Below, in pieces: positions 1-47,876 of a stretch of 47,876 nt of DNA (position 1 is the first letter of the stretch; each line of letters starts with the position of its first letter). Source of the DNA: Candidatus Roizmanbacteria bacterium RIFOXYC1_FULL_41_16 (GTDB lineage Bacteria; Patescibacteriota; Microgenomatia; UBA1406). Location of the stretch: NCBI GenBank assembly GCA_001788295.1, contig MGBO01000007.1, positions 78,263 to 126,138 of the forward strand. Direction: 5' to 3'. A model generated the notes under the pieces. It saw only the letters and a list, made by a program, of their open reading frames with translations. It made no database searches and was not told where the DNA came from. The translations under genes and the position numbers were made by a program.

Positions 1-393
1 TTTATGATCACTGACTTTATCAACGGTTCGGACTTTTTGAGCACCGAACAGATTCGGGAAATTGTCGGGTCCAAAGAAATCGAGATCGGCGCCCATACCG
101 TCCATCATGTTTCCCTTGCCTATGAATCAGCCCAAACGCTTAAATTCCAAGTTGAGCAAAGCAAAAAGACTTTGGAAAAAGATTTTGGTCTTGAGGTTGT
201 CTCCTTTGCTTATCCCAATGGCGCTTTGGATTTGGCCGCCATGCAGGCAGTCGAGGACGCTGGCTATTGGACCGCCGTGTCAACCGTTCTTGGCACCAAT
301 GTGAACAAAGGAAACCGCTTTGCTCTTTATCGTCTTCGGCCCGGTCGACTGATTGGGGAGAATTTGCTCGAACGCCTAAGGGAAGTTAATTGA
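1..393 (+). CDS. Polysaccharide deacetylase family protein, C-terminal part (5' truncated by window)
   Basis: ORF open to the window edge; FAYPNGALDLAAMQAVEDAGYWTAVST...RLRPGRL resembles the C-terminal part of NodB-type deacetylases. Confidence 0.75.
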   Translation, partial: FMITDFINGSDFLSTEQIREIVGSKEIEIGAHTVHHVSLAYESAQTLKFQVEQSKKTLEKDFGLEVVSFAYPNGALDLAAMQAVEDAGYWTAVSTVLGTNVNKGNRFALYRLRPGRLIGENLLERLREVN

Positions 394-455
394 TTATAAA
401 TTACTTAAATTCTATTAAATTTGTATACTGAAATCATTACTAATTAATTTTTATT

Positions 456-995
456 ATGGAAAATCAAGTTGAAAGCCCAAACAAAACTTATAAAACCTTG
501 TTTTACGTGTTAATCACGATTTTACTAATGGTTGGTTCTTTTGCCATTGGAATGTTGTGCCAGAAGACTTTAAGTCCGAAAAAAGCCGACGATAAGATTA
601 AAACCGAAGTTAAAGCTGGGCCAAGTGTTAAACCAAGTGTCACGACCAAAGTCGAAACTACTCCAAAAGTTGAACCGACAACTTCGGGCTTGTCGGCTCA
701 AGAAGAAGAACTGCCGGCAATCAGAGCGGCAATGGCGGCTAAATACAATAAACAAACCAGTGAGGTCGATCTCACTATTTCCAAGTTCGAACCCGGTTTT
801 GCCCAAGGCGGCGTGCAGTTTAGCGGTGAAATGGGTGGCGGCTGGTTTTTGGCAGCCGAAGTTGGTGGTCAGTGGGTCATTGTGGACGACGGCAACGGCA
901 CTATTTCCTGTGACATAATCGCACCCTATAATTTCCCGACGACCATTGTTTCAGAATGCTGGGACGAGACCAGTCAGGATATTATCTATCGTTAA
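456..995 (+). CDS. Hypothetical membrane-anchored protein (N-terminal TM, Lys/Thr/Pro linker, small C-terminal domain)
   Basis: 179 aa ORF; TM segment TLFYVLITILLMVGSFAIGML. Confidence 0.6.
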   Translation: MENQVESPNKTYKTLFYVLITILLMVGSFAIGMLCQKTLSPKKADDKIKTEVKAGPSVKPSVTTKVETTPKVEPTTSGLSAQEEELPAIRAAMAAKYNKQTSEVDLTISKFEPGFAQGGVQFSGEMGGGWFLAAEVGGQWVIVDDGNGTISCDIIAPYNFPTTIVSECWDETSQDIIYR

Positions 996-1133
996 ACTAA
1001 GTGCTCGTTTTTGAAAAAATTCGAACGCATTTCAAACAAAATTGTTAAAGTGTTAGCTCGCCTCGCTCTGCTCGCCTCGTTACTCCAACGCGTCGCCCCC
1101 ACCCGCCGCGTTTCCGAAAAAGTCGGTTCGAAA

Positions 1134-1151
1134 TCCGCCTGTTAAGGCGGA
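1134..1151. terminator. Hairpin TCCGCCT-gtta-AGGCGGA followed by A-rich sequence (possible terminator on minus strand or repeat element)
   Basis: Perfect 7-bp inverted repeat read directly. Confidence 0.35.
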
Positions 1152-1290
1152 AAAAGAAAATGTGCAATTTTTTTAATGTTCTAGTTCTCTGTTTAACAAC
1201 TTAAATGGCCACTAAAAAAGCAATCGATTAAGTTGAAAGCAAATAAAGTATGGCAGAACTACCAGGTTATAAAAGTGATAAAATCACAAT

Positions 1291-1660
1291 ATGAATAATA
1301 ACGAGTATTTGAATGAAATTACTGGACCTAATTTAGTTACGCTCAATTTCCCACCGGCACGCAATAAATATAAAAATATGGTAGCTACTGCACTTTCTGC
1401 CATTCAAGTAGGCGACATTCGCTTTTTCCCTGTGGACCAACTTGTTTTTGGCAAAAATCAATCTTTTAGCGGAAAGTGGTCGGCTAGATTTAAATAGATG
1501 GCATGTCATTTCTACAGGAGAAGGTTCTGTTGTCGTTAGTCAGGAATTTTTAGATATACAAAATAATTTCTCTCAACTTGAAATTAATTCGTCAATTTCA
1601 TGGGATAGCGAAAAATGTTTAAATTTATTGAAAAAATATTTGCATTCTTTTATATTCTAA
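1291..1660 (+). pseudogene. Possible frameshifted small gene (ORFs 1291-1497 and 1442-1660)
   Basis: Two adjacent overlapping ORFs in different frames whose sequences look continuous across the overlap. Confidence 0.3.
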
Positions 1661-1867
1661 CAATTTAGCTCTTGATAACCGAAACAAATTAGACGTTATA
1701 AAAAAATAAAATTACAAAATGACTAATTATTTACAAATAATAAATTTACTCGCTAATGAATTACTCATAGATTTTAACAAAAGACTAGAACTCTATTTAT
1801 TATGAAGACTATTAAGGTTTGATTACTAAGATGATTCAGGAATCAAGATTGAGCTAAGGTAAAAAAA

Positions 1868-2278
1868 TTACTTTTTTCCAATTCCCTGAGAAAATCTGAG
1901 TAAATATCCACTTGGATCCATAACAAGAATTTCTCGACATCCGTGTAAGGTTTTTTTTACTTTATAATAACTGTCTTTTATCCCTTTTTTCAATGGATAG
2001 TTATTTTGTGCAAGAGTATCAATTATTTTTTGAACATTATCTGTCTCTATTTGAAAGTTAATCCCCCTTCCATAAGGATATTCGGGTTTACCATTATGCC
2101 ATTCTTCATCATTGTCGTCTTGTTGGATCATTAATTGACTACCTTGATAAGATAGAAAGGCAAATAATGGATCTTTTCTTTCATACTCGAGTTTAAAACC
2201 TGGTATATTTGTATAAAAATACAGACTCTTATGAAAGTCGATAACGTAAAGCTCCGGAAGAATATTATTAAATCTCAT
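1868..2278 (-). CDS. VOC (glyoxalase/bleomycin resistance/dioxygenase) superfamily protein
   Basis: LPELYVIDFHKSLYFYTNIPGFKLEYER...INFQIETDNVQKIID...VMDPSGYLLRFSQ pattern. Confidence 0.85.
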   Translation of the reverse strand: MRFNNILPELYVIDFHKSLYFYTNIPGFKLEYERKDPLFAFLSYQGSQLMIQQDDNDEEWHNGKPEYPYGRGINFQIETDNVQKIIDTLAQNNYPLKKGIKDSYYKVKKTLHGCREILVMDPSGYLLRFSQGIGKK

Positions 2279-2454
2279 TTAATTAATTCTAATAATTAAT
2301 AATATAGAATTTTATAATTGCAATTCAATACTCCAAGATACGGAGCATGTAGGTCTGGAACCCCAACGTCCTGATAACTGAGACAAATGAAACGATATAA
2401 AAAGTTAAACAAAGTTCTTTTTTTATTTAGATCAATTGTTATTATAGGATATTT

Positions 2455-4074
2455 ATGCTATGCTATATAGACTTTTATAGTGGTCAAGATATGTTAATGC
2501 AAACAAAGCCAAACAAAACGCCCTATAGTCCCTATCTTTATACCACTACCAACCAATTTCATATAAAAACTCTGTATTTTTTTCGCATTCTTACTTGGCT
2601 CATGGTGGTTGCGGGATATGCGATGTTTTTTAGTCATTATCCACTGTATTGGCTGTTATTTGCCCCTATTATTATCTTTTTTACAATCTATTATATTTTA
2701 AGTTATGCTATTAACCTTTTTTACCAAAAGTTTGATGTTAAACAACATAATAAAGTAAAACGACAATTTTGGAAAAAATTAGGCATTCAACCTTCAATAG
2801 ATATATATTTACCCGTATGTGGCGAGAGCATTAGCATGATAAAAAAAACTTTTATAGCCGCCAAGGCCATTAATTACAAAAATAAACAAATATATATTCT
2901 TGATGATAAAGGAAACGTTGACGTTAAAGCGCTTGCTAATAGGCTTAAAATAAATTATTTATCGCGTCCGAATAAAGGAGAAATGAAAAAAGCAGGTAAT
3001 TTAAAATATGCTTTTGCACATACACACGGAGACTTTTTTGTGGTATTTGATGCTGATTTTGTCGCCCACTCTGATTTTATTACCGAGCTACTGCCATACA
3101 TGAGTGATGAAAAAATTGGTATCGTACAAACTCCGCAACATTTTCTAGCTACTAACGAATTACACACTAAAAGCCCGCTTGAGTTTGGCGCCGCAGGTGT
3201 ACAGGAAGATTTTTATCGAGTAATCCAGGTGGCGCGAAATCGATTTGGTAGTTCAATCTGTGTGGGAACAAACGCTATTTATCGCCGCTTGGCTATAGCA
3301 AAAATAGGTGGGCCGTATCAAATTGAACATAGTGAGGATGTTCATACAGGCTTTGCTCTAATAGAAAATGGCTATGCGATTAAATATATCCCTCTCATTT
3401 TCGCTTATGGTATTTGCCCCAACAACTTGCTTTCATATTTTCACCAGCAGCACCGATGGTGTAGTGGCACAATGAGTTTATTTCTGTCTGGCAAACTATT
3501 TTCATACAAACTCACCCTCGCTCAAAAACTATGCTACATAACTGGACTCCTATACTATATCAGTCATCCACTAGGACTTATTATGTCGTTCCAAATTTTC
3601 ACAGTGGTATTGTTTCATCCTGAATGGCTGATATTTGCTCACCTTTTACCTTTTGTTCCATTTTTAGTGTACACACGACTTGTCCTACCTCTCACCAAAC
3701 TCACGCGACCCAAAGTTGGAAGTTATCTAGCATATGCTGCTGTAACATATAACTATACTTATGCTGTATTTTCGAACATATTTGGTATTAAGCTGAGCTG
3801 GGTACCAACAAACGGAACTAATTTGAATGTATCTCAAGACTTTCTGAGGCTCGTCTTATTAAATAAAATATATTTGTTGACGTATACAGTGCTCGTCGTA
3901 TTGATACTTGCCGTAACCTTGTATCGTTCTATGTATCAGGCATTGAGTATCACACCGTTTAATATAATCTTGTACATATGCATATTTGCATGGGTAGGAT
4001 ATAATATATTTCTTCATACAATTTTTTACCGTCATGCATTGAAATTTGTAACCTTGAAGTCGAATAACCTGTAA
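2455..4074 (+). CDS. Cellulose synthase-like membrane glycosyltransferase (GT2, BcsA-like, no PilZ domain seen)
   Basis: DDKGN, VFDADFV (DxD), HSEDVHTG, QQHRWCSG (QxxRW) motifs and multiple TM segments. Confidence 0.85.
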   Translation: MLCYIDFYSGQDMLMQTKPNKTPYSPYLYTTTNQFHIKTLYFFRILTWLMVVAGYAMFFSHYPLYWLLFAPIIIFFTIYYILSYAINLFYQKFDVKQHNKVKRQFWKKLGIQPSIDIYLPVCGESISMIKKTFIAAKAINYKNKQIYILDDKGNVDVKALANRLKINYLSRPNKGEMKKAGNLKYAFAHTHGDFFVVFDADFVAHSDFITELLPYMSDEKIGIVQTPQHFLATNELHTKSPLEFGAAGVQEDFYRVIQVARNRFGSSICVGTNAIYRRLAIAKIGGPYQIEHSEDVHTGFALIENGYAIKYIPLIFAYGICPNNLLSYFHQQHRWCSGTMSLFLSGKLFSYKLTLAQKLCYITGLLYYISHPLGLIMSFQIFTVVLFHPEWLIFAHLLPFVPFLVYTRLVLPLTKLTRPKVGSYLAYAAVTYNYTYAVFSNIFGIKLSWVPTNGTNLNVSQDFLRLVLLNKIYLLTYTVLVVLILAVTLYRSMYQALSITPFNIILYICIFAWVGYNIFLHTIFYRHALKFVTLKSNNL

Positions 4075-4123
4075 AAAATAGATATTGGTATGTTTTATCA
4101 AAACACGCTGAAAAATCTACTGC

Positions 4124-4586
4124 TGACCGGTACCCTGCATACTAGATATAGTTTTCTAAGAAAATATTAGCAGTTTATCTCTAAAACTATGACTTGTATC
4201 TCAAAAGAGATTAAAGATGGGGTTTTAATTAAAGTAAAAACTGGTAAGAAGGTAATAACTCTTTCCAAACAATATTGGATCAGTGAGAAAATTATACATA
4301 ACTGGCTAAAATTAGGGACGGAAGACAGGATATCAATGAGTAAGAAAGCTTCTCCTTGGGAAAATGCTTATCAAGAGAGTTTTTACTACAACTTTAGAAC
4401 TGACTTAGGATTGGAATTTGACCGCTTTATTGGAGTTGGAGAACTTGTCGAAGCTATTTCCCAAACAATTCATTACTACAACCAACAAAGAATCCACACT
4501 TCTCTCAAGATGTCACCTGCTAAATACAGACTTTATCAGGAGCAAAAAGTCTTAGAAAAAGTTGTCGAAAAAATGGGTACTTGACA
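4124..4586 (+). mobile_element. IS3-family-like internal deletion derivative with imperfect terminal inverted repeats
   Basis: TGACCGGTACCC at 4124-4135 and GGGTACTTGACA at 4575-4586 (reverse complement TGTCAAGTACCC; 9/12 match) bracket the transposase-derived ORF. Confidence 0.5.
4189..4584 (+). pseudogene. Truncated/fused IS3 transposase: OrfA-like HTH N-terminus joined to C-terminal part of the OrfB integrase core
   Basis: N-term KEIKDGVLIKVKTGKKVITLSKQYWISEKIIHNWLK; C-term ENAYQESFYYNFRTDLG...HYYNQQRIHTSLKMSPAKYR; the middle of the integrase core is missing. Confidence 0.75.
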
Positions 4587-4672
4587 CTAACGGAAATAAC
4601 GATAAGGGAAATAATATAAATAACGTTAAGAACGTTGAAGAATTATCTAAATTTGTATAATCATTCGAATAG

Positions 4673-5332
4673 TTAAGATATAGTTGGTGCCAATGTTTTG
4701 ATACTGTTGTCGGGATAAAATAATTTAGCCCTTTCCCCTATAACAATTAAATTATCCTTACATCGTATAACTCCTCCTGTTTCTGGAATAGCTAAAATAG
4801 GTGATTCTATAGTTGGACTGAGATCCATTATGAGTTGATTTTCTTCTGATAATCCTTTGTAATGGCAAAAAACAGAGAGTCCGTCAAGGAAGTTTAGTCC
4901 ATCATAAGACAATCTTGCGTTATTTCTAACTTCGGGTGCCGTACGTAAATCTTTTCCTAATATAATTGCACCAGCGCTACCTCCATATATTAGCCCACCC
5001 TCTCTAATATATCTGCTGATAAGCGACGTAAAACCTGTTTCTAAGAAATGATCCATTAATCTATTCGTATTTCCTCCTCCAATATATATACCTCCAATAG
5101 CTTGTAAATCTTGCATGGTAATCTTATTTAAATCTGTCCACATATTAACATTTGATCTTCCATTTACTACTCTATTAAACCATGTAAAACATTCACTATA
5201 AGGACGTGAAGTCATAGCGATTGGAATATAAGCAAGATTTCCTTTTAAATATTTAAAAAATTCATCATCAAAAGATGCGGATAAAGTTTCGTTACCTCCA
5301 CCACCAAGAAATATTTTAGTTTGTCTTTCCAT
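4673..5332 (-). CDS. Peptidase E-like (S51) / class I glutamine amidotransferase-like protein
   Basis: FLGGGGNE start, IYIGGGNTNRLMD, nucleophile-elbow-like GGSAGAIILG, CHYKG His. Confidence 0.75.
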   Translation of the reverse strand: MERQTKIFLGGGGNETLSASFDDEFFKYLKGNLAYIPIAMTSRPYSECFTWFNRVVNGRSNVNMWTDLNKITMQDLQAIGGIYIGGGNTNRLMDHFLETGFTSLISRYIREGGLIYGGSAGAIILGKDLRTAPEVRNNARLSYDGLNFLDGLSVFCHYKGLSEENQLIMDLSPTIESPILAIPETGGVIRCKDNLIVIGERAKLFYPDNSIKTLAPTIS

Positions 5333-6572
5333 GTTGATTTTTCATAAATTGAATCAAATCATCATCTAATATACCGTGCATTTGAGCATAAATAAGAGTT
5401 GTTTCAATAGGTTGTTTAATATTCAATGCATCAGGTAAATTAAACTGTTTTTTTAAAGCTAAATTAAGCCTTTTATTACGTTCTATACTTATAACTTGGG
5501 TAGTTGTTATTAAATCTAATGGAAATGATTGAAAATGACTCCACCATTCATAGTAATAATTCACCAATTCATCTTTGAAGGGTTGAGAAAAACTAAATGC
5601 AGTGTCAGCCAAATTCTTATATTTCGATCCTACATCCCTATGACCACTTTCTACTCCTGAAGCAGATAATAGCACCAGGGTACGATATGCATCTAACTGT
5701 TCAATCTGATCATTACTGACTTCAATTAATGGGTTAAAAACTCCAAAATATAACCTATTTTTTCTCGCCGCCCATGTTAGTCGTTCTAACCCAAAAGTAA
5801 TATCACTCATGGTCGCTGATGTTTGTGATTTAATTAAGGGAATGTTGATAAAAAAATTACTAACTCCTAGCTCCAAACCTTTATAAAATACCTTAATTAC
5901 ATCAGTATTAAATTCACCATTTCCCCAATTTGGACGATTTTCAATATGACGTAACGTTAAATCACCTGCAAATAAACCCACTTCTGATAATATTTCTATC
6001 CAATGTTCAAAATGAGACATATGATTTTCTAATGTAGCGTTAAATTGCTCCGTAGCTAATAGAGTAAATGATGTTGAAAATCCTTCTTTTTTTCCAACGA
6101 TTTTACGACCTTGCAATCTAATAACAGGTTGAATTGTATAAATAGGTAAACCTTGCAAAGGAGCCTCGATTTCTTCATGGATAAATGGATCAAATAATTG
6201 ACCAGCAGTACCGGTAAAGACTGTCGTACTATTGTCTCTTACTATGGGTAAAGGTTGACAATATTGAAAATCTGGATCTACAACTTCGTGAAATTTGTCT
6301 GCAATATCAAAAATAGATGGTGGATTTTTTCTTTTTTCTCCAATAAACTCATATCCATTACATTTTTCATCACCACAAATTGCTTTTTGACCCTTAGTTA
6401 AAAATAAAGTATGACAGCACTCACAGCTTGCCGAATGCCATCCTTTACTCGACAAATACTCCGAAACCACTGAATGAACTTGTGCTACACGCTGTTCACC
6501 TATGCCATTGATTTTTCTTTCATTGAAACCAGAACTATCAAAAGAAATTTTACCCTGCAATGATTCACTCAT
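5316..6572 (-). CDS. Alanyl-tRNA synthetase-like class II catalytic-core protein (archaeal type, lacks tRNA-binding/editing/C-Ala regions)
   Basis: N-terminal Cys-rich segment CECC...CGDEKCNGYEFIGE, QPVIRLQG...STSFTLLATEQFNA, WGNGEFNTDVIKVFYKGLELG, FGLERLTWA resemble the archaeal AlaRS N-terminal half; only 418 aa. Confidence 0.75.
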   Translation of the reverse strand: MSESLQGKISFDSSGFNERKINGIGEQRVAQVHSVVSEYLSSKGWHSASCECCHTLFLTKGQKAICGDEKCNGYEFIGEKRKNPPSIFDIADKFHEVVDPDFQYCQPLPIVRDNSTTVFTGTAGQLFDPFIHEEIEAPLQGLPIYTIQPVIRLQGRKIVGKKEGFSTSFTLLATEQFNATLENHMSHFEHWIEILSEVGLFAGDLTLRHIENRPNWGNGEFNTDVIKVFYKGLELGVSNFFINIPLIKSQTSATMSDITFGLERLTWAARKNRLYFGVFNPLIEVSNDQIEQLDAYRTLVLLSASGVESGHRDVGSKYKNLADTAFSFSQPFKDELVNYYYEWWSHFQSFPLDLITTTQVISIERNKRLNLALKKQFNLPDALNIKQPIETTLIYAQMHGILDDDLIQFMKNQHGKTN

Positions 6573-6575
6573 ATA

Positions 6576-7805
6576 TTAATAAAGCCTGATTTTGTTTTGT
6601 AACAGTTCTTTTGTAATGTCAGGGATTGAATCTAATTCATGTTTCACAAGTTTTATTAGTTGTTTTAGATCTAGATTATTCGAGTCTAAACAAACAATTG
6701 TTTTCCAAGGACGGATTAAATCTGAACCACTTTGGCTTACTAGAAAAACCATTACGGGTTGACCTGTTTTATTAAATAAAGCATTAGCAATTTTATAAGC
6801 TGCAATATTGTATAGTTTTCCAACGTGGTATACTGGATTTTTACCACAAGCTCCTTCCATACTCATAGGTTGAAGCATAGGAATTAAACCATGTATCCGA
6901 TTTCCTCTTCCAACCAATCCTTCATCTCCGCTCTCAATAGATGAACCCGTTGCTGTCAAATATAATTCACCGGTATCATATTGATCTCTTGTATTAATAT
7001 TTAGATTAATTTCGCTTTTAGGAAAATTGTTCCTAATAATTTTAAACACTTCTTCACGAGAATTATCAATATTTTGCTTGTATTCTTGTAAAGAATATAC
7101 ATAATTGGCTATTTGGGGAAGACAGAAAGTAATGTCGATTTTTTTCAATATTCTTGATGCCATTATTTTAATATCTGATCCACACCATGGATGGTGCTTC
7201 TGATATTTTTTAGAATTTAACAAGCCCTCTATACTTAATACGGTTTTTTCTAATGTCGTTAATGGAGCGTAACTGCAACCTAAAGAAGTATCGTTAGAAA
7301 ATAATGATTTTAGTTCGGGAAGATCGTCAAGATCTCTTGGTTCAAACCAGAATTTCCTTTTTCCTTTCTCTGACTCTTTCTCCTCTGTTTTCCCAGGGCT
7401 ACTGGCGTTACTTAAGTTGAAATGTATTTTAAGATCTGTTTTTTTGACTAAATCAAAAAAATGTTCTTTAAAAAAAGCATAAACAGTATCGGTTATCAAA
7501 TCCATGTAGGGAATACTAGTATCCCCAAAAGAAGTAGATACGCGACCATTTATAAGAACTCGAATGGGGCTAGTAAGATATCCTTTTCCAAAACTAACAA
7601 ATGCTTTTCCTCCCAATAAGCCTACTTTGTCAAAGTTGTGATGAAGAATTGCTCCATGATGAGATAGGGTATAATTTGAATATGATCGAGATAGAGATTC
7701 GGCTAAAGCGTCGGCGAGAGTATCTGGGTGCCCAATTCCTTTTCTTTCAATTAATTCAAAATCTCTTTGAATTACTGGATTAGGAAAAAAATTAATAGAA
7801 CTCAT
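6576..7805 (-). CDS. Archaeal-type S-adenosylmethionine synthetase (MAT)
   Basis: IERKGIGHPDTLADALAESLSR, GAILHHNFDKVGLLGGKA, NDTSLGCSYAPLTTLE, YLTATGSSIESGDEGLVGRGNRIHGLI, QPMSMEGACGKNPVYHVGKLYN. Confidence 0.9.
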   Translation of the reverse strand: MSSINFFPNPVIQRDFELIERKGIGHPDTLADALAESLSRSYSNYTLSHHGAILHHNFDKVGLLGGKAFVSFGKGYLTSPIRVLINGRVSTSFGDTSIPYMDLITDTVYAFFKEHFFDLVKKTDLKIHFNLSNASSPGKTEEKESEKGKRKFWFEPRDLDDLPELKSLFSNDTSLGCSYAPLTTLEKTVLSIEGLLNSKKYQKHHPWCGSDIKIMASRILKKIDITFCLPQIANYVYSLQEYKQNIDNSREEVFKIIRNNFPKSEINLNINTRDQYDTGELYLTATGSSIESGDEGLVGRGNRIHGLIPMLQPMSMEGACGKNPVYHVGKLYNIAAYKIANALFNKTGQPVMVFLVSQSGSDLIRPWKTIVCLDSNNLDLKQLIKLVKHELDSIPDITKELLQNKIRLY

Positions 7806-7920
7806 ATATTTATTAATAAATATAAGTCTAAATTATATCATCTTGAGGCGACAAATTCAACGCTGACAGCAGATTAATCTCAAAAATAAGTTTATGTCGT
7901 TGGCCAAGAGTAATAACTAG

Positions 7921-8184
7921 CTCATAACCAATGAAGAATATATTCGCGATAAAAAGAAAATTGAAGATGAAATAATAGAACTAGAAAAAAGATTAAACAC
8001 AGTTGATAACAAAATCGAAAAAGCAAATGATCGAACCTACAAAAGAGAATTGTACAACGCTTTCTTGTGCTTCCTCGTTTCTTCAATTTCTCTTACTGTG
8101 CGCCTTCGGTGTCTTCTTTCGAACTCAATAATAGATGAGTTTATCAAATCTATGAGTGATTTTGCTAACTACTCGGCAATTTGA
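7921..8184 (+). pseudogene. Open-frame remnant without a good start codon (coiled-coil segment), possible relic of the upstream part of the NACHT-like gene
   Basis: Continuous frame from after TAG (7918-7920) to TGA (8182-8184): NEEYIRDKKKIEDEIIELEKRLNTVDNKIEKANDRTYKRELYNAFLCF...; no early ATG. Confidence 0.3.
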
Positions 8185-8212
8185 TACTATGGTCTATATT
8201 TGACAAGCTAGA

Positions 8213-11200
8213 ATGAGCAAATTTTTAGGGGGGAAGCTAGATAATCAGGAAATAAGACAAAGAATATATACGTATGAGTTTTCTTCTGGATACAAGCCTT
8301 CGAAAGAACTAGTTAATAGCGCAATTGAACAATTCTGGTTTCATGACTATTACAATAGCATTATTTCGGACGAGTGGTTTCTAGCAATATTCCCTAAATT
8401 TCTTGACAAACACAAGCCGGGTAAATTCAATCGCTATGATTTCTATGCCTTTCTGATTAATCAAATTACTGAAAACAAAACAGAAAGGCTAGGATTACAA
8501 AGAATCGCTTTGGAGTTTGAAAAAGCACAGGTCGATAGAATAAAAACAGATGCCTACGAACATTTTCTGGAAGATATAGAAGCTCCAGATGGCTTATTTA
8601 GCATTTCATGGTTTGAAAATAAAAGATTAGCAAAGATTGTTAAAGAGGATAATAAAAGTTTATTTGCTTGGGAACATCACACCCTCACGGAGTTTTTAGT
8701 GGCCGAATTTTTGATTCAGCAAAAGAACTCATTTCAAGAATTTCAAAAGCTAGCGATACTAAGCCAAGAAGGGATTGTTGCTTTCAAACCTTCCTGGTCC
8801 GGGGTATTACGCTTTCTTATGGAGTCGAAGTACGCGCAAGAAATAACCGCTTGGCTTATGCAGTTTTTAGATGAGTATTCAGATAATATTGACGATAATT
8901 TAGCGGAATTATTGGTATTCGAAGGGCTTAATACTAGCAAATCTTTCTATTTTAGAATTTTCAACTTGGTTTACAACACCTATTTTGAGCGACAGGTCTG
9001 GCTTCCTATATGGACAAGGCACCGACTCTCACGATTTGTTGATACAGAAATTTACAAAAGACTAAAGACTGATATTAAGAAATGGCCCCAGCAAACTGAG
9101 ACTTATGTCAAAAGAAGTAACGCGATTATGGTTATTGAGGGTTTGCTTGAAAATAAGAACTCGTTGTTAACCACAAAAGAAAAAGAGTACTGGAAAAAAA
9201 CACTCGTTAATTTCTGTAACAAACCTGGAGATGGAGGAAATGGTGTATTACAAAGAACTTGTCTATCTGCACTGGCCTACTTTAAAGATGGGAGTATTAT
9301 TCCTAAAGTTGCCAAAAGCTGCTTTGAGAATACTCAAGACTCTCTGGTAAGAGATGAATTCATTCAGCTCTGTTATAACTCTGCGCCCAACTCAAGATAC
9401 GCAATTGACTATTTAGTTGAGGGTATAAAAAAGGGTGCAACAATTTATGCACGGCACGGTTTATATGAAATAACCACAAAATCAGCGATTAAGTATTTCC
9501 TTAAAAAGATAATCAAAGATAATGGATTTTGGACTAAGTTTATTGACCATGAGAGCATTTTTGATAAAGAGGATGGAGACAAGCGACTTCTTGCAAATAT
9601 AACGAGAAATGTAGATAGAGAAGTAATCAAACTTCTTAAAAAGAATATCTTTGGCATATTTGCTATTCCGAACTTTTATCAGGAAAACAAATCTAGTTTT
9701 ATTAGGAAGATTGTTCAGATAATTAATAAACACGATTCCGGCTTTCTGTCTGAAATATTGAAATTAATAAATAAGCAGGATAACGACGATAAAATAGCAC
9801 ACCTGTTTTTCGATTTTGAGGAAATCCTAGCAATACTTCTTACTCCACAAAACGTAGCAGAGTATTTCAAGCAATTAGAGGAGATTGAAGAAAGACATAA
9901 AGAAAGGGTTATATATACAGCTCGACGGATTAATAGCAAAATAGGTAGGGCTGTGTACCAGAAAGCTGTGCAATTAAAACTAATTGAGCCGCTAAACGAA
10001 CAAACAGCTATTACTAACTGGGAGAAACAACAAGAGCAGCAAAAGCAAAATAAATTAGACGAATTCTTAAGATTGCTTGAACCAGCACCGGGAAAATATA
10101 TTCCCAGCGTTTTTGAATATTACACTCAAAATCAAAAAGAGTTTGATGAATTTTTTAAAACAAAAAAGGGACAGAGAGCAGAAAAACGACTTCTCAAATT
10201 AGTCCTGGATGAGGGTCTCAAAAAAATTGACCCACGTAAATTTACGGTTACCATTCCAAACAAAAAAGCAGGCAATAGCCAGTTCACTTGGAGTACATCA
10301 GCCTCTTATTTTGGAGATATGCTTTCTGTGCTAAAGATACTTGCCCCGGAGCAAATAAAAAAATATAGGCAAAAAATTATTGATTTTATTCCCTATGCTT
10401 TTTCTGACGATATGGGTCAAATTTTAGAGTTGGTTTCAGAAATATCCGATAAAGATTTGGAATTTGTAAACAAAGTTATGGGTAACCCAAAAGATGATAG
10501 GCGATACCTAATCCCTAGTTCATATATTTATATTGTTGAGCAGCTATTAAAAAGGAGGTACAGACTGTTACAAAGTAAAGAAATAATTAAATCTTTTATT
10601 GGTGATCAAAATATTGGAGACTATAACCAGCGTTCTGCACTCAAAACTTTTGGATTGTTTTTGAATAAAAAAAACACAGAGTCCAAAAAATTCCTGCAGG
10701 CAATTTTTGCCAAAAGGGACAAAAGCAATCACAACAAGCAATTGGGTAATATAGCCAACAGCTTATTAATTAGTGTTTATGAAGACGAAGAGGCAATAAA
10801 CTGGAGGTTCAAAAAGATTAAAGAACCTTTAGCTTTTGAAGGAAGAAAGCTTGATGGGGAATTTCATGAAGTTGGGCCAATTGAGAATGAATTAGATACA
10901 TTAGCTTTTGCTGGACCACTAATTAACTTGAAAAATGAAACGTACCTACCAAAGTTTCTGAAGCTACTTGATCACTCTTTTAAACTACAGGAAGAAAAAC
11001 AAGGTAAAAATTACAGTGGTTATATTAATTATATCTGGAGAATAGTAACAAAGAATTTAGAGAATCTTCAAGAAACCGGATCATTTAGGCCGTTAATGTA
11101 TTTCAATGCCTGGCTACTAATGCAGAAAAACCATCCAAACTTAAATTGGCTTAAATTGCACATAGAAAACAGTAGAAGACGGTACATTAATGATGTAAAC

Positions 11201-11662
11201 CCAAAATTCCAATTAAATAGAGATCTTGAGAATAGTATTGAACTACTTTGTAGGTCAAATGATCCTGCTCAAAAAATAGCATGTGCTTTATTCAAATCTC
11301 AATTAGTTGAGCAAAAGCTGAAAGAATTACTTAAAGGTTTAGCATTATATACATCATTAATTACCAGACGGCACAAGATCAAAAAAAAAGTTGATTATGA
11401 CGATTTTATACGTTTTACACTTGGAGATCTATTGATGTTACTAAATAAATATGAAGATAGTAATGAAGACAGTGATATAAAAAAATTAAGAAGTGAAATT
11501 AGTAATTTAAATGGTATACGTAAAAAGTTCACGCATCATTTATACGAGCAGACTAAAACTACTCAAGATTTGTTTAACGAGGCAAAAACTAGCATCAATT
11601 CTTCTTATAGAGCACTACAATTAATGCAGAGCGTTTGGATAAAAGTGTTAGCAATGAACTAA
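8213..11662 (+). CDS. Large (1149 aa) NACHT/STAND-like post-NTPase and helical-repeat region; NTPase module apparently missing
   Basis: FNRYDFYAFLINQI and FAWEHHTLTEFLVAEFLIQQ resemble the segment after NACHT domains; long alpha-helical remainder; no P-loop or Walker B found. Confidence 0.5.
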   Translation: MSKFLGGKLDNQEIRQRIYTYEFSSGYKPSKELVNSAIEQFWFHDYYNSIISDEWFLAIFPKFLDKHKPGKFNRYDFYAFLINQITENKTERLGLQRIALEFEKAQVDRIKTDAYEHFLEDIEAPDGLFSISWFENKRLAKIVKEDNKSLFAWEHHTLTEFLVAEFLIQQKNSFQEFQKLAILSQEGIVAFKPSWSGVLRFLMESKYAQEITAWLMQFLDEYSDNIDDNLAELLVFEGLNTSKSFYFRIFNLVYNTYFERQVWLPIWTRHRLSRFVDTEIYKRLKTDIKKWPQQTETYVKRSNAIMVIEGLLENKNSLLTTKEKEYWKKTLVNFCNKPGDGGNGVLQRTCLSALAYFKDGSIIPKVAKSCFENTQDSLVRDEFIQLCYNSAPNSRYAIDYLVEGIKKGATIYARHGLYEITTKSAIKYFLKKIIKDNGFWTKFIDHESIFDKEDGDKRLLANITRNVDREVIKLLKKNIFGIFAIPNFYQENKSSFIRKIVQIINKHDSGFLSEILKLINKQDNDDKIAHLFFDFEEILAILLTPQNVAEYFKQLEEIEERHKERVIYTARRINSKIGRAVYQKAVQLKLIEPLNEQTAITNWEKQQEQQKQNKLDEFLRLLEPAPGKYIPSVFEYYTQNQKEFDEFFKTKKGQRAEKRLLKLVLDEGLKKIDPRKFTVTIPNKKAGNSQFTWSTSASYFGDMLSVLKILAPEQIKKYRQKIIDFIPYAFSDDMGQILELVSEISDKDLEFVNKVMGNPKDDRRYLIPSSYIYIVEQLLKRRYRLLQSKEIIKSFIGDQNIGDYNQRSALKTFGLFLNKKNTESKKFLQAIFAKRDKSNHNKQLGNIANSLLISVYEDEEAINWRFKKIKEPLAFEGRKLDGEFHEVGPIENELDTLAFAGPLINLKNETYLPKFLKLLDHSFKLQEEKQGKNYSGYINYIWRIVTKNLENLQETGSFRPLMYFNAWLLMQKNHPNLNWLKLHIENSRRRYINDVNPKFQLNRDLENSIELLCRSNDPAQKIACALFKSQLVEQKLKELLKGLALYTSLITRRHKIKKKVDYDDFIRFTLGDLLMLLNKYEDSNEDSDIKKLRSEISNLNGIRKKFTHHLYEQTKTTQDLFNEAKTSINSSYRALQLMQSVWIKVLAMN

Positions 11663-11663
11663 G

Positions 11664-11737
11664 TGCTCTCAACGGGATTCGAACCCGTGTCTGCGCCGTG
11701 AGAGGGCGCTGTCCTAGGCCACTAGACTATGAGAGCA
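11664..11737 (-). tRNA. tRNA-Glu (anticodon CTC)
   Basis: Reverse complement tgctctcatagtctagtggcctaggacagcgccctctcacggcgcagacacgggttcgaatcccgttgagagca folds as a cloverleaf; anticodon loop CCCTCTCAC. Confidence 0.93.
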
Positions 11738-11970
11738 AATAAACGTTCAATTTTGGCTCTTTTCTTCCAAGACTTAATCTCTTTCTCTCTTTTTCTTGCT
11801 TCTTTGAGAGTGTTATATTCCTCTGAATATTTTAGCAACCAAGGGCTGTAGATTCTAGTATATTTACTTAAACCAGCGTTGTGTTCGCTAACTCGGCGTT
11901 TCAGGTTGTTAGTACAGCCAATGTAATAACTTGAGTTCTTAAGTGAAATTAAAACGTATGTGTAATACAT
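11722..11970 (-). CDS. GIY-YIG nuclease family protein
   Basis: YYTYVLISLKNSSYYIGCTNNLKRRVSEHNAG...ARKREKEIKSWKKRAKIERL. Confidence 0.9.
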   Translation of the reverse strand: MYYTYVLISLKNSSYYIGCTNNLKRRVSEHNAGLSKYTRIYSPWLLKYSEEYNTLKEARKREKEIKSWKKRAKIERLFALIV

Positions 11971-11987
11971 ATGTATTTAAGCAAAGC

Positions 11988-12041
11988 CACTAGATGCCGT
12001 AGGCATGCACGATCCGCCAATAGGCGGAATCGGCACTAGTG
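11988..12041. repeat. Imperfect palindromic element with nested hairpins
   Basis: Outer arms CACTAG(a)TGCCG / CGGCACTAGTG; inner TGCC-gta-GGCA and CCGCC-aata-GGCGG. Confidence 0.55.
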
Positions 12042-12049
12042 AGAGCAGA

Positions 12050-12078
12050 TTGACAAATACTCTCTTGTCAAGTAGATT
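12050..12078 (+). promoter_or_regulatory. Putative sigma70-type promoter of greA
   Basis: TTGACA - 17 nt - TAGATT, ending 7 nt before the ATG. Confidence 0.55.
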
Positions 12079-12085
12079 ATAGCAA

Positions 12086-12547
12086 ATGAACAACCGTCCT
12101 AAGGCAATTTTAACCCCTGATGGTAAGGGTAAATTGGAAGCCGAATTGGCTGATTTGCGACGGCGCCGTCCGCAAATTGTTGAAGAAGTGCAACGGGCCC
12201 GAGCCTTGGGTGATTTGCGTGAAAACAGCGCTTATCAGGCCAATAAAGATAAGATGCGCCAAACCGATCGCCGGATTACTCATCTAGAATTGTTATTGCG
12301 CAACAGTCTGGTAGTTGAAAAAACCGATACCAAGGCAGTACAATTAGGGAGTCAGATTAAAACCGAAATTAATGGCCAAACTGTTGTTTTTGCTTTGGTT
12401 GGCGAGAGCGAAGCTGATCCCAAAAACCACCGGATTTCGTTGCATTCGCCGCTCGGTAAGGCTTTTTTAAACAGGCAAAAAAACGAGTTGGTAAAAGTAA
12501 TCACTCCTGGAGGAGAAAGCATTTATAAAATTTTAGAGATTGAATAA
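12086..12547 (+). CDS. greA: Transcription elongation factor GreA
   Basis: LTPDGKGKLEAELADL...RRPQIVEEVQRARALGDLRENSAYQANKD. Confidence 0.95.
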   Translation: MNNRPKAILTPDGKGKLEAELADLRRRRPQIVEEVQRARALGDLRENSAYQANKDKMRQTDRRITHLELLLRNSLVVEKTDTKAVQLGSQIKTEINGQTVVFALVGESEADPKNHRISLHSPLGKAFLNRQKNELVKVITPGGESIYKILEIE

Positions 12548-12550
12548 AAA

Positions 12551-14089
12551 ATGATTAAAGCCGATGATCTTCTGGGTCAGCGTCAAAGACGTTTAGATAA
12601 CTTAAAAGCCCTAGAAAAACTAGGTATAGAAATTTATCCTGCCAAAGCTAAAAAACAAGTTGCCAACCAAAATTTAATTACTGATTTTGCCAAGTGGAAA
12701 GAAAAAACGGTTGTCCAGTCCGGTCGCCTTACTTCCTGGCGCGATCACGGCAAAATGGTTTTTGCCGATCTGATGGATTATTCGGCCAAAATTCAATTAT
12801 GGTTAAAAAAAGACGGTCTTAAAGCCGATTTAACTCAAGGTTTTTTAGGATGGAGAGAGCTTAAGTTATTAGATGTGGGTGATTTTATTGAGGTTACCTC
12901 AACAGTAACCAAAACCAGCAGCGGGCAAGTGTCTTTGCTGGTTGACAGAGTGCGTTTGCTGGCCAAAAGCCTGCGGCCAATTCCCTGGCAATTATCAGAC
13001 AAAGAGCAGTTGCTAAGGCGGCGGTATCTGGATTTTAATATCAATCCAGAAAAAAAAGCCCTTTTTGAGCGCAAAGCCAAGTTCTGGGAAGCTCAGCGCC
13101 GGTTTTTGGCAGATCACGGCTTTGTAGAAATTGAAACTCCGGTTTTGGAGCATGTCACCGGCGGCGCCGATGCCCGGCCGTTTACCACTTTTCACAATGA
13201 TCTGGGCGAGTCCCTTTATCTGCGCATTTCCACTGAATTATTTCAAAAACGGTTGATTGCCTCAGGTTTTGAAAAGATCTATACTTTTGGCCCTAATTTT
13301 CGCAACGAAGGCATCAGTGAAGAGCATTTACAGGAATATTATCAGGTGGAATGGTATTGGGCCTATGCTTCTTATCGGGAAAATATGATTCTGGTCCGCG
13401 ATCTGTTTCGCTATATTGCCAAAGAGGTTTATGGTAAAACCAAATTTGAAAGTCGAGGTCATTCATTTGATTTAAGTGATGATTGGTCGGAGATTGATTA
13501 TGTCAAAGCGATCAAAGAAAAGTTCAAAATTGATATTTTCAAAAGTACAGAGGCAGAGATTATGGCTGTTCTAAAAGACCAAAAGGTAATTTTATCAGGC
13601 AAGGTGAATCGTAACCGGATGATTGATAATCTGTGGAAATTAATCCGCAAAACCGTTTCCGGCCCGGCTTTTCTGATCAATGAACCGGTCTTTATGTCGC
13701 CTCTGGCTAAGGCTAAAATTAATGATCCCTTGCTGACGGAGCGTTTTCATGTCATTATTGCCGGCTCCGAGCTTGGCAACGGTTATTCGGAAATCAACGA
13801 TCCGCAGCAGCAACTGGCGCGTTTTCTAGAGCAGCAACAGTTACGGGAAAAAGGTGACGACGAAGCGCAAATGTTGGATTTGGATTATGTCGAAATGCTG
13901 GAATACGGTATGCCGCCGGTTTCCGGTTACGGCCAAAGCGAGCGGATCTTCTGGACTTTGGAAAACGTGAGCGCCCGTGAAGGCACGCTTTTTCCGCTCA
14001 TGGCTTATTCTCTGGAGGAAAATACCAGCAAAATCTATGGTCAAAAAGTAACCAAATATACCAAAAATAATGAACAAAAGACCGATTAA
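12551..14089 (+). CDS. lysS: Lysyl-tRNA synthetase, class II
   Basis: RRRYLDFN, FVEIETPVLEHVTGGADARPFTTFHNDLG, FRNEGISEEHLQEYYQVEWYWAY, GSELGNGYSEINDPQ motifs. Confidence 0.95.
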   Translation: MIKADDLLGQRQRRLDNLKALEKLGIEIYPAKAKKQVANQNLITDFAKWKEKTVVQSGRLTSWRDHGKMVFADLMDYSAKIQLWLKKDGLKADLTQGFLGWRELKLLDVGDFIEVTSTVTKTSSGQVSLLVDRVRLLAKSLRPIPWQLSDKEQLLRRRYLDFNINPEKKALFERKAKFWEAQRRFLADHGFVEIETPVLEHVTGGADARPFTTFHNDLGESLYLRISTELFQKRLIASGFEKIYTFGPNFRNEGISEEHLQEYYQVEWYWAYASYRENMILVRDLFRYIAKEVYGKTKFESRGHSFDLSDDWSEIDYVKAIKEKFKIDIFKSTEAEIMAVLKDQKVILSGKVNRNRMIDNLWKLIRKTVSGPAFLINEPVFMSPLAKAKINDPLLTERFHVIIAGSELGNGYSEINDPQQQLARFLEQQQLREKGDDEAQMLDLDYVEMLEYGMPPVSGYGQSERIFWTLENVSAREGTLFPLMAYSLEENTSKIYGQKVTKYTKNNEQKTD

Positions 14090-14738
14090 AAATATCATCT
14101 GGGATGTCGACGGCACGCTTTATCAAAATATTCCGGCACTGAAGCCTTATTACAATCAGTTTAAGATTGATTATTTAGCCAAATATCTGCCCCAATTGTC
14201 TGTTAAAGACAGAGAATTGCGTTTTCAAAAAACCAAAGCCGAATTAAAATCTAATACTAAAACCATTGCCCAAATGACCGGCAAAAGCATTACCGAAGTT
14301 GGGCAGGAGTTTGAATTATATATTCCCAAGAAAAAATACATACGCCAAGATCCGCACTTAGTTGAACTTTTTGCCAGCTTAATCGGCAAAAAACAGATCA
14401 AAAATTTCGCTTTGCGTAACGGCATGACCAAAGTAACCAAAGACATTATTGATTGGGTTGGTCTAAAAGAAAGTGATTTTGTTGAAATTGTGGGGATGTT
14501 TGATCGTTTTGCCGATAGCAAGCCGGACGACAGCGGCTATCGCTATTTATTAGAAAAATATCATCTGGTTCTCGAAACTACTTTGGCAATTGGCGACAGG
14601 ATTAATGTTGATCTTGTTCCGGCTAAAAAGTTAGGGATGCAAACAGCTTTGGTTTGGCAAAAAAGCGTTCCTGAAGAAAGTAAAGATGTTGTTGATTTTG
14701 TCCTACCCACAGTTTACGATCTGGCCTCGATTCTATGA
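14070..14738 (+). CDS. HAD superfamily hydrolase
   Basis: IIWDVDGTLY motif I; FALRNG; KPDDSGYRYLLEKY; AIGDRINVD. Confidence 0.85.
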   Translation: MNKRPIKNIIWDVDGTLYQNIPALKPYYNQFKIDYLAKYLPQLSVKDRELRFQKTKAELKSNTKTIAQMTGKSITEVGQEFELYIPKKKYIRQDPHLVELFASLIGKKQIKNFALRNGMTKVTKDIIDWVGLKESDFVEIVGMFDRFADSKPDDSGYRYLLEKYHLVLETTLAIGDRINVDLVPAKKLGMQTALVWQKSVPEESKDVVDFVLPTVYDLASIL

Positions 14739-15349
14739 CAAAATTACTGCTGGCCACAAGTAATCCGGGAAAATTAGCCGAGATGCGTCAGGGACTCACT
14801 GATTTGTTAAAAAAGGGCTGGCAATTGTTGAGTTTAGCCGATCTGGAGATTTCACAATCACCTGAAGAAACCGGCCAGAGTTTTAAGGAAAACGCCGAAC
14901 TCAAAGCCCGCTATTATGCTCAAAAAACCCGATTACCGGTTTTAGCCGATGACGGTGGTTTTGTCATCCCTTATTTAAATGGTGAACCTGGAGTTCGCTC
15001 AGCCCGCTGGTTGGGCAACGATTCTTCCGAAAATAATCTAATTAAACATACTTTAAACAAACTAGAAAACGCCAGAGATAAACAACGTCAGGCCTATCTT
15101 GAATTGGTTGTTTGTTTTTATGATCCGGTCAAAGAAATACTCTTGTTTGAAAACGAAAAGATAGCGGGGATCGTGGCCGGCAAGCCGAGTGCCAAACGTG
15201 TTTTTGGATTTCCTTATCGCGCTTTACTCAAAGTCGAGCCTTTTAATCAATATTACGATGAATTAAGTCCAAAACAGCATTTCCAAGTTAATCATCGTTT
15301 GAGAGCTTTAAAGAAGCTTAGAAATCAGTTAGATCAGTATTATGAATAA
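14735..15349 (+). CDS. rdgB: RdgB/HAM1-type non-canonical purine NTP pyrophosphatase
   Basis: LLATSNPGKLAEM, SFKENAELKARYYA, LADDGGFVIPYLNGEPGVRSARW. Confidence 0.88.
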   Translation: MTKLLLATSNPGKLAEMRQGLTDLLKKGWQLLSLADLEISQSPEETGQSFKENAELKARYYAQKTRLPVLADDGGFVIPYLNGEPGVRSARWLGNDSSENNLIKHTLNKLENARDKQRQAYLELVVCFYDPVKEILLFENEKIAGIVAGKPSAKRVFGFPYRALLKVEPFNQYYDELSPKQHFQVNHRLRALKKLRNQLDQYYE

Positions 15350-15986
15350 TTTAATTAATTACGGCCAGCATTTCTTAGTTGATAAAAAAGTGATTCGGGA
15401 TTTTTTGCAAAAATGTGATTTGCAGTCCCATGAGTCGGTTTTGGAAATCGGACCGGGCCAAGGCGTGCTTACTGGCGAGTTAGCTGCTAAAGCCAAAAGT
15501 ATTACCGCGGTGGAAATAGATCAAAGGCTAAAACCAAAACTAGATAAGCTAATTAAGCAATTCTCTAATCTTTCTGTAATTTATCAAAATGCTTTAAAGC
15601 TACAAAACTTTGATTACGATTTGGTCTGTGGCGCGCTTTCCTATGCCATTTTTGAGCCCTTGGTAATTAAACTAATTAAAAATATGCAATTTGCTCGGGC
15701 GGTTTTTTTGGTAAGCGATAAAGTGCGGGAGTCGCAAAAAGAAGAAACTGGTTTATTATTTTATTTGTTAAATGCTTTTTTCAAGATTGATTTTAGTCAG
15801 CGTGTGTTACCGGCGGCTTTTACGCCCAAACCACGAACCGCCGGAGTGATAATTAAATTAATTCCGAGCATTCCCAAAGATAAACGCTTTTTGCTTTGGC
15901 GAGAACGGTTTTTAAAAGACAAAACCGTTTGGCAGCAAAATAACGCCAGTCTTTCAGAATTTGACCGGCAAATATTATATACTTGA
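15342..15986 (+). CDS. ksgA: KsgA/RsmA-like rRNA adenine dimethylase homologue with divergent motif IV
   Basis: GQHFLVDKKVI, VLEIGPGQGVLTGEL, VEID; motif IV position reads GALSYAIFEPL. Confidence 0.8.
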   Translation: MNNLINYGQHFLVDKKVIRDFLQKCDLQSHESVLEIGPGQGVLTGELAAKAKSITAVEIDQRLKPKLDKLIKQFSNLSVIYQNALKLQNFDYDLVCGALSYAIFEPLVIKLIKNMQFARAVFLVSDKVRESQKEETGLLFYLLNAFFKIDFSQRVLPAAFTPKPRTAGVIIKLIPSIPKDKRFLLWRERFLKDKTVWQQNNASLSEFDRQILYT

Positions 15987-15990
15987 GTCT

Positions 15991-17235
15991 ATGTTAAGTA
16001 TTGATTTTATTAAGCAAAACCTTGAGGCGGTCAAAGCGGCGGCCAAAAACAAAAACCGGCCTGTTGATTTGGATAAGATTTTAAAATTGGATCAGGCTAA
16101 TCGCCAGTTGCTTACCCAGATAAGCCAGCTCAGGCAGGAACGTAATAATTTGGCTAAGCAAAAAGACGCTCAAAAAAATGCCGAAGTGGGCCGGCGCTTA
16201 AAAACAGAAGTCAAACAGATGGAAGAAAAACAAGCTGAGTTAGGCGCCCAGCTCAAGCAGTTGCTGGCGCAAGTGCCAAATGTGCCTTACAAAGAAGTGC
16301 CGATTGGCAAAGACGAAAAAGATAATCAGGAGATTAAAAAAGTGGGTGAGCCCACTAAGTTTGATTTTCCGGCCCAAAGTCATCTTGATTTGATCAAAAA
16401 ACACGATTTGGCCGATCTTGAGCGAGGCAATAAAATCGCCGGCTTTCGCGGTTATTTTCTCAAAAAAGAACTGGCCTTAATGCATTTTGCTTTACTTTGG
16501 TATGTTTATTTGAAAATGTTTCACAAGGGTTATACCCCAATTATCGCACCGGCCCTGGTTAAGGATTTCCCGTTTTTTGGCGCCGGCCAATTTCCTTGGG
16601 GTAAGCCAGAGGTTTACTATCTGGAAAAAGACGATGTTTACTTATCCGGAACTGCCGAAGTCCCGGTGACCGCTTATTTTTCCAATGAAGTGCTCAGGGA
16701 GGCGGATTTACCCAAAAAGTTTTTTGCTTTTTCACCTTGTTTTCGGCGGGAAATCGGTTCTTATGGCAAAGATACCCAAGGGTTGTATCGGGTCCACGAG
16801 TTTGCCAAAATCGAACAGGTAATGATTGCCCCGGCCAATAATCAGCAGGCCAGGGATTTGCACGAAGAATTGCAGCAAAACGTGGAAGAAATCATCAATG
16901 ATTTGGAGTTGCCCTATCGAGTTTTATTGATGTGTACCGGCGACATGGGTGAGCCGCAGGCCAAAAAATACGATACTGAGGTTTGGATGCCGTCCCGCCA
17001 GGCTTACGGCGAGGTGGCTTCCAATTCAATCATGACTGATTTTCAGGCCAGGCGCCTTAATATCCGCTATCGGGCCAAAGACGGGCAGACTCATTTTTGT
17101 TATACCTTAAATAACACGGCTCTGGCTTCTCCCCGGATTTTAATTGCCATTTTGGAAAACTATCAGCAAAAAGACGGCTCCATTATCATTCCTAAGGTCT
17201 TGCAAAGTTTGACCGGACTGAAAAAAATCACATAA
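15991..17235 (+). CDS. serS: Seryl-tRNA synthetase (ORF track start is 15961; ATG at 15991 preferred)
   Basis: MLSIDFIKQNLEAVKAAAKNK...; YLSGTAEVPVTAYFSNEVL, FSPCFRREIGSYGKDTQGLYRVHEFAKIEQ. Confidence 0.95.
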   Translation: MLSIDFIKQNLEAVKAAAKNKNRPVDLDKILKLDQANRQLLTQISQLRQERNNLAKQKDAQKNAEVGRRLKTEVKQMEEKQAELGAQLKQLLAQVPNVPYKEVPIGKDEKDNQEIKKVGEPTKFDFPAQSHLDLIKKHDLADLERGNKIAGFRGYFLKKELALMHFALLWYVYLKMFHKGYTPIIAPALVKDFPFFGAGQFPWGKPEVYYLEKDDVYLSGTAEVPVTAYFSNEVLREADLPKKFFAFSPCFRREIGSYGKDTQGLYRVHEFAKIEQVMIAPANNQQARDLHEELQQNVEEIINDLELPYRVLLMCTGDMGEPQAKKYDTEVWMPSRQAYGEVASNSIMTDFQARRLNIRYRAKDGQTHFCYTLNNTALASPRILIAILENYQQKDGSIIIPKVLQSLTGLKKIT

Positions 17236-17238
17236 ATC

Positions 17239-19929
17239 ATGGTTAATTTTTTTAATCGATTTTTCGACAGTAATGCTTCCGCCATTAAACGCCTTAAAGC
17301 AGTGGTTGACCAAATCAATGCGCAAGAGGAGCGTGCCAAAAAGCTAGAAGATCAGGATTTTCCCAAAGAAACGGCTAAACTCCAAAAACAGCTCAAAAAT
17401 GATCCCAGGCAACTGGATGAGGTTTTGCCATGGGCGTTTGCTCTGGTGCGAGAAGCAGCCCGGCGGGTGTTGGGTGAACGTCATTATGATGTTCAGCTGA
17501 TGGCTGGCGTTATTCTTCATCAAGGCAAAATTGCCGAGCAAAAAACCGGAGAAGGCAAAACCCTGTCGGCCACAGCGCCGTTATATCTCAACGCTCTTTT
17601 GGGCAAGGGCGCTCATTTGGTGACAGTCAACGATTATTTGGCCCGCCGTGACGCCGGCTGGATGGGTATGGTTTTTGATTTTCTGGGATTAACCACCGCG
17701 GCCATGATTTCGGAAAAATCTTATCTTTACGACAAAAACTATTTGGATAAACAGGTCACTGATTGGCGGCTCCAGCACTTGAAAGAGATCACGCGGAAAG
17801 AGGCGTATCAGGCCGATGTCACTTACGGCATCAACAGTGAGTTTGGCTTTGACTATTTGAGAGACAATATGAATATGAGCCGGGCCGAAATGGTGCAACG
17901 GGGTTTTTATTATGCCATTGTGGACGAAGTCGATTCCGTTCTGATCGACGAGGCCCGCACTCCTCATATTATTTCCGCTCCCTATGGTGAAAGTATTGAT
18001 CAGTATTACAAATACGCTCAAGTCGTGTCCCGCTTAATGGCCGAGTCCGACTATACCATTGATGAAAAAATGCGGACAGTGAATTTAACTGAGCACGGCA
18101 TTGAAAAAATTGAGAAAATTTTAGGGGTCAAAAACGTTTACGAATCCGATTACGATTCACTTTTTCATATTGAAGCAGCGCTCAAAGCCCGGACTTTGTT
18201 TAAGCTTAATCGCGATTACATTATCCGCAACAACGAAATTGTTATTGTAGACGAGTTTACCGGCCGGCTGCTTGAGGGACGCCGATTTTCCGAAGGTATC
18301 CATCAGGCGATTGAGGCCAAAGAGAATGTGGCCATCAAACAAGAATCCAAAACTTTGGCGACTGTTTCTTTGCAGAATTATTTCCGGATGTACGACAAGT
18401 TGGCCGGTATGACTGGGACCGCCGCCACTGAAGCTGAGGAGTTTCACAAGATCTATAAGTTGGAAGTAGTGATTGTGCCTACCAATCAGCCGATTGTGCG
18501 GCAGGATCAGCCTGATTTCATTTACAAAACCGTTCGGGGTAAATTTACGGCCATGGTCGAAGAGATAATGGCGGCCAACCGGCAGGGCCGGCCGATTCTG
18601 GTGGGCACAACCGACATTGATAAAAACGAAATGCTTTCAAGTCTGTTAAAGAAAAAAGGGGTCAAGCACGAGATTCTTAACGCCAAAAATCATGAGCGCG
18701 AAGCCGCCATTATCAGCAACGCCGGTCGAAAAAATGCCGTCACCATTGCCACCAATATGGCTGGCCGCGGTGTCGACATTGTTTTGGGTGGTAATCCGCC
18801 CAACCGTTATCAAACTGGCGTGAGTGCGAGCCAGTATCAAAAACAAAAACAGCAGTGGCAAAAAGATCACGACGAAGTGGTCAGGTTGGGTGGTTTATAC
18901 GTGATGGGTACTGAGCGTCACGAAGCCCGGCGAATTGATAATCAGCTTCGTGGCCGAGCCGGCCGTCAGGGAGATCCGGGCCAAACCCGCTTTTTTATTT
19001 CTTTGGAGGATGATATGTTGCGGATTTTCGGCGGTGAGCAAATCGGCAAACTGATGACTTTTTTCAACTTTCCGGAAAATCAGCCGATTGAGCACGCCAT
19101 GGTTTCCAAGGCGATTGAGCAAGCCCAAGTCAAAGTGGAAGGATTCAATTTTGATACCCGCAAGCATTTATTGGAGTTTGACGATGTCTTAAATAAGCAG
19201 CGAGAAATTGTTTACTCTCAGCGGACTCGAATTATGGAAATTGCCGAGGATAAAAACGAATCACTTTCGGATTTTTTGGATAAGCAAATTGAAAAACTGA
19301 TCGAGGCGCAACTGGCGCCTTTGCGAATGACGCCGCAAATCAACAAAGACGAAGCGGTGACTATTTTGGAAAACTATTTTTCCTTAGCCGACAAAGAAAA
19401 AGCGCAGTTGTCCACTCTTACTTATCAGCAATTTGAAACCAGTTTCCGGCAAAATCTGAACCAAATTTTTAAAGACAAGCAAAAACGATTTGGAACTGAG
19501 CTTTTCGACGAGGCGATCAAGATCTTGTATATTTCCACCATTGATCGTTATTTTACCGAGCACCTGACTCATATTGAAAGTTTGCGCGAGGGGATCTCTT
19601 TGCGAGGTTATGCTCAATTGGACCCGCTGAATGAATACAAAAAAGAATCGTTTCAGATTTTCAACAATATGCTAAGCAGTATCCGGAACGACTTTTTCCG
19701 TCGCTTAACCCATTTGGAGATTCAACCCTCCCAGATTAATCAGATTGAGCCTGAAAAAAAAGAGGCGGTCGCCCGCCACGACCAAGTGAGTGCTTTAAAC
19801 AACACCCCGGGGGTGTTACGGACTGTAGAGAAGCCCAAAAGTACCAAAATTGGTCGCAACGATCCCTGCCCTTGCGGCAGCGGTAAAAAGTACAAAAAAT
19901 GTCATCTGCTTATTGACAATAAAATATAG
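17239..19929 (+). CDS. secA: Preprotein translocase subunit SecA
   Basis: MAGVILHQGKIAEQKTGEGKTL, VDEVDSVLIDEARTP, IATNMAGRGVDIVLGG, C-terminal CPCGSGKKYKKCH. Confidence 0.97.
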   Translation: MVNFFNRFFDSNASAIKRLKAVVDQINAQEERAKKLEDQDFPKETAKLQKQLKNDPRQLDEVLPWAFALVREAARRVLGERHYDVQLMAGVILHQGKIAEQKTGEGKTLSATAPLYLNALLGKGAHLVTVNDYLARRDAGWMGMVFDFLGLTTAAMISEKSYLYDKNYLDKQVTDWRLQHLKEITRKEAYQADVTYGINSEFGFDYLRDNMNMSRAEMVQRGFYYAIVDEVDSVLIDEARTPHIISAPYGESIDQYYKYAQVVSRLMAESDYTIDEKMRTVNLTEHGIEKIEKILGVKNVYESDYDSLFHIEAALKARTLFKLNRDYIIRNNEIVIVDEFTGRLLEGRRFSEGIHQAIEAKENVAIKQESKTLATVSLQNYFRMYDKLAGMTGTAATEAEEFHKIYKLEVVIVPTNQPIVRQDQPDFIYKTVRGKFTAMVEEIMAANRQGRPILVGTTDIDKNEMLSSLLKKKGVKHEILNAKNHEREAAIISNAGRKNAVTIATNMAGRGVDIVLGGNPPNRYQTGVSASQYQKQKQQWQKDHDEVVRLGGLYVMGTERHEARRIDNQLRGRAGRQGDPGQTRFFISLEDDMLRIFGGEQIGKLMTFFNFPENQPIEHAMVSKAIEQAQVKVEGFNFDTRKHLLEFDDVLNKQREIVYSQRTRIMEIAEDKNESLSDFLDKQIEKLIEAQLAPLRMTPQINKDEAVTILENYFSLADKEKAQLSTLTYQQFETSFRQNLNQIFKDKQKRFGTELFDEAIKILYISTIDRYFTEHLTHIESLREGISLRGYAQLDPLNEYKKESFQIFNNMLSSIRNDFFRRLTHLEIQPSQINQIEPEKKEAVARHDQVSALNNTPGVLRTVEKPKSTKIGRNDPCPCGSGKKYKKCHLLIDNKI

Positions 19930-19940
19930 TTTGCTACCAT
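19913..19940 (+). promoter_or_regulatory. Putative promoter for DsbA-like gene
   Basis: TTGACA - 16 nt - TACCAT, ending 6 nt before the ATG at 19947. Confidence 0.35.
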
Positions 19941-19946
19941 ACAAAA

Positions 19947-20744
19947 ATGGCTGATTATACTCAAAAAATCGACTCCCTGGCCAAAAATATCCAAACTCTC
20001 ACATATTTGACGATTATGTTAATTATTGCGGTTGGCATTCTTTTTGTTAAGGATTATGTCAACGCTCCAGTTAGGCAAGAAGCAGTGAAAGCGGCGGACG
20101 CTCAGCCCGATACTGATACCACCACTCAGGTGACAGCAAAACAAATCAAAGCGCTTTTTACCAAAGACCAGATATATTTTGGCAACAAAAACAGTCAGAA
20201 TCTGATCGTGATGGTCTCTGATCCCAGCTGTCCTTATTGTCAGATTGCCGCTGGCGAAAATCCGGAACTAAACAAGGAAGCCGGCGCTCAGTTTTTACTT
20301 GAACAGGATGGCGGCACTTATATTGCGCCTCTTCCCAAAATGCGTGCTTTGGTAGAAGAGGGCAAAGCGGCCCTGGTTTGGATTTATCAAAACGGTCATA
20401 ACAACGGCGAAATGGCCACTAAGGCTTTGTATTGTGCTTATGAACAAAGTAAGTTTTGGGAGGCTCATGACCTGCTTATGTCCGGCGCTGGCTATGACTT
20501 GATCAACAATGTTGTTCAGAACGATCAAAGTAAAGCCGGTGATTTGGTGTCCTTTTTGGCCGAAGTGGTTAATTCAGACAAATTGCAGGCCTGTTTAGAA
20601 AGCGGCAAATACGACGCCAAAATTACTCAAGACATGGCCTTATCCGCGTCTTTAGGAGTGAGCGGGACGCCGGGCTTTTTTGTCAATACCACCAATTTTG
20701 CCGGTGCCTATAGTTGGGCCGAGATGGAATCTTCAGTAAAATAA
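19947..20744 (+). CDS. DsbA-family thioredoxin-like oxidoreductase, membrane anchored
   Basis: N-terminal TM; VSDPSCPYCQ (CxxC); GVSGTPGFFVN. Confidence 0.88.
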   Translation: MADYTQKIDSLAKNIQTLTYLTIMLIIAVGILFVKDYVNAPVRQEAVKAADAQPDTDTTTQVTAKQIKALFTKDQIYFGNKNSQNLIVMVSDPSCPYCQIAAGENPELNKEAGAQFLLEQDGGTYIAPLPKMRALVEEGKAALVWIYQNGHNNGEMATKALYCAYEQSKFWEAHDLLMSGAGYDLINNVVQNDQSKAGDLVSFLAEVVNSDKLQACLESGKYDAKITQDMALSASLGVSGTPGFFVNTTNFAGAYSWAEMESSVK

Positions 20745-20770
20745 ACTGCAATTCTTGATAGACTTTTTAT

Positions 20771-21196
20771 ATGGGGCAGTTAAATTATTCTCCGCTAAAA
20801 CCTAAGTCAGCCGTGTCGGTTCATGGTAACAAAGAGATGGAGCCAAAACCCAATGAAAAGATCCGGGTTCAGGACCAGAGTGAAGACGAACGCGAGCCGG
20901 TTGAGGAGGTTAAAACCAGTAGTCAGCCATCACCAGTAGAAGTCATTCCCGAATTACCGGAAATAGACAAAGAACTTCTTGATGAAGGAGTAGAAGTTAT
21001 TGATCACGACACCATTTTTGTAGGCAACCGTAAAATCGACTTGCCTTTGCCGTTGGAAAAAATCGATCAGGGTCTTCATAAACCAGTAACGAGTGGTTGG
21101 CGCTGGATTTCGGAATTAACCAGATATATTTTAGCTCGCCTGCACATTGTAATTAGAAAAGTCGGTGATAAGTTTAAGTTGGTTGAACAAGACTGA
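20771..21196 (+). CDS. Hypothetical protein
   Basis: 141 aa ORF overlapping the next gene. Confidence 0.5.
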   Translation: MGQLNYSPLKPKSAVSVHGNKEMEPKPNEKIRVQDQSEDEREPVEEVKTSSQPSPVEVIPELPEIDKELLDEGVEVIDHDTIFVGNRKIDLPLPLEKIDQGLHKPVTSGWRWISELTRYILARLHIVIRKVGDKFKLVEQD

Positions 21197-21495
21197 TGCT
21201 TTGGTTACTTTTAAATTCCGTGGGTATTGTTAGTTTGTTTTTTCTGGTTCCGCCGACTCATAATTTAATCATCGGTTTGTTTATTATCCTTTTGGGTTTG
21301 GAGTTTGGCTTGCTGTTTAAAGTGATAAAGATAAATCACCCAGTTCTTAAACGTTTGTGGCGATTATATTTGCCGATTGTAATTTCCGTTCTTTTATTTT
21401 TGTGGTGGCAGGATATTTTAAATTTCGTCATACTGAGTTATCTGTTTGTGCTGTTGGTTTTTTTGGAGTTTTTAATGAGGCAACTTAGTATTTGA
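21196..21495 (+). CDS. Hypothetical membrane protein
   Basis: 99 aa, mostly hydrophobic; overlaps neighbours. Confidence 0.5.
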   Translation: MLWLLLNSVGIVSLFFLVPPTHNLIIGLFIILLGLEFGLLFKVIKINHPVLKRLWRLYLPIVISVLLFLWWQDILNFVILSYLFVLLVFLEFLMRQLSI

Positions 21496-22988
21496 GTTGG
21501 CAGTTTGATATACTCATTCCAGATATGAGGCGGTTTTTTGAAATTTTAATCCCATTGTTTACCTGGAGTTTAATCACACTTCCGGTTTGGTTGTCACCCT
21601 TTCATCCGGCCGTAGCCGCTTATTTTATTATCGTTTTTAACGTTTATTTTTTTTATAAATCGCTTAAGACTGTTATTTTGGCAACAGTTTCCTATATCAA
21701 CATTGACAAGTCCAGACAAGTTAATTGGCTTGCCAAAGCCAGAAAGATTGAAAATTTTGATCGCATTAAACACTTTTTTATTATTCCAAACTATAAAGAA
21801 GGTTATGCGAAAGTAAAAAAAACCCTTGAGAATCTGGCCGAACAAAAATATCCGGTCAAAAATATCTATATTGTTTTGGCATTAGAACGGTCTGAGGGGC
21901 AAGAAGCCGTAACGCGTTTTCAACGACTATTCAGAAATTTCCGTCATCGTTTTGGCGGTTTTTATGCCACCTATCATGTGTTAAAGCCGGGTGAGGAAAA
22001 AGGCAAAGCCAGCAACGAAGCTTATGCGGCCAGATTTGTGAGTCAGTGGGTGAAAAAAAGAAAGCTGGATCCCTTAAATATTCTGGTCACCTCATGCGAT
22101 GCGGACGCTCTTATGGATCCTCAATACTGCAGCTATCTGACCACCAATTATTTGCTGGATCAAAACGGTCGCTATCATTTTTATGCCGCGCCGGTTGTTT
22201 TATATAACAATTATTGGGATTTAAACTTTATTATCCGATTGCAAACCACCATTTCTTCTATTTTGAGAATGTCCATGCTTTCGGATCGTCATAGTTTGAT
22301 TCAGATATCAACTTATAGTATGAGTTTGTGGTTGTTAGAGTCGGTTGATTATTGGGACGTTGATATTATTCCCGAAGACTGGCATATTTTTCTTCAGGCC
22401 TTTTTTAAATACGGAATTAAAGTCCGCACCGTTCCGGTTTACCTACTGTGCACTCGTGATGGAGTCCGTGGCAAAAATCTTTGGGATTCTTTTAAGAGCC
22501 GTTATGAGCAGGAAAAACGTTGGGCCTGGGGAGTTTCCGATATTCCGTATGCTTTGGAAAAAATGTTTCAGTCGCCGCAGATTCCGTTTTTGGATAAATT
22601 TTTCCGGCTTTTTGGCATTATTGAAGGTCACATTCTTTGGCCGTCTTCATTTTTCTTGCTCACTCTTGGCGCGAGCATTCCGGCTTTGGTCAATCCTTAT
22701 TTCAAAAGAACAGTCATGGGTTATGTTTTGCCAAAAGTGGCCGGTGGAATTTTAACCTTATCCGTACTTTTTGTTTTGGTGATTGCTTATCTGGACTTTC
22801 AAGCCAAGCATCGCTTTATGAAAAAAGGCGAAATCAAAAAATTCCCTTATTTAGTCATTCAGTGGGTTTTGTTTCCGCTGTTTTCGCCGATTATCTCGGC
22901 TTTTTTGTCTTCTCTTCCGGCTTTGGAATCTCACACTCGTTTACTGTTGGGAAAAAAGCTAAACTATAAAGTAACTCAAAAGATATGA
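21492..22988 (+). CDS. GT2-like membrane glycosyltransferase
   Basis: TSCDADALMDPQ, IIPEDWHIFLQAFFKYG, RYEQEKRWAWGVSD, C-terminal TM segments; probable TTG start. Confidence 0.8.
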   Translation: MSWQFDILIPDMRRFFEILIPLFTWSLITLPVWLSPFHPAVAAYFIIVFNVYFFYKSLKTVILATVSYINIDKSRQVNWLAKARKIENFDRIKHFFIIPNYKEGYAKVKKTLENLAEQKYPVKNIYIVLALERSEGQEAVTRFQRLFRNFRHRFGGFYATYHVLKPGEEKGKASNEAYAARFVSQWVKKRKLDPLNILVTSCDADALMDPQYCSYLTTNYLLDQNGRYHFYAAPVVLYNNYWDLNFIIRLQTTISSILRMSMLSDRHSLIQISTYSMSLWLLESVDYWDVDIIPEDWHIFLQAFFKYGIKVRTVPVYLLCTRDGVRGKNLWDSFKSRYEQEKRWAWGVSDIPYALEKMFQSPQIPFLDKFFRLFGIIEGHILWPSSFFLLTLGASIPALVNPYFKRTVMGYVLPKVAGGILTLSVLFVLVIAYLDFQAKHRFMKKGEIKKFPYLVIQWVLFPLFSPIISAFLSSLPALESHTRLLLGKKLNYKVTQKI

Positions 22989-23314
22989 ACGACAATTCCA
23001 CCATCCGATTTTTGGATGACAAACACAAATGGCTAGTACTGACTGTGGTTACTTTTTTACTGGCTTTTTATTGGTTGCCGGAGCAAGTGCCTTTTTTTTA
23101 CTCACAGGCTTTACCAGAGGAAAAGCTAGCCAGCAAATATTACTTATTGGTGATTCCCTTATTTAATTATTTGTTTTTTATCCTTAGTGACACTTGGCTT
23201 AGCAAGCTGGCGCTCAAAAACGATAATATGCTTAATTTGATTCGGTTTTTCCGGATCGGATTGGCTTTTTTTGGTTATTTTCTTTTTTTAAGAATCATAA
23301 TTTTGATTATTTAA
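22985..23314 (+). CDS. Hypothetical membrane protein
   Basis: 109 aa, several hydrophobic segments. Confidence 0.5.
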   Translation: MNDNSTIRFLDDKHKWLVLTVVTFLLAFYWLPEQVPFFYSQALPEEKLASKYYLLVIPLFNYLFFILSDTWLSKLALKNDNMLNLIRFFRIGLAFFGYFLFLRIIILII

Positions 23315-23317
23315 ACA

Positions 23318-24370
23318 ATGTGGATGTATATTGTCAGCTCGATATTGCTTGCCTTTTTTTTGACTCCGGTGGTGATTAAACTGGCCAGAAAATATGGATT
23401 GGTTACCGATGCCGGTTCCAAAAAACACCCGGCTCACACTCATCAGGGAATTCTGCCAAGGGGCGGAGGATTGCCTATTTTTCTAGCCATTCTGGTGCCG
23501 ATGCTTTTTTTTGTCACCAACAAGATTATTACTTATGTTCTTATTGGTGGAGGTATTGCCGTAATTGTCGGCCTGATCGACGACAAATACGATCTTTCGC
23601 CGTACTTGCGATTTGGCACTAATATTCTGGCCGCGACCGTGGCTGTTTTGGGAGGAATCGGCATTCCTTTTATTACCAATCCCTTTGACACCTTGTTTAG
23701 ACTGGATCAATTCAAAGTCAGTTTCACCTTGTTTGGCAGCGGTTTCGAATTATTGTGGTTGGCAGATTTGGCCGCCATTTTGTGGATTGTCTGGTGCATG
23801 AATATGGTCAATTGGAGCAAGGGCGTCGATGGACAGCTGCCCGGCTATGTCACCATTACGGCCTTTTTTTTGGGCTTATTGTCACTGCGTTTTTCCCGGC
23901 ACGATATTTCCAAGGAGGTGGTGACTTTAATGTGTTTTGTGACGGCCGGGGCTTTTTTGGGTTTTCTGCCCTGGAATTATTATCCCCAGAAGATCTTGCC
24001 CGGTTATGCCGCTGGCAGTTTGGCCGGTTATTTATTGGGGATTTTGTCCATTCTCTCCTGGGGAAAGCTCGGGACAATGCTGTTATTGCTGGCTTTGCCC
24101 TTAACAGACGCTTTGGTTGTCATAACCAGGCGGATTGCCCAGAAAAAATCACCTTTTCGGGGAGACCGTCAGCATTTTCACCACACTTTATTAAATATGG
24201 GTTGGAGCCGCCGGAGGATCGCCGTTTTTTACTGGTTGGTTTCTTTGATTGTTGGGAGTTTGACTTTGTTTATGAACTCGCAAGAAAAAATGTACGCCTT
24301 TATTTTATTAGTGGTAGTCTTATCTGGGATTGTTGTCTGGAGTTATAATTTTGTCAAAAATGGCCACTAA
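23318..24370 (+). CDS. MraY/WecA-family glycosyl-1-phosphate transferase
   Basis: AHTHQGILPRGGGLPIF, GLIDDKYDLSPYLRF, NMVNWSKGVDGQLPG, FRGDRQHFHHTLLNMGWS. Confidence 0.88.
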   Translation: MWMYIVSSILLAFFLTPVVIKLARKYGLVTDAGSKKHPAHTHQGILPRGGGLPIFLAILVPMLFFVTNKIITYVLIGGGIAVIVGLIDDKYDLSPYLRFGTNILAATVAVLGGIGIPFITNPFDTLFRLDQFKVSFTLFGSGFELLWLADLAAILWIVWCMNMVNWSKGVDGQLPGYVTITAFFLGLLSLRFSRHDISKEVVTLMCFVTAGAFLGFLPWNYYPQKILPGYAAGSLAGYLLGILSILSWGKLGTMLLLLALPLTDALVVITRRIAQKKSPFRGDRQHFHHTLLNMGWSRRRIAVFYWLVSLIVGSLTLFMNSQEKMYAFILLVVVLSGIVVWSYNFVKNGH

Positions 24371-25235
24371 ATTAAAAATCATTTTCATTGCTATCCTGGT
24401 GTTTGTGGCGGTTTTTATTATTGGTCAATTTTTTTTGCCAGACAAATACGTAGTCAGGTTGTTTGCCAAAACCGGGACTTTGAGGGTGGAAAGCGTGCCC
24501 AAGACCAGCGTTTTTGTAAACAGCGCTTTTATCGGCCAAACCCCGTTACAATTAAGCTTGAAGACTGATGTTTACACAGTCAAGTTAGTGCCTGAGGCGA
24601 GTGAGGCTAGCCTAATTTCTTGGTCAGGATCAGTGCGGATTTTTGAAAACACCACCACTTATGTCAATCGTGAGTTGGCCTCCAAAGATTTATTGAGCGC
24701 CGGTGAAGTGATTTCTTTGGAAAAAGTCGGCAGTGACAAAGCCCAGATTTGGGTTAGTACCGATCCGAATGGCGTCATCGTTTCGCTGGACGGAGAGGAT
24801 CGGGGAGTCAGTCCGGTGTTTATGGATAATATTAATCAGGGTAGTCATGAATTGGCTGTGCGGGGCGAAAGATTTTTACCAAGAACTATCAAAATCAATA
24901 CGGTTGAAGGTTACAAGCTGACCGCTGATTTCAAGTTGGCAATTGACGAAAACTATAAAAAACCAGCCCCCAATAAAGCCAAAAAGCCCATCAGCAAAAA
25001 ACCGCAGAAATTGATGATTTTGGATACCCCAACTGGCTGGCTCAGGGTTCGGGAAGAGCCCAATCTTAATGCGTCGGAGTCTGCTCAGGTGGCCCCCGGC
25101 GACGAGTTCACTTATTTTGAAGAGCAGAATAACTGGTATCAAATTGAGTATGAAATCGACAAATTGGGTTGGGTCTACGGAGACTATATCGAAATCATTA
25201 ATGAAACAACCCCTACTCCTACCCCAGAAGAATAA
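24360..25235 (+). CDS. PEGA-domain plus bacterial SH3-domain envelope protein (ORF track start 24330; ATG 24360 preferred)
   Basis: PEGA-like repeats (GTLRVESVPKTSVFVNSAFIGQTPLQLSL; PNGVIVSLDGEDRGVSPVFM); SH3-like GWLRVREEPNLNASESAQVAPGDEFTYFEEQNNWYQIE. Confidence 0.8.
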   Translation: MATKLKIIFIAILVFVAVFIIGQFFLPDKYVVRLFAKTGTLRVESVPKTSVFVNSAFIGQTPLQLSLKTDVYTVKLVPEASEASLISWSGSVRIFENTTTYVNRELASKDLLSAGEVISLEKVGSDKAQIWVSTDPNGVIVSLDGEDRGVSPVFMDNINQGSHELAVRGERFLPRTIKINTVEGYKLTADFKLAIDENYKKPAPNKAKKPISKKPQKLMILDTPTGWLRVREEPNLNASESAQVAPGDEFTYFEEQNNWYQIEYEIDKLGWVYGDYIEIINETTPTPTPEE

Positions 25236-25238
25236 TTT

Positions 25239-25847
25239 ATGAATAAAAAAATAAAACTGATGTTAATCGACGGTGATGGAGTGGCCATACTTAGCCGTCA
25301 AAAATTTAGCGAAAATCTAAAGCAAGATTTTGGTATTGGTACAGATGTTACCGATGATTTTTTTAAACACGACTTCAATGATTGTCTTACTGGTCAAAAA
25401 GATATGCAAGATTGTTTGCCGAAATATCTCAAGAAATGGGGATTAAAACACTCTTTTTCCGCAATATTAGATTATTGGTTCAAATCAGAAAATAGTCCGA
25501 ATAAACGTTTGCTTGATTATCTACAGATGCTTAGAAAGCAAGGAATTGTTTGTTGTCTGGCAACTAATCAAGAAAAATACCGTACTTGCTATGTAAAAGA
25601 GTCGATGAAATTTGAACATTATTTTGATCATATTTATTCTTCATGTGATATGGGAGTCAAAAAGCCAGATCCGCGTTTTTTCGAAGTTATCCTAAAAGAC
25701 TATCCCAATATTTCTAAAAATCAAGTTATGTTTTGGGATGATCAGCTTAAAAATGTCCAAGCCGGGATTGCTTTTGGCATTCAGGCCCAGGTTTATCTAG
25801 ATTTTCCCAGTTTCAAATTATTTATGATACGTGCTACTCAAAACTAA
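25239..25847 (+). CDS. HAD-like hydrolase
   Basis: MLIDGDGVAIL, CCLATNQEKYR, GVKKPDPRFFEVIL, FWDDQLKNVQAG. Confidence 0.8.
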   Translation: MNKKIKLMLIDGDGVAILSRQKFSENLKQDFGIGTDVTDDFFKHDFNDCLTGQKDMQDCLPKYLKKWGLKHSFSAILDYWFKSENSPNKRLLDYLQMLRKQGIVCCLATNQEKYRTCYVKESMKFEHYFDHIYSSCDMGVKKPDPRFFEVILKDYPNISKNQVMFWDDQLKNVQAGIAFGIQAQVYLDFPSFKLFMIRATQN

Positions 25848-25853
25848 CGACAA

Positions 25854-25862
25854 TGGTATAAT
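25854..25862 (+). promoter_or_regulatory. Extended -10 promoter (TGGTATAAT)
   Basis: TGnTATAAT ending 6 nt before the ATG at 25869. Confidence 0.5.
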
Positions 25863-25868
25863 TTAAAC

Positions 25869-26135
25869 ATGGGAGAAACAAAGAAAATAACCGAAAAAGT
25901 AACAATTAACACAGGAACAATTGTTGGCAGCCAATATTCTCAATTGGTTGGAGTATCAGTTACTGATGTTGATATTACCCTAGAGTTTGTGTTTATTAAT
26001 CCGCGAGATAGGTCAATTGGGCAAGTGGTTTCAAGGATTACTTTACCGATAGATGTGGGCATGAATCTTGCGAAAGCCATTTTTGAAACAATAGAAATGC
26101 GTCGGCATAAGAAGAAGGGAGTTAAAAATGGTTAG
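25869..26135 (+). CDS. Small DUF3467-like protein
   Basis: SQYSQLVGVSVTDVDITLEFVFINPRD...RITLPIDVGMNLAKAI; by-eye resemblance only. Confidence 0.4.
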   Translation: MGETKKITEKVTINTGTIVGSQYSQLVGVSVTDVDITLEFVFINPRDRSIGQVVSRITLPIDVGMNLAKAIFETIEMRRHKKKGVKNG

Positions 26136-26436
26136 TGCAGTTCCAATGAACATTATTGAAAAGACTTACAGATATACAGATAATTACTGTCAAGTCCCTA
26201 AGAACATTGACATTAAACCACCGAACTCAATTTTAGAATGGAAAGATATGACTATTAACAAAGGTGAATTACTGCATCAAGAAATCCCTATGTTTACTTT
26301 TCCTTCACTCAATGAAATTCGCAAAGAATATCTTAAAAAAGGTTACTCAAGTAAAGAAGTAAACAGTATGATAGCAGGTCTTTCTGAATTACCCGAATAT
26401 GCGAGAAGTAACGGAAGTAAAAAGAGTCTTAAATAA
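26128..26436 (+). CDS. Small hypothetical protein, possible antitoxin/accessory of the cassette
   Basis: 102 aa ORF overlapping both neighbours. Confidence 0.4.
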   Translation: MVSAVPMNIIEKTYRYTDNYCQVPKNIDIKPPNSILEWKDMTINKGELLHQEIPMFTFPSLNEIRKEYLKKGYSSKEVNSMIAGLSELPEYARSNGSKKSLK

Positions 26437-26650
26437 AATTAGGAGATGGGGTCTAGAAAAAAGATATAAAAAACAAAAGAAGTTATTCATTTCTAATCCA
26501 GGGCACAGATCGTTGGATTTTATAATGCTAGATCATAAATTTAGGATTTGTTCATTTAAGGTAAATAATCAATATAGGGTTAAGGTGATTAAAAGAGATA
26601 TTAACAGCTATGTTGTCATTGATATAGGCGATTATCATAAAAAACAATAA
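26399..26650 (+). CDS. RelE/ParE-like toxin-fold protein
   Basis: FISNPGHRSLDFIMLDHKFRICSFKVNNQYRVKVIKRDINSYVVIDIGDYHKK matches the usual RelE/ParE pattern. Confidence 0.5.
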   Translation: MREVTEVKRVLNKIRRWGLEKRYKKQKKLFISNPGHRSLDFIMLDHKFRICSFKVNNQYRVKVIKRDINSYVVIDIGDYHKKQ

Positions 26651-26668
26651 GCTGAAATTTAATTCCCC

Positions 26669-26697
26669 TTGCAAAAAAAAATAGTCGTTAGTATAAT
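26669..26697 (+). promoter_or_regulatory. Putative tuf promoter
   Basis: TTGCAA - 17 nt - TATAAT. Confidence 0.65.
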
Positions 26698-26765
26698 GCT
26701 GGTACTTTTTGAAAAGTATTTTTGTATTGAGAATTCTTATTATTAATTAAATTAATTAAACAAAT

Positions 26766-27950
<1,185 letters not shown>

Positions 27951-27973
27951 TTTTAAGTTTTAATTTTTAGTTA

Positions 27974-28282
27974 ATGCCTACAGGCAAGATCAGAGTTCGT
28001 TTAAAAGCATACGATCACAAAGTGTTGGAAGACACTTGTGAAAAGATTATTTCAACAGCAATTAAGACTGGCGGTGCCGTTATTGGCCCCATTCCTTTGC
28101 CTACAAGGCGAACCCTAATTGCCGTGAACAAATCACCTTTTACCGACAAAGACAGTCGGGATCATTTTGAAATTAAGGAACACAAACGCCTGATCGACAT
28201 TGTTAATCCCACTCTGCAAACTATTGACGCTTTAACCCATCTCGACATTCCCTCTGGCATTGACGTAGCCATTAAGATGTAA
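27974..28282 (+). CDS. rpsJ: 30S ribosomal protein S10
   Basis: KIRVRLKAYDHKVLE...GPIPLPTRR...REHFEIKEHKR-like region. Confidence 0.95.
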   Translation: MPTGKIRVRLKAYDHKVLEDTCEKIISTAIKTGGAVIGPIPLPTRRTLIAVNKSPFTDKDSRDHFEIKEHKRLIDIVNPTLQTIDALTHLDIPSGIDVAIKM

Positions 28283-28288
28283 TATAAT
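28260..28288 (+). promoter_or_regulatory. Putative internal promoter at the 3' end of rpsJ
   Basis: TTGACG - 17 nt - TATAAT. Confidence 0.6.
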
Positions 28289-28300
28289 CGTTACACAATA

Positions 28301-28336
28301 ATGGAGTTATCTAAACTGTCTCACAAGCAGGTTTAG
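28301..28336 (+). CDS. Possible leader peptide MELSKLSHKQV
   Basis: ATG GAG TTA TCT AAA CTG TCT CAC AAG CAG GTT TAG between the promoter and the attenuator. Confidence 0.35.
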   Translation: MELSKLSHKQV

Positions 28337-28345
28337 GAGTTTGGA

Positions 28346-28372
28346 CAGATTGGAAAGCAAAGACCCAATCTG
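28346..28372 (+). promoter_or_regulatory. Putative antiterminator stem CAGATTGG/CCAATCTG
   Basis: 28346-28353 pairs perfectly with 28365-28372 and is mutually exclusive with the terminator stem. Confidence 0.55.
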
Positions 28373-28383
28373 GGTCTTTTTTA
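28359..28383 (+). terminator. Intrinsic terminator-like hairpin between rpsJ and rplC
   Basis: AAAGACCCA-atc-TGGGTCTTT followed by TTT. Confidence 0.75.
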
Positions 28384-28396
28384 TTTGTGTACAAAA

Positions 28397-29083
28397 ATGA
28401 CAGGTTTTATTTTAGCAACCAAAGTTAAACAGACATCAGGTTTTGATGAGCAGAAAAATCGTCAAGCCTACACTCTTTTGAAAATAAGTCCTTGTTATGT
28501 TATTCAAGTAAAAACCAAGGAAACAGATGGCTATCAGGCACTCCAAATTGGTTTTCTTAATAAAAACCCCAAAAATATTAACTCAATGTTAAAGGGCCAG
28601 ACCAAAAAAGCGGGAATACCAAGCCCGCTTTCTTTTTTTTCTGAGGTCAAGATTGAGGATTATTTTGAGGCCAAAGAAATTAAAGAAAACGACAAAGTCG
28701 GTTATCAGATCGGATCAAATTCCTTTTTACCCGGTACTTTGATTAAACCGGAAGCGGTTTTTGCTCCGAAGGATAAGGTTCAGGTAAGCGGAATCACTAA
28801 GGGTAAGGGTTTTGCCGGTGTGGTTAAGCGCCACGGTTTTGCCGGTGGTCCCAAAACTCACGGTCAGAGCGACCGTTTGCGCGCTCCAGGCGCGATTGGT
28901 TCCGGAACCACTCCCGGACGTGTCTGGAAAGGGAAGCGAATGGCCGGAAGAATGGGTGGCGAGGCGCAAACCATCAAGGGCTTGCAAGTCGTGAAAATCG
29001 ATTCCGATTCAATTTTGTTGCAGGGTTTGGTTCCCGGACCAATTGGCGGCGTGATAACAGTTCTCAAACAAAAAAATGGTTAA
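28397..29083 (+). CDS. rplC: 50S ribosomal protein L3 (ORF track start 28385)
   Basis: VSGITKGKGFAGVVKRHGFAGGPKTHGQSDRLRAPGAIGSGTTPGRVWKGKRMAGRMGG. Confidence 0.95.
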   Translation: MTGFILATKVKQTSGFDEQKNRQAYTLLKISPCYVIQVKTKETDGYQALQIGFLNKNPKNINSMLKGQTKKAGIPSPLSFFSEVKIEDYFEAKEIKENDKVGYQIGSNSFLPGTLIKPEAVFAPKDKVQVSGITKGKGFAGVVKRHGFAGGPKTHGQSDRLRAPGAIGSGTTPGRVWKGKRMAGRMGGEAQTIKGLQVVKIDSDSILLQGLVPGPIGGVITVLKQKNG

Positions 29084-29687
29084 AGCCGATTTATTGCTCA
29101 AAGACATCAAGCTGCCAAAAGAGATTTTTGGTGTCGTTGCTTCAGATAAGCTCCTTGCCCAATATGTTTATGTATATCTGAACAATTTGAAAAAGGGTCG
29201 TCACCAAACCAAAACCAGATCAATGGTCACTGGCTCGACTCGCAAGATCTACAGGCAAAAAGGGACTGGCCGAGCCCGGCACGGCGACATTAAAGCGCCT
29301 ATTTTTGTCGGTGGCGGAATTGCTTTTGGTCCAACCGGAGATTACCGCCAGCTCAAATTAACTAAAAAAATGCGTCGAAAAGCTCTTTTTTACGCTTTGT
29401 CTCTTAAGGCTAAAGATAAGAAACTTTTTCTTGTCAATTCGGCCTTAGTCGACAAGGTCAATAAAACCAAACAGGCCCAAGATTTATTAGGCTCGATTAA
29501 ATTAAAAGGATCTTCAATTTTAATTTTACCTCACCACGACAAAGCTCAGACTTTTTTTCAAAATCTCTACGGGCTTACTGTTAACGAACCCATGGCTCTG
29601 AATGCTTATCGGGTGTTGCAAGCCAAAAACCTGATTTTTACTGAAAAATCAGTCGCTGAATTTATCAGTCTTTTCAAACATGAGTAA
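29076..29687 (+). CDS. rplD: 50S ribosomal protein L4
   Basis: [40 protein letters not shown]. Confidence 0.95.
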
Positions 29688-29961
29688 CACAACTCTATTA
29701 AAACCGGTGTTAACTGAAAAATCTCTGAATAAGGCTGATCTTTATGTTTTTAAGGTCGATCCGCAAGCAAACAAAAATCAGATTAAAGAAACGGTTGAAA
29801 AAGTTTACAAAGTCGTCGTTTCCGAAATCAAAACCGTTGTAGTGAAGGGCAAAATGAAAGTGGCGGGCAAGCGCCGTCTTAAAAAAAGACTATCTAAGGT
29901 AAAAAAAGCCTATATTACTTTGAGCAAAGGAAAGATTGACGACTTTCCCAAAAACAATTAA
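29680..29961 (+). CDS. rplW: 50S ribosomal protein L23
   Basis: [32 protein letters not shown]; operon position. Confidence 0.93.
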
Positions 29962-29969
29962 TAAATAAA

Positions 29970-30728
29970 ATGGAAAATCTAAATCGAGTTACCAAAAAAT
30001 TAAAGTTTATTGCTCCCAATCGGGCCGCCCGTGACAATGCCGGCCGGGTGTCGGTACGCAGTCGTGGCGGTCGCCATAAACGTTACTATCGGGTTATCGA
30101 TTGGAAGCGTGACAAGCGTGATGTTTGGGCAACGGTTGTAGCCATTGAATATGATCCAAACCGGTCGACCGAGATTGCTTTGCTTAAATACTCAGACGGA
30201 GAGTATCGCTATATTTTGGAGCCCTTAAATTTGAAAGTTGGTGACAAAGTGATCAGTTCGACTGACGCCCCGATTAAGCCGGGTTGTACTTTGGCCTTAC
30301 AGTTGATTCCTTTGGGTGTGGAAATTCATAATATCGAAATGATTGCCGGTCGCGGAGGACAAATGGCCCGCTCAGCCGGAACCGCATGCGTTATAATAGG
30401 AAAAGACAAACAATACGCTCATTTGAAATTGCCATCTGGGGAAATCAGAAAAGTTTCTCTGACTTGTTTAGCTACAATCGGACAGTTGGGCAATGTGGAA
30501 CGCAAAAATGAGGAGTTGGGTAAAGCCGGCCGTTCTCGTTTACGAGGTCGTCGGCCAAAGGTCAGAGGAGTGGCCATGCATCCTGATAGCCATCCTCACG
30601 GTGGTGGTGAAGGCCGTAGCGGCGAAGGTATGCATCCCAAGACCCCTTGGGGTAAAACGGCTCACGGACTAAAAACCCGTAAAAAACAAAAGCCATCGGA
30701 CAAATTAATAATTAAGCGGAGAAAATAA
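29970..30728 (+). CDS. rplB: 50S ribosomal protein L2
   Basis: [39 protein letters not shown]. Confidence 0.97.
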
Positions 30729-30731
30729 CTT

Positions 30732-31016
30732 ATGTCCAGATCAATGAAAAAAGGACCATATATTGACGAAAAACTGATGAAAAAGGTCCTTAAACAAAAA
30801 AAGGCTGGCCAAAACGAACCTATCAAAACTTGGGCTCGGGCCTCTCAGATTCCGCCTGAATTTGTTGGTTTTCGTTTTCTGGTACATAATGGCCGTAAAT
30901 TTGCCGAAGTCTATATTGGTGAGTCAATGGTTGGTCATCGTTTAGGTGAATTTGCCATTACCAGAACCTTTAAGGGACATGGTCGTGTCACCAAGAGAAT
31001 TACACAAAAAACTTAA
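30732..31016 (+). CDS. rpsS: 30S ribosomal protein S19
   Basis: [58 protein letters not shown]. Confidence 0.96.
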
Positions 31017-31019
31017 ATT

Positions 31020-31370
31020 ATGGAAAAAACAGCCAAAAGCAAATATCTAAGAACCTCGGCCAAAAAGCTACGGATCTTGATTAATAACCTCAAGGGTCAA
31101 AAAGCCGTTCTGATGCTGCAGAAATTAGAACTGCAATCTCAAAAAGGCGCTGAATTGATTGCCGGCACCCTAAAAAGTGCCATTAATCTTTTTGAAGAAC
31201 CCTTAAGAGAGAAGCTCACGGTGAAAAATATCATGGCCGATCAGGGTCCGGTGTTTAAAAGGTGGCGGGCCGGATCAAGAGGAGCGGCCAAAAAATATTC
31301 CAAAAAAACCGCTCATTTACATATAACTTTAGAAATTAAGGACAAAACCAAAACCAAAAATGGGAAATAA
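31020..31370 (+). CDS. rplV: 50S ribosomal protein L22
   Basis: KYLRTSAKKLRILINNLKG...KRWRAGSRGAAKKYSKKTAHLHITL. Confidence 0.94.
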   Translation: MEKTAKSKYLRTSAKKLRILINNLKGQKAVLMLQKLELQSQKGAELIAGTLKSAINLFEEPLREKLTVKNIMADQGPVFKRWRAGSRGAAKKYSKKTAHLHITLEIKDKTKTKNGK

Positions 31371-32007
31371 AGTTAACGCCAACGCTTTACGACTGGGAAT
31401 TTCCAGAACTTGGGACAGTCGTTGGTTTTTTAGCAACAACAAGCTTTTTAAAGAATCATTGATTCAGGATTTACAGATCCGGAAGTTTTTGATGAGGCGT
31501 TATCAGCCGGCCGGCTTAACTCAGGTTGAGATTGAGCGGAGTTTGTCCGGGATGAACTTAATCTTGCACTCAGTAAGGCCAGGAATGATTATCGGTCGTG
31601 GCGGCAAGGGTTTGGAAGAAGTCAAACACAAGATTATGGAATTATTGGGGATTAAATTGCAAAAGGAAAAAGAGAAATTCAAGCTTGAAATCAAAGTCGA
31701 GCAGGTTAAAAAACCTTTTTTGAGCGCCCGTTATGTGGCCGAATATATTTCCGAGCGGATTGCCAAAAACTTTCCGCACCGCGGCTTGGTTCACTCAACC
31801 ATGGAAAAAGTCAAAGAAAGCGGCGCCCTGGGTGTCAAAATTGCCATCGGTGGCCGGATCAGAGGGGCCAACATTGCCAGACACGAAAAATATCAGATCG
31901 GCAAGGTACCATTATCGTCTGTCAAGGCTGATATTGACTATGCTCAAAGCCCGTCCTTAACCAGAAATGGTTATGTAGGAATAAAAGTTTGGATTTGTCG
32001 ACCATAA
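31360..32007 (+). CDS. rpsC: 30S ribosomal protein S3
   Basis: MGNKVNANALRLGISRTWDSRWF, HSVRPGMIIGRGGKGLEEVK. Confidence 0.96.
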   Translation: MGNKVNANALRLGISRTWDSRWFFSNNKLFKESLIQDLQIRKFLMRRYQPAGLTQVEIERSLSGMNLILHSVRPGMIIGRGGKGLEEVKHKIMELLGIKLQKEKEKFKLEIKVEQVKKPFLSARYVAEYISERIAKNFPHRGLVHSTMEKVKESGALGVKIAIGGRIRGANIARHEKYQIGKVPLSSVKADIDYAQSPSLTRNGYVGIKVWICRP

Positions 32008-32008
32008 A

Positions 32009-32422
32009 ATGTTAGCCCCAAAAAAAACCAAGCATCGCAAACAGTTCAGAGGCACATATAAGCGCTTGGCGACCAGTGGTAATGAAGTTAATTTTGGTCG
32101 TTTTGGTTTAATCAGCAAAAAGGCCGCCTGGATTACGGATCGACAGATTGAGTCTTGTCGCGTTGTCCTATCCAGAGAGACCAGAAAAATTGGCCGCTAT
32201 TGGCTAAGGATTTTTCCGCATAATCCTTATACCAAAAAGCCGTTGGAAGTGGGTATGGGTTCGGGTAAAGGTGACGTTTCGCACTATGTGGCGACAGTCT
32301 TACCCGGAACCGTTATGTTTGAGCTGGATGGAATTATTCCAACCGAGGCCAAACGAATTTTTAAGAAAGTCAGTCATAAGTTACCGGTGGCAACATTGGT
32401 GATCGATAAAAACAATGAGTAA
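32009..32422 (+). CDS. rplP: 50S ribosomal protein L16
   Basis: APKKTKHRKQFRG, RIFPHNPYTKKPLEVGMGSGKGDVSHYVATV. Confidence 0.96.
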   Translation: MLAPKKTKHRKQFRGTYKRLATSGNEVNFGRFGLISKKAAWITDRQIESCRVVLSRETRKIGRYWLRIFPHNPYTKKPLEVGMGSGKGDVSHYVATVLPGTVMFELDGIIPTEAKRIFKKVSHKLPVATLVIDKNNE

Positions 32423-32675
32423 ACAAAAATTAATTCAAACCTCACAATTGCGAAAAAAAAGCCCGAAAGAGCTATTAAAACTTTTACAGGAAACTCAATT
32501 GAGTAAGAGTCAGGATGCCTTGGCCATGATTACCAAGAGGAGTAAAAACGTGAATCTTTTGAAACCAAGCAAAATAACCATTGCCAGAATCAAAACTGTT
32601 CTGGCTGAAAAAAGAGAACTGGCTAAGTTAGAAGTTGCCTCAAACACAGGCAAAACCAAAACCAAAAATGACTAA
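32415..32675 (+). CDS. rpmC: 50S ribosomal protein L29
   Basis: Operon position; [11 protein letters not shown]-like C-terminus. Confidence 0.8.
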
Positions 32676-32898
32676 GATTTTAGAAGGAGTGGTAGTTTCC
32701 GCCAAAACAGAGCAGACAGTCGTCGTTAGAGTGGAGCGCAAATACCGCCATCCGGTTTATGCCAAAATCGTCAAGCGTCATAAGAAATATTTAGCCCATA
32801 ATCCTAGCTTAAAGCTGATTGAGGGCGACTTGGTTAAGATTAAGGAAGTTCGTCCAATTTCAAAGAACAAACATTATTTAGTTGTTGGTAAAAAGTAA
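32668..32898 (+). CDS. rpsQ: 30S ribosomal protein S17 (ORF track start 32635)
   Basis: [40 protein letters not shown]. Confidence 0.95.
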
Positions 32899-32900
32899 CA

Positions 32901-33272
32901 ATGCTGCAATTACGTTCGATGATAACTGTCGCCGACAACAGCGGCGCCAAAATCCTCCAAATGGTGGGGATTCCAGGTCGTGGTAATAAGAAGATTGCCA
33001 GAATTGGCGACGTCATTACCGGTGTTGTCAAAAAAGCTGATCCTACCGGTCAGGTGCAGGCGCATCAAGTGACTCGGGCCGTGATTGTCAGAACTCGCAA
33101 AGAATTGCGCCGTCCAGACGGATCTTATATCCGTTTTGACGAAAACGCCTGCGTTATTTTAGACGCCAAAACTCAGTTACCCAAAGGGTCCAGAGTCTTT
33201 GGTCCGATTGCCCGCGAGATAAAGCAGCTGGGATTTGTTAAAATAGCCAGTCTGGCAAAAGAAATTTATTAA
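32901..33272 (+). CDS. rplN: 50S ribosomal protein L14
   Basis: MLQLRSMITVADNSGAKILQMVGI, RVFGPIAREI. Confidence 0.97.
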   Translation: MLQLRSMITVADNSGAKILQMVGIPGRGNKKIARIGDVITGVVKKADPTGQVQAHQVTRAVIVRTRKELRRPDGSYIRFDENACVILDAKTQLPKGSRVFGPIAREIKQLGFVKIASLAKEIY

Positions 33273-33277
33273 AAAAT

Positions 33278-33589
33278 ATGAAAATTAAAAAAGCCGATCA
33301 AGTCAAAGTCATTTTGGGTAAAGATAAAGGTCGGGTGGGTGTGGTTGAAAAAATATACCCCAAATCCCACAAGCTCTTAGTTAAGGGAATAAACATGTAC
33401 AAAAAACACGTTAAAAAAAGCGAATCTTTTCCCAAAGGCGGGATTGTTGAGATTAATCGTCCGATGTTGGACAACAAAGTGATGTTAGTTTGTCCTAACT
33501 GTAAAGAAAAAACCAGAGTTGGTTATACGTTGGACAGCAAGCAACAAAAGCAACGGCTTTGTCGCAAGTGCCACAAAGTTATTAAATAA
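33278..33589 (+). CDS. rplX: 50S ribosomal protein L24
   Basis: MKIKKADQVKVILGKDKGRVGVVEKIYP. Confidence 0.95.
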   Translation: MKIKKADQVKVILGKDKGRVGVVEKIYPKSHKLLVKGINMYKKHVKKSESFPKGGIVEINRPMLDNKVMLVCPNCKEKTRVGYTLDSKQQKQRLCRKCHKVIK

Positions 33590-33591
33590 AT

Positions 33592-34131
33592 ATGCATAAT
33601 TTACTAAAAAAATATCAGGAAATAGTTCGACCAAAGCTCAAAAAAGAGTTTGATTTGCAAAACGATTTGCAGGTTCCGGGTTTGGTCAAAATTGTGGTTA
33701 ATATGGGCTTGAACGATGCCATTAATAACAAAGGCATTATTGATAAGGTAATCAAACAGTTGCGGATTATTGCCGGCCAAGAGCCGTCAGTCACCAAATC
33801 CAGAAAAGCCATTTCCGCGTTTAAATTGCGTAAGGGTATGCCGATGGGTTTAAAAGTTACTCTCAGAGGAACACGGATGTTGGATTTTTGGGAGAAACTT
33901 GTTAAAATAGTACTTCCTCGTCAACGTGATTTTAAGGGTATTGCAGACAAGGGTTTTGACTCACAGGGAAATTTGAATCTCGGCTTTAAAGAGCAAACAA
34001 TTTTTCCGGATTTGGAATACGATCAGATCGACAAGGCGCGAGGATTAGAAATTACAGTGGTTACTTCAAGCACTGATAAAAGTCAGGCAAAAAGACTCCT
34101 TGAGGAGTTGGGAATGCCTTTTAAAAAATAA
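33592..34131 (+). CDS. rplE: 50S ribosomal protein L5
   Basis: [49 protein letters not shown]. Confidence 0.96.
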
Positions 34132-34133
34132 AA

Positions 34134-34319
34134 ATGGCCAAAACAAGCGATATTGTTAAGTTTCAAAAAGCACAAAAGTACAAAACCAGACAGGTTAATC
34201 GATGTTTGATTTGTGGTCGCAGTCGTGCTTATATGAGAAAGTTTGGGCTTTGCCGCCTCTGTTTCCGTAAGGCAGCCCTAGCCGGTGAAATTCCCGGCGT
34301 TTTAAAAGCATCATGGTAA
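34134..34319 (+). CDS. rpsN: 30S ribosomal protein S14, zinc-binding type
   Basis: [40 protein letters not shown]. Confidence 0.95.
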
Positions 34320-34705
34320 TGATTTCAGATCCGATCGGCGATATGTTAACCCGAATCCGAAATGGTTATATGGCCGGCAATAAAAACGTGACTATGCCTT
34401 ATTCTAAGAGCAGAGAAGCGGTTGTCAAGGTGTTAATTGAAAACAAGATTTTAGCCGACTATCAAAAAGATACCAAAACCTTAAAAAAGACTTTGATAGT
34501 AAAACTGGTCGAAGGTAGGCGCCGGCCTTTTGAAATCAAGCGAGTCAGTAAGCCCGGTCGTCGGATTTATCTTTCCAACAAGAATTTTTACAAAGTTAAG
34601 GGCGATCAGGGCGTGTTGATTATCAGCACTTCCAAAGGTGTTATGGACAACAAAAAAGCAAACAAGTTAAAGATTGGCGGCGAAATAATTGCCGAAATAT
34701 TTTAA
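34319..34705 (+). CDS. rpsH: 30S ribosomal protein S8 (ORF track start 34313)
   Basis: SDPIGDMLTRIRNGYMAGNKNVTMPYSKSREAVVKVL. Confidence 0.95.
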   Translation: MISDPIGDMLTRIRNGYMAGNKNVTMPYSKSREAVVKVLIENKILADYQKDTKTLKKTLIVKLVEGRRRPFEIKRVSKPGRRIYLSNKNFYKVKGDQGVLIISTSKGVMDNKKANKLKIGGEIIAEIF

Positions 34706-34707
34706 AA

Positions 34708-35250
34708 ATGTCAAAAATTGGTAACAATCCGGTCATAATTGAAAAGGAAGTTCAGATAACGACAGTTGGTAATGAAGTGACTGTCAAAGGTTCAAAAGGC
34801 GAGTTGAGTTTAAAATTGCCCAAAGCCATTAAATTGGAAATAAAAGACAATCAGGCACATTTTACCAACGTTAAGCCCAGTAAGAAAAGCCGGGCTTTAC
34901 ACGGTTTGACCAGAATGCTTTTTGCCAACGCCGCCTCAGGCGTGATCAATCTTTGGGAAAAGACCCTGGAAATTCATGGAGTTGGTTTCAGAGTTAAGCA
35001 AGAGGCGGACAATTTGGTTTTCCAAATTGGATATTCGCATCCGGTTAACTTTAAAGTGCCTCAGGGAGTCCTAGCCACTGTTAAGGGCAGCAAAATCGTC
35101 ATTGCCGGAGTTAATAAACAACAGGTTGGTGAAATTGCCGCTGCGATCAAAAGAATTCGTAAACCGGACAAATATAAAGGCAAAGGAATCAGATATCAGG
35201 GTGAGGTTATTAAATTAAAGCCGGGCAAAAAAGCCAAAACTACGGCCTAA
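34708..35250 (+). CDS. rplF: 50S ribosomal protein L6
   Basis: [17 protein letters not shown]...[27 protein letters not shown]. Confidence 0.95.
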
Positions 35251-35263
35251 ATTAAAAACAAAT

Positions 35264-35632
35264 ATGAAAATCAGCAGTTTACTCAAACAAACAAGACGTC
35301 AGCGAAGTCGTCGCTTGCTTAGAGTCAGGCGTCCGATTCTTGAGAGCAAAGCCAGACCAAGATTGACTGTTCATCGCTCAAGTCGCTATATTTATGCTCA
35401 GATTATTGATGACCGGTTGGGTAAAACTTTGGTCGCTTCTTCTGACTTAAAGATCAAAGTCAAAGACAAGCAAACCAAGACCGAACGGGCCAAATTGGTC
35501 GGCAAGGCTTTGGCTGAAAAAGCGATGGCCAAAAAAATCAAAACCGTGGTTTTTGATCGCGGTTGGTATAAGTTTCACGGCCGGATAAAGGCGTTAGCCG
35601 ACAGTGCTCGTGAAGCCGGATTAATATTTTAA
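35264..35632 (+). CDS. rplR: 50S ribosomal protein L18
   Basis: [20 protein letters not shown]...[28 protein letters not shown]. Confidence 0.95.
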
Positions 35633-35639
35633 TTTATTT

Positions 35640-36089
35640 ATGAAACAAGATTCGCAACTGCAAGAACAAGTTTTGGATTTACGCCGGGTTTCCCGAAAAG
35701 TCCCGGGCGGTAATTATGCCAGCTTTTCTGCTTTGGTGGCAGTGGGGGACGGCAAAGGCGGTTTGGGAATCGGTTTGGCCAAAGCTCTTGAGGTGCCTCG
35801 GGCAATTAATAAGGCTCTTACTAAGGCCAGAAAAAGAATGATCACTATCAAACTTCACGGCACCACCATTCCCTATGACTTAATGGTGAAATATAACGCC
35901 AGCAAGCTTCTTTTAAAGCCTGCTCCAGAGGGGACTGGTTTAAAAGTCGGGAGTGTGGTCCGACCCTTGATGAACATGGCCGGAATTAAAGATCTGTCCG
36001 GCAAAATTTACGGTTCAAACAACAAGATCAATCTGACCTATGCAGTTTACGAACTGTTTAAAAAATTAGCTTATGAACAAAATGGTTAA
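35640..36089 (+). CDS. rpsE: 30S ribosomal protein S5
   Basis: RRVSRKVPGGNYASFSALVAVGDGKGGLGIGLAKALEVPRAI. Confidence 0.95.
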   Translation: MKQDSQLQEQVLDLRRVSRKVPGGNYASFSALVAVGDGKGGLGIGLAKALEVPRAINKALTKARKRMITIKLHGTTIPYDLMVKYNASKLLLKPAPEGTGLKVGSVVRPLMNMAGIKDLSGKIYGSNNKINLTYAVYELFKKLAYEQNG

Positions 36090-36522
36090 ATTACATCAGT
36101 TGCCGGTAATTCACAGCAAAAGACCCAAGCGAGTTGGTCGAGGTTGGGGATCTGGCAAAGGTAAATATGCCGGTCGTGGCAACAAAGGTCAAAAATCACG
36201 CGAAAAAATCAAATGGCTGTTTGAAGGTGGTCAAGCCAAGCTTCAGAAACGTTTGCCCATGATCAGAGGTAAGGGCAAAAACAGATCTTTTATCGTGAAA
36301 CCGGAGATCATCAATGTTTCGGACTTGGAGCTTCTTAAATCAGTTAAGAGCGGAACCGTAATTGACAATCAATTTATGATCAAAATTGGCATAATAGAAA
36401 AAGGCCAGAAAATTAAATTATTAGGTAATGGTCGGCTGACCAAAAAGTTGGTCATCAAAATTCAAGCCTCAGAAAAAGCAATGCAAAAAGTTAAACAGGC
36501 AGGTGGTGAAAATCAATCTTAA
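36079..36522 (+). CDS. rplO: 50S ribosomal protein L15 (ORF track start 36073)
   Basis: KRPKRVGRGWGSGKGKYAGRGNKGQKSR...FEGGQAKLQKRLP. Confidence 0.95.
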   Translation, partial: KMVKLHQLPVIHSKRPKRVGRGWGSGKGKYAGRGNKGQKSREKIKWLFEGGQAKLQKRLPMIRGKGKNRSFIVKPEIINVSDLELLKSVKSGTVIDNQFMIKIGIIEKGQKIKLLGNGRLTKKLVIKIQASEKAMQKVKQAGGENQS

Positions 36523-37801
36523 AGCCATTATCGGCGATATCTGGTCAAACAGAGCCCTGCGTCGCAAATTTTTATTTACCCTTTTTATCCTCTTCGTTTT
36601 CAGACTGTTTGCTTTTGTTACCATCCCCACGATTGATTTAACCAAGCTGCAGGAATTGTTTTCTGGAAACCAATTTTTGGTTCTTTTGGATATTTTCTCC
36701 GGTGGCACTTTGGTTAACTTTTCCATTATGGCAGTGGGTTTGAATCCTTATATCAATGCCTCAATTGCTATTCAACTGTTTTCGGTGATCTATCCGCCAC
36801 TGGAGGCGCTTTCCAAAGAAGGTGAATTCGGCCGATTTAAGCTCAATCAATACACTCGTTTTGTCACTCTGCCAATTGCTTTTTTACAAAGCATTGGTAT
36901 GTACTTTTTTCTCCATAATCAGCAGATTATCGGCGCTTTGAGTTTTGTCGAGCTTTTGGTTTTTGCGCTCTCCTTGACCGCCGGAACCTTTATTTTAATG
37001 TGGCTAGGCGAGCTGATTTCGGAGTTTGGCGTCGGTAACGGTGTTTCTTTTATCATTTTGGCAGGTATTGTCGGCCGGTTGCCGGTGATGTTTGGTCAGT
37101 CGATTAATTTGCTCAATCAAGAAACAGTTATTCCCTCGCTGATTTTAATCGGGATTTCCCTCGCGGTTATTTATGCAGTCGTAGTTTTAAACGAAGCTAA
37201 GCGCAAAATTCCGGTTTATTACGCCAAACGGGTCAGGGGTGGCAAAATGTATGGCGGCGCCACCAATTATCTGCCGATCAAACTGAGTCAGGCCGGAGTC
37301 ATTCCCATTATCTTTGCCGTTTCCTTTGTTTTGTTTCCACAACTGATTGGTAATTTTATGAGTAGTTCCAACAATCCTAGCGTAGCCGGAATTGGTCAAT
37401 TTCTGGTAACTGTGTTTAATGCTAACGGCGCTGTTTACAACATTATCTACTTCTTGCTGGTGGTGATTTTTACTTTCTTTTATTCGTCCATTATTTTCAA
37501 TCCGCAAAAAATTACCGATGAAATTCAAAAATATGGTGGTTTTATTCCTGGCATCAGACCGGGCAAAAACACCCGTGATTATCTTCAGGCCACTCTTTAT
37601 CGTCTCACTTTTATCGGCGCGATTTTTTTGGGTATTATTGCCGTGTTACCCAATATTCTTTCCGGTTTAACCGGCGCCAGACTCATTTTCTTTGGCGGCA
37701 CCAGTATCTTAATTGTTGTTTCGGTGATTCTGGAAACTTATAAGGTGGTTCAGGCCCAATTAACAACCGCTAATTATGATAAGTTACAAAGCTTAGTATG
37801 A
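36503..37801 (+). CDS. secY: Preprotein translocase subunit SecY (GTG start likely)
   Basis: GTLVNFSIMAVGLNPYINASIAIQL, ELISEFGVGNGVSFIILAGI, LPIKLSQAGVIPIIFA. Confidence 0.97.
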   Translation: MVKINLKAIIGDIWSNRALRRKFLFTLFILFVFRLFAFVTIPTIDLTKLQELFSGNQFLVLLDIFSGGTLVNFSIMAVGLNPYINASIAIQLFSVIYPPLEALSKEGEFGRFKLNQYTRFVTLPIAFLQSIGMYFFLHNQQIIGALSFVELLVFALSLTAGTFILMWLGELISEFGVGNGVSFIILAGIVGRLPVMFGQSINLLNQETVIPSLILIGISLAVIYAVVVLNEAKRKIPVYYAKRVRGGKMYGGATNYLPIKLSQAGVIPIIFAVSFVLFPQLIGNFMSSSNNPSVAGIGQFLVTVFNANGAVYNIIYFLLVVIFTFFYSSIIFNPQKITDEIQKYGGFIPGIRPGKNTRDYLQATLYRLTFIGAIFLGIIAVLPNILSGLTGARLIFFGGTSILIVVSVILETYKVVQAQLTTANYDKLQSLV

Positions 37802-38925
37802 AAATAGTCTTATTTGGAATTCCGGGCGCGGGTAAAAGCACTCAGGGAAATTTGCTGTCCCGACAGTTGCATATTCCTTATTTGTCTACCGGCCACATTT
37901 TTCGCAAGATCGCTCAGGAAAAGACCCAATGGGGTCGCTATATCAAAGAAACCATGGCGGCGGGGTTACTCATTCCAGACAAAGAAACTATCACCATTGT
38001 CGACGAGTATTTGAGCCGTCGGGAGTATCAAAAAGGCTATATTTTAGACGGTTTTCCCAGAAATCTCCATCAGGCCAAAACTTTTGCTAATCATATTGAT
38101 TCGGTGATATATCTCAAAATCCCTGATAAAGAATCGTTGTGGCGAATTGCCGGTCGCGAAAGCGAAGGCCGCGACGACGATACGATTGCAGCAATGAAAA
38201 AACGAATCGAAATTTTTCATAAATACACCAAGCCGGTTCTTGACTATTACCGCCGCAAAAAATTGCTGGTGGAGATAGACGGCAGTAAAAGCATTAAGCA
38301 CGTTAACAAATACTTGTTGAAGTCTTTGGGTAAGTCAATTGGCAAAAATGGATTGACTTCGTGGCACAAACGCCGCAAAGTTTTATTGGCGATTGTCGGA
38401 TTGCCCGGCGCGGGTAAAAGTGTGGCCGCGGAGTATTTCAAAAAACGGGGGTTTCCGGTCATCAGACTCGGTCAGATTACAGATGACATTATCAAAGAGC
38501 GCAAGTTAGTTAATAACAACGCCAATAACAAGATTGTGCGTGAAGAGCTGCGGGCCAAACACGGCATGGATGCCTATATTGTCAGAAACATTCCCAAAAT
38601 TCGCCACGAGTTTGAAAGCGGGCCAGTGGTCGTGATTGACGGGATGCGTTCCTACGAAGAGTATTTAAGTGCGCAGAAGAATTTTCGTAATGTTTTTCTA
38701 TTGGCGGTTGTCGCGGACAAGCAGGTTCGTTATAGCCGCTTAAAACGCCGCAAAACCCGCAGTAATCTCAGCGGGCCAGATCGTGATTTGCAGGAAGTCG
38801 TTAATTTGAATATGGGCCCAACCATTGCTTTAGCCGATTCTTTGATCATTAATAACGGTACTGCCCTTGATTTTGAGGACAAGCTGGAGGATGTGTATCG
38901 CCAAGTTTATTTCGGCCTTGATTAA
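37798..38925 (+). CDS. adk: Adenylate kinase (short, LID-less) fused to a second P-loop kinase-like domain resembling UPF0200
   Basis: N-term LFGIPGAGKSTQGNLL, GYILDGFPRN, GRESEGRDDD; second P-loop at ~38395 LLAIVGLPGAGKSVAAEYFKKRGFPVIRLGQI...VVVIDGMRSYEEY...ALADSLIINNGT. Confidence 0.85.
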   Translation: MKIVLFGIPGAGKSTQGNLLSRQLHIPYLSTGHIFRKIAQEKTQWGRYIKETMAAGLLIPDKETITIVDEYLSRREYQKGYILDGFPRNLHQAKTFANHIDSVIYLKIPDKESLWRIAGRESEGRDDDTIAAMKKRIEIFHKYTKPVLDYYRRKKLLVEIDGSKSIKHVNKYLLKSLGKSIGKNGLTSWHKRRKVLLAIVGLPGAGKSVAAEYFKKRGFPVIRLGQITDDIIKERKLVNNNANNKIVREELRAKHGMDAYIVRNIPKIRHEFESGPVVVIDGMRSYEEYLSAQKNFRNVFLLAVVADKQVRYSRLKRRKTRSNLSGPDRDLQEVVNLNMGPTIALADSLIINNGTALDFEDKLEDVYRQVYFGLD

Positions 38926-39680
38926 TGGTTTACTCTTCCCACAATTCTTCCAAAAAAACGGCGATGATCAAAGCCGGCCAAATCTTAACATCGGTTTTGA
39001 CTGATTTAAAAGCCGAAATCAAAGTTGGCATCACCACCAAAGAACTTGATCAAAAAGCTCAGGACTTGATTCATCACTACGGCGGCCAAGTCAGTTTTAA
39101 CAAAGTTCCGGGTTATCACTGGGCCACCTGTATGTCAGTAAACGAAGTGATTGTCCATGGCGTTCCCAGCCATTACCGGCTCAAAGAGAATGATATGTTG
39201 AAACTGGATATTGGTGTTTATCTGAATGGCTATCATATTGATTATGGTGACAGTTTTTATTTGGGTACACCACCGCCAGCAGTCTCACGATTTATGGATG
39301 TTGGCCGCGCCACTCTTAAGAAAGTGATTCTTTTGGCCAAGGCCAATACCCACATCGGTTTAGTCAGTCAAACAATTGAACAGTCTATTCAGGGTGCCGG
39401 CTATCAGGTGATTTATAATCTTACCGGCCACGCCGTGGGGAAAGAGCTTCACGAAGACCCGCTTATTCCGCAGTTTTTAGAGGGATCAATTGCCAAAACG
39501 CCGCGATTTCAAGCCGGCAATGCCTATGCTTTGGAGATTATTTACTCGATGAAAGATAGTCAGATCCGTCACGCCAACAATGACGGTTGGAGTTTAAGAA
39601 CAAAAACCGGCAGCACTAACTGCTGTTTTGAAAATACGGTCTTTATTGAACCTGATCAAAGTTTGGTTATTGTAAATTAA
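38925..39680 (+). CDS. map: Type I methionine aminopeptidase
   Basis: SVNEVIVHGVPSHYRLKENDMLKLDIGVYLNGYHIDYGDSF, TGHAVGKELHEDPLIP. Confidence 0.95.
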   Translation: MVYSSHNSSKKTAMIKAGQILTSVLTDLKAEIKVGITTKELDQKAQDLIHHYGGQVSFNKVPGYHWATCMSVNEVIVHGVPSHYRLKENDMLKLDIGVYLNGYHIDYGDSFYLGTPPPAVSRFMDVGRATLKKVILLAKANTHIGLVSQTIEQSIQGAGYQVIYNLTGHAVGKELHEDPLIPQFLEGSIAKTPRFQAGNAYALEIIYSMKDSQIRHANNDGWSLRTKTGSTNCCFENTVFIEPDQSLVIVN

Positions 39681-39702
39681 TGTTTTATTTTTTGAAGATT
39701 AG

Positions 39703-39711
39703 TGATATAAT
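39703..39711 (+). promoter_or_regulatory. Extended -10 promoter upstream of infA
   Basis: TGATATAAT (TGnTATAAT), 12 nt before the infA ATG. Confidence 0.5.
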
Positions 39712-39723
39712 TTGTCTTTCGTA

Positions 39724-39945
39724 ATGCTGAATAACAACGACAACTTAATTATTGTGGGCGAGGTTATGGAAAACCTGCCGAACACAATGTTTAGAGTAAA
39801 AATCGGGGATAGTCAGAACACGGTTTTGTGCTATCTGAGTGGTAAAATGCGTAAGCATTTTATCAAGATTATTCCCGGCGACAAGGTAAAAATTGAGATT
39901 ACTCCCTACGATAAGTATCGGGGGAGAATTATTTATCGAATGTAA
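39724..39945 (+). CDS. infA: Translation initiation factor IF-1 (ORF track start 39712)
   Basis: [16 protein letters not shown]...[36 protein letters not shown]. Confidence 0.95.
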
Positions 39946-39952
39946 CAACAGT

Positions 39953-40066
39953 ATGAAAGTCAAAGCATCAGTCAAAAAAATTTGTCCTAAATGTAAGTTA
40001 GTCAAAAGGCGTGGCCGGTTACAAGTTATTTGTGATAATCCTAAGCACAAACAACGACAGGGGTAA
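39953..40066 (+). CDS. rpmJ: 50S ribosomal protein L36 (not in ORF track)
   Basis: Translated by hand: [37 protein letters not shown]. Confidence 0.95.
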
Positions 40067-40069
40067 TTA

Positions 40070-40486
40070 ATGGCTAGATTATTTGGAATCAATCTCACCG
40101 ATAAAGATAAAATCAGTTTTGCCTTAACCGGAATTTATGGAATTGGGTTTCCCAGAGCCAAGCAAATTTTGACTTTGTTAAAGATCGATATTACCAAAAG
40201 AGTCAAAGATCTAACCGAGGCTGAGATCAAACAGATCCAAGACTATGTTGAAAAACAGTTTAAGGTTGAGGGTGATTTGAGATTGGAAATTAACGAAAAC
40301 ATTAAACGTTTGAAAGAAATCGGCAGCTATCGGGGCATTCGCCATCTGCGTGGTTTACCTTGCCGTGGACAGCGGACCCGTTCCAACGCTCGTACCCGCA
40401 AAGGCAAGAAACGGACCATTGGTGCCTTGAGTAAGGAAGCTTGGGCGAAGATTGACCAAGTGACTCAACAAAAGCAAGTTAAATAA
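40070..40486 (+). CDS. rpsM: 30S ribosomal protein S13
   Basis: MARLFGINLTDKDKISFALTGIYGIG, YRGIRHLRGLPCRGQRTRSNARTRKGKK. Confidence 0.96.
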   Translation: MARLFGINLTDKDKISFALTGIYGIGFPRAKQILTLLKIDITKRVKDLTEAEIKQIQDYVEKQFKVEGDLRLEINENIKRLKEIGSYRGIRHLRGLPCRGQRTRSNARTRKGKKRTIGALSKEAWAKIDQVTQQKQVK

Positions 40487-40494
40487 ACCATCAA

Positions 40495-40920
40495 ATGACA
40501 GAACCAAAAGACAAAAAAATCATTCAAGAAAAAAAAGCGGTTAAACCAGCAGAAAAGAAACAGGCCAGATATGTTCCCAAAGGCCGCATTTACCTAACAG
40601 CCACTTTCAACAACACCATGATTTCAATTACTGACGACCAAGGTCAGGTCCTTCATTGGAATTCCTGTGGCAAGATGGGTTTTTCCGGAACTCGTAAATC
40701 CACACCTTATGCCGCCACTTCGACAATTGAACAGGTTTTACGTGAGGCCAAGGATGTCTCTGGTTTGACCGAGGTAAGCGTTTATGTCAAGGGAGCCGGG
40801 CCGGGTCGCGACTCTTTGCTCAGAGTGTTAAGAAACAGCGATTTTGAAATTAATAAGTTGGTTGATCTGACTCCGGTCCCGCACGACGGAATTCGACCAA
40901 AGAAACGAAGGAGAGTTTAA
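40495..40920 (+). CDS. rpsK: 30S ribosomal protein S11
   Basis: YLTATFNNTMISITDDQGQVLHWNSCGKMGFSGTRKSTPYAA, GAGPGRDSLLR, DLTPVPHDGIRPKKRRRV. Confidence 0.96.
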   Translation: MTEPKDKKIIQEKKAVKPAEKKQARYVPKGRIYLTATFNNTMISITDDQGQVLHWNSCGKMGFSGTRKSTPYAATSTIEQVLREAKDVSGLTEVSVYVKGAGPGRDSLLRVLRNSDFEINKLVDLTPVPHDGIRPKKRRRV

Positions 40921-40921
40921 T

Positions 40922-41551
40922 ATGGGTAGATTATTAAAAAGCAAAAACAAATTAGCCAGACGTGAAGGAGTCGATCTTTCTTTAAAGACTTTTGGTACCA
41001 AGTCACACGCCTCACTTTTGAGAAGATTAACCATTATTCCGGGTAAAAAAACCGTTACCAAAAGAATGCGCAAACTGTCTGATTTTGGCAAACAGTTGCG
41101 TGAAAAGCAAAAATTGAAAAGAATTTATGGTTTGAGTGAAAAAGGTTTAAACCGTTACTTTAAGAAAGCGATTAAGTCCAAAGGCAACACTGTCGAGCAC
41201 TTGGTTAAGTTGCTTGAATATCGTTTGGATAATGTTCTGTACCGGTTGAGAATGGCCCCGACCAGAGCCAGCGCCCGGCAGCTGGTCACTCATGGTCATG
41301 TTGAGATTAACGGTCGCAAAATGAACATTCCGTCGCAACAGATCCAGAAAAATGATAAAATTAAGTTTAATAACGTCAAGACTGAGGAAATTCCTTACGT
41401 TAAGGCGATTTTGGAGGAAAAGAATCTACAATTACCAAATTGGCTTAAGCGCAGTAAGAATCTTGGCCAGGTAGTTGGCGATCTGAAAGTAGAGGAGTAT
41501 GTTGAGCCGGTTAATATGTCATTAGTAGTAGAATTTTATTCTAAATTATAA
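40922..41551 (+). CDS. rpsD: 30S ribosomal protein S4
   Basis: KQKLKRIYGLSEKGLNRYF, LEYRLDNVLYRLRMAPTRASARQLVTHGHVEINGRK. Confidence 0.96.
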   Translation: MGRLLKSKNKLARREGVDLSLKTFGTKSHASLLRRLTIIPGKKTVTKRMRKLSDFGKQLREKQKLKRIYGLSEKGLNRYFKKAIKSKGNTVEHLVKLLEYRLDNVLYRLRMAPTRASARQLVTHGHVEINGRKMNIPSQQIQKNDKIKFNNVKTEEIPYVKAILEEKNLQLPNWLKRSKNLGQVVGDLKVEEYVEPVNMSLVVEFYSKL

Positions 41552-41568
41552 ATTGAATTTTTTTTCTA

Positions 41569-42476
41569 TGGCAAAAGCCAATTTTTTTGTTGAAACTAAA
41601 CAAACCACTGATAAGCACGGTATTTTGGAATTGTATCCTTTGGAAAGAGGTTTCGGTCAGACCATGGGCAATGTTTTACGCCGAACCATGCTGGCTTCGC
41701 TTGAAGGAGCGAGTGTTAATTATGTTAAGATCAAGGGCGTTTCCCATCCTTTTTCGACCATCAAGGGTCTAAAAGAAGATGTGCTCACCTTATTACTTAA
41801 TTTGAAACTGTTGAGGTTCAAATTTTCTGTTGATCAAGAACAGAAGTTAACCTTAAAGATTAAAGGTGCCAAAAAAGTGACCGCCTCGCAAATTGACGAT
41901 TCACCGCTTTGTAAAGTGATCAACAAAGATCTTTATCTTTGTGAAGTCGCCAAAGACGGCGCTTTGGAAGTGGAACTGTATATTAATAAAGGAATTGGTT
42001 ATGTTCCTTCAGAAGAAAAGCCGGAACGGGAATTTGGCTTAATGCCCATTGATTCAGTCTATACCCCGGTCACCAATGTCCAATTAAGTGTTCAGGCGAC
42101 TCGTGTTGGTAGCAAAACCAATTACGACAAACTGATTATGACTATCGATACCGATGGTAGTCTCACTCCGAGGGAAGCGCTTGATAAGGCCGCCAGAATC
42201 ATGGTGGATCAGTTTAGTCTGTTGGTCGAGGGAGGCGTGGTTAAGCCCATAGAAACCCAGACCAAAGAGGAAAAAGAGATTTCAGACAAAGAAGACCGAC
42301 AGGATATGATGGTCGACGAACTGGATCTGCCCACTCGAGTGATTAATGCCCTCATTAAACACGGAATTGAAACTGTTTCTCAGCTTAAGAATTTGTCCGA
42401 TGAAGAGCTGTCTCAAGTACGTGGTTTAGGCAAAAAATCAATCGAGGAATTAAAAGATAAATTGCATGAAATTTAA
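41569..42476 (+). CDS. rpoA: DNA-directed RNA polymerase subunit alpha (ORF track start 41553)
   Basis: LYPLERGFGQTMGNVLRRTMLASLEGASVNYVKIKGVSHPFSTIKGLKEDV; C-terminal alphaCTD. Confidence 0.97.
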
Positions 42477-42922
42477 TGAAAAAAAGGGTTACCAAAACTC
42501 TTCTTGGCAAAAAAGGAGAACGTAAAAGCCGCAGTCGGGGTCAGTTGAAAAGCATGTTTCGCTATGGCAAGATTACTGTTTCCAATAGTGTTGCCAAGCA
42601 GTTGGCACGTTTAGTTGATCGTCTCATTGCCCGAACCAAAGGAAGAGATCGACTGAATGCCACTCGTTATCTGATTACTCAGGTGGCCGATTTGGCACTG
42701 GCCAAACAAATTTTGACCTACAGTCAGCTTGTGTTAAGCAAAAGACAGAGTGGTTTTACCACCCAGACCAAGCTCAATCCCCGTCGGGGAGACGCTCACG
42801 AAGAAACAATTATTGAATTAATTGACTTTATCGCTAAGCCCAAAGTAAAAAAGACTGCCAAGACCAAAGCGACTCCAGAACCAAAAAAAGAGCCGGAGCC
42901 AAAAGTTCTATCTAAAAAATAA
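42476..42922 (+). CDS. rplQ: 50S ribosomal protein L17
   Basis: KKGERKSRSRGQLKSMFRYGKITVSNSVAKQLARLVDRLI. Confidence 0.9.
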   Translation: MKKRVTKTLLGKKGERKSRSRGQLKSMFRYGKITVSNSVAKQLARLVDRLIARTKGRDRLNATRYLITQVADLALAKQILTYSQLVLSKRQSGFTTQTKLNPRRGDAHEETIIELIDFIAKPKVKKTAKTKATPEPKKEPEPKVLSKK

Positions 42923-43371
42923 TGCTAAAACCCACACAATATACCAAAACCCTTAGCGCCAAGGATATTACCAGAACGGCGCATTTATTTGATGCCAAAG
43001 ACCAAAAATTAGGTCGTTTGGCAACTCAGATTGCAGTTAAGCTGATTGGCAAACACAAAGTCAATTATGTACCCAATCTTGACATGGGTGATTATGTGGT
43101 GGTAATTAACGCTGCCCATTTGGACTTGGGCCAGAAAAAAATCGAAAGCAAAGAATATAATCGTTATTCTGGTTATCAAAGCGGTCGCAAAACAACCACT
43201 CTGGCTTCATTGTGGCCAAAAGACGCAGACAAAGTGATTATTCTGGCAGTTAAAGGCATGTTGCCGGACAATAAGCTGAAAAAGGCCAGACTACAACGTT
43301 TGTTTGTCGCCAAAGACAAAGAATACAATTTGCCGCCGAAAATACAAAAATTAATTCCCAAAAATGGTTAA
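42922..43371 (+). CDS. rplM: 50S ribosomal protein L13
   Basis: HLFDAKDQKLGRLATQIAVKLIGKHKVNYVPNLDMGDYVVVINAAH, VKGMLP. Confidence 0.95.
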   Translation: MLKPTQYTKTLSAKDITRTAHLFDAKDQKLGRLATQIAVKLIGKHKVNYVPNLDMGDYVVVINAAHLDLGQKKIESKEYNRYSGYQSGRKTTTLASLWPKDADKVIILAVKGMLPDNKLKKARLQRLFVAKDKEYNLPPKIQKLIPKNG

Positions 43372-43822
43372 AACTACCAAAGAAATTGTTAAAAAAATTA
43401 CCTATTATCAGGCCCTTGGCCGTCGCAAAAGTGCGACTTGTCGGGTGAGATTATGCCTGACAGTTAGGTCGCTAAAAAAAGTCAAGCAAGAGCTTAAAAA
43501 AGGCGACTTTCTAGTTAACTGGATTAAGTCTGAAGAATACTTTCCGGGCAAAATTACCCAGCAAATTTATTTGCAGCCGCTAATAATCACTGACTCACTT
43601 AATCGTTTTATCATTACGGCAACGGTCAAAGGTGGCGGTAAAATGAGTCAGGCTGAAGCGTTGCGCCTGGCCATTGCCAGAGCTTTACTAAAAGTAAATC
43701 CAGAATATCGTCCGACTTTGAAGGCACAGGGATTTTTGGAAGTTGATGCCAGAGTCCGTGAACGCCGCAAAGTGGGTATGGGTGGCAAATCCCGTCGCAA
43801 ACGTCAATCTCCCAAGCGTTAA
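43364..43822 (+). CDS. rpsI: 30S ribosomal protein S9
   Basis: YYQALGRRKSATCRVRL, VKGGGKMSQAEALRLAIARALL, RVRERRKVGMGGKSRRKRQSPKR. Confidence 0.95.
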   Translation: MVKTTKEIVKKITYYQALGRRKSATCRVRLCLTVRSLKKVKQELKKGDFLVNWIKSEEYFPGKITQQIYLQPLIITDSLNRFIITATVKGGGKMSQAEALRLAIARALLKVNPEYRPTLKAQGFLEVDARVRERRKVGMGGKSRRKRQSPKR

Positions 43823-45216
43823 TTGGTTTTTTTTCCAACCAGATAAATCGCTTTCCAGGGCCGGAAATTAGAAACAAATTCCTGTTGCTTGACTTCATTA
43901 TTGGGGTAGAGGACTTTATAAGTAAATTTGGCAGACGTGCCCCAGGCGGCAAAATCAACCTGTTTGGTCACTCCTTCAGGCAGATTAAAGTCGTCGATGT
44001 ATTCGGGTTCCGGAGGGGGAGCAATATTCCACATGGTAATTTCCGAAAGCTCCACTTGGCGCTGATCTTTGGTGCCATAAAGATAAAAAGTCAGTTTCAT
44101 CTCATTCAGATCGACTTCGGATTGTATTAAAAGAGCCGATTGATAATCGTTTTCAAATTTCAGATCAACTGTTGGCAGGTAAATAGTGGCGTCGAGGCCG
44201 GGCTTGGCGTCTTGTTCGTAATAGCCGACTCGATAAGCATGCGCCGTTCGTTCCAGGATCGGCACACCGGCGTTAAGAGCGGTGCGGAACATGGTTGTTG
44301 ACACCTGGCAGATGCCACCACCGTCGTCTAACACAGTTCTTCCATTTTTGATGACAAAGGCCGGTGCAAAACCGGTACGGCCGGAAATTTCGCCCAGAAA
44401 TTCGTTAAAGGAAAATGTCTGCTTTGGTTTAATAATCATCCCGTTAATTTTATTGGCGCCGGTGACAATGTTGTGAACCCGCTCTGGAGCCGAGCCGGCA
44501 AAATGCGAGCTGCCCATACCCACGAGTTCCCTAATTCCCAGATTATTAATTTCCTTAAGTTTAATTTCGGCTTTCAGGATTTGTTTGGCGACTGATACTT
44601 TGATTACTTGGCGCGGTTTAAACCGCTGGTCTTTGAGTGCTTTTTCAATTTCAGTTTGAACTGAGGCCATATCAAGCTGATAGCCATTTTTTTCTACCTG
44701 AAAAGCTTGGACTCGGCCGTCTGCAAAATCAAAACGGGCATCTAGCGGTTCTTTTTTATAGCTTTGTGCCAACTCATTTAATAAATTGTTGAGATACTTT
44801 TGGTCGTAAATAGGATTAAGGTCAAAATTATAACTTTCCCAGCCCAATTTGAGTGCAATCTGCTGGTAAAGAGCCGAAAGCCCTTGTCCGCGGCCAACAA
44901 TATAGGCTTGGTCCACGGCGCTGTGAATCGGGAGCTGATAGTCGAGATTTTTGGCCGCGATAGTGGCAATATTCTTATTGTCAAATTTTAATTCGATTTT
45001 AAACTGATTATTTTGCCGGTAGCGTTTATTAAGGAGCTTGATTGCCTGTTCTTTGGTCAGCCCGCCGACTAGTATTTGGTCCAAATAAATATTTGGTAAG
45101 ATAATATTAGAGCTGTGAATTGTTTGGGTGTTGGCGACAACTGTCCAACAAACCAAAAATAGGGCGGCAGATAGAAGTATAATCAGTTTGTTTTTAGTAG
45201 TAATCACAAAAAACAT
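43819..45216 (-). CDS. VanW family protein with peptidoglycan-binding-like N-terminal region
   Basis: SSHFAGSAPERVHNIVTGANKINGMIIKPKQTFSFNEFLGEISGRTGFAPAFVIKNGRTVLDDGGGICQVSTTMFRTALNAGVPILERTAHAYRVGYYE. Confidence 0.9.
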   Translation of the reverse strand: MFFVITTKNKLIILLSAALFLVCWTVVANTQTIHSSNIILPNIYLDQILVGGLTKEQAIKLLNKRYRQNNQFKIELKFDNKNIATIAAKNLDYQLPIHSAVDQAYIVGRGQGLSALYQQIALKLGWESYNFDLNPIYDQKYLNNLLNELAQSYKKEPLDARFDFADGRVQAFQVEKNGYQLDMASVQTEIEKALKDQRFKPRQVIKVSVAKQILKAEIKLKEINNLGIRELVGMGSSHFAGSAPERVHNIVTGANKINGMIIKPKQTFSFNEFLGEISGRTGFAPAFVIKNGRTVLDDGGGICQVSTTMFRTALNAGVPILERTAHAYRVGYYEQDAKPGLDATIYLPTVDLKFENDYQSALLIQSEVDLNEMKLTFYLYGTKDQRQVELSEITMWNIAPPPEPEYIDDFNLPEGVTKQVDFAAWGTSAKFTYKVLYPNNEVKQQEFVSNFRPWKAIYLVGKKTN

Positions 45217-45228
45217 TATATCGAAAAT

Positions 45229-46716
45229 ATGGAGAATAAACCGGAACCGCCATCAAGCCAGCCAAAAGAAGGGGTTGTTTTTGAAAAGCCCAGCCAACCT
45301 GGAACTTCTCCTCCAGAGGTCAATGCTAACGCCATTCCAGAGGAATATTTAACCGACGAAGATCTGTATCCCGCGCAAACTGACAGCTCCGGCAACCCGG
45401 TCAGCACTCTCAAAAAGAAAACACCGCTGATAGTGGTCTTAGTAGTGGGAGTGATCGTTTTTGTGATTTTGTTGATTGTTTTGAGTCGTCTTTTTGCGAA
45501 AAGCAGTTCTGTATCAGACAAACCGGTCAAACTCACTTTCTGGGGAGTCTGGCAATCTGAGCAAGTAATGGAAGAGTTGATCAAGGACTACCAGAAAGAC
45601 AATCCCAATGTGCAAATTGATTATTTATTAATGGATGCCAAAGACAGTTATCGTGAACGTATTCTTGAGCGTACCCGTAGTGGCACCGGTCCGGATATTT
45701 TCCGTTTTCACAACACCTGGGTAAACAGTATCAAAGAGCTTTTTGCGCCGGCGCCGACAACGGTTTTTACAGTGGAGGATTTTGCCAAGATTTATTATCC
45801 GGTCATGGTTAAGGATTTGACCATGGACGATCGGGTAATTGGTGTGCCGTATCATCTGGATGGTTTGGTGTTAGTTTATAACGACACTTTGTTAAAAAAC
45901 GCCGGCATTAATCAGGCTCCGGCCGATTGGGAAACTCTGATTGATGTTTCAAAACAGATTACGGTCCGGGACGAAGCTGGACAGATTGTTACGGCCGGAA
46001 TTGCTTTGGGTGCAGCTGAAAATATCAGTCATTTCAGTGATATTATCGGCTTAATGTTTTTACAAAATAACGTTGACCTTAAAAACCTTGAGAACAATGA
46101 CAATGCTCTGACCGTAATTGACACTTATACTAATTTTGTATTAGCAGCAGACAATGTCTGGAGCGAGAGCTTTGATAATTCGATTAATGCTTTTGCCGAG
46201 GAAAAGGTGGCCATGATTTTGGCACCGGTTTGGGAGATTGAAGTGGTCAGACACCTTAATCCGGATTTGGATCTTAAAGTGGCCAGAGTGCCTCAGATCA
46301 GAGGCGGCTCTCAGAAAAATTTGGCTAATTATTGGGCCGACGGTGTCTCTCGGGGAAGTCAAAATCAACAACAGGCTTGGGATTTTCTAAAATTCCTGAG
46401 CGAAAAAGAGCAGCAGGGCAGGATGTTCGAATTAGAGGTTAAAAGCGGCCGGATGTTTGGCAATATTTACCCGCGTCAGGATATGGCTGAATTGCTGGTT
46501 GACGACCAATATTTAGCCCCGCTTTTAAAAGACGCCAATATTCTGGATACTTTGCCTCTGGTTAGTCGAACCTATGACAATGGTGTTAATGACGGCATTG
46601 TCGAATATTATCTCAAAGACAGTCTTAACAGCATTTTATTAGGCACTTCGGTCGATGAGGCGGTTCGTAATCTCGGATTAGGAGTGACTCAGGTATTGGA
46701 AAAGTATGGTTATTAG
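45229..46716 (+). CDS. Membrane-anchored extracellular solute-binding protein (family 1-like)
   Basis: Cytoplasmic-like Pro-rich N-term, TM LIVVLVVGVIVFVILLIVLS, VKLTFWGVWQSEQVMEELIKDYQKDNPNVQIDY, GTGPDIFRFHNTW, VIGVPYHLDGLVLVYND. Confidence 0.88.
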   Translation: MENKPEPPSSQPKEGVVFEKPSQPGTSPPEVNANAIPEEYLTDEDLYPAQTDSSGNPVSTLKKKTPLIVVLVVGVIVFVILLIVLSRLFAKSSSVSDKPVKLTFWGVWQSEQVMEELIKDYQKDNPNVQIDYLLMDAKDSYRERILERTRSGTGPDIFRFHNTWVNSIKELFAPAPTTVFTVEDFAKIYYPVMVKDLTMDDRVIGVPYHLDGLVLVYNDTLLKNAGINQAPADWETLIDVSKQITVRDEAGQIVTAGIALGAAENISHFSDIIGLMFLQNNVDLKNLENNDNALTVIDTYTNFVLAADNVWSESFDNSINAFAEEKVAMILAPVWEIEVVRHLNPDLDLKVARVPQIRGGSQKNLANYWADGVSRGSQNQQQAWDFLKFLSEKEQQGRMFELEVKSGRMFGNIYPRQDMAELLVDDQYLAPLLKDANILDTLPLVSRTYDNGVNDGIVEYYLKDSLNSILLGTSVDEAVRNLGLGVTQVLEKYGY

Positions 46717-46718
46717 AA

Positions 46719-47090
46719 TTATCTGACTCTGATTTTCATTCCCGGCTCAACTACATCCGGACTGCTCAGATTGTTTAATTCAACCAGAGTGGGGTAGAGG
46801 TAGGGATTGTTATATTCACGGCTAGCTACATCCCAGAGTGATTCGCCCTCTTGCATAATATGAAATCGGGGTGACGGTTGGATCGCTGTCACTTCGGGTT
46901 GAGACTTACTGGACTTTGGCCAATAATTTTTTGGTGAATAAGAACTAAGGATCAAAAATACCAGCATTGAAAGGATTAGGCTCAAAGTTAATAATCCAGT
47001 CACAAATTCTCTCGGTTTTGTTTTAATCAGTTTTTTGGCTGACTCTAACCAGTTTTTTTCCAACCTGATTGATTTTTTTTTCTTTGTCAT
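46719..47090 (-). CDS. LysM-domain membrane-anchored protein
   Basis: TM plus FHIMQEGESLWDVASREYNNPYLYPTLVELNNLSSPDVVEPGMKIRVR. Confidence 0.85.
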   Translation of the reverse strand: MTKKKKSIRLEKNWLESAKKLIKTKPREFVTGLLTLSLILSMLVFLILSSYSPKNYWPKSSKSQPEVTAIQPSPRFHIMQEGESLWDVASREYNNPYLYPTLVELNNLSSPDVVEPGMKIRVR

Positions 47091-47228
47091 CTCTGCTATA
47101 TTTTAGCAGATAATCTGTTCAGGTCAAATAATTAAGCTGCCAACAGGATTTGGGATCACTCTTATTCTACAGGGCTTTAAAATAGAGGTCATAACTGATA
47201 AAATAGTGGATACACAAGAACTGCAATT

Positions 47229-47273
47229 GGGGTTGTAGCCCTGCCCGCCTTTGGAGGGTCAGCTTGGCTAGAG
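47229..47273 (+). repeat. Partial, interrupted duplicate of the tRNA-Asp 5' half
   Basis: ggggttgtagc and tcagcttggctagag are repeated at 47289-47299 and 47300-47314, separated here by ~20 nt of unrelated sequence. Confidence 0.6.
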
Positions 47274-47288
47274 TGCTAATGGTAGATT

Positions 47289-47363
47289 GGGGTTGTAGCT
47301 CAGCTTGGCTAGAGCGTCCGCCTGTCACGCGGAAGGTCGCGGGTTCAAGTCCCGTCAGCCCCG
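47289..47363 (+). tRNA. tRNA-Asp (anticodon GTC)
   Basis: GGGGTTG...CAGCCCC acceptor stem, CCGCCTGTCACGCGG anticodon arm, CGCGGGTTCAAGTCCCG T arm. Confidence 0.95.
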
Positions 47364-47376
47364 CCCCTTCGTTTTG

Positions 47377-47405
47377 AAGCTCGGAGTAAATTCCGAGCTT
47401 TTTTT
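47377..47405 (+). terminator. Intrinsic terminator after tRNA-Asp
   Basis: AAGCTCGGA-gtaaat-TCCGAGCTT followed by TTTTT. Confidence 0.85.
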
Positions 47406-47436
47406 GATTCGAACTACTCCACGTATTAAAAAATAC

Positions 47437-47715
47437 ATGACATTAAAGTACAAGTATAGCAGAAAAAGCTTGAAGTATCAACCTAGCGGTGCAATTGTGA
47501 TACTTTTTATTCAGCTTGCAAATTCTATTAAAAATCATCTTGGTGTTGGAATTGTTGACCGTATTCTTAACCAACAGCTATTTGACAAAAAAAGGAATCG
47601 TCTTAACGTTAAACAGGCCTGCACTTTGGTCGGCATAAATCCTGCTGTATATACCCAACTTAAACAAACTCACTCTAAAAAAGTTGAGATCCAGACAGGA
47701 GGTGAAAATCTATGA
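47437..47715 (+). CDS. Hypothetical protein (ORF track start 47305 lies inside the tRNA; ATG 47437 preferred)
   Basis: MTLKYKYSRKSLKYQPSGAIVILFIQLANSIKNHLGVGIVDRILNQQLF... Confidence 0.5.
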   Translation: MTLKYKYSRKSLKYQPSGAIVILFIQLANSIKNHLGVGIVDRILNQQLFDKKRNRLNVKQACTLVGINPAVYTQLKQTHSKKVEIQTGGENL

Positions 47716-47876
47716 AAAAGTTACCAGCAATTGGCGGTGATACCGCTTTAAAAATCAAGACCGTTTTAATGACACTATTCATGATAGAGATCTTGTTAGC
47801 TAATTACTTTGCGTATTTATGGTTAACATCAAATACCCACTATTTTGGCCGTTTGTTTAGTGCCAGGGCCATGAAT
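47712..47876 (+). CDS. Membrane protein fragment, truncated by window end
   Basis: MKKLPAIGGDTALKIKTVLMTLFMIEILLANYFAYLWL... open to the last base. Confidence 0.5.
   Translation, partial: MKKLPAIGGDTALKIKTVLMTLFMIEILLANYFAYLWLTSNTHYFGRLFSARAMN

What the first reader, a model, noticed from the sequence alone, without database searches (positions are those of the whole stretch)
4673..7805. Three-gene operon: peptidase E-like, catalytic-core AlaRS-like and archaeal-type SAM synthetase
Seen: three minus-strand ORFs, MAT to AlaRS-like gap 3 nt and AlaRS-like to peptidase E-like overlap ~17 nt, so probably co-transcribed and translationally coupled. Established: class II aaRS cores make aminoacyl-adenylates, MATs make S-adenosylmethionine from methionine and ATP, and S51 enzymes cleave small Asp-peptides. 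Inference: two archaeal-type, amino acid plus ATP-activating enzymes and a small-peptide hydrolase in an AT-rich accessory block of a bacterium suggest a dedicated small-molecule pathway (SAM-derived or aminoacyl-nucleotide product), with the peptidase as processing or self-protection. I know of no described system with this trio.
Basis: partly seen in the sequence, partly recalled or inferred. Interest (0 to 1): 0.82.

Follow-up and report, generated by a model that had tools for sequence, protein, structure and literature searches.

The report
Compact aminoacyl-nucleoside cassette in Patescibacteria
Three neighbouring genes in an ultra-small bacterium belong to a small, mobile gene set found in other Patescibacteria, usually beside a second copy of a tRNA-charging enzyme; the pattern suggests that they make, and protect against, a compound that attacks tRNA charging.

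Summary
The window encodes, in one minus-strand operon, an archaeal-type MAT (6576-7805), a truncated AlaRS-like protein (AlaRSL, 5316-6572) and an S51 peptidase (4673-5332). It is not chance: all six other AlaRSL loci found, all Patescibacteria, have the MAT and/or the peptidase next to it. AlaRSL and peptidase reading frames overlap by 13-19 nt in all six loci that hold both. AlaRSL is not the housekeeping AlaRS, which is encoded elsewhere. The MAT, however, is the only SAM synthetase found in this genome.

New finding: seven of the eight related loci carry a full-length aaRS next to the set (SerRS x5, GlyRS, ProRS). In six of those genomes a separate housekeeping copy exists. Among 55 genomes of one class, only the cassette-bearing one has two SerRS. 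The window is the exception.

Best explanation (about 0.5): a minimal pathway for an aminoacyl-nucleoside that mimics aminoacyl-adenylate. The MAT makes an adenosyl-sulfur scaffold, AlaRSL attaches the amino acid (like AcmF of ascamycin), the extra aaRS supplies it and gives self-resistance (like AcmD or AbmK), and the peptidase cleaves it. Product and activities are untested.

The parts
6576..7805 (-). Archaeal-type methionine adenosyltransferase (MAT), 409 aa, first gene of the operon; cluster-type MAT with a long insertion in the gating loop and Ser in place of the Ile at TkMAT position 350
   Evidence: PF01941 5e-100; nearest solved relative MjMAT 3e-73; catalytic residues kept, loop insertion SSPGK..WFEPRDLDDL, I350S; nearest relatives G096 56-57%, G216 50-51%
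5316..6572 (-). AlaRS-like protein (AlaRSL), 418 aa: zinc-ribbon-like N terminus, AlaRS catalytic core and tRNA-recognition domain, no editing or C-Ala domain
   Evidence: TIGR03683 5e-19; AlaRS structures 2ztg/3wqy 3e-9; Foldseek best hit 3wqy E=1.8e-6 on a low-confidence model; alignment with housekeeping AlaRS
4673..5332 (-). Peptidase S51 (peptidase E-like) hydrolase, 219 aa, overlapping AlaRSL by 17 nt; S119, H157, E184 invariant in the family
   Evidence: PF03575 6.8e-18; profile matches aspartyl dipeptidases and cyanophycinases; invariant residues; overlap conserved in relatives
7832..7860 (-). Possible extended -10 promoter (TTGAAT, 17 nt, TATAAT with TG before it), 27 nt upstream of the MAT start codon
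   Evidence: consensus match only, 10 of 12; number of such sites in the region does not exceed chance

Best explanation
The trio is the core of a compact, horizontally moving biosynthetic cassette of Patescibacteria that most likely makes an aminoacyl-nucleoside resembling an aminoacyl-adenylate, i.e. an inhibitor of an aminoacyl-tRNA synthetase. Proposed working: (1) the modified MAT joins the adenosyl group of ATP to the sulfur of methionine or a methionine derivative and so makes the nucleoside scaffold; (2) AlaRSL transfers an aminoacyl group onto an amino group of that scaffold, from aminoacyl-tRNA as in AcmF of ascamycin or from aminoacyl-adenylate as reported for AbmF of albomycin; (3) the second aaRS beside most copies (SerRS, GlyRS or ProRS) supplies that activated amino acid and serves as the insensitive target copy, as AcmD and AbmK do; (4) the S51 hydrolase cleaves the amide, for release of the active part or for self-protection. 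Shown here: recurrence, gene coupling, the extra aaRS pattern, domain content and active-site changes. Inferred: every catalytic step, the product and its target. In the window's genome the second aaRS is missing (lost, in the unassembled part, or not needed).
For: All 7 AlaRSL loci have MAT and/or peptidase adjacent; G216 has MAT + peptidase + ProRS. Conserved 13-19 nt AlaRSL/peptidase overlap in 6 loci. Second aaRS adjacent in 7 of 8 loci: SerRS in G090 and L065-L068, GlyRS alpha-beta in G096, archaeal-type ProRS in G216, with separate housekeeping copies in G090, G400, G401, G402, G096 and G216. Cassette SerRS form their own group (708-842 bits among themselves versus 236-345 to housekeeping SerRS) and keep the catalytic motifs, with an insert beside the YxExxS motif. 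Control: 1 of 55 genomes in that class has two SerRS over cut-off, the cassette one. AlaRSL has the domain content reported for AcmF and a changed N212-equivalent (V, D or E by lineage) (PMC12945691). MATs keep catalytic H33, D201, D283 but all carry a gating-loop insertion, I350 is S or M, and the Parcubacterial type has H62R, N64M, L145E at positions that bind methionine in TkMAT (PMC3853416). Precedents: AcmD and AbmK are extra aaRS with supply and resistance roles (PMC12945691, PMC9032320).
Against: The window's own genome has no second aaRS next to the trio and none was found among its Ser/Pro/Thr/Gly/His and Asp/Asn/Lys-type enzymes. G216 lacks AlaRSL in the region and G096 lacks the peptidase. 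Five of the seven AlaRSL loci are one closely related lineage (AlaRSL 79% identical between L067 and G090), so there are only about four independent lineages. No transporter, sulfamate or other nucleoside-tailoring gene is shared. AlaRSL keeps the D235-equivalent Asp that AcmF has changed to Glu. The MAT is this genome's only SAM synthetase. No sequence of AcmF or AbmF could be compared here.
Confidence: 0.5

Rival explanations
1. The second aaRS only feeds aminoacyl-tRNA (or adenylate) into a non-toxic aminoacylated metabolite, for example a signal, a surface modification or a modified SAM-like cofactor; no aaRS is inhibited and the peptidase recycles the product.
For: Extra SerRS enzymes serve as pure suppliers in valanimycin (PMC9032320). 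AlaRSL keeps a tRNA-recognition domain. Glycosyltransferase genes lie near the set in G096 and G216.
Against: The extra aaRSs are divergent types (alpha-beta GlyRS beside a dimeric GlyRS, archaeal-type beside bacterial ProRS), which a mere supplier would not need and which is typical of insensitive target copies.
Confidence: 0.22
2. Ordinary metabolism: the MAT is simply the SAM source of a genome without bacterial MetK, and AlaRSL and the peptidase are acquired accessory genes of unrelated or scavenging function.
For: No PF02773 MetK in G000, G090, G096, G216, G401 or G402; the window encodes a KsgA-type methyltransferase that needs SAM (15342-15986).
Against: 90 of 143 near-complete relatives live without bacterial MetK; G400 and G403 carry both; in the Parcubacterial MAT, residues that bind the methionine carboxylate and side chain are replaced; the trio is coupled and recurrent.
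Confidence: 0.12
3. A resistance or defence cassette against aminoacyl-nucleotide antibiotics (or phage functions) made by others: the peptidase destroys the compound, the second aaRS replaces the target, and AlaRSL acts as decoy or sensor.
For: The peptidase + second aaRS pair alone would look like this; McC-type immunity uses hydrolases (PMC7916415); the cassettes often lie beside tRNA genes.
Against: No PADLOC family matches. A MAT has no obvious role in pure resistance, yet it is the most constant neighbour (7 of 8 loci, counting a remnant in L067; the eighth, L065, ends at the contig edge).
Confidence: 0.12
4. Chance neighbourhood in an accessory block without functional link.
For: The window block is AT-rich, with a transposase remnant beside the operon (4189-4584).
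Against: Recurrence in at least four lineages with overlapping reading frames and changed flanks.
Confidence: 0.02

Closest known systems
Ascamycin cluster: AcmF (truncated AlaRS-like aminoacyltransferase), AcmD (second AlaRS), AcmE (hydrolase), Streptomyces sp. 80H647 (PMC12945691)
   Same: Truncated AlaRS-like protein with only aminoacylation and tRNA-recognition domains, a second aaRS (in most relatives), and a hydrolase that can cleave the aminoacyl group; adenosine-based scaffold predicted.
   Different: Scaffold enzyme is a MAT instead of sulfamate genes; second aaRS is SerRS, GlyRS or ProRS, or absent (window); hydrolase is S51, not alpha/beta; AlaRSL keeps the motif-3 Asp; host is Patescibacteria; only 3-4 genes.
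Albomycin cluster: AbmF (aaRS-like condensing enzyme) and AbmK (second SerRS) (PMC9032320)
   Same: Pairing of an aaRS-like enzyme with an extra SerRS that is reported to supply seryl-adenylate and give immunity.
   Different: None of the thionucleoside or siderophore genes; the family of AbmF was not comparable here; MAT and S51 peptidase are extra.
Archaeal MATs (TkMAT, MjMAT, SsMAT; PF01941)
   Same: Family, fold and catalytic residues H33, D201, D283.
   Different: 15-20 residue insertion in the gating loop, I350 replaced; Parcubacterial type with changed methionine-binding residues; the window's nearest relatives outside Patescibacteria lie in plasmid clusters of Megaera and Streptomyces.
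Peptidase E / cyanophycinase (S51)
   Same: Fold and catalytic Ser/His; Ser nucleophile elbow GGSAG.
   Different: Only 1e-9 to 1e-12 by profile; the loop after the catalytic His that precedes the ETREQRI segment of peptidase E is about 9 residues shorter, so Asp-dipeptide specificity is doubtful.

Membership tests
Ascamycin-type aminoacyl-nucleoside system (AcmF/AcmD/AcmE) | Truncated AlaRS-like enzyme: aminoacylation + tRNA-recognition domains only | tested here: met
   Alignment with 12 housekeeping AlaRS ends before the editing domain; 379-418 aa in all members
Ascamycin-type aminoacyl-nucleoside system (AcmF/AcmD/AcmE) | Loss of the two amino-acid-activation residues (N to Q, motif-3 D to E) reported for AcmF | tested here: not met
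   N-equivalent is V, D or E, but the motif-3 Asp is kept in all
Ascamycin-type aminoacyl-nucleoside system (AcmF/AcmD/AcmE) | A second, resistant aaRS in the cluster | tested here: inconclusive
   Second aaRS in 7 of 8 loci, not in the window's genome; resistance not testable
Ascamycin-type aminoacyl-nucleoside system (AcmF/AcmD/AcmE) | Nucleoside sulfamate biosynthesis genes | tested here: not met
   None seen in the loci; a MAT takes that place
Ascamycin-type aminoacyl-nucleoside system (AcmF/AcmD/AcmE) | Sequence kinship of AlaRSL with AcmF | not tested
   AcmF sequence not available in the collections used; AlaRSL found nothing in plasmids or phages
Albomycin-type (AbmF/AbmK) | aaRS-like enzyme paired with an extra SerRS | tested here: met
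   In five Parcubacterial loci only; not in the window
Albomycin-type (AbmF/AbmK) | Thionucleoside and siderophore genes | tested here: not met
   Not seen in the flanks of up to 10 kb
Methionine adenosyltransferase, archaeal type (PF01941) | Family score and catalytic residues H33, D201, D283, Y271 | tested here: met
   E=5e-100; residues
Methionine adenosyltransferase, archaeal type (PF01941) | Methionine-binding residues H62, N64, N161, L145, I350 | tested here: inconclusive
   Window: H62, N64, N161 kept, I350S, loop altered; Parcubacterial type: H62R, N64M, L145E, I350M
Housekeeping alanyl-tRNA synthetase | Full-length AlaRS over family cut-off, only copy in the genome | tested here: not met
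   AlaRSL below all cut-offs; true AlaRS at G000:C10:21149-22546
Peptidase E (S51 aspartyl dipeptidase) | S51 fold with Ser-His-Glu | tested here: met
   PF03575; S119, H157, E184 invariant
Peptidase E (S51 aspartyl dipeptidase) | Specificity for N-terminal Asp | not testable with these tools
   Loop after the catalytic His differs from peptidase E; needs an assay
Known anti-phage defence systems (PADLOC) | Match to a defence-system model | tested here: not met
   No meaningful hit for the trio or the cassette SerRS

The most novel reading that the evidence does not exclude
Patescibacteria carry a self-contained antibiotic-type pathway of 3-4 genes in which a re-specialised MAT makes a SAM-like adenosyl sulfonium scaffold and a truncated AlaRS-like enzyme aminoacylates it (an aminoacyl-SAM-type nucleoside), giving a new chemical class of aaRS inhibitor with Ser, Gly, Pro or Ala versions matched to the adjacent resistant aaRS.
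Probability: 0.2. Interest if true: 0.92.

Novelty: new variant of a known kind. Interest (0 to 1): 0.75.

Why it matters
Patescibacteria have small genomes and, as far as I know, few described small-molecule pathways; most appear to live on other cells. A 4-gene cassette that makes an aaRS inhibitor and brings its own immunity would be among the smallest such pathways and a plausible weapon or control tool in epibiotic life. It also gives MAT a new role, as scaffold builder rather than methyl-donor source. Because the cassette is so small and carries a ready-made target (SerRS, GlyRS or ProRS), it makes a direct in vitro test possible. The extra-aaRS pattern also gives a handle to find further examples in uncultured bacteria.

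Tried and rejected
Housekeeping AlaRS: rejected, a full AlaRS is encoded elsewhere in all 8 genomes checked. LysRS at 12551-14089 in the window as the missing second aaRS: rejected, only one LysRS-like copy seen, opposite strand, in a GreA-LysRS gene pair; the SerRS at 15961 is also the only SerRS. AspRS/AsnRS near the G077 MAT as a further duplicate: not supported. Viral, phage and plasmid origin of AlaRSL: no hits. MAT in viral contigs: none confirmed. Defence systems: none. Structured RNA in the operon: none in Rfam. AlphaFold model of AlaRSL: poor (mean pLDDT 51), so only the best Foldseek hit (AlaRS 3wqy) is used, as support. A single-sequence scan of genome contigs with AlaRSL failed; the profile from three members worked. 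Full comparison with AcmF and AbmF was not possible: sequences not held, primary papers not in the library.
Full report
WHAT WAS CHECKED. The three ORFs are present at the stated coordinates and strand: MAT 6576-7805 (409 aa), AlaRS-like 5316-6572 (418 aa), S51 peptidase 4673-5332 (219 aa). The gap is 3 nt and the overlap 17 nt. The MAT scores 5e-100 to PF01941 and the peptidase 6.8e-18 to Peptidase_S51. The AlaRS-like protein (AlaRSL) has no Pfam match and only a partial match to the archaeal AlaRS model (5e-19, residues 38-290) and to solved archaeal AlaRS. The window lies in a 0.9-Mb, 94% complete genome (G000); the AlaRSL relatives with named records are Patescibacteria, and G000 shares a phylum with one of them (G096 = L069), so it is one too.

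RECURRENCE. A search of 380 genomes of the phylum with AlaRSL gave two true relatives, G090 and G096 (the weak hits in G156 and G311 are ordinary AlaRS). In G096 the MAT (56-57% identical) directly precedes AlaRSL with the same 3-nt gap; in G090 AlaRSL is followed by the peptidase with a 13-nt overlap, and the MAT faces it. A profile scan of 84,980 species gave four more loci, L065-L068 (L069 is G096 again), all Patescibacteria, all AlaRSL-peptidase with 13-19 nt overlap. A MAT follows in L066 and L068, is truncated in L067, and is cut off by the contig end in L065. A separate MAT search found G216 with MAT + peptidase but no AlaRSL. The flanking genes differ (for example dnaN/dnaA downstream in L068), and AlaRSL of L067 and G090 are 79% identical, so the set appears to move as a unit (inference). 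Independence is limited: the five Parcubacterial loci are one lineage; together with the window, G096 and G216 there are about four.

THE EXTRA SYNTHETASE. In G090 and L065-L068 a SerRS gene is part of the set; in G096 a fused alpha-beta GlyRS follows AlaRSL; in G216 an archaeal-type ProRS follows the peptidase. These are second copies: G090, G400 (L068), G401 (L067) and G402 (L066) also have a different SerRS; G096 has a dimeric GlyRS and G216 a bacterial ProRS. G403 (L065) showed no second SerRS, but its AlaRS is also fragmentary, so that genome is probably incomplete. The cassette SerRSs score 708-842 bits against each other and about 236-345 against housekeeping ones. They keep the class II motifs and have an insert next to the YxExxS motif near the active site. 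Control: among 55 genomes of G090's class only G090 has two SerRS over the family cut-off. In the window's genome no such duplicate was found. The window's neighbour on that side is a transposase remnant (4189-4584), so a loss is possible but not shown.

NOT HOUSEKEEPING? A full AlaRS exists in all eight genomes (G000:C10:21149-22546). Bacterial MetK was not found in G000 and five others but is present in G400 and G403; 53 of 143 near-complete relatives have one. The MAT may therefore also be the SAM source of the window's genome. This weakens, but does not remove, the case for a special role.

THE MAT IS A SPECIAL TYPE. Positions were read against TkMAT, whose ligand-contacting residues are described in PMC3853416. 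Catalytic H33, D201, D283 and Y271 are kept in all cassette MATs. All of them, and MATs from plasmid clusters of Megaera and Streptomyces, carry a 15-20 residue insertion with a WFEPR-like motif in the gating loop that contacts adenine and the methionine side chain. I350 is S (window, G096, G216) or M (Parcubacterial), while housekeeping-like archaeal MATs from the same survey have neither change. The Parcubacterial MATs further change H62 to R, N64 to M and L145 to E. A tree puts the window, G096 and G216 MATs together (98/93) and with Megaera (100/98), apart from the Parcubacterial clade, so the cassette has used two MAT lineages. Inference: adenosyl transfer is intact, but the substrate end is altered.

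THE AlaRS-LIKE PROTEIN. Aligned with 12 housekeeping AlaRS it covers the catalytic core and the tRNA-recognition domain and lacks editing and C-Ala domains; an archaeal-style CxxC...CxxxxC segment precedes the core except in G096. Motif-2 and motif-3 arginines, the W170-equivalent and the D235-equivalent are kept. The N212-equivalent is V in the window, D in Parcubacteria and E in G096. The usual motif-2 loop (HLT.FEM) is replaced by STSF. The Asn that helps read G3:U70 is kept only in Parcubacteria. E. coli residue numbers rest on my knowledge of AlaRS. Whether it adenylates or only transfers is open. The AlphaFold model is poor (pLDDT 51), but its only significant Foldseek match is AlaRS 3wqy.

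MECHANISM. Two described antibiotic clusters pair an aaRS-like enzyme with an extra aaRS. In ascamycin, AcmF, described as a truncated AlaRS-like protein with only aminoacylation and tRNA-recognition domains, moves alanine from Ala-tRNA to a nucleoside sulfamate and also accepts Gly and Ser; AcmD is a second AlaRS that charges the tRNA and is more resistant; AcmE removes the alanine (PMC12945691). In albomycin, AbmF condenses seryl-adenylate with an amino-nucleoside, and the extra SerRS AbmK supplies it and gives immunity (PMC9032320). The cassette has the same parts in minimal form: aaRS-like transferase, extra aaRS, hydrolase and a nucleoside-building enzyme, here a MAT. I therefore propose an aminoacyl-adenosyl compound acting on the matching aaRS (0.5). 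The exact chemistry is not determined; aminoacylation of a SAM-like scaffold is one concrete possibility (0.2). Membership in the ascamycin or albomycin families is not claimed: scaffold genes differ and the AcmF residue signature is only partly met.

LIMITS. First-reader interpretation: direction right, key clue (extra aaRS) outside its view, ATP activation by AlaRSL unproven.

Noticed in passing
window 8213-11662 (+): 1149-aa ORF without Pfam or PADLOC match; its start resembles the part after the NTPase of NACHT-type proteins followed by repeats, so it may be a truncated STAND-type defence protein.
   Followed up: partly
window 4189-4584 (+): IS3-type transposase C-terminal fragment (rve_3) converging on the end of the peptidase gene; may mark loss of a further cassette gene.
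   Followed up: partly
window 11663-11736; L006 1832-1905; L068 8203-8456; L031 10809-10883; L007 18942-19017: The cassettes tend to lie near tRNA genes (tRNA-Glu in the window, tRNA-Gly in G090, L068, G216 and G096), as genomic islands do.
   Followed up: partly
L032, L033, L035, L036, L038: Other cluster-type archaeal MATs in Patescibacteria sit with an HprK-like kinase, a HAD hydrolase, a CofE-like (F420-0:glutamate) ligase and glycosyltransferases in varying sets, a second, different recurrent MAT cluster.
   Followed up: partly
L025, L026 (Streptomyces plasmids NBC_01334, NBC_00015), L030, L024 (Megaera pPCS148): Cluster-type MATs with TIM-barrel sugar isomerase, Gfo/Idh oxidoreductases, NUDIX, kinase and carbamoyltransferase genes; look like uncharacterised nucleoside-type clusters.
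   Followed up: partly
L067 11923-13065 (-): ORF that joins the first part of GMP synthase to the C-terminal third of the cassette MAT: deletion or assembly chimera.
   Followed up: partly
L010 9843-11813 (just upstream of the window): MobA-like nucleotidyltransferase followed by a CofE-like ligase gene, about 6 kb from the trio in the same genome.
   Followed up: no
window 1868-2278 (-): Glyoxalase/bleomycin-resistance-fold protein in the same AT-rich block.
   Followed up: no
window 11722-11970 (-): GIY-YIG nuclease ORF overlapping one end of tRNA-Glu by 15 nt, possibly part of a mobile element.
   Followed up: no
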